A program made the position numbers and the translations under genes. The notes beneath the pieces are model-generated. The model saw only the letters and a program-made list of their open reading frames with translations. It was not told the DNA's origin and did no database searches. Below are positions 1 through 64,000 of a stretch of 64,000 bases of DNA, in pieces (positions within the stretch are counted from its first letter, which is position 1; each line of letters begins with the position of its first letter). Source of the stretch: Williamsia faeni (GTDB lineage: Bacteria > Actinomycetota > Actinomycetes > Mycobacteriales > Mycobacteriaceae); contig QJJF01000002.1 of NCBI GenBank assembly GCA_003202005.1, positions 372,001 to 436,000 of the forward strand, in the 5' to 3' direction.

Positions 1-537
1 GACCACACCTGGAATGCCGCGGAACTCTGTGACGAGTTCGCCATCCCGGCCTACATCCATCCCGACGACCGGCCGATGCTGGCCGATCCGGGCCGTGGAA
101 TCGGGCGGGCGATGTCGTCGATCATCGGTGACACGGAGTTCCGGGAGCCCGAAAAAGTCATCGAACTGATCGACCGCGAACCGGTCGACGTCGCGGGTCT
201 GACGTTCACCGTCGACCACGCGCCCGGTCACACTCTGGGTTCAGTGCTTTTCGGTATCGACGTCGACACCCCCGAGGGCACTGTGCCGGTGTGCTTCTCA
301 GGTGATGTGCTGTTCGCCGGTTCGATCGGGCGCACCGATCTGCCCAATGGCAGCCATCAGCAACTCCTCGACTCGATCGCCGACCGGCTGCTGCCCCTGC
401 CCGACAACACAGTGGTCTTGTCGGGCCACGGCGAGCAGACCAGCATCGGTCGCGAACGCGCCACCAACCCATTCCTCGCCGACCTGACCGCGTCAGGTGC
501 GGCTGATCTACCCAAGAAGGGACGTCACGGGCTGTGA
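1..537 (+). CDS. MBL-fold metal-dependent hydrolase, glyoxalase-II-like (5' end outside window)
   Basis: The frame is open from base 1, so the N-terminus with the first metal-binding motif lies upstream; 178 residues are visible. The fragment begins with Asp-His, likely the end of an HxHxDH metal site. It also carries DHAPGHT (third metal-ligand His), [16 protein letters not shown] (bridging Asp of the metallo-beta-lactamase fold) and LSGHGEQT near the end (final His). These are typical of hydroxyacylglutathione-hydrolase-like proteins, which hydrolyse thioesters in the cytosol. The true substrate in mycothiol-using actinobacteria is not known from sequence. The stop overlaps the hisS start by 4 bases, so the two are probably cotranscribed. 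The same pairing (Rv2581c-hisS) is known in mycobacteria. Confidence 0.9.
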
Positions 538-1805
538 ATGCCGGATTCCAGGCTCCACGAGGTGTACCGGACTATGTGCCACCGCAGTCGGCGCAGTTCG
601 TTGCGGTTCGCGACACCCTGACGCGTGCGGCGCGGCTCGCCGGGTACTCGCACATCGAGCTCCCGATCTTCGAGGACACAGCATTGTTCGCCCGTGGTGT
701 CGGTGAATCCACCGACGTCGTCTCCAAGGAGATGTACACGTTCGCCGACCGCGGCGATCGCTCGGTCACGCTACGGCCCGAGGGCACCGCCGGCGTCATG
801 CGGGCAGTGATCCAGCACGGCCTCGATCGTGGGCAACTGCCGGTCAAATTGTCGTACAACGGACCGTTCTTCCGGTACGAGAAGCCACAGACCGGTCGTT
901 ACCGGCAGCTGCAGCAGGTCGGTGTCGAGGCGATCGGCATCGACGATCCGGCACTCGACGCCGAGGTCATCGCGATCGCCGATGAGGGTTTCCGCCGTCT
1001 CGGCCTCACCGGTTTCCGTCTCGAGATCACCTCGCTCGGCGACGACACGTGTCGACCTCAGTACCGGGAAGCCTTGCAGCAGTTCCTCTTCGGGCTCGAC
1101 CTCGATGAAGAAACCCGTCGTCGGGCGGAGATCAACCCGCTGCGCGTCCTCGACGACAAGCGCCCGCACATTCGCGAGGCGACCGCATCGGCGCCGCTGA
1201 TGATCGACTATCTGTCGGATTCGGCACGCGAACACTACGACGCGGTGATCGGGCACCTCGATCGTCTCGGGGTTCCGTACGAGAAGAACCCGCGACTGGT
1301 ACGCGGCCTCGACTACTACACCAAGACGACGTTCGAGTTCGTGCATGACGGTCTCGGCGCGCAGTCCGGCATCGGTGGCGGTGGTCGCTACGACGGGCTC
1401 ATGAAGCAGCTCGGTGGCAAGCAGGAGTTGTCCGGCATCGGGTACGGCCTCGGCGTCGACCGCACCGTGCTCGCGCTGGAGGCCGAAGGCATTGCCGCCG
1501 TCAGCGATGCGCGCTGCGAGGTGTTCGGCGTCCCGATGGGCGAGGCGGCCAAAGACGAGCTCGTCGCGATCACCGGCCGTCTCCGGGCGGCAGGCATCCG
1601 CGCTGACATCGCCTACGGCGGACGGGGTCTGAAGGGTGCGATGAAGGCCGCCGATCGCTCGGGTGCTCGGTTTGCACTGGTGCTCGGTGAGAACGAACTC
1701 ACCGACGGTCAGGTCGAACTCAAGGACCTGTCCAACGGAGAACAGCAGCGCGTCGCGCTTGATGACGTTGTGACGCACATCAATTCGGCGCTGGCTCAGG
1801 GATAG
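534..1805 (+). CDS. hisS: Histidyl-tRNA synthetase
   Basis: A 423-residue class II aminoacyl-tRNA synthetase that charges tRNA-His in the cytosol; the length is normal for the bacterial family. Motif 2 appears as TLRPEGTAG at residues 79-87. The histidine-binding loops [14 protein letters not shown] (about 257-270) and the Gly-rich [11 protein letters not shown] that follows are intact. The C-terminal 90 residues look like the anticodon-binding domain. The GTG start at 534 is chosen because it gives the usual N-terminus ([16 protein letters not shown]) and overlaps the preceding stop in a GTGA coupling. Confidence 0.98.
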
Positions 1806-1810
1806 GGGCC

Positions 1811-1987
1811 GTGGGGGCGAGGCGCCGGTGGGCGGCGATACTGATGGGTGTGGTGATGGCGATTGGTACGGCCGCCTGCACCCTCACCGTCGACGGTGAT
1901 CCGGCGCCGGCCCCGCACACCGGCCGGACCTGGGGAAGTCAGGCCCACACCCCGGAGTTCCCGACAGCCGAGAACCCACCCGGCTAG
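1811..1987 (+). CDS. Small putative lipoprotein or secreted peptide, 58 aa
   Basis: A short frame begins with GTG five bases after the hisS stop. It encodes a positively charged start (VGARRRW), a hydrophobic stretch (AAILMGVVMAIG) and TAAC, a weak lipobox-like site ahead of a Thr/Pro-rich tail ending at TAG 1985-1987. The layout of a charged N-terminus, one hydrophobic helix, a Cys near residue 23 and a polar Pro-rich remainder suggests an exported lipoprotein. The -3 residue is Thr rather than the usual Leu, so lipidation is uncertain. The function is unknown. It would be cotranscribed with hisS, and a bidirectional terminator-like palindrome follows at once. Confidence 0.5.
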   Translation: MGARRRWAAILMGVVMAIGTAACTLTVDGDPAPAPHTGRTWGSQAHTPEFPTAENPPG

Positions 1988-2001
1988 CGGGCCCCACCCC
2001 C

Positions 2002-2067
2002 AAACGAGCCACTTATACGAAGACGAGCCACAAATATGTGGCTCGTCTTCGTGTTTCCGGCTCGTTT
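2002..2067. repeat. Two-tier palindrome, copy 1 (bidirectional terminator-like)
   Basis: The inner stem is a perfect 16-bp inverted repeat, ACGAAGACGAGCCACA at 2017-2032 paired with 2037-2052 around a 4-nt loop. It is enclosed by a second 9-bp pair, AAACGAGCC (2002-2010) with GGCTCGTTT (2059-2067), separated by symmetric 6-nt internal loops. It sits between the convergent ends of the hisS/lipoprotein unit and the minus-strand DUF885 gene. There is no clear U-tract. A near-identical element lies at 27279-27342, again between convergent genes. A bidirectional terminator is the simplest reading; a small repeated element is the alternative. Confidence 0.8.
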
Positions 2068-2094
2068 GCGAGGGTGCGTGTTTGCGGGGGTAGG

Positions 2095-3726
2095 TCAGGT
2101 CAGTTCTGCCTGCAGGACATCGAGACTGACACCGCCGAGCGCGAGTGCCTTGCGGTGGAAATCCTTCAGCGAACGGGTGGGATCGCGGCGGAGGTAGTCG
2201 TCGCGCGCCTTCTCCCAGACCCGTTGTCCCAGTGCGTACGACGGAGCCTGCCCGGGCCATCCGAGGTACCGGTCGAGTTCGAACCGCAGGACGGTCTTGT
2301 CCATCGCCACCGCGGAGGTCAGGAATTGCCAGGCCTTGTCGGCATCCCAGATACCGCCGCCCACCGAGGCGGGTGCGGTCAGACCGCAGTGGACGCCGAT
2401 GTCGACGACGACGCGGGCGGCGCGCAGGCGCTGTGAGTCGAGCATCCCCATCCGGTCGCCCGGATCGTCGAGCCAGCCCAGCTCGCCCATCAGCCGCTCG
2501 GCGTACAAGGCCCAGCCCTCGCCGTGGCCGGAGGTGAACGACGCCAGTTTGCGCCACCGGTTCAGTTCGGGGCTCACCATCGCCGATCCCAGCTGCAGGT
2601 GGTGGCCGGGGACACCTTCGTGGAAGACCGTCGTGGTCTCCTGCCAGGTGTGAAAGAGCTGCTGCTGCGGCGGCACGGACCACCACATGCGGCCCGGACG
2701 ACTCAGGTCTTCGCTGGGCATCGTGTAGTAGATGACCCCGGTCGCCGCCGGTGCCAGGCGGCACTCCAGCGCCGTGAGTTCTGCCGGGATCTCGAAGTGC
2801 AGCCGGCCGACCTCTTCGGTCGCGCGGTCGGACAGGTCCTGCATCCAGGCGACAAACGCGTCGCGGTCGGTCATCTGGTAGCGGGGATCGTTGTTGAGCG
2901 CTTCGAGGGCCCCGGCCACACCGGCGCCGGGGGCGATCTGCAGGGCCAACGTTTCCTGTTCGGCCACAATTGATTCGAGAAGGTCCAGACCCCAGGCGTA
3001 GGCATCGTCGACGTCGATGTCGGCGCCCACGAACTCGGCCGAATGGAGTCGGTAGCGATCGCGGCCGACGGCATCGGCGTCGACGGTGCGGGGGAGTACC
3101 TCATCGCGCAGTACCGCCGCGAGGTCGGTCATCGCCGCACCCACCTGCCCGCGCAGGTCGTCGAGCAAACCGGATTTGTCGGTGCTCTCGATGGCGGTGG
3201 CGTTGCTGAAGATCGAACCGGTCGCGGTGTCCGCCTGTGCCGCACACAGATTCACCTGCCGGCTGACCAGTGGGGGACCGGTCTGCAAACGATGGCGGAT
3301 CCCGGTGATGATCGACCGGGCACAGGACGGGATCTGCGACAGCCGGGCCAGGAACAGGTCCTGATCCCCGGGCGTGGTGGTCGGCATCAGATCGAAGACG
3401 TCGCGGACGCCTTGTAGCGGAGACTCGATGACGTTCACCTCGCCGACCCGCAGCCCCGCGTCGTCGACGGCCAGCGCGCGACGCAACTGATCGGACATCG
3501 TCGCGACGGTCACGCGGTCGATGTCGTCGCTGATCGTCGCTGCCGCCAGCGAGGTCAGAGCGGCGCGCCGGGCGGATACCCTCTCGGCTTCACCGTCGGG
3601 GGTGAAGTCGGGCAGACGATCGTCGTACCCGGTCACCCCGAGGTGCGTGGCCTCGATCGGATTGAGAGCGCAGGACTGCTCGAGATGCTCTTCGGCGATC
3701 CGGTCGATCGCACTGGACCGGATCAC
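2095..3726 (-). CDS. DUF885 family protein, putative metallopeptidase
   Basis: A 543-residue protein of the DUF885 family, which has a zinc-metalloprotease-like (M3/M32-type) fold. The family signature HEGVPGHH is seen at residues 369-376, supplying two probable zinc His ligands and the catalytic Glu. It is followed by SGHGEGWALYAERLM, whose Glu is the likely third ligand. There is no signal peptide, so it is probably cytosolic. The GTG start at 3726 overlaps the stop of the upstream zinc peptidase by 4 bases (GTGA), so the two minus-strand genes form one unit. Substrates are unknown. Confidence 0.88.
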   Translation of the reverse strand: MIRSSAIDRIAEEHLEQSCALNPIEATHLGVTGYDDRLPDFTPDGEAERVSARRAALTSLAAATISDDIDRVTVATMSDQLRRALAVDDAGLRVGEVNVIESPLQGVRDVFDLMPTTTPGDQDLFLARLSQIPSCARSIITGIRHRLQTGPPLVSRQVNLCAAQADTATGSIFSNATAIESTDKSGLLDDLRGQVGAAMTDLAAVLRDEVLPRTVDADAVGRDRYRLHSAEFVGADIDVDDAYAWGLDLLESIVAEQETLALQIAPGAGVAGALEALNNDPRYQMTDRDAFVAWMQDLSDRATEEVGRLHFEIPAELTALECRLAPAATGVIYYTMPSEDLSRPGRMWWSVPPQQQLFHTWQETTTVFHEGVPGHHLQLGSAMVSPELNRWRKLASFTSGHGEGWALYAERLMGELGWLDDPGDRMGMLDSQRLRAARVVVDIGVHCGLTAPASVGGGIWDADKAWQFLTSAVAMDKTVLRFELDRYLGWPGQAPSYALGQRVWEKARDDYLRRDPTRSLKDFHRKALALGGVSLDVLQAELT

Positions 3727-4586
3727 AGGCTTGCGGCTTCGAACGTGTTGCAGGAGTTCGGATCACCGGTGGTGTAGCCGACGTTGAACCAGTGGACCCG
3801 CTGATCGGACGACCCGTGTGTCCAGCCTTCGGGATTGGAGGCAGCGCCACCGATGGCGTCGTCGCCGATCGCCTTCGCCGTCTTGATCACATCGTTGATC
3901 TGCTGCTGCGTCAGCGGTTCGAGCATCGCGTCGGGACCCTTGTCCGCCTGGGACGCCCAGACACCGGCCAGGCAGTCGGCCTGCAGTTCGATCCGCACCG
4001 AACCCGAGGTCGGTCCGGCGGAGCCCATTCGCTGGCCCTGCTGCAACGCGCCGGTCAGATATTCGACGTGGTGGCCGTACTCGTGGGCGACCACGTATTC
4101 CTGGGCGAGTGGTCCGTCGCCGCCACCGAGCCGGCCGCTCAGCACATCGAAGAACGCGGGATCGAAGTACGCGGTCTGGTCTCCGGGGCAGTAGAACGGG
4201 CCCACGTCGGAGGTGGCCGGTCCGCAGGCGGTGTCGACGCTGCCCTCGAAGATGATCGTCTTGGGTGGTTCGTAGCCGGGCATGATGTCCGACCACACTG
4301 CGTCGAGGCTGTTGGTGGTGGCCACGATCCGGCACACCGTGTCGGTGTTGGCCTGCTCGATGGTGCAGCTGTTGATGTGTTCGTCGATCGCCGATTGGTC
4401 CTGCGACGACGATGTGGAACTCGATCCGTCGCTGCCCAGGCCGAGGTCGTTGGGGTCCAATCCGAACAGGGCTGCCACGATGACGATGATCAGGCCTGCT
4501 CCACCGCCGATGGCGAGCTTGCCGCGCCCGCCGCCTCCGCCTGAAACGTTGCCGGTGTTCAACGGCCCGCCGCCTCGAAAAGTCAT
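3723..4586 (-). CDS. Neutral zinc metallopeptidase, YpfJ/KPN_02809 family, membrane-anchored
   Basis: The start is placed at ATG 4586 (MTFRGGGPLNTG), which matches the family N-terminus and gives 287 residues; the frame itself remains open to 4649. A Gly-rich cytoplasmic start is followed by one transmembrane helix (LIIVIVAALFGL, about residues 35-47) and a Ser-rich linker. The exported domain contains VAHEYGHHVEY, with the HExxH zinc site at 168-172. FDPAFFD and RIELQADCLAGVWA, the latter with the expected downstream Glu, are also family hallmarks. It probably acts outside the membrane. It is transcribed divergently from aspS and is the first gene of a two-gene operon with the DUF885 gene. 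Confidence 0.88.
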   Translation of the reverse strand: MTFRGGGPLNTGNVSGGGGGRGKLAIGGGAGLIIVIVAALFGLDPNDLGLGSDGSSSTSSSQDQSAIDEHINSCTIEQANTDTVCRIVATTNSLDAVWSDIMPGYEPPKTIIFEGSVDTACGPATSDVGPFYCPGDQTAYFDPAFFDVLSGRLGGGDGPLAQEYVVAHEYGHHVEYLTGALQQGQRMGSAGPTSGSVRIELQADCLAGVWASQADKGPDAMLEPLTQQQINDVIKTAKAIGDDAIGGAASNPEGWTHGSSDQRVHWFNVGYTTGDPNSCNTFEAASL

Positions 4587-4636
4587 GCGGCCAGCATTGC
4601 ATGAGCAGTGCCGTTCTTGGCCGAACGAGACAGCCG

Positions 4637-4642
4637 TAGGAT
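4637..4642 (+). promoter_or_regulatory. Candidate -10 element for aspS
   Basis: TAGGAT lies 40 bases before the aspS GTG start in the 95-base divergent gap. It resembles the ACTAGGNT-type -10 elements seen before rpe and gap in this window. No good -35 is visible at the usual spacing, so this is only a candidate. Confidence 0.3.
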
Positions 4643-4681
4643 GTTGCACGATACAAAATCGTCAGCTTCGAGAGGACCATT

Positions 4682-6478
4682 GTGCTGCGCACCCAATTTG
4701 CCGGATCACTGCGAGCCGCGAACGCCGGGCAAACCGTGACGTTGACCGGCTGGGTGGCGCGCCGACGCGACCACGGCGGCGTGATCTTCATCGATCTGCG
4801 GGACAGCACCGGCCTCGCGCAGGTCGTTTTCCGGGACGAGGCCGTCGCCACGCCCGCACACCGTCTGCGTGCCGAGTACTGCGTCAAGGTCACCGGTGTG
4901 GTCGAGCAGCGACCGGCCGGCAGCGAGAACCCCAACCTGGAATCCGGCGAGATCGAGATCAACGCCACCGAACTGGTTGTTCTCAACGAATCGGCGCCGC
5001 TGCCGTTCCAGCTCGACGAGAACCCCGGCGAGGAAGCTCGCCTGAAGTACCGCTACCTCGATCTTCGTCGTGAAGGTCCCGGTGCGGCACTGCGTTTGCG
5101 GTCGAAGGTCAACCAGGCTGCGCGAAATGTGTTGCTGGAGCAGGACTTTGTCGAGATCGAAACCCCGACGCTGACCCGCTCGACGCCCGAGGGGGCCCGC
5201 GACTTCCTGGTTCCCGCACGTTTGCAGCCGGGCACGTTCTACGCATTGCCGCAGAGCCCGCAGCTTTTCAAGCAGCTGCTGATGGTGGCCGGTATGGAGC
5301 GCTACTTCCAGATCGCCCGCTGCTACCGCGACGAGGACTTCCGCGCCGACCGGCAGCCCGAGTTCACCCAGCTCGACATCGAGATGAGCTTCGTCGAGCA
5401 GGACGACATCATCGCGCTCGGTGAGGAGATCCTGGTCGCGCTGTGGAAGCTGATCGGCTACGACGTGCAGACCCCGATCCCGCGGATCACCTACGCGGAT
5501 GCGATGCGTCGTTTCGGTAGCGACAAGCCCGATCTGCGCTTCGACATCGAACTCGTCGAGTGCGCCGACTACTTCAAGGACACTCCGTTCCGGGTGTTCC
5601 AGGCGCCGTACGTCGGTGCGGTCGTGATGCCCGGTGGCGCAAGCCAGCCGCGCCGTCAGCTGGACGCCTGGCAGGAATGGGCCAAGCAGCGTGGCGCCAA
5701 GGGGCTTGCCTACGTGCTGGTGCAGGAAGACGGCTCGCTGGGTGGTCCGGTGGCCAAGAACCTGTCCGAGGCCGAACGTGACGGTCTGGTCGCCCATGTC
5801 GGCGCCAACCCCGGTGACTGCGTCTTCTTCGCGGCCGGCCCGGCCAAGGCTCAGCGTGCGCTGCTCGGTGCGGCCCGCGGCGAGATCGCCTCGAAGCTCG
5901 GCCTGATCAAGGACGGCGACTGGGCGTTCACCTGGGTGGTCGACGCACCGCTGTTCGAACCCACCGGCGACGCCACCGCAAGCGGCGACGTGGCCGTGGG
6001 TTCGGGTGCGTGGACCGCTGTGCACCACGCCTTCACCTCGCCCAAGCCGGAATCAGTTGACGTGCTCGAGTCCGATCCGGGTTCGGCTTTGGCCTACGCC
6101 TACGACATCGTCTGCAACGGCAACGAGATCGGTGGCGGCTCGATTCGTATCCACAAACGCGACATCCAGGAACTGGTCTTCAAGATCATGGGGATCTCGC
6201 ACGACGAAGCCCAGGAGAAGTTCGGATTCCTGCTCGACGCGTTCGCCTTCGGCGCACCGCCGCACGGCGGAATCGCCTTCGGCTGGGACCGCATCACGGC
6301 TCTGCTGGCCGGACAGCCGTCGATCCGCGACGTGATCGCCTTCCCGAAGTCCGGTGGCGGCATCGATCCACTGACCGACGCTCCGGCGGCCATCACCCCG
6401 GACCAGCGCAAGGAGTCGGGCATCGACGCCAAGCCGGCTGCACCGAAGCAGCAGCAGCAGGCACCGGCCGACGCCTGA
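4682..6478 (+). CDS. aspS: Aspartyl-tRNA synthetase
   Basis: A 598-residue bacterial-type class II AspRS. It has an N-terminal OB-fold anticodon-binding domain (residues 1-110, [20 protein letters not shown]), motif 2 ([13 protein letters not shown]), the bacterial GAD insertion domain (about 290-420) and motif 3 ([10 protein letters not shown], about 528). The last 25 residues form a Gln/Ala/Pro-rich tail ([10 protein letters not shown]) beyond the catalytic core. In mycobacteria the orthologue is non-discriminating and also forms Asp-tRNA-Asn for GatCAB. That is plausible here but is not shown by the sequence. GTG at 4682 follows an AGAGGA ribosome-binding site. Its 3' end faces the next gene with only 19 bases between. 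Confidence 0.98.
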
Positions 6479-6497
6479 CAGCTACACCGTCGAGCCG

Positions 6498-7778
6498 TCA
6501 AGTCGGGATTTCCTCGCGGAGGCTCCACGGCTGGTCGTAGCCGCCTGCTGAGTCGTCGGCTTTCATCAGGTCGAGAAAGGGGACCGCGTCAAACGCTTCG
6601 GGTCCCAGAACCCCGGCGCCGGACCAGGTTTCGTCGGCCAGGAGTTCCAGTGCGATCACCGGGTTCAGTGCGGTTTGCCACACCACGCATTGGCATCCGT
6701 ATTCCTTCATCGTCCATTCGTTGTCGGATACGTGGTAGAGGTACACCTGCCTGGCCTGACCGTCTTTGGTTCCGGTGACCCACATTCCGGCGCAGGTCTT
6801 CCCCGTCATCTGTGGGCCGAGGGTTGCCGGGTCGGGTAGTGCCGCGGCCACCACATCGCGGGGTGAAACCTCCACCGGGCCGTTCGCTGATCGCACCCGA
6901 ATAGGTTGCACCGCATCCAGTTTCAATAGGTGCAGGGTTTGCAGGATGCCGATGAACTCGGCGCCGAGACCGTATTTGAACGTGACCCGCTTCGCGTCGA
7001 GCCATCGGGGCATCAGCAGCACCTCTTCGTGCTCGACGTGCACGCACTCCACCGGACCGATCCCGCCGGGGAAGTCGAACACCTCGGGTTCGCTGAAAGG
7101 CGGTGTGGTGAACCAGCTTTCGGCGTGATCCTTGTCGTAGATGACAGGAGGATTCAGGCACTCCTCGATGGTTGTCCAGATGGAGAAGCTGGGTGCGAAG
7201 ATCTCGTTGCCGTCGGAATCGCGGACAACGAGGTTGGCGCCGTCACGGGTACCGAGTTCGTCGACCGTGTCGAAGAGGTGGTCGCACGCGTATCTGGCGA
7301 AGATGTCGGACAGACCGGGCTCCACGCCCATCCCGACCAGGGCGAGAAGTCCGGCCGTCTCCCACTCGCCGGCTTTCTCGAACTGGTAGTCACCCAATTT
7401 GATGCCGGTCTTTGCGTATGGCTCGTCAGGATGTGGGGCACTCAGACTCATCGCCATGTCGAGATAATGCGCTTTGGCCGCGAACGCGCCGTCGAAGATG
7501 GTCGGTACGAACTTCGGCTCGACCGCGTTCATCACGTGGGTGATCTGATGGTCGCGGGCCAGTGCCGCCACCGATGCCGCGTCACCGGCATCGATCTGCG
7601 CCGCGATGAACCGGGCTGCAACGGTACTGCCGTGTCTGTTGGCGATCCACGCGACGGTGCGTTCGGCCCGGCCGGCGTCGTAGTCGGAGACAACGATGAG
7701 CTCGTAGAAGTCGCGGCGCGCTGCGATCCTGGCGATCGCATCGCCCACGCCGCCCGCTCCGACCAACAGAATCCGCAT
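6498..7778 (-). CDS. Saccharopine dehydrogenase-like NAD(P)-binding oxidoreductase
   Basis: The start is set at ATG 7778, which has a strong upstream GGAGAGGCGAG site and begins directly with the Rossmann motif MRILLVGAGGVGDAIARIA. The frame is open further upstream, but that extension has no family character. The product is 426 residues. The N-terminal dinucleotide-binding domain and later segments such as GIGPVECVHVEHEEVLL place it with saccharopine dehydrogenase/carboxynorspermidine-dehydrogenase-like proteins. It probably acts on an amino-acid-derived imine in lysine or polyamine metabolism, but the substrate cannot be set from sequence. It is a single minus-strand gene whose 3' end meets aspS. 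Confidence 0.85.
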   Translation of the reverse strand: MRILLVGAGGVGDAIARIAARRDFYELIVVSDYDAGRAERTVAWIANRHGSTVAARFIAAQIDAGDAASVAALARDHQITHVMNAVEPKFVPTIFDGAFAAKAHYLDMAMSLSAPHPDEPYAKTGIKLGDYQFEKAGEWETAGLLALVGMGVEPGLSDIFARYACDHLFDTVDELGTRDGANLVVRDSDGNEIFAPSFSIWTTIEECLNPPVIYDKDHAESWFTTPPFSEPEVFDFPGGIGPVECVHVEHEEVLLMPRWLDAKRVTFKYGLGAEFIGILQTLHLLKLDAVQPIRVRSANGPVEVSPRDVVAAALPDPATLGPQMTGKTCAGMWVTGTKDGQARQVYLYHVSDNEWTMKEYGCQCVVWQTALNPVIALELLADETWSGAGVLGPEAFDAVPFLDLMKADDSAGGYDQPWSLREEIPT

Positions 7779-8021
7779 CGTCTCGCCTCTCCGTTCCACT
7801 GCCAGACGGGGTGCAGCGGGTCTGCCGGTCAGCCTAAGTTGTCGGCACGCAATTGATCTCGATTTCGTCGTCCGCACGACTGTCGGTCGGTGATCGGTGG
7901 ACGTCACATCACGCGCCGGCGAGGCTCTCGAAATCCTGATGCCCGGTTCGAGTCCAGGAGGACCCATGTCCGGCATAGCTCTGCGCCCTGAATCAGCCAC
8001 CGTCATCCGCGCACGCTGCCC
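7779..8021. other. Intergenic region, no supported gene
   Basis: This is the first part of a 487-base divergent gap between the saccharopine-dehydrogenase-like gene and the transglutaminase cluster. A tRNA T-arm-like string (GGTTCGAGTCC, 7945-7955) is present, but no acceptor, D or anticodon stem can be paired around it. Promoters for both flanking units should lie in this gap, but no convincing -35/-10 pair stood out. Confidence 0.5.
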
Positions 8022-8228
8022 GTGGTCGGTGGTGCGATCGCGTCGTTTGCCACCGTGCTGGTGGCCGAGAACGCACCGAGCCCGTTCATGCAGGCAATGC
8101 GTGCCCAGTCGCTCGAGGCCGGTGTTCCGGCGGTCGACATCGCCGATGAGGTGTTCGGACCCGACCTATGGCTGGCAGGTGGCCTAAATCATGTATTCGG
8201 CGGTGAGGCCCGGATTGTGATGAACTAG
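8022..8228 (+). pseudogene. Short orphan frame, possible gene remnant (68 aa)
   Basis: The GTG-started frame has the third-position GC bias of real coding DNA over its first two thirds. It encodes an alanine-rich peptide including MRAQSLEAGVPAVDIADEVF and a C-terminus FGGEARIVMN. In-frame sequence upstream ends at a TGA (7989-7991), so it cannot be much longer. No ribosome-binding site is clear and I do not recognise the family. It may be the tail of a decayed gene or a small hypothetical protein. Confidence 0.3.
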
Positions 8229-8265
8229 GACTCTGGTTTTTTGGCACGCACGGAGGTATCGCTAC

Positions 8266-11200
8266 TTGACAATCAAGGTGGCACTTGAGCATCGGACCAC
8301 GTACAACTTCGACAGGTTGACGAAGGTCTATCCGCACGTCCTGCGGCTCCGTCCGGCGCCCCACTCCAGGACCCCGATCGAGGCATACTCGCTGAAGGTC
8401 GAGCCCGGCGACCACTTCCTCAACTGGCAACAAGATGCTTTCAGCAACTATTTGGCGCGGTTGGTGTTTCCGGAACCGACCCGGGTTCTGAGCTTCACCG
8501 TGGGTCTGGTCGCCGATCTGACTGCGATCAACCCGTTCGATTTCTTCATCGAGGAGTGGGCGGAGCACGTCGGCTTCGAATACCCCGAGGAACTGCGTCG
8601 CGATCTCGAGGTCTATCTGCGGCCGGTGGATTCGCCGGGCGCGGACCCGTTGGTGGCCAAGTGGGTGGACGACCATCGCGCGTCGGGGAAGATGCGCGTC
8701 ATCGACTACCTCGTCCAGTTGATCTCGGCGGTTCGCGACGACATCGGGTACACGGTGCGGCTCGAAGCCGGTGTGCAGGCGCCGGAGTTCACCCTCGACA
8801 GCGGAGTCGGCTCGTGCCGTGACTCCGCGTGGTTGCTGGTGGCGATCCTGCGCCGCCTCGGTCTGGCAGCCCGCTTCGTCTCCGGCTACCTCGTCCAGCT
8901 GACGTCCGACATCAAGGCGATCGACGGGCCGTCCGGCCCCGATGCCGACTTCACCGACCTGCACGCCTGGACCGAGGTCTACCTCCCCGGCGCCGGCTGG
9001 GTGGGCATGGATCCCACCTCGGGCCTGTTCGCCGGCGAGGGTCACATCCCGCTGGCCGCGACCCCACATCCGGGCGCAGCCGCACCGATCACCGGTGCCA
9101 CCGGCAAATGCCATGCGGTGATGGACTTTTCGAACGAGGTCTCCCGATTCCACGAGGACCCGCGCGTCACGCTCCCGTACTCCGGCGACCAATGGAAGCG
9201 GATCGTCAATCTCGGAACCAACCTCGACGCCCGGATGCGCGACGGTGATGTCCGGCTCACGGTGGGCGGGGAGCCGACGTTCGTCTCGCTGGACAACCAG
9301 GTTGACCCGGAATGGCTCACCGACGCCGACGGACCGCACAAGCGTTCCCTCGCTTCAGATCTGACCGATCGGGTCAAGAAGATCTACGCGCCGAACGGGT
9401 TGGTCCAGCGCGGCCAGGGCAAGTGGTATCCAGGTGAACCGCTACCGCGGTGGCAGATCGATGTGATCTGGCGCGCCGACGGGAAAGCGTTGTGGAACAA
9501 CCCCGATCTGCTCGACGATCCCTGGCCGACCAAGGAGGCCGCTCAGGCCACCATGGATTGGCAGGCACCGGGTGGACTCGGGCCCACCGATCCGGCCACC
9601 GCCAAGGGGCCCGAGGCGTTCATCTCGGCATTGGCGGGTCGACTTCGACTCCCTGACTCGCAGGTCATGCCGGCGTACGAGGACCCGCTGCTGCGGCTCG
9701 CCGAACTGGTGCGGCTGCCGGTCGGTGCACCGCCGGACAAGGAAGCGGAGGCCGCCGAGGCGACGGATGACGATCTGACGCCCGACAAGGATTCGGCGCA
9801 GGTGCGCAAACGTCTTCTGGCCGAGCTTGATTCGTCGGTCAGCAGTCCCACCGCGTACGTGATGCCGATCAACCGCGCCCCGGACGGCGTCGGATGGCAG
9901 AGTGCGTTGTGGAAGACCCGACGTGGCCGCCTGGTCCTGAGCCCCGGAAATTCGCCGGCGGGTCTGCGACTGCCCCTGGATGCTCTGTTCTGGGAGCCGA
10001 ACATGCAGTTCTTCCTGACCGACCCCACCGCGTTCGACATCGAACCGCTCGACGATCTCACCTCTGCGGAAGGGCTTTCGTTGCCACCGTGGGCGGCGGA
10101 ATCACCTGCCGCCGCGGCGCCGGTGATGCCGCGGACGGGGATGGCCGGAGAGCCGTTGCCCGGTGCCCGCCCGGGTACGTCGTCGGGCGATACCGGTGTG
10201 CCCGGTGACGGTGAACCACTGTGGATCACCCCGGAGATGCAGAAGGCCCGGGCCGCCGCGGAAGCGAAGGCGAAAGCCGAGGCAGAAGCAGCCGCACAGG
10301 CGTCGGCCGATGACGGCGAAACCGCCGCCGACCTGGTCGAGCCGACCGGCCGATCGGTCACCGCGCTCGTGGCCGAGGAGCGCAACGGCGTCCTCTATGT
10401 CTTCCTGCCACCGACCGAGACCGGCGACGACTTCGCCGAACTGGTCAACATGGTCGAGCGCAGTGCCGCCGAGGTGGGCAAGCCCGTTGTCATCGAAGGC
10501 TATGGCCCACCCTCGGATCCGCGCCTGACGTCGATGACGATCACGCCCGACCCGGGTGTCATCGAGGTCAACATCCAGCCGACGTCGTCCTTCGTTGAAC
10601 AGTCCGAACTCCTCGAGACCCTCTACGACCAGGCGCGCCGGGTGCGGCTGGGCACCGAGTCTTTCGACCTCGACGGCAGCCACGGTGGAACCGGCGGCGG
10701 CAACCACATCACGCTCGGCGGCATCCGCCCGGCCGATTCACCGATGCTTCGCCGCCCGGACCTGCTGGTCTCGATGCTGACCTACTGGCAGCTGCATCCG
10801 TCGCTGTCGTACCTGTTCTCGGGCCGGTTCATCGGCACCACCTCGCAGGCACCGCGTGTCGACGAGGGCCGGGAGAGCTCGCTATACGAACTCGAGGTCG
10901 CCTTTGCGGAGATCGATCGCATCAGCGAAGAGACAGCCGCCGGCAACACCGATCACCACCTGCCGTGGGTGACCGACCGGGCGCTGCGGCACCTGCTGAC
11001 AGACATCACCGGCAACACCCACCGCGCGGAATTCTGCATCGACAAGATGTACAGCCCGGACTCGACGCGGGGCCGCCTCGGTCTGCTCGAGCTTCGCGGC
11101 TTCGAGATGCCGCCACATCACCAGATGGCGATGGTGCAGTCGTTGCTCGTCCGTAGCCTGGTCTCGTGGTTCTGGGACAAGCCCTACCGGGCCCGGCTGC

Positions 11201-11916
11201 AGCGCCACGGCGCCGACCTCCATGGCCGGCACCTGTTGCCGCACTACGTGATCGATGACATCAGCAACGTCGCCGAAGATCTTCGTGACGCCGGGTACGA
11301 CTTCGACACCGCCTGGCTGGCCCCGTTCACCGAATTCCGCTTCCCGCGACTGGGCACGGTGCACATCCGCGACGTGGAGATCGAGTTGCGGGGCGCGATC
11401 GAACCCTGGAACGTCCTCGGCGAGGAGTCCGCGTTCGGTGGCACCGCCCGATATGTCGACTCGTCGATCGAGCGCGTGCAGGTCCGGATGCTCGGTGGCG
11501 ACACGAACCGGTTCATCCTCACCTGCAACGGCGTACCGGTCCCGCTGGCCCCGACGGGCCGGGCGGGGGAGTCCGTCTCCGGGATCCGTTTCCGGGCCTG
11601 GCAGCCGCCGAGTGCCCTGCATCCGACGATCACCATCGACAGCCCGCTGGTCTTCGATCTCGTCGACACACACAACGGGCGTTCCGTTGGCGGTGCGACC
11701 TATCACGTGATCCATCCCGGTGGTCTTGCCTACGAGCGTCCGCCGGTGAATGCGGTGGAGGCCGAAGCTCGCCGCAACGGGCGATTTGCGGCGACCGGAC
11801 ATCAGACCGGCACCGTCGACACGGCCAAGCTCCGCGAATATCAGGCCAGGCTGGCGACCGATTCCGGCGTGCCGATGATTTTGGATCTGCGGCGAGCACG
11901 TACAGTTCTTCGGTGA
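8266..11916 (+). CDS. Transglutaminase-like / DUF2126 fusion protein (COG1305-COG4196 type)
   Basis: A 1,216-residue two-part protein like mycobacterial Rv2566. Residues 1-90 are the bacterial transglutaminase N-terminal domain. The thiol-protease-like core follows with an intact triad: Cys184 (VGSCRDSAW), His233 (LHAWTEVYL) and Asp249 (GMDPTSG). From about 300 to the end is DUF2126, including HGGTGGGNHITLGG near residue 806 and LSYLFSGRFIGTTSQAPR. DUF2126 has been proposed to be a carboxylate-amine ligase of the glutamine-synthetase/GCS class. A charged Ala/Glu/Lys-rich segment (about 657-675) interrupts it. TTG 8266 is chosen because GGAGG lies nine bases upstream. The stop overlaps the next start by 4 bases. 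It probably acts in the cytosol, substrate unknown. Confidence 0.9.
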   Translation: MTIKVALEHRTTYNFDRLTKVYPHVLRLRPAPHSRTPIEAYSLKVEPGDHFLNWQQDAFSNYLARLVFPEPTRVLSFTVGLVADLTAINPFDFFIEEWAEHVGFEYPEELRRDLEVYLRPVDSPGADPLVAKWVDDHRASGKMRVIDYLVQLISAVRDDIGYTVRLEAGVQAPEFTLDSGVGSCRDSAWLLVAILRRLGLAARFVSGYLVQLTSDIKAIDGPSGPDADFTDLHAWTEVYLPGAGWVGMDPTSGLFAGEGHIPLAATPHPGAAAPITGATGKCHAVMDFSNEVSRFHEDPRVTLPYSGDQWKRIVNLGTNLDARMRDGDVRLTVGGEPTFVSLDNQVDPEWLTDADGPHKRSLASDLTDRVKKIYAPNGLVQRGQGKWYPGEPLPRWQIDVIWRADGKALWNNPDLLDDPWPTKEAAQATMDWQAPGGLGPTDPATAKGPEAFISALAGRLRLPDSQVMPAYEDPLLRLAELVRLPVGAPPDKEAEAAEATDDDLTPDKDSAQVRKRLLAELDSSVSSPTAYVMPINRAPDGVGWQSALWKTRRGRLVLSPGNSPAGLRLPLDALFWEPNMQFFLTDPTAFDIEPLDDLTSAEGLSLPPWAAESPAAAAPVMPRTGMAGEPLPGARPGTSSGDTGVPGDGEPLWITPEMQKARAAAEAKAKAEAEAAAQASADDGETAADLVEPTGRSVTALVAEERNGVLYVFLPPTETGDDFAELVNMVERSAAEVGKPVVIEGYGPPSDPRLTSMTITPDPGVIEVNIQPTSSFVEQSELLETLYDQARRVRLGTESFDLDGSHGGTGGGNHITLGGIRPADSPMLRRPDLLVSMLTYWQLHPSLSYLFSGRFIGTTSQAPRVDEGRESSLYELEVAFAEIDRISEETAAGNTDHHLPWVTDRALRHLLTDITGNTHRAEFCIDKMYSPDSTRGRLGLLELRGFEMPPHHQMAMVQSLLVRSLVSWFWDKPYRARLQRHGADLHGRHLLPHYVIDDISNVAEDLRDAGYDFDTAWLAPFTEFRFPRLGTVHIRDVEIELRGAIEPWNVLGEESAFGGTARYVDSSIERVQVRMLGGDTNRFILTCNGVPVPLAPTGRAGESVSGIRFRAWQPPSALHPTITIDSPLVFDLVDTHNGRSVGGATYHVIHPGGLAYERPPVNAVEAEARRNGRFAATGHQTGTVDTAKLREYQARLATDSGVPMILDLRRARTVLR

Positions 11917-14618
11917 CATTGCCTACGATTGAACCCACCGGGGTTTTGGACCGATACCGGTCTGACCGGTACGGATTATTCGATCTCTCGGCGATGCCCG
12001 GATCACCGTCCGGACCCTTCGACGAGCTCTTCGACAACACCGGCGCGGTCCGCGGCCAGTGGTCCGGTCTCGTCGACGGACTCGAGCGGATGGCCGACGC
12101 CGGACTGCGGCAGGCCGATCAGCGGGTGCGGACTCTCGTCGACGACGACGGCATCACCTACAACGCCCCGACCGGCAATTCCACACAGCAGCGACGCTGG
12201 GAGCTCGACTGTGTGCCGCTGCTGTTCGACGGCTCGCAGTGGCAGCTGCTCGAGAAGGGCATCGAACAACGTGCCCGGGTGCTCGATGCGTTGCTGTCGG
12301 ATGTGTACGCCGACCAGACGGTGATCACGTCGGGGCTGGTGCCACCGGAGATGATCTACGGACATCCAGGTTATGTCCGCAAGGCCTCGCGTTTTCCGCA
12401 GGTGCGCTCCCACATGCTGTTCATGCACGCCTGCCTCATCGGCCGGGTCCCGAGCGGTGAGCACCTGGTCTACTCCGATCGCGCTCAGGCGCCGTCGGGT
12501 ATCGGTTATGCGCTGGCCGACCGTCAGCTCATGTCGCGGGCGTTCCCGCGCCTGTTGCAGCGCTGTGTTCCGCGACCGATGTCGGCGTTTGCGGCCACGG
12601 TCCGGCTTGCGACCTTCGAATACGCACCACAGGGCATCGAGGAACCCACCGTTGCCGTCCTGACCCCGGGTTCGCTGTCGGAGACCGCCTTCGACCAGGC
12701 CTACCTGGCGTCGATCCTGGGCTTTCCCCTGGTCGAGGCCGCCGACCTGGTGGTCCGCGACGGGACGGTCTACATGCGGTCGCTGGGAACCTACAAGCGA
12801 CTCGACGTGATCATCCGACGCGTCGATTCCGACTACTCCGATCCGCTCGATCTGAAGGCCGATTCCCGGCTGGGCGTCCCGGGTCTGGTGGAGGCAGTCT
12901 CGCGCGGTTCGGTCACCGTCCTCAACACACTCGGCAGCGGGGTGCTCGAGAACCCGGCGCTGCACACGGTCCTGCCCGCGGTCAGCAAACACCTCCTCGG
13001 CGAGGACCTGTTGCTGAACTCGGTGCAATCATATTGGGCCGGAAACGATCTCGAACGAACCAAGTTGCTGGCCGATCTTCCACAGCTGGCGATCACGAAC
13101 TTCCGTACCGGCGAAGAGTTCTCCGGACCGATGCTGAGCACAGGTGGGATCGACGCACTGCGCACCCGCATCGCGGCCGAGCCGTGGCAGTGGGTGGGCC
13201 GTGTCCTGGAACGGTTTTCGGTGGCACCGTCCTCCACTCCCAGCCCGTATCGATCGCGAACCGCCGGGTCGCCGTTGCGTGCCGCCCCGGTGGGCATTCG
13301 CTCGTTCAGCGTCGCGCAGGGCTCGGGATACGCGGTCCTGCCCGGCGGGCTCGGCCAGGTGCTCGCCGAAGGTGCCGCCGGTTCGGCGATGGCTTCCGTT
13401 GCCGGAAAAGATGTTTGGGTGACCACCGTGGAGCCGGCCGCCGGCCAGGTCCGGGTGGAGGAGTCGGGGGATCGGAGTGGTCCGATCATCGTCACCGGCG
13501 CCGGTTCGATCGCGATCCCGGCGAGTTCGGACCCGGTGGTCAGCTCGCCGCGCGTACTGTCCGATCTGTTCTGGTTCGGCCGGTACGGCGAGCGGGCCGA
13601 ACTGACCACCAGGATGGTCAAGGTCGCCCGCGAGCGTTACGAGGACTACCGGTACCGGCCCTGGATGACGGGCACCGCGTCGATCCCGTTGTTCCTGAGC
13701 GCAATTGCGTCCGCGTCCGGCAACGAGGCGGTGCTGCAAGGCGCCCGCGGTCTCCGCGATTTCGACAGCGGCAAAGCCCCGGAGCCCGATGAGGTCCTCG
13801 CGGCGACCGCGCGGTTGCACATGATGACCGGTGGCCGGCGGACCCCGGGTTCGGTCGCCTTTGCGGTCGACCGTCTGCAGCAACTGGCCCGCGCGGTCCG
13901 TGACCAGCTGTCAACGAGCACGTGGATGGTGCTCGGGGCCATCGAACGGGCACTGAACGAACTGGGTACCGCGCCTCTGACCGGCACGAGTGAGGACACG
14001 GAGAGCGACGGTTCCGAACTCGGCCGCGCGCACGACGACATCCTGCACGGACTCCTGGCCTTGGCCGGGCTGCAGGCCGAGTCGATGGTGCACGACCCGG
14101 GCTGGCTGTTCATGGACATCGGGCGCCGTGTCGAGCGCGCGCAGATGCTGGCGGGACTTACCTCGGCGATCTTCGTGCCGCAGTACGACGCCGACACCGA
14201 ACAGGGTCTGCTGGAGGCCTATCTGTCGGCCAGCGAGTCGGTCATCACCTACCGCCGCCGCAACCGGGGCATCGTCCGGCTCGGTTCGGTGGCCACACTG
14301 ATGTTGTTCGACGAGGGCAACCCGCGGGCGATGATCTATCAACTGCAGACGCTGCGCGACGATCTGACCGCACTGCCGGCCAATGTCCGTTCCGTGGCCG
14401 CCGAGCGCGTCGTCGAGGATCTGGTGTCCGAGCTGCGCCGTGTCGACCCGGCGGATCTGGCCTCGATCGGAGCCGGTGGGAAGCGCGTGGAGTTGGCCGA
14501 ACTGATGCGCACCCTCGACACCGGGCTCCGGGAGATCTCGGATGTGCTCGGGCGCACCAGACTTGCTCATCCGGTTGACATGCAACCACTCTGGGGTGCC
14601 GGATCGGAGGGGATGTAA
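11913..14618 (+). CDS. Circularly permuted ATP-grasp ligase fused to alpha-E domain
   Basis: A 901-residue protein like mycobacterial Rv2567. The N-terminal half (to about 500) is the circularly permuted type 2 ATP-grasp domain (COG2308), recognised from MIYGHPGYVRKASRFPQ and YSDRAQAPSGIGYALADR. From about residue 550 comes the all-helical alpha-E domain (COG2307), starting DLFWFGRYGERAELTTR and running to the C-terminus. ATP-grasp enzymes join a carboxylate to an amine or thiol through an acyl-phosphate, so peptide-bond formation is the expected chemistry; alpha-E may hold the substrate. In many genomes the two domains are separate genes, and here they are fused. The GTG start overlaps the previous stop (GTGA), and the next gene starts directly after its stop. 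Confidence 0.9.
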   Translation: MTLPTIEPTGVLDRYRSDRYGLFDLSAMPGSPSGPFDELFDNTGAVRGQWSGLVDGLERMADAGLRQADQRVRTLVDDDGITYNAPTGNSTQQRRWELDCVPLLFDGSQWQLLEKGIEQRARVLDALLSDVYADQTVITSGLVPPEMIYGHPGYVRKASRFPQVRSHMLFMHACLIGRVPSGEHLVYSDRAQAPSGIGYALADRQLMSRAFPRLLQRCVPRPMSAFAATVRLATFEYAPQGIEEPTVAVLTPGSLSETAFDQAYLASILGFPLVEAADLVVRDGTVYMRSLGTYKRLDVIIRRVDSDYSDPLDLKADSRLGVPGLVEAVSRGSVTVLNTLGSGVLENPALHTVLPAVSKHLLGEDLLLNSVQSYWAGNDLERTKLLADLPQLAITNFRTGEEFSGPMLSTGGIDALRTRIAAEPWQWVGRVLERFSVAPSSTPSPYRSRTAGSPLRAAPVGIRSFSVAQGSGYAVLPGGLGQVLAEGAAGSAMASVAGKDVWVTTVEPAAGQVRVEESGDRSGPIIVTGAGSIAIPASSDPVVSSPRVLSDLFWFGRYGERAELTTRMVKVARERYEDYRYRPWMTGTASIPLFLSAIASASGNEAVLQGARGLRDFDSGKAPEPDEVLAATARLHMMTGGRRTPGSVAFAVDRLQQLARAVRDQLSTSTWMVLGAIERALNELGTAPLTGTSEDTESDGSELGRAHDDILHGLLALAGLQAESMVHDPGWLFMDIGRRVERAQMLAGLTSAIFVPQYDADTEQGLLEAYLSASESVITYRRRNRGIVRLGSVATLMLFDEGNPRAMIYQLQTLRDDLTALPANVRSVAAERVVEDLVSELRRVDPADLASIGAGGKRVELAELMRTLDTGLREISDVLGRTRLAHPVDMQPLWGAGSEGM

Positions 14619-15548
14619 GTGAACACGCCCGACGGACAATCACGGCCCTACACCAATCTGGTGGAGGGGGCATCACGTCGATACCGGGTCACGCACCGGA
14701 CCCGCTACGACTACGACGACGTCGTCAGCAGCAGCTACGGCCGCTGCCATCTGCAGCCACGCGACCTGCCCGGTCAGCGGGTCATCGACAGCGCGATCAC
14801 CATCGATCCCGAGCCCTCGGACCGATCGACGGGCGTCGACATCTACGGCAATTACGACAACTACTTCCACGTCCGCACCCCGCATCGGCGCCTCGAGGTG
14901 ACCGGTGTCTCGACGGTGGAGGTGGATCCGCTGGATCAGGAGTTGCTCAACTCGGCGGCGGCGCGGGCTCCTTGGGAATCGGCCCGGCCTACCGGTCCGG
15001 ACGGCGCTCGTGCGGTCGAGTTCCGCCTCGACCTGTACCCACCCGAGATCAGTCCCGCGGTCGTCCGGTACGCGTCGTCGATCTTCACACCCGGGGCACC
15101 CCTGCTCGACGTCGTTCTGGCGCTCACCAGCCGCATCTTCCGTGATTTCACCTACCGTTCGGGGTCCACGGCGATCAGTACCAAGGTCGACACGGTCCTG
15201 GAGCGTCGGGAGGGCGTGTGCCAGGACTTCGCCCGGGTTGCGATCGCGTGTTTGCGGTCGCAGGGGCTCGCCGCGCGGTATGTCTCGGGATATCTGGCCA
15301 CCGACCCGCCCCCCGGACGCGAGCGGATCTTCGGTGCCGACGCGTCGCATGCGTGGGCCGCGGTGTGGCTTCCGGGGGATCGCTGGATCGCCTTCGACCC
15401 CACCAACGACAAACTGGTCGACGAACGCCATGTCACGGTCGCCTGGGGCCGCGATTACGACGATGTGCCACCGCTGCGAGGAGTTATCTATACCGAGTCC
15501 CGGAAGAGTAAAATCGACGTCGCTGTGGATGTCGCGCCTGAAAATTGA
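14619..15548 (+). CDS. Transglutaminase-like protein, stand-alone
   Basis: A 309-residue protein like mycobacterial Rv2569c. A bacterial transglutaminase N-terminal beta domain (about residues 20-105, YRVTHRTRYDYDDVV) precedes the catalytic core. The triad is intact: Cys201 (EGVCQDFARVA), His244 (DASHAWAAVW) and Asp260 (AFDPTND). The DPTND plus WGRDYDDVPPLRGV ending is typical of the COG1305 subgroup found beside alpha-E/ATP-grasp genes. These enzymes may act as peptidases or as amide-forming or amide-exchanging enzymes, and sequence does not decide which. There is no signal peptide. GTG 14619 abuts the previous TAA with no spacer, so translational coupling is likely. It is the last gene of the three-gene unit. 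Confidence 0.92.
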   Translation: MNTPDGQSRPYTNLVEGASRRYRVTHRTRYDYDDVVSSSYGRCHLQPRDLPGQRVIDSAITIDPEPSDRSTGVDIYGNYDNYFHVRTPHRRLEVTGVSTVEVDPLDQELLNSAAARAPWESARPTGPDGARAVEFRLDLYPPEISPAVVRYASSIFTPGAPLLDVVLALTSRIFRDFTYRSGSTAISTKVDTVLERREGVCQDFARVAIACLRSQGLAARYVSGYLATDPPPGRERIFGADASHAWAAVWLPGDRWIAFDPTNDKLVDERHVTVAWGRDYDDVPPLRGVIYTESRKSKIDVAVDVAPEN

Positions 15549-15604
15549 AGCTCATTTCCTATGGATGTAATTCGGGTCCTACGTACTTGGGTAGGTTGTA
15601 AGGG

Positions 15605-16753
15605 ATGACTGTTCTTGCCGATAGCCAGAAAACCGGCGCGGTGCAGGCAGCTGAGCGGCTTCTGGCCGCTCGTGCCGGCTCCCCCGTGTCCTTAGCCGAA
15701 CCCCTTGATCTGGGTGGCAGCGGTCGTACCCAGGTTCTGCGGGTTCGAGTCGCGAAGAATCCATTTTCGGCTGATCGCACCCTGGTGATCAAGGTCCTCG
15801 GCGACGGGGACACCGCCTCGGGTGCATCTTTCTACCGCGAGGTCGCCTCGTACAAATACGCCAACGCACTCCCGACGGAATCGCGACCGGGCCCGGCCCT
15901 GATCGCCTTCGATCTGGCATCCCGGGTCCTGGTCCTCAGCGACCTCGGTGACGGCCGTTCGATGACGGAATTGCTGAGCTCCAACGACACCGCTGCGGTC
16001 GGCAACTCCGTCAGCGCCTGGGGACAGGCACTGGGGCGGATGCACTCGGCCACGGTCGGTGGCGAGAACGATTTCGCGGCGCTGTTGCGCCAGGGCGCCG
16101 AGGGTATCGCCGTCGACGCGCTGCGGAGCCAGTTCGAGGCCGCGGTGGACTCGGCGCCCAAGGTGGTCACAGAGATGCTGGGACTGACGTTCGACCAGGG
16201 TGTCCAGGATGCGCTCGACGCCGCGCGTGACCTGTTCGGCGAAGGTGACCACCGGGCGTTCAGCCCGTCGGACGTGGGCCCCGAGAACATCCTGATCAAC
16301 GACGACGGCGTGCGGTTCCTCGACTACGAGTGGGGTGGTTTCCGCGACGCCACCCTCGACATCGCGTACGCACTGGTGACGTTTGCGCCGTGGTTGTCGC
16401 CGGGTTCGGCGGCCGCCCGGGTGGATCTCGAGACCCGGATGCTCGATGCCTGGCGCTCCGAGGTGCAGGCGATCTGGCCGAGCCTGGGTTCGGACCGTGA
16501 ACTGGCCCGCAAGGCTGTGGTGGCACGACTGGCGTGGGTATGGCTGTCGACGATGTGGATGTTGCCGGTCGACGACACCGATGTCGGCCGGGACGACGAA
16601 GCCCATGGCCTGGCCCTGAGCACCTCGGATCCCCGCGTGATCGTGGATCGGTGGACAGCGCTGGCCGACGCCGCCCGCCGGGCCGGCGACCCCGCGCTCG
16701 CCGGGTTCGCCGATTCGGTCGGTCACGCGCTGGATTCGTCCTGGCTGCACTGA
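15605..16753 (+). CDS. Phosphotransferase of the APH/choline-kinase-like fold
   Basis: A 382-residue protein with the kinase-like fold of aminoglycoside/small-molecule phosphotransferases. An N-lobe Lys is seen in LVIKVLGDGD. The catalytic loop reads FSPSDVGPENILI, with the Asp and Asn of the Brenner motif HxDxxxxN present but the leading His replaced by Ser. The metal-binding DYEWGGFRD follows. The substrate is unknown; a link to the neighbouring ligase cluster, 56 bases upstream, is only by position. That 56-base gap contains a short CCTAC/GTAGG stem. rarA starts 9 bases after its stop, so the two are likely cotranscribed. Confidence 0.75.
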   Translation: MTVLADSQKTGAVQAAERLLAARAGSPVSLAEPLDLGGSGRTQVLRVRVAKNPFSADRTLVIKVLGDGDTASGASFYREVASYKYANALPTESRPGPALIAFDLASRVLVLSDLGDGRSMTELLSSNDTAAVGNSVSAWGQALGRMHSATVGGENDFAALLRQGAEGIAVDALRSQFEAAVDSAPKVVTEMLGLTFDQGVQDALDAARDLFGEGDHRAFSPSDVGPENILINDDGVRFLDYEWGGFRDATLDIAYALVTFAPWLSPGSAAARVDLETRMLDAWRSEVQAIWPSLGSDRELARKAVVARLAWVWLSTMWMLPVDDTDVGRDDEAHGLALSTSDPRVIVDRWTALADAARRAGDPALAGFADSVGHALDSSWLH

Positions 16754-16762
16754 CGTCGCCCG

Positions 16763-18142
16763 ATGACCACTGATCAGAGCGGCCTTTTCGATACCCCCGT
16801 CGCACCGCCTGATCCGGTCACCGGCGGTCTGGCCCGCCCGGCAGCAGGTGCACCGCTGGCCGTCCGCATGCGGCCGGCAACGCTCGAAGAGATTGTCGGA
16901 CAGGAACATCTGCTCGAAGCGGGGTCTCCGCTGCGCCGACTGATCGACGGGTCGGGCGCCGCCTCGGTTCTGTTGTTCGGTCCTCCCGGCACCGGCAAGA
17001 CGACGATGGCATCCCTGATCTCGACCGCCGCGGGTGGCCGCTTCGAGGCGCTGTCGGCGTTGTCGTCCGGTGTGAAGGAAGTCCGTGCGGTGATCGATGC
17101 CGCGCGGCGGCGCCTCATCTCCGGTACCCAGACCGTGCTGTTCATCGACGAGGTCCACCGGTTCTCCAAGACCCAGCAGGATGCGCTGCTCGACGCGGTC
17201 GAGAACCGGATCGTGCTGCTGGTCGCCGCGACCACCGAGAATCCGTCGTTTTCGGTGGTGGCCCCGCTGCTGTCCCGATCGCTGGTATTGCAACTGCGTT
17301 CCCTGAGCAATGCCGACATCCGGAAGTTGTTGGTGCGGGCGGCATCTGATCCGCGTGGCCTCGGCGGTGCGGTCACCATCGACGACGACGCGCTCGACCA
17401 TCTCGAGAAGATCTCCGGCGGAGACGCCCGGCGTGGCCTCACCGCGCTCGAGGCCGCCGCCGATGCGGTGCTCTCGGATGTCGACGCCGACGTGGAGGGG
17501 CCGGCGGTCGTCACGCTGGGCTACGTCGAATCCGCCGTCGACCGGGCCGCCGTGCGTTACGACCGCGGGGGTGATCAGCATTACGACGTCACCAGCGCGT
17601 TCATCAAGTCGATCCGCGGTTCCGACGTCGATGCGGCCCTGCACTATCTGGCCCGGATGATCAGCGCGGGGGAGGACCCGAGGTTCATCGCCCGCCGCTT
17701 GGTTGTCCACGCCAGCGAAGACATCGGCATGGCCGACCCGACCGCATTGCAGACGGCCACGGCGGCCGCGCAGGCCGTGCAGTTGATCGGGATGCCCGAG
17801 GCCCGGCTTGCCTTGGCGCAGGCCACGATTCATCTGGCCACCGCACCGAAGTCGGCGGCGGTGGTCACGGCCATCGGGGCGGCGATCGCCGATGTCGAAG
17901 GCGGGAAGGCGGGCTCGGTTCCGCCCCATCTGCGCGACGGCCATTACGCGGGTGCGGCGAAACTCGGCAACGCCGTGGGCTACCGATATCCGCACGACGC
18001 CCCCGATGGTGTGCTCACACAGCAGTACCCACCCGACGAACTGGTCGGCGTCGACTACTACGAGCCCACCGATCGCGGTCGCGAGCGTGACATCGGTCCG
18101 CGCCTCGGTCGCCTGCGCAACATCATCCGCGGGCGTCGCTGA
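16763..18142 (+). CDS. rarA: Replication-associated recombination protein A (AAA+ ATPase)
   Basis: A 459-residue AAA+ ATPase of the RarA/MgsA/WRNIP1 family, related to clamp loaders. It acts at stalled replication forks and single-strand DNA ends. Walker A is [15 protein letters not shown] (from about residue 72), Walker B is [16 protein letters not shown] (about 127), and sensor 1 is AATTENPSF. The C-terminal tetramerisation region includes [24 protein letters not shown], a strong family signature. A short N-terminal FDTP-containing stretch resembles the clamp- or SSB-contact peptides in some relatives, which is inference only. Confidence 0.95.
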
Positions 18143-18279
18143 ACCCCGGAGTCGGGTTTGTCTGGTCTCGCGGTGCGACTCGGGCATCGCCTTGCCAGTA
18201 GTGTGGGTTAGTCACGTTGAATGCGACGGACGTAGTTGGGCCTGGACAACCAGGTGGAGTCAAAGAGTGAGGACAGTCA

Positions 18280-20943
18280 GTGCAGACGCATGAGATCAGG
18301 AAGAGGTTCCTGGATCACTTCATCAAGGCCGGACACGTCGAGGTGCCGAGCGCGTCCCTGATCCTCGACGATCCGAATCTCCTTTTCGTCAACGCCGGCA
18401 TGGTGCCGTTCAAGCCGTACTTCCTCGGCGAGCAGACGCCGCAGTACGTGCGGGCCACCAGCATCCAGAAGTGTGTCCGCACCCTCGACATCGAGGAAGT
18501 GGGCATCACCACCCGGCACAACACGTTCTTCCAGATGGCAGGCAACTTCTCGTTCGGCGACTACTTCAAGCGCGAAGCGATCGGTTTCGCCTGGACTCTG
18601 CTGACCAACCCCGTCGACGACGGTGGTTTCGGCATCGACCCCCTGCGTCTGTGGCCGACGGTGTACCTCGATGACGACGAGGCCTTCGCGATCTGGCGTG
18701 ACGAGATCGGTGTGCCCGCCGAGCGGATCCAGCGGCGCGGCATGAAAGACAACTACTGGTCGATGGGTGTACCCGGGCCGTGTGGTCCGTGCTCGGAGAT
18801 CTTCTACGACCGCGGACCCGAATACGGCATCGAGGGCGGCCCCGAGGCCGACGAAGACCGCTACATCGAGATCTGGAACCTGGTCTTCATGCAGAACGAG
18901 CGGGGTCCCGGCGGTGGCAAGGACGGCTACGAGATCCTCGGACCGCTGCCGAAGCAGAACATCGACACCGGCATGGGCATCGAACGCGTCGCCTGCATCC
19001 TGCAGGATGTCGACAACGTCTACGAGACCGACCTGCTGGCCCCGGTCATCGGTGTCGCCGAACGGCTGACCGGCCGTACCTATGGCGCCGACCCGGCCGA
19101 CTCGGTGCGGTTCCGCGTCATCGCCGACCACGCCCGCACCGCGGTGATGCTGATCGCCGACGGCATCACCCCCGGCAACGACGGCCGCGGCTACGTACTG
19201 CGCCGCCTGTTGCGGCGCATCGTGCGTTCGGTCCGGCTCCTCGGAGCCACCGGCGCTGCGATGAAGGAATTCGTCGAGGCCGTCATCGACACGATGACCG
19301 CGTCGTACCCCGAACTCGCCGATCAGCGAGCCCGGATCGTCAGCCTCTCGGTGGGTGAGGAAGATGCCTTCCTCAAGACCCTGACCGCCGGATCCCGGCT
19401 GTTCGACGACGCCGCCGAGACCACCAAGGCCTCCGGCGCCACGCGGATCAGCGGCAAAGATGCATTCGCCCTGCACGACACGTACGGGTTCCCGATCGAC
19501 CTCACACTGGAGATGGCCGCCGAGGCCGGACTGTCGGTGGACGAGGACGGGTTCAAAGTGCTGATGACCGAGCAGCGGCAGCGCGCGAAAGCCGATGCCA
19601 CCGCCCGTAAGTCGGGTCACGCCGACCTCAGTGTGTACCGCGAGTTCCTCGATCGTGGACCGACCGTGTTCACCGGATTCGACGAACTCACCTCGGAATC
19701 AAAGGTTTTGGGTCTGGTCGCGGATGGGCAGCGCGTGCGCAGCGCCGTCGCCGGTCAGGAGATCGAGGTCATCCTCGACCGTAGCCCGCTCTACGCCGAA
19801 GCCGGCGGCCAGATCGCGGACATCGGCACCATCACCACCTCGTCGGGCCTGCGGCTCACGGTCAAAGACGTCCAGAAGGTCGGCAAGTCGGTCTGGCTGC
19901 ACCGGGCCGTCATCGACGAGGGCGAGATCGCCGAGGGCGACGTGGTCCTCACCCAGGTCGACGCCGCCTGGCGGCACGGCGCCACCCAGGGCCACTCCGG
20001 TACCCACCTCGTGGGTGCCGCACTCCGCCAGGTACTCGGACCCACTGCGACACAGGCGGGTTCACTCAATCGGCCCGGTTACCTGCGGTTCGACTTCGCG
20101 TCGCAGGGTGCGTTGACCGAGGCACAGCGCACGGAGATCGAAGAGATCACCAACGCCGCGGTCGAGGCCAATTACCCCGTAAACACGTTCGAGACCGGCA
20201 TCGACGACGCCAAGGCGATGGGCGCGCTGGCCCTCTTCGGCGAGAACTACGGCGACGTCGTGCGAGTGGTCGAGATGGGTGGACCGTTCTCGATGGAGCT
20301 GTGTGGTGGAACCCATGTCGGTTCGTCGGCGCAGGTCGGCCCGGTCACTTTGCTCGGTGAGTCATCCGTCGGTTCCGGTGTGCGACGCGTCGAGGCGTAC
20401 GTCGGCCTCGACTCGTACCGTTACCTGGCCAAGGAACGCGCACTTCTGGCCGGGCTGGCCACCTCGCTGAAGGTGCCGAGCGACCAGGTGCCCGGCCGGG
20501 TGGAGTCCTTGGTCACCAAGCTCAAAGAAGCCGAGAAGCAGATCGAGAAGATGCGGGCGGATGCGGCGAAGGCCTCGGTGGGCTCGCTGATCGACGACGC
20601 GACCCGTGTCGGCGACGTCCTGGTCGTGGCCGGAAAACTCGACGGTATGGACGCCGGTGACCTGCGGACATTGGCGGCAGACCTGCGCGGACGCGTCGGC
20701 TCGGACAATGCTGTGGTGGTGCTGTTCTCGGCATCCGGCGACAAGGTGCCGTTCGCCGTGGCGACCACAGCGGCAGCCCGCGACGCCGGGATCAAGGCCG
20801 GCGACCTGGTTCGCGATCTGGCACCACTGGTGTCGGGCCGCGGAGGCGGAAAGCCGGACCTGGCACAGGGTTCCGGCAGTGACGCCACGGGTATCGATTC
20901 GGCACTGGTTCGGCTGCGTGAACTGGTCGGCTCGGCTCGATGA
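18280..20943 (+). CDS. alaS: Alanyl-tRNA synthetase
   Basis: An 887-residue full-length AlaRS. It has the class II catalytic core ([14 protein letters not shown] start; [24 protein letters not shown]), the tRNA-recognition helices, the editing domain with zinc ligands in [12 protein letters not shown] and CGGTHVG, and the C-Ala domain ending with the glycine-rich [16 protein letters not shown] segment. GTG 18280 gives the canonical N-terminus. The 137-base gap from rarA holds a small CCTGG-acaa-CCAGG hairpin (18241-18254) close to the start and no obvious terminator. Its stop overlaps ruvX by 4 bases, heading an alaS-ruvX-mltG-aroE unit that is conserved in actinobacteria. Confidence 0.98.
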
Positions 20944-21392
20944 CGTTGACGCCGCGAGGGCGCCGCATAGCCATCGATGTCGGCAGTGTCCGCATCGGTG
21001 TGGCCTCCTGCGATCCGGACGGGATCCTGGCCACCCCGGTCGAGACTGTCGCCCGCACACCCAAAGGTGACGCCGATCTGCGTCGGATCACCGAGATCGT
21101 GGCGGAATACGAGGCCGTGGGCGTGATCGTCGGCCTGCCGAAGACGTTGCGGGACGAGCACGGTCACGCGGCCGTGCTCGCCACCGACTTCGGTTCCGCG
21201 CTGGCAGCGCGCATCGCACCGGTACCGGTGGTCTACTCCGATGAACGTTTGACCACGGTGACCGCGCAACAGGCGCTTCGTTCGTCCGGCGTTCGGGCGA
21301 AATCCCAGAAATCTGTGATCGATCAGGCTGCTGCCACGGCGATCCTGCAGAATTGGCTGGATCTGCAGGCGAGTCAGGAAGGCCATAGGTGA
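20940..21392 (+). CDS. ruvX: RuvX/YqgF family putative Holliday junction resolvase
   Basis: A 150-residue RNase-H-fold protein. The first catalytic Asp is in [16 protein letters not shown], the next conserved segment is [16 protein letters not shown], and the Glu is in [16 protein letters not shown]. The last Asp lies near [17 protein letters not shown]. The family has been linked to Holliday-junction resolution and to 16S rRNA 5' end processing. Both ends overlap neighbours (ATGA with alaS, GTGA with mltG), so translation is coupled. Confidence 0.95.
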
Positions 21393-23041
21393 GTGACGAC
21401 CGATCCGACGATCGTCGGGCCGACGTAGGACCGGGACGCCGCCGCCGGCGTGCCGATACCCCCTACGACGCCGACCGTCTGAGGTACTTCACTCAGGGAG
21501 ACGGAACGTCGCCGGGTCGCCGGCGCGGACCCGAGGTGATCCCGCCGCGTGATCCGGCAGCCGGACACCGTTCGCCGCAGCCACCACCTCCGGCCGCGGA
21601 ACCGTTGTGGGAGCCGCAACCAGACACCTCACAGGCGGTGGCACCTCCGCTTTCGACATCATCGCGGCCACCACCCCGGCAGATCGCACCCGAGCAGAAC
21701 CCGCCACACCAGGCCCCTGCTCCGCCGGCGCCGGAGCCGTTACATCCCCGGGCCTACGACCCGGACCCCAGGCATGACGCGCGGGCACCCTATGTCGATC
21801 CCGGGCGTGCCGAGTACACCCGCCGCCACGAGGCGGTCGGTGGCCGGCCTTCCGGTGACCGTTCGCCCAAACGCTCCGCCGCCGCGGCAGCGCGCCGCAG
21901 GAAGCGGAAGCTGATCGTGGTCTCGGCCGCCCTCGTCTTCATGCTGGCGCTGGTCGGCGGCATCGGCTATGCCGGACTGCGCATCGTCGGCTTCTTCGGG
22001 TCCGACGACGAGGACTACACCAACGTCGCCGGCACCTCGGACGTTCTCGTGTCGATCCCGCAGGACGCGACACTGACCACCGTTGGCCAGATCCTCGATG
22101 AGAACGACGTGGTCGCCAGCGTCGGCGCCTTCACGACCGAGGCCGGCAACCAGCCGATCTCGCCGGGTTTCTACAAACTTCGGACACAGATCCCGGCAGA
22201 AACCGCCGTGGCGATGCTGACCGACATGGAGAACCGGGTCGGCCGGGTGGTGATCCCCGAGGGTCTGCAGCTCGATAGCAAGGTGGGTATCGACGGCAAG
22301 ACCACTCCTGGCATTTTCGCGCGGGTCGCCGAGGCCACCACCGTCGATCTCAACGGTGTGAAGCAAGGTTCCACGGTCGAGGATCTGGCACAGGCCGCCG
22401 CGACCGCCACACCGGAGGAACTGGGTGTCCCGGCGTGGGCGCTCGACCCCGTGTCGGCGCTCGCGGGTGATCATCGACGGATCGAGGGTCTGATCGCACC
22501 GACATCGTGGGAGATGATCGACCCCGGACTCACACCGGTGCAGACGCTGAACTACCTGATCTCGCGGAGTGCATCCCTGTTCGCACAGTGGGGTCTGCCG
22601 GAATCGGGCACCACGTCCACGGGGCTGACCCCGTATCAGACGTTGGTGGCGGCCTCGATCGTCGAACGTGAGGTCAACACCGCTGCCGACTATCCGAAGG
22701 TTGCCCGGGTCATCGTGAACCGGCTCGGCGCCGATCAGGCATTGCAGATGGATTCGACGGTCAACTACACCTCGGCCGTACAGAACATCGACGTCGCCGG
22801 CGACGACTTCACGGCGGCCACGAAGTGGAACACCTACCAGCAGAAGGGTTTACCGATCACCCCGATCGGTGCGGTCGGGCAGGAAGCGCTGCAGGCGACC
22901 CTCAACCCACCCGCCGGTAACTGGTTGTATTTCGTCACGGTCGATCGGGAGGGGACCACGTTGTTCACCGAGGACTACGAACAGCACAAGCGCAATCGCC
23001 AGCAGGCGTGCGACAACGCCATCCTCCAGACCAACTGCTGA
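21389..23041 (+). CDS. mltG: Endolytic murein transglycosylase MltG (YceG-like)
   Basis: A 550-residue membrane-anchored enzyme that cuts nascent glycan strands during cell-wall synthesis. The first 170 residues are a Pro/Arg-rich disordered cytoplasmic region, long for the family but usual in mycolic-acid actinobacteria. One transmembrane helix follows (about 175-200, [20 protein letters not shown]), then a LysM-like subdomain and the YceG catalytic domain. The latter contains [18 protein letters not shown], with the catalytic Glu at 426, and the C-terminal [14 protein letters not shown] 21389 overlaps the ruvX stop, and the TGATG junction couples it to aroE. Confidence 0.95.
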
Positions 23042-23862
23042 TGACGGGGGAGGGCAGAGCCGCCGCGATCCTCGGATCACCGGTCGCACACTCGAAATCG
23101 CCTGCGCTGCATCTGGCCGCCTATCGCGCGCTGGGGCTCACCGACTGGACCTACGAGCGCATCGAGTGCACCGCCGAACAGCTGCCGGCCCTGGTGTCCG
23201 GGATCGACGAGAAGTACGTCGGGTTCTCGGTGACCATGCCCGGTAAGCGCGCCGCCCTCGAGTTCGCCGATCACCGCACCGACCGTGCGGTTGCCGTGGG
23301 TTCGGCGAACACGCTCGTGCGGGTGCCCGGCGGCTGGCGCGCCGACTGCACCGACATCGACGGTGCGGCGGCAGCTCTGGCCGAGTTGAAGATTGATGAG
23401 GCGGCGTCGAATCACGCAGTTGTCGTCGGGGCGGGCGGTACCGCCGCGCCCGTGCTGGCGGCGCTGGCCGGCGCCGGGATCGGCGATGTCAGCATCGTCG
23501 CGCGCAGCCGTGCCCGCGCCGCGGAAGTTCTCGCGGTTGCCGACGCGCTGGGTCTGGCCACCGACGTCCTGGCATTTGAACCGACCCCCCAACTCTCCGA
23601 TCGGGCCGCCACGGCCGCGGTGGTGGTGAACACGGTGCCGGCGGTGGCCGCCGAATCGCTCGCGGTGACGCTGGCACCGGCAGCGCGTCTTTTCGACGTC
23701 ATCTACAGCCCGTGGCCGACCCCGCTCGCCGCGGCCGTCTCCGAGGCCGGTGGAGTTGTTGTCGGTGGGCTCGTGATGCTCCTGAATCAGGCACTCGGAC
23801 AGGTGGAACAGTTCACCGGCATGAAGGCGCCGCTGTCCGTGATGGCCGCCGCCCTCGACTGA
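23041..23862 (+). CDS. aroE: Shikimate dehydrogenase
   Basis: A 273-residue NADP-dependent enzyme that reduces 3-dehydroshikimate to shikimate in the aromatic pathway. The N-terminal substrate domain has AAILGSPVAHSKSPALHLAAY (Ser pair and catalytic Lys region, with Lys in GFSVTMPGKRAAL). The NADP domain has VVGAGGTAAPVLAAL. The start ATG 23041 overlaps the mltG stop by one base. An upstream in-frame GTG at 23008 would only add residues without family character. Three other aro genes follow after a small peptidase gene. Confidence 0.96.
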   Translation: MTGEGRAAAILGSPVAHSKSPALHLAAYRALGLTDWTYERIECTAEQLPALVSGIDEKYVGFSVTMPGKRAALEFADHRTDRAVAVGSANTLVRVPGGWRADCTDIDGAAAALAELKIDEAASNHAVVVGAGGTAAPVLAALAGAGIGDVSIVARSRARAAEVLAVADALGLATDVLAFEPTPQLSDRAATAAVVVNTVPAVAAESLAVTLAPAARLFDVIYSPWPTPLAAAVSEAGGVVVGGLVMLLNQALGQVEQFTGMKAPLSVMAAALD

Positions 23863-23964
23863 AACCGGACACCACCGGCGCGCGTTCTCCACACGGTCCG
23901 TGCCCATCCACAACCGGATCGCCGATGTCACCGAGCGCAGGTCGTGCTGCGCGAAGGTGGGTGG

Positions 23965-24366
23965 ATGCAGCTGGTGGTCGGGCTCGTCGGGTTGTGGTTC
24001 GTGGCGCTGGCCGGTGCCGACGTGCGGACGCGACGACTACCGAACAACGTCGTCCTTCCGGGTGTCCTCGGCGCCGTGGTGGGGGTGACGATCGCGCCGG
24101 ACGCCGGCGGTGGCCTGCTCATGGCCGGTGGCATCTACGTCGTCGCGTTCTGGTTCGGGGGTTGCGGCGGTGGTGATGTGAAGTTGGCCGCGGTTGTCGG
24201 CGCGATGGCGGGATCCGTCGGTGCGGCAGCGCTGCTGGTGCTGTGTGCGCAGGTGCTGACGGTCGGGCAGGCCGTGATCTGCGGTGGCGGAGGTCGTCGG
24301 TCACACATCCAGGCGCATGGACCGGCTCTGTGTGCGTCTGCGGCGCTCTGCTGCGGGATCTGGTGA
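23965..24366 (+). CDS. Prepilin peptidase-like aspartic protease (A24 family), short form
   Basis: The start is set at ATG 23965, preceded by an AAGGTGGG site, giving 133 residues; a GTG at 23944 is an alternative. It is a small integral membrane protein with about four helices and the two catalytic Asp sites of the A24 family: GADVRTRRLPN and GGGDVKLAA. It lacks the N-terminal methylase domain of full PilD. The C-terminus is Cys-rich. A24 enzymes clip type IV pilin-like leaders; no pilin gene is near. Mycobacteria have the same lone gene (Rv2551c) between aroE and aroC. Confidence 0.85.
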   Translation: MQLVVGLVGLWFVALAGADVRTRRLPNNVVLPGVLGAVVGVTIAPDAGGGLLMAGGIYVVAFWFGGCGGGDVKLAAVVGAMAGSVGAAALLVLCAQVLTVGQAVICGGGGRRSHIQAHGPALCASAALCCGIW

Positions 24367-24418
24367 CAAGCCGGGATCTGATCGCAGGTCAGGTTGATGG
24401 GCGTGGAACAATCGACCT

Positions 24419-25605
24419 GTGTTGCGCTGGAGTACTGCCGGAGAATCCCATGGTCCCGCACTGGTAGCCGTCCTGGAAGGGATGGTCGCCGGTGTCGAGG
24501 TGACCTCGTCACAGGTTGCCGAGCAATTGGCCCGCCGCCGTCTCGGTTACGGCCGGGGTGCGCGGATGAAGTTCGAGGCCGACAAGGTCACCCTGGTCGG
24601 TGGCGTCCGCCATGGCCTGACGATGGGCGGCCCGGTCGCCATCGAGGTCGGCAACACCGAATGGCCCAAGTGGGAGACAGTGATGTCTGCCGATCCGGTC
24701 CCCGCCGAAGAGCTCGAAGGCGTCGCCCGCAATGCTCCGCTGACCCGGCCCCGGCCCGGTCACGCCGACTACTCGGGCATGTTGAAGTACGGCTTCGACG
24801 ACGCCCGTCCGGTCCTCGAACGGGCCAGCGCCCGTGAGACCGCCGCCCGCGTGGCGATCGGCACCGTCGCCCGCAACTTCCTGCGGCAGGTCCTCGGTAT
24901 CGAGGTGCTCTCGCACGTGATCTCGATCGGTGCCTCCGATCCCTATGTCGGTGCGGCCCCGGTCTACTCGGACCTCGAGCAGATCGACGCCAGCCCGGTT
25001 CGGGCCTACTCGACCGAGGCCGAGGCCTCGATGATCGCCGAGATCGAAGCCGCAAAACGCGATGGCGACACCCTCGGTGGCGTTGTCGAGGTGGTCGTGA
25101 CCGGAGTTCCCGTCGGTCTGGGCTCGCACGTCAGCGGCGACCGCCGTCTCGATTCGCGGTTGGCCGGCGCGCTCATGGGCATCCAGGCCATCAAGGGTGT
25201 CGAAGTCGGCGACGGCTTCGAGACCGCCCGTCGTCGCGGCAGCGCTGCACACGACGAGATGGTCCCCGGCCCCGGCGGCGCCGTGCGCTCGACGAACCGG
25301 GCAGGTGGGCTCGAAGGCGGTATGACCAACGGTGAGTTCATCCGCGTCCGCGCCGCGATGAAGCCGATTTCTACTGTGCCGAAAGCACTTTCGACGATGG
25401 ACATGACCACCGGTGAACAGGCCACGGCCATCCACCAGCGCTCCGACGTGTGTGCGGTCCCGGCAGCCGGTGTGGTCGCCGAGTCGATGGTGGCCCTGGT
25501 GCTGGCACAAGCGGCACTGGAGAAGTTCGGTGGCGATTCGGCCGTCGAGACCGGCGACAACCTGGCCGGTTACCTCAAGCGTGTGGCCGCACACCTGCCT
25601 TCGTC

Positions 25606-25609
<4 letters not shown>
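24419..25609 (+). CDS. aroC: Chorismate synthase
   Basis: A 396-residue FMN-dependent enzyme that converts EPSP to chorismate, the branch point of aromatic amino acids, folate and siderophores. Signatures are the start [29 protein letters not shown]-like [23 protein letters not shown]-like [14 protein letters not shown] and [16 protein letters not shown] 24419 gives the conserved N-terminus. The stop overlaps aroK (GTGA). Confidence 0.98.
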
Positions 25610-27257
<1,648 letters not shown>

Positions 27258-27278
27258 TTTTCTCCACCCCCACACCAC

Positions 27279-27342
27279 AAACGAGCCAGAAATACGAAGA
27301 CGAGCCACATACATGTGGCTCGTCTTCGTATAAGTGGCTCGT
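27279..27342. repeat. Two-tier palindrome, copy 2 (bidirectional terminator-like)
   Basis: The inner stem is a perfect 18-bp inverted repeat, 27293-27310 with 27313-27330, with only 2 bases between. It shares the core ACGAAGACGAGCCACA with the copy at 2002-2067. An outer 8-bp pair, ACGAGCCA (27281-27288) with TGGCTCGT (27335-27342), encloses it with symmetric 4-nt internal loops. It fills the space between the convergent aroB and the minus-strand membrane protein gene, whose stop codon begins at the next base. Confidence 0.8.
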
Positions 27343-27828
27343 CTAGGAGGCGGTGCGGGCGTCTTCCCGGTAGTGGTTGTCGTCCTGCTTGGCCTCGTTC
27401 TTGCGGTGCTGACGACGGGTCAGCAACCGGCCGACCGCAGCGCCGACCAGGGCGGGGACGAACACCAGCAGGGTTGTGAACGAACCGCCGGCAAAGATCT
27501 CGATGGCCAGCGAGTTCTCGCCGATACCGGACATCACCCAGTTGCCGAGCACCCAGCAGACGACCGCACTGATGAGTCCGGTGAGGAGTCCGGCCTTGAG
27601 CCAGCGCATGGTGAGATCGTCGTAGTCGTCGGGATCGGGATGCGCGCGGCCGTCGATCAGGCCGTCGATACCACCCCAGATCAGCGCCACCAGAACGACG
27701 CCGGCAATGGCGATCGTCTTCCAGTAGTTCGTCTCCAGAGGCCAGGCCACAATGGCCAGCCCCAACAGGACCCGGGCACCGATGTGCACCGCCGACATCA
27801 CCAAACCACGTAACAACCACGCAACCAT
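27343..27828 (-). CDS. Small integral membrane protein (actinobacterial B-4DMT/Rv2536-like)
   Basis: The start is placed at ATG 27828 (MVAWLLRGLVMSAVHIG), giving 161 residues; the frame continues 19 codons upstream without membrane or family character. Four hydrophobic helices are visible: about residues 2-28, 36-54, 72-95 and 105-125. An acidic loop HPDPDDYDDL lies between the second and third, and the tail is charged and cytoplasmic (RRQHRKNEAKQDD). Its position between aroB and pepQ matches Rv2536 of M. tuberculosis. No function is known. It is a single gene, divergent from pepQ. Confidence 0.75.
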   Translation of the reverse strand: MVAWLLRGLVMSAVHIGARVLLGLAIVAWPLETNYWKTIAIAGVVLVALIWGGIDGLIDGRAHPDPDDYDDLTMRWLKAGLLTGLISAVVCWVLGNWVMSGIGENSLAIEIFAGGSFTTLLVFVPALVGAAVGRLLTRRQHRKNEAKQDDNHYREDARTAS

Positions 27829-27931
27829 GTGAGCAGAGTACCGATGTGGAACGTGTTCATGTGGCAGTGCCCACAAAACGAACACGGTGTCCGAAGTGTT
27901 CGCGGGACCGCGCGGGTCCCGGCAACTCCAC

Positions 27932-27937
27932 TAGCCT
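27932..27937 (+). promoter_or_regulatory. Candidate -10 element predicting a leaderless pepQ mRNA
   Basis: TAGCCT within CACTAGCCTGGAATTC lies so close to the pepQ ATG (27945) that transcription would begin at or next to the A of the start codon. There is no Shine-Dalgarno sequence before pepQ. The uvrC start has nearly the same string at the same distance. Confidence 0.5.
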
Positions 27938-27944
27938 GGAATTC

Positions 27945-29060
27945 ATGACTGTCGAACGAGTGGTCACCGACCTCGGACCAACTGCGGAATCAGCGCGTCG
28001 TGACCGGTTGCGCGCAATGCTCGCCGGCGCCGGCGTCGACGCCCTGCTGATCACCGATCTGGTCAACGTGCGCTATCTGACCGGATTCACCGGTTCGAAC
28101 GGCGGGGTGGTGATCACCGCGGCGGGCGACGACCGGATCGCGACGGACGGTCGCTACATCACCCAGGTCGCCGAACAGGCCCCGGATCTGACCTCGATCA
28201 TCAACCGCGACTGTCCGCGGGCACTGGTCGAGTACCTGGCTGGCTCGGGTGCCCGGATCGGATTCGAGCAGCACGTGGTGACGGTGGCGACCCATCAGCG
28301 CCTGCTCCCGCTGCTCGCCGGCTCCGAGACGCTGGTCGCGGTGCCACCACTCGTCGAAGATCTGCGCATCGTCAAAGACGAATTCGAGGTGGAGCAGATC
28401 CGCACTGCCTGCCAGGCCGCCGACCTGGCGCTCGCCGACATCATCGCCGCCGGGGTCCTGGTCCCGGGGAACACCGAGCGCAAGGTTGCCCGGGCCCTCG
28501 AATGGGCGATGTTCGAGCGGGGTGCCGAGGCGGTCTCCTTCGAGACGATCGTGGCGACCGGCGCGAACTCGGCGGTACCGCATCACCGGCCGACAGACGC
28601 CGAACTGAGCTCGGGCGACCTGTTGAAGATCGACTTCGGTGCGGTCGTCGGCGGGTATCACTCCGACATGACGCGTACGTATGTGCTCGAATCGGCCGAG
28701 TCCTGGCAGCGTGACATCTACGACATCGTCGCGCTGGCACAGAAGGCCGGCCGCGAAGCACTCGAACCCGGCGTCGAGGCGGTGGGCGTCGATGCCACCG
28801 CGCGGGCGATCATCGACGAGGCCGGCTTCGGTGACTATTACGTGCACGGCCTCGGGCACGGCGTCGGACTGCAGATACACGAAGCGCCGTCCATCGGTGC
28901 GCTGAGCACGGGTACACTGCCATGCGGTGCAGCGGTGACCGTGGAGCCCGGGATCTACTTGCCGGGCCGAGGTGGCGTCAGGATCGAAGACACCCTCGTG
29001 ATCCGCGACGGCGATCCCGAACTGCTCACCACCAGCGACAAGACATTCACCGTCATCTGA
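27945..29060 (+). CDS. pepQ: Xaa-Pro aminopeptidase / proline dipeptidase (M24B)
   Basis: The start is set at ATG 27945 ([11 protein letters not shown]), giving 371 residues; the frame extends upstream but without similarity to the family. The N-terminal creatinase-like domain ([18 protein letters not shown]) precedes the pita-bread catalytic domain. The five metal ligands are visible in [18 protein letters not shown] (two Asp), [14 protein letters not shown] (His), [10 protein letters not shown] (Glu) and [10 protein letters not shown] (Glu). It cleaves N-terminal residues ahead of proline in cytosolic peptides. The pairing pepQ-efp is conserved across actinobacteria. Confidence 0.93.
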
Positions 29061-29133
29061 CCGCGCTCCGGCGCACAGCACATCAGCTGCGAGTGGGAAC
29101 CCCCGCCCTCGGCTCGAGAGGAAGAACAAGAAC

Positions 29134-29697
29134 GTGGCAAACACCTCGGATTTCAAAAACGGCCTCGTGCTGAACATGGAGGGTCAGCTCTGGCAGATCC
29201 TCGAGTTCCAGCACGTAAAGCCCGGCAAGGGTCCGGCGTTTGTCCGAACCAAGATCAAGAACGTGTTGTCGGGCAAGACCGTCGACAAGACGTTCAACGC
29301 CGGTGTGAAGGTCGAGACCGCAACGGTCGACCGCCGCGACATGACCTACCTCTACAACGACGGCCAGGATTTCGTCTTCATGGACGGCGAGAACTTCGAG
29401 CAGCTCAACGTCAGCCCGGAGACGGTCGGTGACGGCGCCAAGTTCATGCTGGAAAACATGAAGGTGCAGGTCGCCACCCACGAGGGTGTGCCGCTCTACG
29501 TCGAGCTCCCGGTCACGGTCGAGCTCCTCGTCGCGCAGACCGACCCCGGCGTCCAGGGTGATCGCAGCACCGGCGGCACCAAGCCCGCCACGCTCGAGAC
29601 CGGCGCAGAAATCGCGGTTCCGCTGTTCATCAACACCGGGGACAAGCTGAAGGTCGACTCGCGCGACGGCAGCTACCTCGGCCGCGTCAACGCCTGA
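29134..29697 (+). CDS. efp: Translation elongation factor P
   Basis: A 187-residue EF-P, which rescues ribosomes stalled at polyproline. It has three beta-barrel domains. The tip loop of domain I reads [14 protein letters not shown], whose Lys in PGKG is the residue that some bacteria modify; actinobacterial proteins generally carry this loop unmodified. The C-terminal signature is [23 protein letters not shown] 29134 follows an AGAGGAAGAA site. nusB starts 5 bases after its stop. Confidence 0.98.
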
Positions 29698-29702
29698 CGC
29701 TG

Positions 29703-30173
29703 GTGAAAAAACCCGGTACCCGACACAAGGCACGCAAGCGTGCCGTCGATCTGCTGTTCGAGGCAGAGGTCAAGAACTGCTCGCCCGTCGATCTGATCAC
29801 GCAGCGCCGCGAGCTGGCGATCACCGACGACAGCGTCGGCAAGATCAACGACTACACCGCCCTGATCATCGAGGGCATCGCCGGTGACACCGCACAGATC
29901 GACGCGGTGATCTCGTCTCACCTGAACGAGTGGACACTCCCGCGACTGCCCGCAGTCGACCGCGCCATCCTGCGGCTGGCCACCTGGGAGCTGTTCAACA
30001 CCACCGATGTCCCCACGATGGTGGTGGTCGACGAGGCCGTCGAGCTGGCCAAAGAACTGTCCACCGACGATTCACCGGCATTCGTGAACGGCGTGCTGGG
30101 CCGGGTTGTGCTGCTGGCGCCCCAGGTGCGGGCGTCACTCGAGACACAGGAGCCACAAACTCCGGAGGCGTGA
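29703..30173 (+). CDS. nusB: Transcription antitermination factor NusB
   Basis: A 156-residue all-helical protein that binds rRNA boxA with NusE/S10 for antitermination of rRNA operons. Family motifs are [15 protein letters not shown] at the N-terminus and [18 protein letters not shown] in the middle, followed by [28 protein letters not shown] 29703 is close behind efp, in an efp-nusB unit. The pyr operon begins after a 150-base gap. Confidence 0.96.
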
Positions 30174-30207
30174 ATCCACCGCGATCGCCGAAGTCCGGAG
30201 TCGGCCT

Positions 30208-30213
30208 GATAAT
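30208..30213 (+). promoter_or_regulatory. Candidate -10 of the pyr operon promoter
   Basis: GATAAT is a five-of-six match to the -10 consensus, about 110 bases before pyrR. The -35 region at 17-base spacing (TCGCCG) is weak. It would give a leader of about 100 bases containing the two stem-loops described next. Confidence 0.4.
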
Positions 30214-30228
30214 GTTTGCGGTGAAATT

Positions 30229-31842
<1,614 letters not shown>

Positions 31843-31846
<4 letters not shown>

Positions 31847-33144
31847 GCGGCGACCTGCTGATCCGCAACGTACGGCCGTACGGGGGTGACGCCGTGGACA
31901 TTCTCGTCCGCGAGGGCGACATCGCCGAGATCGGAGCCGACCTGACGGCCGGTACTGACGTTGACGTGCTCGACGGCGCCGGAGCGATCGTGCTGCCCGG
32001 ATTCGTCGACATGCACACGCATCTGCGCGAACCCGGTCGCGAAGACACCGAGACCATCGAAACCGGTTCGGCGGCAGCCGCACTCGGCGGATACACCGCG
32101 GTGTTCGCGATGGCCAACACCGATCCGGTCGCCGACAGCCCCGTCATCACCGACTACGTCTGGCGGCGTGGCCAGGAAGTCGGACTCGTCGACGTCCATC
32201 CGGTGGGTGCGATCACCGTCGGTCTCGAGGGCAAGCAACTCGCCGAGATGGGCGCGATGGCGGCCGGTGCGGCCCGGGTGCGGATGTTCAGCGACGACGG
32301 CAAGTGCGTCGACGACCCGCTGCTGATGCGCCGGGCACTCGAATACGCCAAGGGCCTCGACGTCCTCATCGCCCAGCACGCCGAAGAACCCCGTCTGACC
32401 AAGGGCGCCATCGCCCACGAGGGCGCCACCGCGGCGCGTCTGGGACTGAGTGGCTGGCCACGTGCTGCCGAAGAGTCGATCGTCGCCCGCGATGCATTGC
32501 TGGCCCGTGATGCCGGAACCCGCGTCCACATCTGCCACGCCTCCACCGAGGGCACCGTCGAACTGCTGAAATGGGCTCGCGGCCAAGGTATCTCGATCAC
32601 CGCCGAAGTCACGCCGCACCACCTGCTGCTCGACGACAGTCGCCTCGAGACCTACGACGCCGTCAACAAGGTGAACCCACCGCTGCGTGAGGGCCGCGAC
32701 AAGCTCGCTCTTCGCCGGGCCCTGGCCGACGGCATCATCGATTGCGTGGCGACCGACCACGCACCCCACGCCGCGCAGGAGAAGTGCTGCGAGTTCGCCA
32801 ACGCCCGCCCCGGCATGCTCGGCCTGCAGACCGCGCTCTCGATCGTCATCGAGACGATGGTCAAGCCGGGTCTGCTCGACTGGCGTGGAGTGGCCGCGGT
32901 GATGAGCGAGCGTCCGGCGCAGATCACCGGCCTGTCCGATCACGGCCGTCCGATCACCGCCGGCGAGCCGGCCAACCTGGCACTGGTCGACCCGGACACC
33001 GAGTGGACCGTGCAGTCGGAGGCCCTGGCCAGCCTGTCGGCCAACTCGCCCTTCGACGGCCTCACCCTGCCCGGCACCGTCATCGCCACGGTTCTGCGGG
33101 GCGAGATCACCAACAACGGCGGCAAGGTCCGGTCTGCGCAATGA
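31843..33144 (+). CDS. pyrC: Dihydroorotase
   Basis: A 433-residue class I (type I) amidohydrolase that closes carbamoyl aspartate to dihydroorotate. Zinc ligands are seen in [17 protein letters not shown], and more ligands fall in [16 protein letters not shown] and [14 protein letters not shown]. Length and motifs are normal for an active enzyme rather than an inactive PyrC-like partner. It overlaps both neighbours by 4 bases. Confidence 0.97.
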
Positions 33145-33641
33145 CCGGTGTCGTGGTTGTCCTGATCGTCGTCGCTGCCTGGTGCGGGATCGTCGGTCTG
33201 ATGATCCTGGGCTGGCGTGGTCGCGGCCGCCGTCAGGAACAGATGCTCGGCGCGTTCCCCGAGGTGCCGTCGGATCTGGGCACCACCCGGATCGGACCGC
33301 ACAGCGGTCTGTACGTCGGCTCGACCATCGCACCGAGCTGGCAGGACCGGGTCGCGGTCGGCGACTACGGCGACCGGGCGACCGCAGAACTCAGTCGATA
33401 TGACACCGGGATCCTGATCGAACGCCGCGGTGCGAACCCCATCTGGATCCCCGGCGACCAGATCACCGCGATCAGGACCGAACGCGGGCTGGCCGGAAAA
33501 GTGATGACGGCGGACGGCGTACTGGTGATCCGGTGGCTGCTGCCGTCCGGAACAGAGATCGACTCCGGCATCCGCGCGGACGACAAGACCATCTACCCGC
33601 AGTGGGTCAAACCTTTCGAGCAGGACGGAAAAAAGCAGTGA
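33141..33641 (+). CDS. Small membrane protein with PH-like domain (Rv1382-like)
   Basis: A 166-residue protein that starts at ATG 33141 inside the pyrC stop. One N-terminal transmembrane helix ([20 protein letters not shown]) is followed by basic residues and a soluble beta-rich domain ([19 protein letters not shown], then [18 protein letters not shown]). This resembles the actinobacterial PH-like membrane proteins found at the same place in pyr operons (Rv1382). The domain probably faces the cytoplasm or the membrane surface; the role is unknown. It overlaps carA by 4 bases, so its dosage is locked to pyrimidine synthesis genes. Confidence 0.8.
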
Positions 33642-34807
33642 CACAGCCAAACCGGGCAACGCCAGCGGTGCTGGTTCTCGAGAACGGCGAGCGTTACACC
33701 GGAACCGGATACGGCGCACTGGGGCAGACCCTGGGTGAAGCCGTCTTCTGTACCGCGATGACCGGGTACCAGGAGACGCTCACCGATCCCAGTTACCACC
33801 GGCAGATCGTCGTGGCGACCGCGCCGCAGATCGGCAACACCGGCTGGAACAAGGAAGATGGCGAAAGCCGCACCGGCAAGACCGGTGAGACCGGCGACGA
33901 TTCCGGGAAGATCTGGGTCAAGGGCTACGCGGTCCGCAACCCCACCCGCCGGGTGTCCAGCTGGCGGGCCACCTCCACCCTCGAAGACGAACTGGTCGAG
34001 CAGGGGATCGTCGGCATCGCCGGCATCGACACCCGCACCGTCGTGCGGACCCTGCGCGACCACGGTTCGATGCGAGCCGGGATCTTCTCCGGTGACGCCT
34101 TCGCCGACGCCGACGAGCTGCTGCAGCGGGTTGTCGAGGCACCGCAGATGAAGGGCGCCAACCTGGCCGGTGAGGTCACGACCACGGATGGCTACGTCAT
34201 CGAACCCGAGGGCGAGCCGCGCTTCACTATCGCCGCCATCGACCTCGGGATCAAGACCAACACCCCGCGGATGTTCGCCCAGCGCGGCATCCGGGTCCAT
34301 GTGCTGCCGGCGGGCTCGAGCCCTGACGCCATTGCCGCGATCAAGCCCGACGGTGTCTTCCTCTCGAACGGTCCGGGCGACCCGGCCACCGCGGATCCGA
34401 TCGTCGACCTGACCCGGCACATCCTCGGCGAAGGGATCCCGCTGTTCGGGATCTGCTTCGGCAACCAGATCCTCGGTCGAGCCCTGGGCCGCGGCACCTA
34501 CAAGATGAAGTTCGGCCACCGCGGAATCAACATCCCGGTGATCGACCATGCCACCGGTGCGGTGTCCATCACCGCGCAGAACCACGGGTTCGCGCTCGAG
34601 GGTGAGGCCGGCGAAGAGTTCGACACCGACTTCGGCCGTGCCCGGATCAGCCACACCTGCGCCAACGACGGAACCGTCGAGGGTGTCGAGTTGATCAGCG
34701 GGAACGCGTTCGCGGTCCAGTATCACCCCGAAGCAGCGGCCGGCCCCCATGACGCCGCCTACCTCTTCGACAAGTTCGTTTCCCAGCTACAAGGAGCCAG
34801 TGCCTGA
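33638..34807 (+). CDS. carA: Carbamoyl-phosphate synthase, small (glutaminase) subunit
   Basis: The start is set at GTG 33638, giving 389 residues. The N-terminal CarA domain ([18 protein letters not shown]) is followed by a class I glutamine amidotransferase domain. Its nucleophile Cys is in [16 protein letters not shown], and the His/Glu pair is in [13 protein letters not shown]. It releases ammonia from glutamine for CarB. An insertion with a TGKTGETGD micro-repeat (residues 79-87) sits in the N-terminal domain where relatives have a short loop. The stop overlaps carB by one base. Confidence 0.97.
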
Positions 34808-37800
34808 TGCCCCGCCGCTCAGACCTATCGCACGTCCTGGTCATCGGTTCCGGGCCGATCGTCATCGGCCAGGCCTGTGAGTTCGACTATTCCGGTACCC
34901 AGGCGTGTCGGGTGCTGCGGGCCGAGGGCCTACGCGTGAGCCTGGTCAACTCCAACCCGGCCACGATCATGACCGATCCCGAGTTCGCCGACGCCACCTA
35001 CATCGAGCCGATCACCGCGGAGTACGTCGAGAAGGTGATCGTGGCCGAGCGCGATGCCGGACACCCGATCGACGCCGTCCTCGCGACGCTCGGCGGCCAG
35101 ACTGCTCTCAACGCCGCGGTGGCACTCCACGAGCAGGGCATCCTGGAGAAGTACGACATCGAGCTGATCGGCGCCGACTTCGAGGCGATCCAGCGCGGTG
35201 AGGATCGCCAGAAGTTCAAGGACATCGTCGCCAAAGTCGGTGGTGAGAGCGCCCGTTCGGCGGTCTGCTACACGATGGACCAGGTCCACGAGACCGTCGC
35301 CGAGCTCGGTTATCCCGTGGTCGTCCGCCCGTCCTTCACGATGGGTGGCCTCGGCTCGGGTCTGGCCTACAACGAGGCCGACCTCAACCGCATCGCCGGT
35401 GGTGGCCTGTCGGCATCACCGACCGCCAACGTCCTCATCGAGGAATCGATCCTCGGCTGGAAAGAGTACGAACTCGAACTGATGCGTGACGGGGCCGACA
35501 ACGTCGTGGTCGTCTGCTCGATCGAGAACGTCGACCCGGTCGGTGTGCACACCGGCGACTCGGTGACCGTCGCACCCGCGATGACTCTCACCGACCGCGA
35601 ATACCAGGACATGCGCGACCTCTCGATCGCGATCATCCGCGAGGTCGGCGTCGACACCGGCGGCTGCAACATCCAGTTCGCGATGGACCCGACGGACGGC
35701 CGCCTGGTTGTCATCGAGATGAATCCGCGGGTCTCGCGGTCGTCCGCGCTGGCGTCGAAGGCCACCGGCTTCCCGATCGCCAAGATCGCGGCGAAGCTGG
35801 CCGTCGGTTACCGGCTCGACGAGATCGTCAACGACATCACCAAGAAGACCCCGGCCTTCTTCGAGCCGACACTCGACTACGTCGTGGTCAAGGCACCGCG
35901 GTTCGCGTTCGAGAAGTTCCCCGGCGCCGACGACACCCTGACCACCACCATGAAGTCGGTGGGTGAGGCGATGTCGCTGGGCCGTTCGTTCGCCGAGGCG
36001 CTGGGCAAGGTCATGCGGTCGCTGGAGACAAAGGCCGCCGGCTTCTGGACCGAACCGGTGGTCGAGGGTGCGGTCGCCGAAACCCTGCCGGAGCTGCTGC
36101 AGCGGCTCAGTGTGCCCAAGGACGGTCGCCTGTACGGGATCATGCAGGCGTTCATGCTGGGTGCGACCGTCGAGCAGCTCTTCGAGTCGACGAAGATCGA
36201 TCCCTGGTTCCTGGCCGAGATCGAGGCCGTTCACCAACTGGGACAAGACATCCGGACGGCCGAGGTTCTCGACGAGCCCTTGCTGCGCCTGGCCAAGAGC
36301 ACCGGTCTGTCGGACCGCCAGCTCGCCGCATTGCGCGACGACCTCGCCGACGAGGCCGCTGTCCGCGACCTGCGGCACAGTCTGGGTGTGCGGCCGGTCT
36401 ACAAGACCGTCGACACCTGCGCCGCCGAGTTCGAGGCCGCGACGCCGTACCACTACTCGACGTACGAACTCGATCCCGCCGCGAAGTCCGAGGTCGCACC
36501 GCAGACCGAGCGGCCCAAGGTCCTGATCCTCGGATCGGGCCCCAACCGCATCGGACAGGGCATCGAGTTCGACTACTCGTGTGTCCACGCCGCATTGACG
36601 CTGACCGAGGTCGGCTACGAGACCGTGATGGTCAACTGCAACCCGGAGACCGTGTCGACCGACTACGACACCGCCGACCGTCTGTACTTCGAGCCGCTGA
36701 CCTTCGAAGACGTGATGGAGGTGTTCCACGCCGAGTCGGAGTCGGGCACCGTCGCCGGTGTCATCGTGCAGCTCGGTGGCCAGACACCGCTCGGGTTGGC
36801 GCATCGTCTCCAGGCCGCGGGCGTGCCGATCGTCGGCACCAGCCCAGAGGCCATCGATCTCGCCGAGGATCGTGGCGAGTTCGGCAAGGTTCTCGCCGAA
36901 GCCGGCCTCCCGGCCGCCAAGTACGGCATGGCCACCACGTTCGACGAGGCCAAGAAGATCGCGGGCGACATCGGGTACCCGGTGCTCGTACGTCCCTCGT
37001 ACGTGCTCGGCGGCCGCGGGATGGAGATCGTCTATGACGAGAGGTCCCTCGAGGGATACATCTCCCGGGCCACCGAGATCAACCCGGAACACCCGGTCCT
37101 GGTCGACCGCTTCCTCGAAGACGCCATCGAGATCGATGTCGATGCGCTCTACGACGGCACCGACTGCTACATCGGCGGCGTCATGGAACACATCGAGGAG
37201 GCCGGTATCCACTCCGGTGACTCGGCGTGTGCGCTGCCGCCGATCACACTCGGCAAGTCTGATCTGGAGAATGTCCGCCGGTCCACCGAGGCACTGGCCA
37301 AGGGCATCGGGGTACGCGGACTGCTCAACGTCCAATACGCACTGAAGGACGACATCCTCTACGTCCTCGAGGCGAACCCGCGGGCGAGCCGGACCGTGCC
37401 GTTCGTCTCCAAGGCCACCGCGGTGCCGCTGGCCAAGGCGTGTGCGCGGCTCATGCTCGGAACCACCATCGCCGAGATGCGCGCCGACGGGATGTTGCCT
37501 GCCGAGGGCGACGGATCCGAGCTGCCCGACACCGCGCCGATCGCGGTCAAAGAGGCTGTGCTGCCATTCAACCGGTTCCTCCGCAGCGACGGTACCGGCG
37601 TCGATTCGCTGCTGAGCCCGGAGATGAAGTCGACCGGTGAGGTGATGGGTATCGATGCCGATTTCGGCCGGGCCTTCGCCAAGTCGCAGACCGCCGCCTA
37701 CGGTTCACTGCCGCTCGGCGGGAAGATCTTCGTGTCCGTTGCCAACAAGGACAAGCGTTCGCTGGTCTTCCCGGTGAAGCGGCTGGCCGATCTCGGGTTC

Positions 37801-38148
37801 GAGATCCTGGCCACGGAGGGGACCGCACATGTCTTGCGGCGCAACGGGATCACCTGCACGCAGGTCTACAAGCACTCCGACACCGACCTGCCCGAGGGGG
37901 AGGTGTCGGTGGTCGAACACATCCGTTCGGGTGAGATCGGCATGGTCATCAACACCCCGTATGGCAATTCGGGACCGCGCGTCGACGGCTACGAGATCCG
38001 CAGCGCCGCGGTGTCGGTGAACATCCCCTGCATCACCACCGTCCAGGGCGCCAGCGCCGCGATCCAGGGCATCGAGGCCGCACTCGGCGGTGCGATGGGT
38101 GTGCTCTCACTGCAGTCGCGGCACCGCTCGATGCTGGGTGGCTGGTGA
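34807..38148 (+). CDS. carB: Carbamoyl-phosphate synthase, large subunit
   Basis: A 1,113-residue synthetase with two homologous ATP-grasp halves (about 1-400 and 555-940), an oligomerisation domain between, and a C-terminal allosteric domain (MGS fold) from about 950. Seen motifs are [20 protein letters not shown] and its repeat [19 protein letters not shown], the Gly-rich [14 protein letters not shown] and [16 protein letters not shown], and [15 protein letters not shown]. The protein supplies carbamoyl phosphate for both pyrimidines and arginine. It is coupled to carA and pyrF. Confidence 0.98.
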
Positions 38149-38966
38149 GCACTTTCGCCGAGCGGTATCGGGAGGTGGTCGCGCAGCGCGGCCGCCTGTG
38201 TGCGGGCATCGACCCGCATCCCGAACTCCTGCAGCAGTGGGGGCTACCGGTCAGCGGCGCCGGGGTCAGGGCGTTCGGCGACATCTGTGTCGAGGCCCTG
38301 TCCGGCACGGTGGCCGTGATCAAACCGCAGGTCGCGTTCTTCGAAGCCTTTGGTTCCGAAGGATTCGCCGCGCTTGAAACGGTCATCGCCGGCTGCCAGG
38401 CCGGGGGAGCACTCGTGATCGCCGACGCCAAACGCGGCGACATCGGATCGACCATGGCCGCCTACGCCCGCGCCTGGCTCGATCCGTCCTCGCCGCTGTG
38501 CGCCGACGCGGTGACCGTCTCGCCGTACCTGGGGTTCGGTTCGCTGTCGCCGGCGATCGACCTCGCCCGGGCCGGTGGCCGCGGCGTATTCGTACTGGCC
38601 CGGACATCGAATCCGGAAGGCGCTGCGCTGCAGCTCGCCAAGGGTGACGGTGTCACGGTGGCCCAGCGGATCGTCGATGCGGCCGCCTCGGCCAACACCG
38701 ACGGTTCGGGAACCGTCGGTCTTGTCGTCGGTGCCACCCGTGAACACGGGCTCGACCTCGCCGGACTCGGTGCACCGGTGCTGGCCCCGGGGCTCGGCGC
38801 GCAGGGCGCCACCGCCGACGATCTGCGCACCGTCTTCGCCGGCACCGACCTCGGCTGGGTGCTGCCCGCGAGTTCTCGCGCGGTCCTGCGTCACGGACCG
38901 GATGTGCCCGCGCTGCGTGATGCCGCGCTGCGTACTGCATCGGAGATCGAGTCGGCGCTGTCCTGA
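38145..38966 (+). CDS. pyrF: Orotidine 5'-phosphate decarboxylase (type 2)
   Basis: A 273-residue decarboxylase giving UMP, of the longer type 2 PyrF group found in mycobacteria. The catalytic Asp-Lys-Asp array is seen in [13 protein letters not shown], the N-terminal substrate Asp in [16 protein letters not shown], and the phosphate-binding ending in [11 protein letters not shown] and [10 protein letters not shown]. It closes the pyr operon; no pyrD or pyrE is here. Its last 76 bases overlap the antisense 3' end of the alpha/beta hydrolase gene. Confidence 0.97.
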
Positions 38967-40072
38967 TCCGGGCTGTCCTGATCGTCCGGATGGTCGCGAT
39001 CGTCCAGCGCGGTATGGAACGCATCGATCCGCGGCCACGTCTGCGATTCGGCCGCCGGGCCCGCGATCAGACCCAGGTGACTCGCCTCGACCGTGTTGAA
39101 GTGCACCTGCGATGACTGGGCGAGCAGTTCGACGCCATGTCGTGCGGCTGCCCAGGGCACGATGACGTCCCGGTGGCTGCCGAACAGCTGCACCGGCACC
39201 TCGATGGTGGTCAGGTCGATCCGGCGATCGCCGAAGTTCACCACCCCGCCCGCCAACTCGTCGTGGTAGATGAACTGTTCCCACATCTGCTCCGACAACC
39301 GTCCCGGGTATCCCGGGAACCGGCGCTGGAATCGGTTCACGACCTCCATCCGGGCGAGGGTGTCGGTGTCGCTCAGGTTGTTCATGATGAACCAGGGCTT
39401 CTTGAGCTCACGCTGCCATGCGGTGCCGCGGTACGCGATCTGCACCAGAGGTGCAGGAATCCCGCGTAAAGCCGTCAGCGTCGCGGTGACGGGCCGGGGA
39501 CCGGTCTTGGCGGTCAGTTGCCGGACCAGCGGATACGGAGGGACCAGGCCGTAGTTGAGCGGCGTGCCGATCGCGGTGATCGATCGGACCGGCAGGCCGG
39601 GGTCGGCAGCGACCGTGAGCAGTGCGACGGTGCCACCCAGACTCCACGCGACGAGGTCGACGACTCCGGTGGAGCCGTCGAAGTCTGCGAGTACGCGAGC
39701 GATGGCCAGCGGGATGATGTCGTCGATGAAGCCTTCGAAGCCGAGCCCCCGGTCGGTTCGGTCCATCTCGCCGTAGTCGACGACGTAGGGGATCCGTCCC
39801 TGTCCCAGCAGGTGGCCGACGTACGAGTGATCGGGCTCGAGGTCATAGCAGGCCGCCGGTGCCGCCAGCGGTGGGAGCAACAGCACCGGGATGTCCCCGG
39901 CGTCGCGGGCGCAGGCGAGCTGGTCGAGGTCGCCATAGCGGCGCAGCACGCGGTGCCTGTCGGAGTGCAGGGTCGTATGTGGGGTGTGCACCTCGTCGCG
40001 GATGCCACCGCCGACCGTCAATCGCACGAGATTACGAACCGGAGTCGGTAGTCGATCGATCACGAAGGTCAT
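38891..40072 (-). CDS. Alpha/beta-fold hydrolase, PHA-synthase-like
   Basis: A 393-residue protein. The nucleophile elbow is AWSLGG with Ser144, the acid is Asp302 ([11 protein letters not shown]) and the base His332 (VEASHLGLI). The layout resembles PhaC-like hydrolases, but true PHA synthases use Cys at the nucleophile, so polymer synthesis is unlikely; an esterase or lipase role is more plausible. The last 37 residues are an Asp/Ser-rich tail ([14 protein letters not shown]) after the conserved fold, and the final 25 are encoded antisense to pyrF. It is a single minus-strand gene ahead of a long divergent gap. Confidence 0.82.
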
Positions 40073-40486
40073 CTAACACCAGCTGTCCGGTGGTGGTACT
40101 CATCGCAGGTCAAACCCATCTCCGACACGCGCAAGGCGCAAAAATCTCAGAAACTTTCCGGCGAGAAACTCCTGTCACAGGCGTACCGCAAGTGTGATGT
40201 ATGTCATGTTCGCGAAAAGTGGACGAATGCCGGATTGAATAGCTTGTGGCACAACATGTTTCGTACGATCGAAGAATCCGAACCGGGAGTTTGGCGATCA
40301 CTGGCACCTTTGCGGGCCGGTGTGGTTCGAAAGGCTTACAACACCGGTTTTCGTGGGGGAATGCGGGGGTCGGGGTCGCAAATCGCAGCTCACGTGGGTA
40401 CGGTCGCTTTCGCTGCCCTCACAAGGCAGCCGCCCCGACATCACCGGTGCCGGGGCAGAGAACACACAGACGAAATCGGAGGAACC
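40073..40486 (+). promoter_or_regulatory. Long divergent leader of mihF with several small palindromes
   Basis: This 414-base gap has no convincing gene. A frame open from 40235 into mihF has no ribosome-binding site or family character. Three dyad symmetries cluster at its left centre: CCTGTcACAGG (40171-40181), a CRP-like TGTGATGTATGTCATG (40193-40208) and TTGTGgCACAA (40244-40254). The right half is G-rich and ends with CGGAGGAA, the mihF ribosome-binding site. Binding proteins are not identified. Confidence 0.45.
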
Positions 40487-40804
40487 GTGGCCCTTCCCCA
40501 GTTGACAGATGAGCAGCGCGCTGCTGCCTTGGAGAAGGCTGCTGCCGCTCGCAAGGCCCGGGCAGAGCTGAAGGAACGCCTCAAGCGGGGCGGCACCGAT
40601 CTGCAGCAGGTACTCAAGGATGCCGAGAACGACGAGATCCTCGGCAAGATGAAGGTGTCGGCGCTCCTCGAGGCTCTGCCGAAGGTTGGCAAGGTCAAGG
40701 CTCAGGAGATCATGACCGAGCTCGAAATCGCCCCCACCCGTCGCCTGCGCGGCCTGGGCGATCGGCAGAAGAAGGCTCTGCTCGCCAAGTTCGACTTTGC
40801 CTGA
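40487..40804 (+). CDS. mihF: Actinobacterial integration host factor (mIHF)
   Basis: A 105-residue DNA-binding nucleoid protein of the actinobacterial single-chain IHF type, not related to HU/IHF-alpha/beta. GTG 40487 is set by CGGAGGAA upstream and gives MALPQLTDEQRAAALEKAA, the usual start. Features are a long N-terminal helix (Ala/Lys/Arg-rich), a KVSALLEALPKVGKVKAQEIM helix-two-turn-helix region, and the end LGDRQKKALLAKF. It has been shown in mycobacteria and Streptomyces to bind and bend DNA. The mihF-gmk-rpoZ order is conserved. Confidence 0.95.
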   Translation: MALPQLTDEQRAAALEKAAAARKARAELKERLKRGGTDLQQVLKDAENDEILGKMKVSALLEALPKVGKVKAQEIMTELEIAPTRRLRGLGDRQKKALLAKFDFA

Positions 40805-40816
40805 TCGTTTCTGCGC

Positions 40817-41717
<901 letters not shown>

Positions 41718-41723
41718 TACCCG

Positions 41724-41756
41724 ATCCCACGATTCCGGCTTCCGGAATCGTGGGAT
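41724..41756 (+). terminator. Strong hairpin terminator after rpoZ
   Basis: ATCCCACGATTCCGG (41724-41738) pairs perfectly with 41742-41756 around a 3-base loop, giving a 15-bp stem starting 7 bases after the rpoZ stop. No U-tract follows, as is common for actinobacterial terminators. Confidence 0.75.
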
Positions 41757-41774
41757 GCTGTGTATGCCGGGGAT

Positions 41775-41803
41775 GTGGTGACGTCGATCAGTCGCGTCAC
41801 CAC
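41775..41803 (+). promoter_or_regulatory. Leader hairpin before coaBC
   Basis: GTGGTGACG (41775-41783) pairs perfectly with CGTCACCAC (41795-41803) around an 11-base loop. It lies between the rpoZ terminator and the coaBC Shine-Dalgarno region (GAGGATGAGG, 41808-41817). It could be an operator (dyad) or an mRNA hairpin. Confidence 0.45.
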
Positions 41804-41821
41804 CAGCGAGGATGAGGTTTC

Positions 41822-43135
41822 GTGGCCGAAGCGGCTAGTGGACGCAAGAACATCGTAATCGGCGTCGGTGGTGGCATCGCGGCGTACAAGGTCGGTTCTG
41901 TCATCCGGCACTTCACCGAGGCCGGTCACGGTGTGCGGGTCATCCCCACCGAATCGGCACTCAAGTTCGTCGGCGCTGCGACGTTCGAGGCACTGAGCGG
42001 TAACCCGGTGAGCACCGAGGTGTTCGACGACGTACCGCAGGTCGCTCACGTGCGCCTCGGGCAAGAAGCCGACCTGGTCATCATCGCCCCGGCCACTGCC
42101 GATCTGATGGCGCGGGCCGCCACCGGCCGGGCCGATGACCTCTTGACCTCAACACTTCTCACCGCGCGATGTCCGGTGATGTTCGTCCCGGCGATGCACA
42201 CAGAGATGTGGGAGCACCCGGCCACCCAGACCAACGTCCGCACCCTGCGCGAGCAGGGCGCCACGGTCATCACTCCGGCGTCCGGACGTCTGACCGGTGT
42301 CGACTCCGGTGCCGGACGTCTGCCCGACCCGCAGGAGATCGCGCTACTCGGCGAGCTCCTTCTCGAACGTTCCGACGCCCTGCCGTACGACCTGCGCGGC
42401 GTCAAGTTCCTGATTAGCGCCGGTGGCACCCGCGAGCCGCTCGATCCGGTCCGCTACCTCGGCAATCGCAGTTCGGGCAAGCAGGGCTATGCCCTGGCCC
42501 GGGCCGCCGCGCAACGCGGCGCGCAGGTGACCCTCGTCGCCGGCGCCACCGCCGATCTCGCGCCCCCCGCCGGAGTCGAGATCGTCCGGATCAAGTCCGC
42601 CGAGCAGTTGTCCGACGAGATGACCAAGCGCGCACCCGAGACCGATGTGGTGATCATGGCCGCCGCGGTCGCCGACTTCCGGCCGATGTCTGTGGCCGAA
42701 TCCAAGATCAAGAAGACCGGCGACGGTCCGGCGCCGATCGAGCTGACCACCAATCCCGACATCCTGGCCGGTCTGGTCGAGGCTCGTCGCTCCGGACAGA
42801 TCCCGGGCGAGGTGTCGATCGTCGGCTTTGCCGCCGAGACCGGTGACGAGCATCATGGAGTCCTGGATCACGGACGCGCCAAGTTGGCCCGCAAGGGTTG
42901 CGATCTGCTTGTCGTGAACGCGGTCGGTGACGGTAAGGCGTTCGGCATGGATCACAACACCGGTTGGGTTCTCGCTGCCGACGGCCACGAGACCGCACTG
43001 CCACTGGGTACCAAAACACTCATGGCGAGCCGAATACTTGACGCGGTCCTCGCTTTGCGTACTGATGAAGGGGCCATGCGACCTGATGGTGGAGCACCGA
43101 AGGTCGATGCAACCGCCAACACCGATCCTGTGTAA
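41822..43135 (+). CDS. coaBC: Bifunctional phosphopantothenoylcysteine decarboxylase / phosphopantothenate-cysteine ligase
   Basis: A 437-residue two-domain enzyme for steps 2 and 3 of coenzyme A synthesis. The N-terminal CoaC flavodoxin-like domain (residues 1-190) has VIGVGGGIAAYKVGSVIR, the FMN/substrate segments and VPAMHTEMWEHPATQ. The C-terminal CoaB domain has ISAGGTREPLDPVRYLGN, RSSGKQGYALA and the Lys in ESKIKKTG. GTG 41822 gives the usual N-terminus. metK follows after 69 bases. Confidence 0.97.
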   Translation: MAEAASGRKNIVIGVGGGIAAYKVGSVIRHFTEAGHGVRVIPTESALKFVGAATFEALSGNPVSTEVFDDVPQVAHVRLGQEADLVIIAPATADLMARAATGRADDLLTSTLLTARCPVMFVPAMHTEMWEHPATQTNVRTLREQGATVITPASGRLTGVDSGAGRLPDPQEIALLGELLLERSDALPYDLRGVKFLISAGGTREPLDPVRYLGNRSSGKQGYALARAAAQRGAQVTLVAGATADLAPPAGVEIVRIKSAEQLSDEMTKRAPETDVVIMAAAVADFRPMSVAESKIKKTGDGPAPIELTTNPDILAGLVEARRSGQIPGEVSIVGFAAETGDEHHGVLDHGRAKLARKGCDLLVVNAVGDGKAFGMDHNTGWVLAADGHETALPLGTKTLMASRILDAVLALRTDEGAMRPDGGAPKVDATANTDPV

Positions 43136-43204
43136 TTTGAGGTCCGCGGGTTTTCGCGCACCCACGCCCTGTCCTAAGAGGACTACCGTTCCGAGAGGAA
43201 ATCC

Positions 43205-44413
<1,209 letters not shown>

Positions 44414-46465
44414 GGCACTTCTCGTCCGAGCCAGGCCATCGCCCCCAAGAACGATCGTGAGTCAGCCCCGCGGCTCCCGATCGCGCGTGTTCTGCCGTTG
44501 CTGGGTCTGGCACATCTGGACCGGCCGTTCGACTACCAGGTGACGGCTGCCCAAGATGAGGAAGCCAGGCCCGGCGTTCGGGTGCGGGTGCGATTCTCCG
44601 GACGCCTGGTCGACGGCTATCTGCTCGAACGCATCGAGGCGAGTGAGCATCCGGGCCGGCTCGGATGGCTCGAACGGGTGGTATCGCCGGAGCAGGTCCT
44701 GACACCGGAACTGGCGGTATTGGCCCGCGCGGTCGCCGATCGGTACGCGGGGACGATGACCGATGTCCTGCGGCTGGCGATCCCGCCGCGCCACGCGCGG
44801 ACCGAACAGGCCATCCCGGCACCACCCGGCACGCCGGTGCCGCCGACGGTGGATCTGGCGGGCTGGGAGCCCTATCGGCACGCGGACTCGTTCCTCGGTG
44901 CGCTCGCCGACGGCAAAGCCGCGCGGGCTGCCTGGCAGGCACTGCCCGGCGAGGACTGGCCGGCCCGGCTCGCCGAGCTCGCCTGCCACGCGATGATCAG
45001 CGGACGCAGCACGATCATCGTGGTGCCCGATCAGCGTGACCTGAACCGACTCGAGGCCGCGTGCACCGAGCTGATCGGTGACCGGGTGGTCTCCCTGTCG
45101 GCGGGCCTGGGTCCGTCGGCCCGGTACCGCCGCTGGCTGCGGGCACTACGCGGCCAGGCGTCTGTGGTCATCGGTACCCGCAGCGCGGCGTTCGCGCCGA
45201 TCCCGAACCTGGGGTTGATCGTCGTCTGGGACGACGGCGACGACAGCCTCTGTGAACCGCGCTCGCCTTATCCGCACACCCGGGAGGTCGCGGTCCTGCG
45301 CTCGCATTCCGAGACCTGCGCGCTGATCCTGGCCGGCGCGGCCCGAACGACCGAAACCCAGGCGCTGGTGGCTGCCGGGTGGGCGCACGACCTCACCGCA
45401 CCCAGGGCCGTCGTGCGCGAGCGAACTCCCCGGATCAAGGCGCTCTCCGACGAAGACAATCAGGTCGCCCGTGACCCGCTGGCCCGGTCGGCGCGCATCC
45501 CGGCGGTTGCTTTCGACGCCGCCCGGGCTGCGCTCGCGGCCGATACCCCGGTCCTGTTCAGCGTGCCCCGTCGCGGCTATCTACCGTCACTCGCGTGCGA
45601 ACGTTGTCGTTCCCACGTCCGGTGCCGTCGCTGTCACGGACCGATGCAGGCCGACGGTCCCAGAGGTGCGAGCGGCGCCGGAATCGGCATGCTGAGTTGT
45701 CGCTGGTGTGGTCATCCCGAAGCCGACTTCCGGTGCGCCGAATGTGGTTTCACCAAGGTCCGGGCTCTGACAACCGGAGCCGGTCGCACGGCCGAAGAGC
45801 TGGGGAGAGCGTTTCCCGGTGTCCCGGTGATGACCTCTGGTGGGGACAAACTCGTCGAAAGCGTCGAGGCCGGGGCCCGCGTGGTCGTCTCGACGCCGGG
45901 CGCCGAGCCGGTCGCGGCCGGGGGCTACGGAGCGGTCATCCTCCTCGACACCTGGGCACAACTCGACCGCACCGAATTGCGGGCGGGTGAAGAGGCCGTC
46001 CGGCGGTGGCTGTCGGCCGGGATGTTGGTGCGCCCGCACGGTCAGGGCGGGACGATGGTGGTTGTCGCCGACGCCGGACTGACCCCGGTGCAGGCGGTGA
46101 TCCGCTGGGATCCCGTCGGCTACGCACAAACCGAACTCGACGAACGGACCGAACTCGCCTTTCCACCGGCGGTGACGATGGCGTCGATCGACGGAGCCGG
46201 TCCGGCGGTGGTCGCCTTCGCCGAAACCGTGGCGCTGCCCGAGGGTGGGGAAGTGCTCGGACCCGTGGAGCTGCCCGCCGGAGTCCGTCTGCCGTCAGGT
46301 CTGGATCGGGCCGAGGTGCCCGATCCGCAACGAATACTGTTGCGCTGCAAACGTTCGGACGGACGAGCTCTCGCCGCTGCGTTGCGTGTGGCCCAGATCG
46401 GCAGAAACACCCATCACGAAACTTCGCCGATTCGCGTGCAGATGGATCCACCGACCATCGGCTGA
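44414..46465 (+). CDS. priA: PriA-like primosomal protein without helicase motifs; start unresolved
   Basis: The coordinate start is the first codon after the metK stop because the true start is uncertain. The conserved actinobacterial N-terminus ([21 protein letters not shown]) begins before the first usable in-frame start, TTG 44498. No ATG, GTG or TTG lies in frame between the metK TGA and 44498. A GTG at 44457 would suit in another frame, needing a one-base shift near 44472. The body has the PriA 3'-DNA-binding domain and the zinc-binding [13 protein letters not shown] and [17 protein letters not shown]. Walker A (GxGKT) and DEAH are absent, as known for actinobacterial PriA, so helicase activity is unlikely. 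Expected role: replication restart. Confidence 0.85.
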
Positions 46466-46480
46466 TCACAACCGGCCCAC

Positions 46481-46486
46481 TAAGCT
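46481..46486 (+). promoter_or_regulatory. Candidate -10 element before fmt
   Basis: TAAGCT in CACTAAGCTG resembles the ACTAG-type -10 strings elsewhere in the window. It lies 78 bases before the fmt start in the 98-base gap after priA. No clear -35 is seen. Confidence 0.3.
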
Positions 46487-46563
46487 GTTCCTGGCCGTCT
46501 GTGATGTTCGGGCGGTCTCCGACCGGGAACTCGGGGCGGTCTACTCAACCATGGAGGTTGTAC

Positions 46564-47496
46564 ATGCGGGTGGTGTTTGCGGGCACACCTGAGCCCGCCG
46601 TCGGATCACTGCAGGCACTGCTCGATTCCGACCGCCATGAGGTTGTCGGTGTCATCAGCCGCCCCGATGCGGCGGCCGGCCGTGGCCGCAAGGTGTCGCG
46701 TTCACCCGTCGCGCAGCTCGCCGACGACAACAACATTCCGGTCATCACACCCCACCGTCTTGCTGATCCCGACGCGGTCGATCAACTCCGCGCGTGGGCG
46801 CCCGAGTGCATTCCCGTGGTCGCGTACGGCGGTCTGGTTCCGGCATCACTCCTCGACCTGCCCACGCACGGCTGGGTGAACCTGCATTTCTCGCTCCTGC
46901 CGGCCTGGCGCGGTGCCGCACCGGTCCAGGCCGCGATCGCCGCCGGTGACGAAGTGACCGGTGCCAGCACCTTCCGGATCGAGGCCGGTCTCGATACCGG
47001 CCCGGTATTCGGTGTGGTCACCGAACGGATCCGGCCCACCGACACCGCGGGCGACCTGCTCGGCCGGTTATCGGAAACCGGTGCCGGTCTGCTGGTGTCG
47101 ACCATCGACGGACTCGAGGACGGTGCCCTGATCGCCGTGCCGCAGCCGACCGACGGAATCAGCACCGCGCCGAAGATCACCATCGACGACGCCCGCATCC
47201 GCTGGGACCTCCCGGCGCACCTCGTCGACCGCCACATCCGGGCGATGACACCGGCACCGGGTCCCTGGACCAACCTGGGTGACCTGCGCGTCAAGGTGGC
47301 GCAGATATCGATTGTGAAAGACGCCGAGGAACGACCTGCGGCCGGCGAGCTCCTCGTCACCAAGAAAGCACTCATGGTCGGAACCCAAACCGATCCCATC
47401 CGCCTCGATGTGGTGCAACCACAGGGCAAAAAGGCCATGGCCGGTGCTGATTGGGCACGCGGCGCCAGGTTGACCAACGGACAGGCACTGTCATGA
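46564..47496 (+). CDS. fmt: Methionyl-tRNA formyltransferase
   Basis: The start is ATG 46564 with GGAGG seven bases upstream; the frame is open long before this but overlaps priA. The product is 310 residues. It formylates initiator Met-tRNA using 10-formyl-THF. The catalytic and folate-binding region is [19 protein letters not shown] (Asn-His and the SLLP motif), and the start [20 protein letters not shown] is canonical. The OB-fold C-terminal domain begins about residue 205. The stop overlaps rsmB (ATGA). Confidence 0.97.
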
Positions 47497-48872
47497 ACCA
47501 GCCCACCGGGAACGAATCTGGATCACGCGAGTCCACACCGATCGACCCGGCGCGCATCGCCGCGGCCGACGTGCTGGCCGCCGTCCGCGAACGCGACGCC
47601 TACGCCAACCTGATCTTGCCGAAGATGTTGCGGGACAGAAAGATCACCGGCCGTGATGCGGCGCTGGCCACCGAGCTGACCTACGGCACGAGCCGGGCTG
47701 CGGGCACACTGGACCAGATCATCGCCCACGTCGCCAAACGTCCGGTCGCCGACATCGACGGTCCGGTCCTCGACGTTCTCCGACTCGGCGCCTACCAACT
47801 TCTGCGGACCCGGATCGGAGCCCACGCGGCAGTGTCGACGTCGGTGGACCTGGTGCGCTCGCGCGTCGGACACGGTCCGGTCGGCTTCGTCAACGCGATC
47901 CTGCGCAAGATCTCCCAGCGCGACGAAGAACTGTGGGTGCAGGAGTTGGCGCCGGCGATCACCGAGGACCTGATCGGGCACCTGGCCTTCCAGTACGCCC
48001 ACCCGAAGTGGATCGCCGAGGTGTTCAACGATGCCCTCGGTGGTTCGGCCGGTGCGTTGCAGGCGGCGCTGGCCGCGGACGACGAACGGCCGCTGACACA
48101 TCTGGTGGCCCGTCCCGGACTGCTGACCGCAGAAGAGCTCGCACTGATCACCGGCGGCGAGGTCGGCCGCTACTCGCCGTACTGTGTCTACCTCGACGGT
48201 GGCGATCCCGGTGACCTCGATCCGATCCGGGAAGGCATCGCGGGCGTTCAGGACGAAGGCAGCCAGCTGGTGGCCCGGGCGTTGGCGCAGGCGCCGCTGG
48301 TCGGCGACGACAACGGCCGCTGGCTCGACCTCTGCGCCGGACCGGGCGGCAAGGCGGCATTGCTCGGTGCGCTGGCCGAGATCGACGGAACCCGCGTCGA
48401 CGCCATCGAAAAAGCGCCGCACAGAGCGGAATTGATCCGCAAGGCAACGCGCGACCTGCCCGTCGACGTCAAGGTCGCCGACGGCCGCGATCCGGGTCTG
48501 GAGCCCGGATACGACCGGATTCTGGTCGACGCACCCTGTTCCGGTTTGGGTGCGCTGCGCCGGCGTCCTGAGGCCCGCTGGCGACGCAGCCCCGAAGATG
48601 TCACCGAACTCGTTGTGCTGCAACAACAATTGCTGGAATCCGCGGTGAACCTGTTGCGTCCCGGCGGCGTGGTCGTCTACGCGACCTGTTCACCCCATCC
48701 CGCCGAGACGTCGCAGGTTGTCGATCGGGCGGTCGGCGAACTGCCCGTCACCGCGATCGACGCCAGGGAACTGGTGCCGATCGAGGGTGTGGGACCGGGA
48801 CCATACGTCCAGTTGTGGCCGCATCTCTACGGCACCGATGCGATGTTCCTCGCCGCCCTCCGTAAGGACTGA
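47493..48872 (+). CDS. rsmB: 16S rRNA (cytosine-C5)-methyltransferase RsmB (Fmu)
   Basis: Start ATG 47493, 459 residues. The N-terminal NusB-like RNA-binding domain (to about 170; [16 protein letters not shown]) is followed by a SAM-dependent methyltransferase domain. Its SAM motif is [19 protein letters not shown]. The two catalytic cysteines are in [19 protein letters not shown] and [12 protein letters not shown]. It methylates C967 (E. coli numbering) of 16S rRNA. A large inverted repeat begins two bases after its stop. Confidence 0.95.
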
Positions 48873-48874
48873 CG

Positions 48875-48944
48875 CCAAACGCTCCGGTTCTGCGACGACG
48901 CTCCGCTTGCAACAGGAGCGTCGTCGCAGAACCGGAGCGTTTGG
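48875..48944 (+). terminator. Perfect 30-bp inverted repeat between rsmB and rpe
   Basis: Arm 48875-48904 (begins CCAAACGCTCCGG) is the exact reverse complement of arm 48915-48944, with a 10-base loop. It begins directly after the rsmB stop and ends 22 bases before the candidate rpe -10. A very stable transcription terminator is the likely role. Its length and perfection are unusual, and a small mobile or repeated element is an alternative. Confidence 0.75.
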
Positions 48945-48966
48945 TGGGCGTCGTGTGGTGCCCCAC

Positions 48967-48972
48967 TAGGAT
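48967..48972 (+). promoter_or_regulatory. Candidate -10 element for rpe, near-leaderless
   Basis: TAGGAT in CACTAGGATTGACG ends 9 bases before the rpe ATG, so the transcript would begin at or one base before the start codon. A terminator-like palindrome directly upstream supports a fresh promoter here. Confidence 0.4.
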
Positions 48973-48980
48973 TGACGCTC

Positions 48981-49652
48981 ATGCAGACTCCACCGATGAT
49001 CGCGCCGTCCATCTTGTCCGCCGATTTCGCAAAGCTCGGTTCCGAGGCCGATGCGGTGAAGGGTGCGGACTGGCTGCATGTCGATGTGATGGACGGACAC
49101 TTCGTCCCCAACCTCACCCTGGGACTGCCGGTGGTGCAGAGCCTGCTGAAGGCCACCGACATCCCGATCGACTGTCACCTCATGATCGAGGATCCGGCGC
49201 GCTGGGCTCCGGGATACGCCGAGGCCGGTGCGCACAATGTCACCTTCCACGCCGAGGCCACCGATGACCCGATCGCGGTCGCCAAGGACATTCACGCGGC
49301 GGGCGCCAAGGCTGGCCTGAGCATCAAACCCGGCACCGACCTCGACCCCTATCTCGAGATTCTCAAGAGCTTCGACACGCTGTTGGTGATGAGTGTCGAG
49401 CCGGGATTCGGCGGGCAGTCGTTCATCGCCGGGGTGCTCGACAAGGTGCGTCGCGTGCGTTCGCTGGTCGACTCCGGAGAACTGCGCATCCTGGTGGAGA
49501 TCGACGGCGGGATCAACGCCGACACCATCGAACAGGCGGCCGAGGCCGGCGTGGACTGCTTTGTCGCCGGCTCTGCGGTCTACGGCGCCGCCGATCCCGC
49601 CGAGGCCGTGAAATCGCTCCGCGCCCAAGCGCTTTCGGGGCGCGCGCTGTAA
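48981..49652 (+). CDS. rpe: Ribulose-phosphate 3-epimerase
   Basis: A 223-residue TIM-barrel enzyme of the pentose phosphate pathway. [17 protein letters not shown], the metal site [25 protein letters not shown] and [15 protein letters not shown] are all present, as is [15 protein letters not shown] 48981 is chosen; an in-frame TTG three codons upstream falls within the -10 candidate. The ribD start overlaps its stop (TAATG). Confidence 0.97.
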
Positions 49653-50662
49653 TGACCGGGCTGATCGCGGAGGCGATGGGCCGGGCGATCACGGAGTCGT
49701 ACGGCGGCCGCGGCCCGAGCACCCCCAATCCGCCGGTCGGCGCGGTGATCCTCGACACCTCCGGGGCCGTTGCCGGTGTCGGACATACCCAGCCGCCGGG
49801 CGGTGCGCACGCCGAGGTGGTCGCGCTCGAACAAGCCGGACTGCGGGCCGCGGGCGGAACCGCGGTGGTCACGCTCGAACCCTGCAATCACACCGGGCGC
49901 ACCGGTCCGTGTACCGAGGCATTGATCGCGGCGGGTGTGCGTGCGGTGGTGTACGCGGTGGCGGACCCGAATCCGTTGGCGATGGGTGGTCATGCCCGGC
50001 TCGAGGAGGCCGGTATCTCGGTCCAGGCCGGTGTCGGCGTCGACGAGGTGCGTGACGGACCGTTGCGGGAGTGGCTGTTCCGGCAAGAGCGCGGGCGACC
50101 GTTGGTGACCGCGAAGTTCGCGGCGTCCATCGACGGCCGGATCGCCGCACCCGATGGGACCAGTCAGTGGATCACGGGCAGTGCGGCGCGCGAGCGGGTA
50201 CACGACGAGCGGGCGCAGATCGACGCCATCGTGGTCGGTACCGGAACCGTGCTCGCCGACAATCCGTCCCTGACGGCCCGGTACCCCGACGGTTCGCTGC
50301 GCGAGCATCAGCCGTTGCGGGTGATCGTCGGACGCCGTGAGATCCCGTCAGACGCGAAGATCTTCGATTCGAGCGCGCGCACACTGCAGATCATCGAACA
50401 CGACCCGGCGCGGGTGATCGAGGAGCTCGGCGGATTGACGAACGTCCAGATCGAGGGCGGCGCGAAACTGCTGGGGGCGTTCTTCGCCGCCGGGCTCGTC
50501 GATCGCGTCCAGGCGTATCTGGCGCCGCTGGTGATCGGTGGGGGAGCCTCGGCGGTGGTCGACGGTTCGGTCCTGACATTGTCGCAGGCCCGGCGGTTCA
50601 CCACGGACAGCGTGGAAACTCTCGGCGACGACGTTCTGCTCACGCTGACCGCAACCCCCTGA
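49652..50662 (+). CDS. ribD: Bifunctional riboflavin deaminase-reductase
   Basis: A 336-residue two-domain enzyme for steps 2 and 3 of riboflavin synthesis. The N-terminal cytidine-deaminase-like domain has the zinc/catalytic HAEVVAL and EPCNHTGRTGPC. The C-terminal reductase domain (from about 145) has TAKFAASIDGRIAAPDG and VIVGTGTVLADNPSLTAR. It lies before the FMN riboswitch, so it should escape that control and be expressed with rpe. Confidence 0.96.
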   Translation: MTGLIAEAMGRAITESYGGRGPSTPNPPVGAVILDTSGAVAGVGHTQPPGGAHAEVVALEQAGLRAAGGTAVVTLEPCNHTGRTGPCTEALIAAGVRAVVYAVADPNPLAMGGHARLEEAGISVQAGVGVDEVRDGPLREWLFRQERGRPLVTAKFAASIDGRIAAPDGTSQWITGSAARERVHDERAQIDAIVVGTGTVLADNPSLTARYPDGSLREHQPLRVIVGRREIPSDAKIFDSSARTLQIIEHDPARVIEELGGLTNVQIEGGAKLLGAFFAAGLVDRVQAYLAPLVIGGGASAVVDGSVLTLSQARRFTTDSVETLGDDVLLTLTATP

Positions 50663-50728
50663 CCGGCGGTTTCCCGTTGTCCGCCCTGATCAGGGCATAT
50701 ACCGGGTGTGATAGTTTCTATGTTGGAA

Positions 50729-50881
50729 GTTCTCGGGGCGGGGTGTAATTCCCCACCGGCGGTAATGGTGAATGGACATAGTTCGGACACCGAGCCCGCG
50801 AGCGCCCTCACCCTGGTGAGGGGTCCAGCAGATTCCGGTGAGATCCCGGAGCCGACGGTCACAGTCCGGAAGTGAGAGAAC
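50729..50881 (+). ncRNA. FMN riboswitch (RFN element)
   Basis: All parts of the RFN consensus are recognisable. P1 is GTTCTC (50729-50734) with GAGAAC (50876-50881). Then come CGGGGCGGGGTGTAATTCCC and ACCGGCGGTAATGG, the variable arm, AGCCCGCGAGC, a GGTCCAGCAGATTCCGGTG segment, and the ending GACGGTCACAGTCCGGAAG. It lies between ribD and ribE and should turn down ribE-ribBA-ribH when FMN is plentiful. Downstream are a short hairpin GACCT-ggc-AGGTC (50884-50896) and another, ATCGC-acac-GCGAT (50926-50939), just before the GAAGGAG ribosome-binding site. There is no clear U-tract, so translational control is favoured. Confidence 0.95.
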
Positions 50882-50954
50882 TCGACCTGGCAGGTCTTTC
50901 GCGACCCGCCATGTGCCGCCCTGAGATCGCACACGCGATTTGAAGGAGTAGGCG

Positions 50955-51553
50955 ATGTTCACGGGAATCGTCGAGGAACGCGGCAGCATTGTGACGCGTG
51001 AAGACTTGACCGATGCGGCACGATTCACCGTCCGAGGTCCGCTGGTCAGCAGCGATGCCGGACACGGCGACTCGATTGCGGTCAACGGCGTCTGTCTCAC
51101 AGTGGTCGACCTCACGGGCGATGGCGCCTTCACTGTGGACGTGATGGGTGAGACCTTGCGTCGCAGTTCACTGGCCGACCTCGGCCCGGGCAGCCCGGTC
51201 AACCTGGAGCGGGCGATGCTCGCGGGCGGCCGATTCGGCGGCCACATCGTTCAGGGGCATGTCGACGGTATCGGAACCGTGCAATCGGTCACACCCGGGG
51301 AGAATTGGACCGTCGTGCGGATCGGGACCACCGGTTCCATCGCGCGCTACATCGTCGAAAAGGGCTCCATCACCGTCGACGGTGTTTCCCTCACCGTTTC
51401 GTCCATCGGCCCGGACTGGTTTGAGATTTCGCTCATCCCAACCACTCTCGCGTTGACGACCTTGGGCGAGGCGGCCGCGGGCGTGGTCGTTAACCTGGAA
51501 GTAGACGTGATAGCCAAATACGTCGAACGGCTATCCGCGATCGGAGTGGAGTA

Positions 51554-51554
<1 letters not shown>
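50955..51554 (+). CDS. ribE: Riboflavin synthase, alpha chain
   Basis: A 199-residue enzyme that dismutates two lumazines to riboflavin. Two homologous lumazine-binding barrels are visible: [12 protein letters not shown]...[10 protein letters not shown] (residues 1-90) and [14 protein letters not shown]...VSLTVSSIG (about 95-185), followed by a C-terminal helix. ATG 50955 follows AAGGAG. It is often called ribC in mycobacterial annotation. It is the first gene under the FMN riboswitch, and its TAATG junction couples it to ribBA. Confidence 0.97.
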
Positions 51555-53372
<1,818 letters not shown>

Positions 53373-53373
<1 letters not shown>

Positions 53374-53864
53374 TGAGTCCGCAGGAGAAGTCGAATACCG
53401 GCAAGAATGCGGTGACCGACGAACCCCGCTGGCTGATGGTCTATCGGCCGCGTAAGTCGCCGCGCTACGCGATGATCGCCGCTGCGGTGGTGATCCTCGC
53501 GCACATTGTCATCGCGCTGCTGCTCAAGGTCGGCGACACCGGTGTGGATTTCCAGGTCGCCGATCAGATCGCGATGGTCGGTCTCGGCGTGATCATCGGT
53601 GGCACGTTCATGCTGATCGCGCGAACCCGGATCCGCATCGGAGCCGAAGGTGTCGCCGTCCGAAATCTGTTCAACGAACGGATTTTTGACTGGTCGATCA
53701 TCATGGGCATCCGGTACCCGCGCAGCGGGAGCTGGGCCCGTCTGGAACTGCCCGAGGACGAGCACGTGCCGATCCTGGCGATTCAGGCCAACGACGGTGA
53801 ACGTGCGGTCGCTGCCATGGCGCAGGTCCGGACTCTGCACGACCGATTCGGCGCGCACGGCTGA
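53373..53864 (+). CDS. PH-domain-like membrane protein (Rv1417-like)
   Basis: A 163-residue protein coupled to ribH. It has a basic N-terminus, two transmembrane helices (about 30-50, MIAAAVVILAHIVIALLL; and 63-83, IAMVGLGVIIGGTFMLIA), then a soluble PH-like beta domain (RIRIGAEGVAVRNLFNERIF, DWSIIMGIRYPR). This matches the membrane protein after ribH in mycobacteria (Rv1417). The function is unknown; a link to flavin transport or membrane homeostasis is only a guess from position. Confidence 0.82.
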
Positions 53865-53897
53865 CGCTCTGATTCACTGAGTGTCGCTGTGGGGTAC

Positions 53898-53903
53898 TAG
53901 CCT
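53898..53903 (+). promoter_or_regulatory. Candidate -10 element predicting a leaderless uvrC mRNA
   Basis: TAGCCT in TACTAGCCTGGATTT ends 7 bases before the uvrC GTG, exactly the spacing expected if transcription begins at the start codon. There is no Shine-Dalgarno sequence. The string matches that before pepQ. Confidence 0.5.
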
Positions 53904-53909
53904 GGATTT

Positions 53910-55952
53910 GTGGCTGACCCGACGACGTACCGACCGGCCCCGGGGAGTATCCCCACCGCCCCCGGCGTCTACAAGTTCCGGGACGCGCATCAGCGAGTGA
54001 TCTACGTGGGCAAGGCAAAGAGCCTGCGATCACGTTTGACGTCGTACTTCGCCGACCTGACCTCACTCCACCCGCGGACCCGCCAGATGGTGACCACCGC
54101 GGCCTCCGTCGAATGGACGGTGGTCGCCACCGAGGTCGAGGCGCTGCAGCTCGAATACAACTGGATCAAGGAGTTCGATCCGCGGTTCAACGTCCGCTAC
54201 CGCGACGACAAGAGCTATCCGATGCTGGCCGTCACGCTGTCCGAGGAGTATCCGAGGCTGTTCGTCTATCGCGGACCGCGGCGCAAGGGCGTTCGCTATT
54301 TCGGACCGTACTCACATGCCTGGGCGATCCGCGAAACGCTCGACCTGCTGACCCGGGTCTTTCCGGCGCGTACCTGTTCGTCTGGTGTCTTCAAACGGCA
54401 CCGCCAGATCGACCGGCCCTGCCTGCTCGGCTACATCGACAAATGCGCGGCGCCGTGTATCAATCGGGTCAGCGCCGCCGAACATCGCGTCATCGTGGAG
54501 GACTTCTGCGACTTCCTCGCCGGTCGCACCGACCGGATGATCAGCACCCTGCACGCCCAGATGGAGCGGGCGTCGGCGGATCTCGATTTCGAGCGGGCCG
54601 CGCGTCTGCGCGACGACGTCGCCGCCCTGCGGCGCGCGCTCGAACGTCAGTCGGTGGTCCTCGGAGACGGCACCGACGCCGATCTTGTTGCGATGGAAGG
54701 TGATCAGCTCGAGGTCTCCGTCCAGGTGTTCCATGTCCGTGGCGGGCGGGTTCGCGGGCAGCGTGGCTGGATCGTCGAGAAGGCCGGCGACGACGACCTC
54801 GCCGACCAGGTCGGGCAATTCCTCACCCAGTTCTACGGAGAGCAGGTCGATCAGGCCGAGTCGGTGTCGGTCGACGACGGTCACGCCAAGGCCGATCCGG
54901 TGCCCAGGGAGGTTCTCGTCCCGGCACTTCCACCCGATGTGGACGAGGTCCGCGACTGGTTGTCCGGGCTGCGTGGAAGCAATGTCGACCTCCGGATCCC
55001 ACAGCGCGGCGACAAGAAGGCACTGATGGAAACCGTGCACCGCAATGCCGCCGACGCGCTGGCTCAACACAAACTCAAGCGGGCCGGAGATCTGACCACA
55101 CGCTCTGCGGCGCTCACGGAGATCCAGGACACCCTCGGCCTCGACTCGGCTCCGCTGCGCATCGAATGCATCGACATCTCGCACGTGCAGGGCACCGATG
55201 TGGTGGCTTCACTGGTGGTGTTCGAAGACGGTCTGCCGCGCAAGTCCGACTACCGCCACTACTCGATCAAAGAGGCTGCCGGAGAAGGGCATTCCGACGA
55301 CGTGGCATCCATCGCCGAGGTCACCCGGCGCCGGTTTCTGCGGCATCGGATCGATGTTGCCGACGGGCAGGTGAAACCAGACGGCGGGGGAGAAGTCGTC
55401 GGTGGGGCAGAAGGTGGCGACGGGGGCGACGTCGCCCCCGAGGCCGCGATCGATCCGAAAACCGGCCGGCCACGGCGATTCGCGTACCCGCCCAACCTGT
55501 TCGTGGTCGACGGCGGTGCGCCCCAGGTACACGCCGCCGCAGCCGTGCTCGACGAACTGAACATCAGCGATGTGGCCGTGGTCGGTCTGGCCAAACGCCT
55601 CGAGGAGGTGTGGGTGCCCGGCGATGATGATCCGGTGATCTTCCCACGCACCAGCGAGGCCCTGTTCCTGCTTCAGCGGGTCCGGGACGAGGCCCACCGC
55701 TTCGCCATCACCTTCCACCGCAGCAAGCGCAGCAAACGGATGACGGCGTCGGCGCTCGACGGCGTCCCCGGGTTGGGTAGCACTCGCCGCGCCGCGCTCG
55801 TCTCGCATTTCGGGTCGGTGGCCAACCTGCGCAAGGCCACCGTCGAGCAGATCGCAGAGGTGCCGGGTATCGGCCAGATGACCGCACGGGCGGTACAGGC
55901 AGCGCTTGTCGAACATAATCAGACCAGTGAGCAGACAGGACCCACACCGTGA
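53910..55952 (+). CDS. uvrC: Excinuclease ABC subunit C
   Basis: A 680-residue repair nuclease that makes both cuts with UvrAB. It has an N-terminal GIY-YIG domain ([20 protein letters not shown]), the UVR/UvrB-contact helix ([18 protein letters not shown], about 210), a C-terminal RNase-H-like nuclease ([30 protein letters not shown]) and a helix-hairpin-helix pair ([20 protein letters not shown]). A Gly-rich stretch (about 490-512) in the nuclease domain is an insertion relative to the core family. The stop overlaps rapZ. Confidence 0.97.
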
Positions 55953-56863
55953 GTGAAGTCGAGAGCGCGGCAACGCCGCCGCCCACACAGACCCCCGACG
56001 TGCTGCTGGTCACCGGTCTGTCCGGTGCCGGGAGCAGCACCGTGGCCAACGTCCTCGAGGATGCCGGCTGGTACGTCGCCGACAACGTGCCGCACACGTT
56101 GATCGGTTCGATGGTCGAACTGGCCCGGGGCGCCGATTCGGCGATCTCCCGGCTGGCAATCGTGATGCGGATCCAGGACGACTCCTACGCGTCGGCGCTG
56201 GAAACCCTGCGCACCGACCTCGACCGGGTCGGAATCGACCCGCGGGTGGTGTTCATCGAGGCGTCCGACCAGGTCCTGGTCCAGCGCTTCGAGCAGGTTC
56301 GCAGACGGCATCCCTTGCAGGGCAACGGCACTCTCATCTCCGCGATCGTGACCGAACGCGCGATGCTGGCCGGCGTCAAGGAGCGAGCCGATCTCGTGGT
56401 CGACACCTCGGGCCTGTCGGTGCAGCGACTCCGGGTGATCATCGAGGGCGCATACGCAGAGGCCTCTGTCGCCGACGTGAGCGTCGTGGTCGAATCGTTC
56501 GGGTTCAAATACGGCCTGCCGATCGACGCCGACATGGTCGCCGACGTTCGCTTCCTCCCCAACCCGTACTGGGTCCCCGAACTCAAGGATCACAACGGCC
56601 TGGAACAACCGGTCCGCGACTACGTCCTCGGCCAGGACGGGGCACCGGAGTTCCTCGAGAAATACGAACAGATCCTGCGGCTTGTCGGCGACGGATACCG
56701 GCGCGAGGGCAAGCGCTACATGACCGTTGCCATCGGATGCACCGGCGGCAAACATCGCAGTGTCGCGATGACCGAAGCCCTCGCCGCGGCGTTGTCCAAG
56801 GCGACCGATGCCGAGGGTTCCTTCTCGGTCCGGGTGGCCCACCGCGATCTGGGACGCGAATGA
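55949..56863 (+). CDS. rapZ: RapZ/YvcJ family nucleotide-binding protein
   Basis: A 304-residue P-loop protein. In E. coli the family controls glmS mRNA through RNase E; in actinobacteria the role is not settled. The P-loop reads [17 protein letters not shown] (residues 22-38), with Ser29 where Lys (or Arg in mycobacteria) is usual. Later motifs are conserved: [32 protein letters not shown] and [14 protein letters not shown]. The uvrC-rapZ-yvcK-whiA order is widespread in Gram-positive bacteria. It overlaps both neighbours. Confidence 0.93.
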
Positions 56864-57900
56864 AGATCGTTGCTCTCGGGGGAGGGCACGGACTGTATGC
56901 GACCCTGACCGCGATGCGTCTGCTGAGCGACGACGTGACCGCCGTCGTCACCGTCGCCGACGACGGTGGTTCATCGGGCCGGCTGCGATCCGAACTGGGC
57001 ATCCTGCCTCCCGGAGATCTCCGGATGGCGATCGCAGCTCTGCTCTCGGCCACCGAACCGCCGAGCGAGTCCACCGACATCGGCCCGGGCGTGCGCGGAC
57101 CCCAGGAATGGGCGTCGTTGCTACAGCACCGTTTTGGTGGGCGCGGCGCGCTGGCCGGACATCCGGTCGGCAATCTGTTCCTGGCCGGGCTCACCGAGGC
57201 GACAGGTGATGCGGTCGTCGCGCTCGAGATGATGACCACCTTGTTCGGGGTCCGTGGCCGGGTCCTGCCGATGTCGACCACCGCACTCGAGATCGAGGCA
57301 GACGTCTCGGGACTCGAGGACGATCCCCGCATCAGCCGGCCGATCCGTGGTCAGGTGGCGGTTGCCACCACTCCGGGCAAAGTGCGCCGGGTGCGCCTGT
57401 CGCCGAACCCGCCGCCGGCCTGTCCGGATGCGCTCGAGGCGATCGAGAGTGCCGATCTGGTGGTGCTCGGGCCCGGCTCCTGGTTTTCGAGTGTCATCCC
57501 GCACGTGCTCGTGCCCGATCAGCTCGCGGCCCTCAAACGGACATCGGCGAAGAAGATGCTGATCGTCAATCTGGCTCCGGAGCCGGGCGAGACAACCGGG
57601 TTCTCGGTGGAGCGGCACCTGCACGTTTTGCTGGCTCACGCCGACGATTTCCGCGTCGATCACGTGATCGTCGATTCCGGTTCCGTGCCGGTCGGATCGG
57701 AGCGCGAACACGTTGAGCGTGCGGCCGCGCAGTTCGGGGCTACGCTTCACGATGGCGAACTGGCAGTTGCCGGCACCCATACCCACGACCCGGCCAGGGT
57801 TGCGGCTCTCATAGGTGGCCTGTGCGATAGTGAATCGACAGGCTACCGATCGAGAGTCGAAACGACATCCACAGAGGGAGAACGCGTCCGGTGGCGATGA
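56860..57900 (+). CDS. yvcK: Gluconeogenesis factor YvcK/CuvA (CofD-like)
   Basis: The start is ATG 56860, overlapping the rapZ stop; 346 residues. CofD-like fold with the UDP-sugar-binding start [18 protein letters not shown] and [16 protein letters not shown], then [22 protein letters not shown] and [19 protein letters not shown]. In Bacillus and mycobacteria it binds UDP-sugars and affects cell-wall precursor flow and growth on gluconeogenic carbon. No catalytic activity is established. It overlaps whiA by 10 bases. Confidence 0.95.
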
Positions 57901-58874
57901 CATCCGCGGTCAAAGACGAACTGAGTCGGCTGGCGGTGACGCAGGTGAGTTCGCGAAAGGCAGAGGTTTCGGCGCTGTTGCGTTTCGCGGGCGGGCTGCA
58001 CATAGTGGCCGGCCGGGTGGTTGTGGAGGCCGAGGTCGACCTGGGGAACGTCGCGCGCCGACTGCGCCGCGAGATCTTCGAACTCTACGGATACAACTCC
58101 GAGGTACACGTCCTCAGCGCCGGCGGTATCCGTAAGAGCGCGCGCTACATCGTCCGTGTCACGAAGGACGGCGAGGCCCTGGCCCGTCAGACCGGTCTGC
58201 TCGACATGCGCGGTCGCCCGGTGCGTGGTCTGCCCGCACAGGTCGTCGGCGGCAGTGTCGGAGACGCCGAGGCCGCCTGGCGGGGAGCTTTCCTGGCCCA
58301 CGGCTCACTGACCGAACCCGGCCGCTCGTCGGCCCTCGAGGTCAGCTGTCCCGGTCCGGAAGCGGCGTTGGCGCTGGTAGGTGCCGCCCGCCGGCTCGGA
58401 GTGACCGCAAAGGCCCGGGAGGTCCGCGGCGCCGACCGGGTTGTCATCCGCGACGGTGAGGCCATCGGTGCGCTCCTGACGCGGATGGGTGCCCAGGACA
58501 CCAGACTCACCTGGGAAGAGCGCCGGATGCGGCGTGAGGTCCGGGCGACTGCCAACCGTTTGGCGAACTTCGACGACGCGAACCTGCGCCGGTCCGCCCG
58601 CGCTGCAGTGGCTGCGGCCGCCAGAGTCGAGCGGGCCCTGGAGATCCTCGGTGATCAGGTTCCCGACCACCTCATCTCGGCTGGTCAGCTGCGCATCACG
58701 CACCGACAGGCGTCCCTCGAGGAACTCGGTCAGCTGGCCGATCCGCCGATGACCAAAGACGCTGTGGCAGGACGTATTCGGCGTCTGCTGTCGATGGCGG
58801 ACAAGAAGGCGCGGACCGAGGGCATTCCGGACACCGAGTCGGCGGTCACCGCCGACCTCCTCGACGACGAATAG
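57891..58874 (+). CDS. whiA: DNA-binding regulator WhiA
   Basis: A 327-residue sporulation/cell-division regulator family protein. The N-terminal homing-endonuclease-like (LAGLIDADG) domain lacks nuclease residues and begins [16 protein letters not shown]. The C-terminal helix-turn-helix reads [23 protein letters not shown] 57891 matches the mycobacterial N-terminus, though ATG 57897 is possible. In Streptomyces WhiA works with WhiB; in non-sporulating relatives it is linked to division. It ends the uvrC operon. Confidence 0.96.
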
Positions 58875-58886
58875 CGCGCCGAACCG

Positions 58887-58942
58887 CCGGCCATCGGGGG
58901 TTTGGCCGGGCCTGCGACCGTTGGGGTGCGTCGCCGCAGGCC
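58887..58942 (+). terminator. Two adjacent hairpins after whiA
   Basis: CCGGCCA (58887-58893) pairs with TGGCCGG (58903-58909), and GGCCTGCG (58909-58916) pairs with CGCAGGCC (58935-58942). They begin 13 bases after the whiA stop and likely end the uvrC-whiA transcript before the glycolytic genes. Confidence 0.5.
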
Positions 58943-58974
58943 GGACCGGACGTGCCGAGTGGTCGGTCGCCGAC

Positions 58975-58980
58975 TAGGCT
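58975..58980 (+). promoter_or_regulatory. Candidate -10 element of the gap operon
   Basis: TAGGCT in CGACTAGGCTGAGCA lies 66 bases before gap, giving a leader of about 60 bases. That leader holds a small hairpin (GGGCCA 59001-59006 with TGGCCC 59012-59017) and the AAGGAG ribosome-binding site. Confidence 0.4.
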
Positions 58981-58982
58981 GA

Positions 58983-60065
<1,083 letters not shown>

Positions 60066-60096
60066 AGAGCTTTCGCCCTTTGGATTTCGGCAAATA

Positions 60097-60131
60097 CCGC
60101 CTGTACCCCGTATCCCGCCTGTACCCGTATC
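60097..60131 (+). repeat. Tandem 18/17-bp direct repeat before pgk
   Basis: CCGCCTGTACCCCGTATC (60097-60114) is followed without spacer by CCGCCTGTACCCGTATC (60115-60131), differing by a single C. It lies in the 93-base gap, 27 bases before the pgk ATG. It may be a paired operator or a replication-slippage duplication. Confidence 0.6.
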
Positions 60132-60158
60132 ACTGAGCGCCCGGAGACAACGCATCTG

Positions 60159-61376
60159 ATGACCACCTCGGTACCCACCCTCGCCGACCTGCTCGAGACC
60201 GGAGTGGAAGGCCGGACCGTATTGGTCCGTTCCGACCTCAACGTTCCACTCGACAATGGCAAAATCACCGATCCAGGTCGCATCCTGGCATCGGTGCCCA
60301 CCATCAAGTCCCTGTCCGACGCGGGTGCAAAGGTCATCGTGACCGCGCATCTCGGTCGCCCGAAAGGCGCACCGGATCCGGCGTTTTCGCTGGCCCCGGT
60401 CGCCGAGCGGCTCGGCGCCGAGCTCGGACGCAACGTCCAGCTCGCCACCGATGTCGTCGGTGGTGATGCCCTCGCACGGTCGGAGGGCCTGACCGACGGA
60501 GACGTGCTGCTGGTGGAGAACGTGCGGTTCGATCCGCGCGAAACCTCCAAGGATGCCGCCGAGCGCGAGAAGCTCGCCAAGGCGTTGGTGGAATTGACCG
60601 GCGATGAGGGTGCGTTCGTCTCGGACGGCTTCGGTGTGGTCCATCGCGAGCAGGCATCGGTGTACGACGTGGCAAAGCTGTTGCCGCACTACGCCGGTGG
60701 CCTGGTCGCGGCCGAGGTCGAGGTCCTGGCCAAGCTGACCACCGACACCGCCCGCCCGTACGCGGTGGTGCTCGGTGGTTCGAAGGTCTCCGACAAGCTC
60801 GGTGTCATCGAGGCGTTGGCCCCCAAGGTCGACACCCTGGTGATCGGTGGCGGTATGGCGTTCACGTTCCTGGCGGCCCGCGGGCTGCCGGTCGGCGGAT
60901 CGCTGTTGCAAGAAGATCAAATCGACGTCTGCAAGTCGCTCCTCGAACGCTTCGGCGACGTCATCCACCTGCCGGTCGACGTGGTCGTCGCCGACAAGTT
61001 CGCGGCTGATGCCGAGGCCAAAGTCGTGTCGGCAGAAGAGATCCCGGACGGCTGGATGGGTCTGGACATCGGCCCGGAGTCGGTCAAGCGGTTCGCCGCG
61101 GTACTCGGCGAGGCCAAGACCGTGTTCTGGAACGGCCCGGCGGGTGTGTTCGAGTTCGAGAAGTTCGCAGCCGGTACCAAGGGTCTGGCCGAGGCGATCA
61201 TCGGTGCCACCAGGGGCGGGGCGTTCTCCGTCGTCGGCGGCGGCGACAGTGCGGCCGCGGTTCGGTTGCTCGGCCTCCCGGAAGACGGCTTCTCCCACAT
61301 CTCCACCGGTGGCGGGGCTTCGCTCGAGTACCTCGAGGGCAAAGAACTGCCCGGCCTGACCGTATTGGAGAGCTGA
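60159..61376 (+). CDS. pgk: Phosphoglycerate kinase
   Basis: A 405-residue monomeric two-domain kinase. The N-domain has [18 protein letters not shown] and [16 protein letters not shown]. The C-domain nucleotide site has [33 protein letters not shown] and [11 protein letters not shown], and the end is [18 protein letters not shown] 60159 follows a GGAGA site. tpiA begins one base after its stop. Confidence 0.98.
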
Positions 61377-61377
61377 G

Positions 61378-62166
61378 ATGGCATCGCGTAAACCGCTGAT
61401 CGCGGGCAACTGGAAGATGAATCTGAATCACCTCGAGGCAATCGCCCTGGTTCAGAAGATCTCCTTCGCCCTGCCGTCGAAGTACTTCGACAAGGTCGAC
61501 GTGACGGTGATCCCGCCGTTCACCGACATCCGTAGCGTGCAGACCGTGGTGGACGGCGACAAGTTGCTGCTCACCTACGGCGCGCAGGACCTGTCGGCGC
61601 ACGATTCCGGGGCGTACACCGGTGAGATCAGCGGGTCGTTCCTGGCCAAGCTCGGTTGCACCTTTGTGGTCGTCGGACACTCGGAGCGTCGCACCCTGCA
61701 CGGTGAGACGGACTCCGTGGTGCTGGCGAAGACCAAAGCCGCGCTCAAGTACAAGCTGACCCCGATCGTGTGCCTGGGGGAGGGCTTGGAGATCCGTGAG
61801 GCCGGCGACCACGTCGACTACAACATCGAGCAGCTCAAGGGCTCGCTCGCCGGTCTCAGCGCTGCTGAGATCTCCAGGGTCGTGATCGCCTACGAACCGG
61901 TCTGGGCCATCGGGACCGGACGTGTCGCCAGCGCCGCCGACGCCCAGGAAGTATGTGCCGCGCTGCGTGCCACGCTGGCCGAACTGGCCGATGCGAAGGT
62001 CGCCGACTCGGTCCGCATCCTGTACGGCGGTTCGGTGAACGCGAAGAACGTGGGAGAAATCGTCGGTCAGACCGACGTCGATGGTGCACTGGTCGGCGGT
62101 GCGTCGCTCAAGTCCGACGAGTTCGCCACCCTGTCGGCCATCGCCGCCGGTGGTCCTCTGCCCTGA
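61378..62166 (+). CDS. tpiA: Triose-phosphate isomerase
   Basis: A 262-residue TIM barrel. The catalytic Lys is in [10 protein letters not shown], His in [12 protein letters not shown], and Glu in [13 protein letters not shown]; the phosphate loop [14 protein letters not shown] is present. It is the last gene of the glycolytic unit; a long hairpin follows. Confidence 0.98.
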
Positions 62167-62176
62167 CCTGTGAAAG

Positions 62177-62257
62177 TGGGGCGTTTTGGCGAGCCGGCAT
62201 CACGGGTCGAGCTCCGGCTTCGTCTCCGCCGCAGGTCACGTTCGCCAAAACGCCCCA
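62177..62257 (+). terminator. Long inverted repeat after tpiA with a 49-base loop
   Basis: TGGGGCGTTTTGGCGA (62177-62192) is the exact reverse complement of 62242-62257. The loop can form an inner AGCCGG/CCGGCT stem. It lies 10 bases after the tpiA stop and probably ends the gap-pgk-tpiA transcript. Confidence 0.6.
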
Positions 62258-62333
62258 TTTCCGGGTTATCCGGTGTGGCCGGGTACAGTCGTAGATCGGC
62301 CGCTCGAACTTCAGATCTGATAGGAATCAACAC

Positions 62334-62567
62334 GTGAAGCTTGCCCTCGACATTGGACTTGTGATCACCAGCGTTCTGATGATCGTTCTGGTCTTGCTCC
62401 ACCGCGGTAAAGGTGGCGGCTTGTCGTCATTGTTCGGTGGCGGCGTTCAGTCGAGCCTGTCGGGTTCGTCTGTTGTCGAGCGCAACCTCGACCGGTTGAC
62501 CGTTTTTGTCGGAATCATCTGGACGGTTTTCATCTTCGGCATCGGGCTGGATATCAAACTCTCGTAA
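62334..62567 (+). CDS. secG: Preprotein translocase subunit SecG
   Basis: A 77-residue membrane protein that supports SecYE. Two transmembrane helices (about residues 4-22 and 53-73) flank the conserved loop LLHRGKGGGLSSLFGG and the SSVVERNLDRLT segment. GTG 62334 follows TAGGA. Its place between tpiA and ppc is typical of the group. A small GGTTGT/ACAACC hairpin (62585-62604) lies after its stop. Confidence 0.96.
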   Translation: MKLALDIGLVITSVLMIVLVLLHRGKGGGLSSLFGGGVQSSLSGSSVVERNLDRLTVFVGIIWTVFIFGIGLDIKLS

Positions 62568-62630
62568 ATCCTCGGCGTCGTACCGGTTGTTGCCATGCAC
62601 AACCAGTGGTGATCCGGAGATACTGGACGG

Positions 62631-64000
62631 GTGACTGAAAAGCGCCCCGCCGTGCCCCGTCCGGAACCAGGTAGTACAGATCGGCAACTGACCGAACCGT
62701 TGCGCGAAGACATCCGCCTCCTCGGTGGAATCCTCGGCCAGATCGTTCGTAAACACGCCGGTGAAGCAACATTCGACCTCGTCGAGAAGGCCCGTGTCGA
62801 GTCTTTCCGGGTACGACGCTCCGAGATCGATCGCACCGAACTCGAAGAGCTGTTCCGGGACATCGATGTCGCCGAAGCCATCTCGGTCATTCGCGCATTC
62901 AGCCACTTCGCGCTGCTGGCCAACCTCGCCGAGGACATCCACCGCGAGCGGCGGCGGGCCATCCATGTGCGCGCCGGTGACGCGCCGCAGGATTCGTCCC
63001 TGGCTGCGACGTACCTCAAGCTCGATTCCGCCGGCCTGACCGACGAGCAGGTCGGTAAGGCCCTCGCAGACGCCACCGTGGTCCCGGTCATCACCGCGCA
63101 CCCCACCGAGACCCGTCGCCGAACCGTCTTCGAGGTCCAGCACCGGATCACCGAGCTGATGCGCTTTGCCGGAAGAACCGAGTTGACACCCGACGAGCGC
63201 AACGATGTGCATACCGCGCTGAAACGGCAGATCCTGACCCTGTGGGAAACCGCCTTGATCCGCTTGGAGCGGTTGCAGATCCAGGACGAGATCGAAGTGG
63301 GCCTGCGGTATTACGACGCCGGGTTCTTCGAGGTCATCCCACGCATCAATGCCGAACTGCGCGCCTGGCTACAGGAGCAGTACCCGGATGCCGGGATCGC
63401 CGACGACCCGATGCTGCGGATGGGTTCATGGATCGGCGGTGATCGCGACGGCAATCCATTTGTCACCGGCGAGATCGTCGGTATGGCCACCCGCCGCGCC
63501 GCAGAAACCGCTGTATCCCATCATCTTTCAGAACTGACCCTGCTGGCCCAAGAGCTCAGTCTCTCGTCGCGGCTCACGGTGGTCAGCGATGCGGTGCTCG
63601 CACTCGGGGGTGTGGAGCGGGGTAGCACCGAGGCAGATGAGCCGTACCGCAAGGCATTACGCGTCATTCGCGCCCGGTTGTCGGCGACTGCGGCGCGACT
63701 GTTCGACGACCGGTTCGTCGCGGTGAACGACGGTGGTTTTCCGGCCGACGGCGCGGACAGCTACGCCGATGCTGCGGAGTTGCTCGCCGATCTCGATCTG
63801 ATCGATGCGTCCCTGCGGGCGAACAGCGACGACGAACTGGCCGACGACCGTCTCCTGACGCTCCGTGAATCGGTGCGGGCCTTCGGGTTCCACCTCTCGG
63901 GTCTCGACATGCGCCAGAACTCCGACACTCACGAGGAAGTGGTCGCGGAACTGCTGGCGTGGGCCGGTGTGCACCCGGACTACCTGTCGCTCGACGAGGC
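62631..64000 (+). CDS. ppc: Phosphoenolpyruvate carboxylase (3' end outside window)
   Basis: The frame is open from GTG 62631 ([17 protein letters not shown]) to the window end, 456 codons seen of a family length near 900. The first catalytic signature [17 protein letters not shown], with the essential His, and the Gly-rich [14 protein letters not shown] are present. [16 protein letters not shown] near the edge is also typical. It carboxylates PEP to oxaloacetate, refilling the TCA cycle, and fits its place after the triose genes; corynebacteria have ppc between tpi and secG. Confidence 0.97.

What the first reader, a model, noticed from the sequence alone, without database searches (positions are those of the whole stretch)
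8266..15548. Three-gene transglutaminase / DUF2126 / ATP-grasp / alpha-E / transglutaminase system
Three genes with 4-base and 0-base junctions encode five domains: two cysteine transglutaminase-like cores with intact Cys-His-Asp triads, a DUF2126 putative carboxylate-amine ligase, a circularly permuted ATP-grasp ligase and an alpha-E domain. Comparative genomics by the Aravind group proposed such sets to make or attach peptides through paired ligases and to trim or exchange them with the transglutaminases. The substrate and product remain unknown as far as I know. The set sits amid housekeeping genes and is kept in M. tuberculosis (Rv2566, Rv2567, Rv2569c), which suggests a basic cellular role. 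Inference: a ribosome-independent short peptide or protein tag is built by two ligases and processed by two transglutaminases.
Basis: partly seen in the sequence, partly recalled or inferred. Interest (0 to 1): 0.8.

Follow-up and report, generated by a model that had tools for sequence, protein, structure and literature searches.

The report
Amide-bond gene set with dead ligase
Three neighbouring bacterial genes long suspected of building an unknown peptide do carry the proposed parts, but one of the two supposed ligases appears to have lost its ATP site, and the likely working copy sits elsewhere in the genome, so the system should be tested as a pair of loci.

The parts
8266..11916 (+). Gene 1: transglutaminase-like domain fused to DUF2126, 1216 aa
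   Evidence: TG directly before DUF2126 in 80 of 80 named loci, in one ORF in 80 of 80 closed DUF2126 ORFs from 81 loci
8815..9012 (+). Gene 1 TG triad C184 / H233 / D249
   Evidence: kept in 79 of 79 cross-phylum rows with letters there
9106..11892 (+). DUF2126 domain, glutamine-synthetase fold, accessory predicted amidoligase
11913..14618 (+). Gene 2: CP ATP-grasp (pseudo-ligase) fused to Alpha-E, 901 aa
12216..13361 (+). ATP-grasp domain with degenerate ATP/Mg site
12435..13097 (+). Span of the five lost site residues: L175, S188, R190 (where the intact paralogue has Asp, Glu, Asn) and P348, T395 (where it has two Lys); glycine loop after T395 absent
13548..14555 (+). Alpha-E helical domain of gene 2
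   Evidence: Pfam aa 546-881
14619..15548 (+). Gene 3: stand-alone transglutaminase-like protein, triad C201 / H244 / D260 (15219-15398); no hydrophobic N-terminal stretch seen by eye

Best explanation
The three genes are the outer layers of a two-locus amide-bond system. Shown by sequence: the genome holds a second operon (G000:C3 about 290,290-293,910) with an ATP-grasp whose five inferred Mg/ATP residues are all present, a stand-alone Alpha-E and a third TG; gene 2 is a conserved paralogue of that ATP-grasp that lost those residues and is fused to its own Alpha-E; gene 1 (TG-DUF2126) is an accessory GS-fold protein found, in the samples searched, only in genomes that have a stand-alone Alpha-E (my marker for that operon). 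Inferred mechanism: the C3 ATP-grasp activates a carboxylate and joins it to an amine or amino acid; the gene-2 pseudo-ligase/Alpha-E binds the same substrate or product without using ATP, as a scaffold or regulator that passes it on; the gene-3 TG trims or exchanges the amide; DUF2126, where present, adds a further amide bond, with its own TG trimming it. Substrate and product are not identified.
For: Five-residue count: 40 of 40 C3-type ATP-grasps keep all five; 59 cross-phylum gene-2-type keep 1 (27) or 2 (32); 35 family gene-2-type keep 0 (4), 1 (25) or 2 (6); window 0. The same residues are intact in this genome's third CP ATP-grasp, fused to GCS2. Gene-2-type is one clade (support 100, site columns removed, 57 of 135 rows sampled). 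Fold co-linear with GspS and eukaryotic glutathione synthetase; positions 318/330/332/498/533 of E. coli gss are D/E/N/K/K (the numbers were recalled); a LmTryS modelling paper assigns two Lys to ATP phosphates and Asp, Glu, Asn to Mg (PMC3581523 passages). dN/dS 0.09-0.21 for the gene-2 ATP-grasp half within the genus. Nesting 36 within 64 within 74 of 121; Pseudomonadota sample: 63 of 63 DUF2126 genomes have Alpha-E, 0 of 88 Alpha-E-free genomes have DUF2126. All parts but one TG lie in one locus in G031; a stand-alone ATP-grasp plus Alpha-E ORF lies within the fetched stretch in 38 of the 80 loci with a closed DUF2126 ORF (81 scanned, L125 included). DUF2126 GS fold.
Against: No biochemistry. 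The five-residue mapping rests on motifs, co-linear folds and recalled numbering; direct profile alignment to GspS-type proteins was not significant, and no residue-level superposition was made. 37 of 59 cross-phylum gene-2-type proteins keep the second Lys and 53 of 59 the Asp, so some may bind nucleotide. The nested pattern is not corrected for relatedness or genome size. In 4 of 50 named DUF2126 genomes and 6 of 63 Pseudomonadota ones (several of these on broken contigs) only one Alpha-E was found, so outside this family gene 1 does not strictly need gene 2. The stand-alone/fused sorting is mine, by score and open-frame length.
Confidence: 0.58

Rival explanations
1. One reading: both DUF2126 and the gene-2 ATP-grasp are working ligases that build a short peptide which the two TGs trim.
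For: Pfam matches far above cut-off; ATP-grasp fold; purifying selection; second Lys kept in 37 of 59 cross-phylum relatives.
Against: 0 of 5 inferred Mg/ATP residues in the window's protein; loop positions gapped in 33-34 of 35 family rows; an intact paralogue exists in the same genome.
Confidence: 0.12
2. It is the predicted Anbu peptide-tagging system: ATP-grasp, Alpha-E, TG and an NTN-hydrolase peptidase that tag proteins and remove the tag.
For: Same domain set as the Anbu operon (PMC6376114, PMC5666114 passages); ORFs beside the 80 named loci include an 11-locus cluster, of which 1 of 2 tested members matched Proteasome, and a 10-locus cluster with Peptidase_Mx in 3 of 3 tested.
Against: This genome has only two proteasome-family hits, an adjacent pair, so no Anbu was found; no peptidase was seen at either locus.
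Confidence: 0.15
3. Gene 2 and gene 3 are relics drifting after the pathway moved to the C3 operon.
For: ATP site lost; gene 1 lost or gained repeatedly; the gene-2 ATP-grasp half is the least conserved part by identity.
Against: dN/dS 0.09-0.21; a new residue fixed in place of an old one (Arg for Asn in 51 of 59); one clade kept across phyla.
Confidence: 0.07
4. Gene 3 acts on the cell surface as a protease unconnected with the ligases, as reported for Rv2569c.
For: PMC11081392 passages and one section report a cell-wall protease.
Against: Gene 3 follows gene 2 on the same strand in 62 of 64 family loci (L103 and L242 have it on the other strand); Cys triad conserved in 64 of 64; no signal-like N terminus by eye; the paper's inhibitor data point to Ser, not Cys. 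Orthology of gene 3 and Rv2569c was not tested here.
Confidence: 0.04

Closest known systems
CP ATP-grasp / Alpha-E / transglutaminase (Anbu) operons predicted by Iyer et al. 2009 (paper not held; known here through PMC6376114 and PMC5666114 passages and recall of its abstract)
   Same: Same ATP-grasp, Alpha-E and TG parts; a GS-like ligase partner (recalled from the abstract).
   Different: No Anbu found in this genome; two loci instead of one; one of the two ATP-grasps is degenerate, a point I did not find in print.
Rv2566-type TG + carboxylate-amine ligase family (PMC2588565, one passage)
   Same: Gene 1 has the same fused architecture.
   Different: That passage gives no gene-2 partner or dependence; here DUF2126 appears as accessory to Alpha-E/ATP-grasp loci.
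Glutathionylspermidine synthetase / YgiC / eukaryotic glutathione synthetase
   Different: Gene 2 lacks the Mg and ATP residues inferred from those enzymes.
PDB 3n6x (Mfla_0391, Methylobacillus flagellatus)
   Different: 3n6x has the intact-type motifs (alignment); gene 2 does not.
Glutamine synthetase / GmaS
   Different: 7-13% identity; no credible sequence match in the PDB.

Membership tests
ATP-grasp ligase (gene 2) | Family profile and fold | tested here: met
ATP-grasp ligase (gene 2) | Mg ligands (Asp, Glu, Asn of GspS/TryS), by inferred position | tested here: not met
   L175, S188, R190 in the window
ATP-grasp ligase (gene 2) | Two ATP-phosphate lysines and glycine loop, by inferred position | tested here: not met
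   P348, T395, loop absent
ATP-grasp ligase (gene 2) | ATP-dependent amide formation | not testable with these tools
   needs enzyme assay
GS-like amidoligase (DUF2126) | Glutamine-synthetase fold | tested here: met
GS-like amidoligase (DUF2126) | Intact metal/ATP residues | tested here: inconclusive
   Many invariant Glu/His/Arg/Asn in 72 sequences; two stretches fall on YbdK stretches that I recall as GCS2 motifs, at insignificant E 0.4-0.57; no residue-level mapping
Transglutaminase-like cysteine enzymes (genes 1 and 3) | Cys-His-Asp triad | tested here: met
Anbu peptide system | ATP-grasp, Alpha-E and TG genes together | tested here: met
Anbu peptide system | Anbu peptidase present | tested here: not met
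   only two adjacent proteasome-family hits in the genome
Three-gene unit as proposed | Genes inherited together | tested here: not met
   gene 1 not found in 28 of 64 family genomes with gene 2
Three-gene unit as proposed | Core housekeeping distribution | tested here: not met
   36 of 121 family, 5 of 100 phylum

The most novel reading that the evidence does not exclude
Gene 2 is an ancient pseudo-ATP-grasp that turns one ATP-driven amide bond into further ones without ATP: it holds the product of the intact C3 ligase while the neighbouring TG transfers its acyl group to a second amine, so that a chain or tag is extended by transamidation, and DUF2126 is an optional later ligation layer. A dead ligase as a standing partner of ribosome-independent peptide assembly, kept across several bacterial phyla, would be a new principle.
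Probability: 0.15. Interest if true: 0.8.

Novelty: new variant of a known kind. Interest (0 to 1): 0.55.

Why it matters
A system predicted in 2008-2009, for which my searches found no product, may have been framed around the wrong enzyme in this locus: assays of the gene-2 ATP-grasp would be expected to fail, while the C3 protein should show the ATP chemistry. The nested inheritance suggests an order (C3 operon first, genes 2 and 3 next, gene 1 last) that can be tested by single deletions and metabolite comparison, and same-genus strains with and without gene 1 offer a natural comparison.

Tried and rejected

Recalled or judged by eye, not from a call: GspS residue numbers (letters at those positions checked), the Iyer 2009 abstract, Rv2567 as gene 2's relative, and the names aspS, rarA, alaS, prcBA, pafA and dop.

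Full report
Observation. The three ORFs, their junctions and domains are as described. Gene 1 is TG + DUF2126, gene 2 CP ATP-grasp + Alpha-E, gene 3 a TG. Triads are intact. The flanking genes I call aspS, rarA and alaS by eye.

Distribution. DUF2126 is not a core gene: 5 of 100 phylum genomes and 36 of 121 family genomes. Alpha-E is in 16 of 100 phylum genomes; the 5 DUF2126 genomes are the 5 with two Alpha-E hits. In the family, Alpha-E matches fall into two sorts: stand-alone, high-scoring, in 74 of 121, and fused behind the ATP-grasp (gene 2) in 64 of 121 (sorted by me from score and open-frame length). All 36 DUF2126 genomes lie in the 64, and all 64 in the 74 (Fisher p 1.7e-13 and 4.6e-24, not corrected for relatedness). 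I fetched a stretch around gene 2 in all 28 genomes with gene 2 but no DUF2126: in 28 of 28 ATP-grasp, Alpha-E and gene 3 are adjacent and no TGa-DUF2126 is found; in 26 of 28 aspS and rarA/alaS still flank them (L087 shows none of the flanking genes, L095 lacks aspS). In the 36 DUF2126 genomes (window, 6 loci, 29) the order TGa-DUF2126-ATP-grasp-Alpha-E-gene 3 holds, with TGa missing in the 7-kb contig L248 and gene 3 on the other strand in L103 and L242; 10 of the 29 and L099 and L102 show no aspS/rarA/alaS in the stretch, so the set also sits elsewhere. On a tree of the gene 2 + gene 3 proteins of the 64 genomes, DUF2126 presence needs 10 changes, 9 forced by well-supported branches; the forks nearest the root are weak.

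Second locus. This genome has three CP ATP-grasp proteins: gene 2; one in a C3 operon with a stand-alone Alpha-E and a TG, between LepA-like and competence-protein genes; and one fused to GCS2. TG lies directly before DUF2126 in 80 of 80. A second script scanned those 80 and L125: 80 loci gave a closed DUF2126 ORF, all 80 with the TG in the same ORF; 59 of these loci hold a fused gene-2-type ORF and 38 a stand-alone ATP-grasp plus Alpha-E within the stretch (many contigs are short). Whole-genome counts for 50 of the 80 named genomes (isolates first, then MAGs of other groups): 50 of 50 have Alpha-E, 46 have two or more hits; the four with one (L164, L205, L166, L187) keep the stand-alone sort by open-frame length 324-345 aa. 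In 200 Pseudomonadota genomes DUF2126 is in 63 and Alpha-E in 112; 63 of 63 DUF2126 genomes have Alpha-E, 57 of them two or more and 6 one, and 6 genomes have two Alpha-E without DUF2126. So DUF2126 goes first of all with the stand-alone Alpha-E layer.

Gene 2 lacks the ATP site. I aligned 40 C3-type proteins (37 from named loci, L125, the window genome's own, and one of its genus), 59 gene-2-type proteins (58 from named loci and L125) and 35 from family genomes including the window. At the positions matching GspS D318, E330, N332, K498, K533, all 40 C3-type keep all five; the 59 keep one (27) or two (32); the 35 keep none (4), one (25) or two (6), with two or three rows gapped at these columns and so counted as not keeping them. 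The window has L, S, R, P, T and no GGYG loop. The GCS2-fused paralogue has D, E, N, K, K and GGSG. The position mapping rests on: the letters found at those numbers in E. coli gss (numbers recalled); the TryS modelling paper's passages on Lys513, Lys548, Asp330, Glu344, Asn346 (PMC3581523); equal order and similar spacing; and co-linear folds, gene-2 model residues 36-505 on GspS 209-618 (model pLDDT 86.9). Profile alignments of sub-stretches gave the Mg-motif and second-Lys pairings but no significance, and did not pair the first Lys. Gene-2-type forms one clade with the site columns removed (57 of 135 rows, with one very long branch, L101). It is under purifying selection in the genus (dN/dS 0.09-0.21). 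The ATP-grasp of a Yersinia Anbu operon releases phosphate from ATP, by amide formation or hydrolysis (PMC6376114 section 8); I did not test which type it is.

Accessory genes. Among ORFs beside the 80 named loci, two recurrent close neighbours were tested: a 251-aa cluster in 11 loci (one of two tested members matches Proteasome) and a Peptidase_Mx cluster in 10 loci (three of three tested). The window genome has two Peptidase_Mx genes elsewhere and no Anbu was found.

Literature seen. Passages: PMC2588565, PMC6376114 (and section 8), PMC5666114, PMC3597751, PMC12239564, PMC12096838, PMC11081392 (and section 6), PMC4241560, PMC3581523, PMC8407117, PMC11597610, PMC12419801, PMC13207237. The rest were search listings. 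Iyer 2009 was not held, so it may already say part of this. Searches for an inactive ATP-grasp of this kind found nothing (0 papers; 48 papers with at least two of its terms, 15 listed, none read as reporting it; 4 papers, none holding DUF2126). PMC3597751 groups these domains with urea-metabolism domains in marine metagenomes, a lead towards nitrogen metabolism that I did not follow.

Verdict. A real, widespread, previously predicted kind of system; the window holds its outer layers, and its ATP-grasp is probably a pseudo-ligase whose working partner is on another contig.

Noticed in passing
window 15605-16753 (+): Kinase-like gene with no Pfam match and a weak thiamine-kinase hit, next to gene 3; found in 106 of 121 family genomes regardless of gene 2, but missing from all 6 sampled genomes of genus g2.
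   Followed up: yes
window 6498-8006 (-): Saccharopine-dehydrogenase-like gene (171 bits to carboxynorspermidine synthase, far under its cut-off of 800) between aspS and gene 1; no match in the other 63 family loci.
   Followed up: partly
L254 115-2730 (G000:C6 about 219,430-222,050): GCS2 domain fused to a CP ATP-grasp with the five residues intact in the same genome: a two-ligase protein whose product I did not look into.
   Followed up: partly
L143, L164, L148, L161, L167 and others: A 251-aa ORF cluster (one of two tested is proteasome-type) in 11 and a Peptidase_Mx + zinc-ribbon cluster in 10 of 80 DUF2126 loci; the latter family is also in the window genome twice (G000:C3:205663, C6:75092).
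   Followed up: partly
   Followed up: partly
L103, L242: In two family genomes gene 3 lies on the opposite strand to gene 2, so co-transcription is not essential.
   Followed up: no
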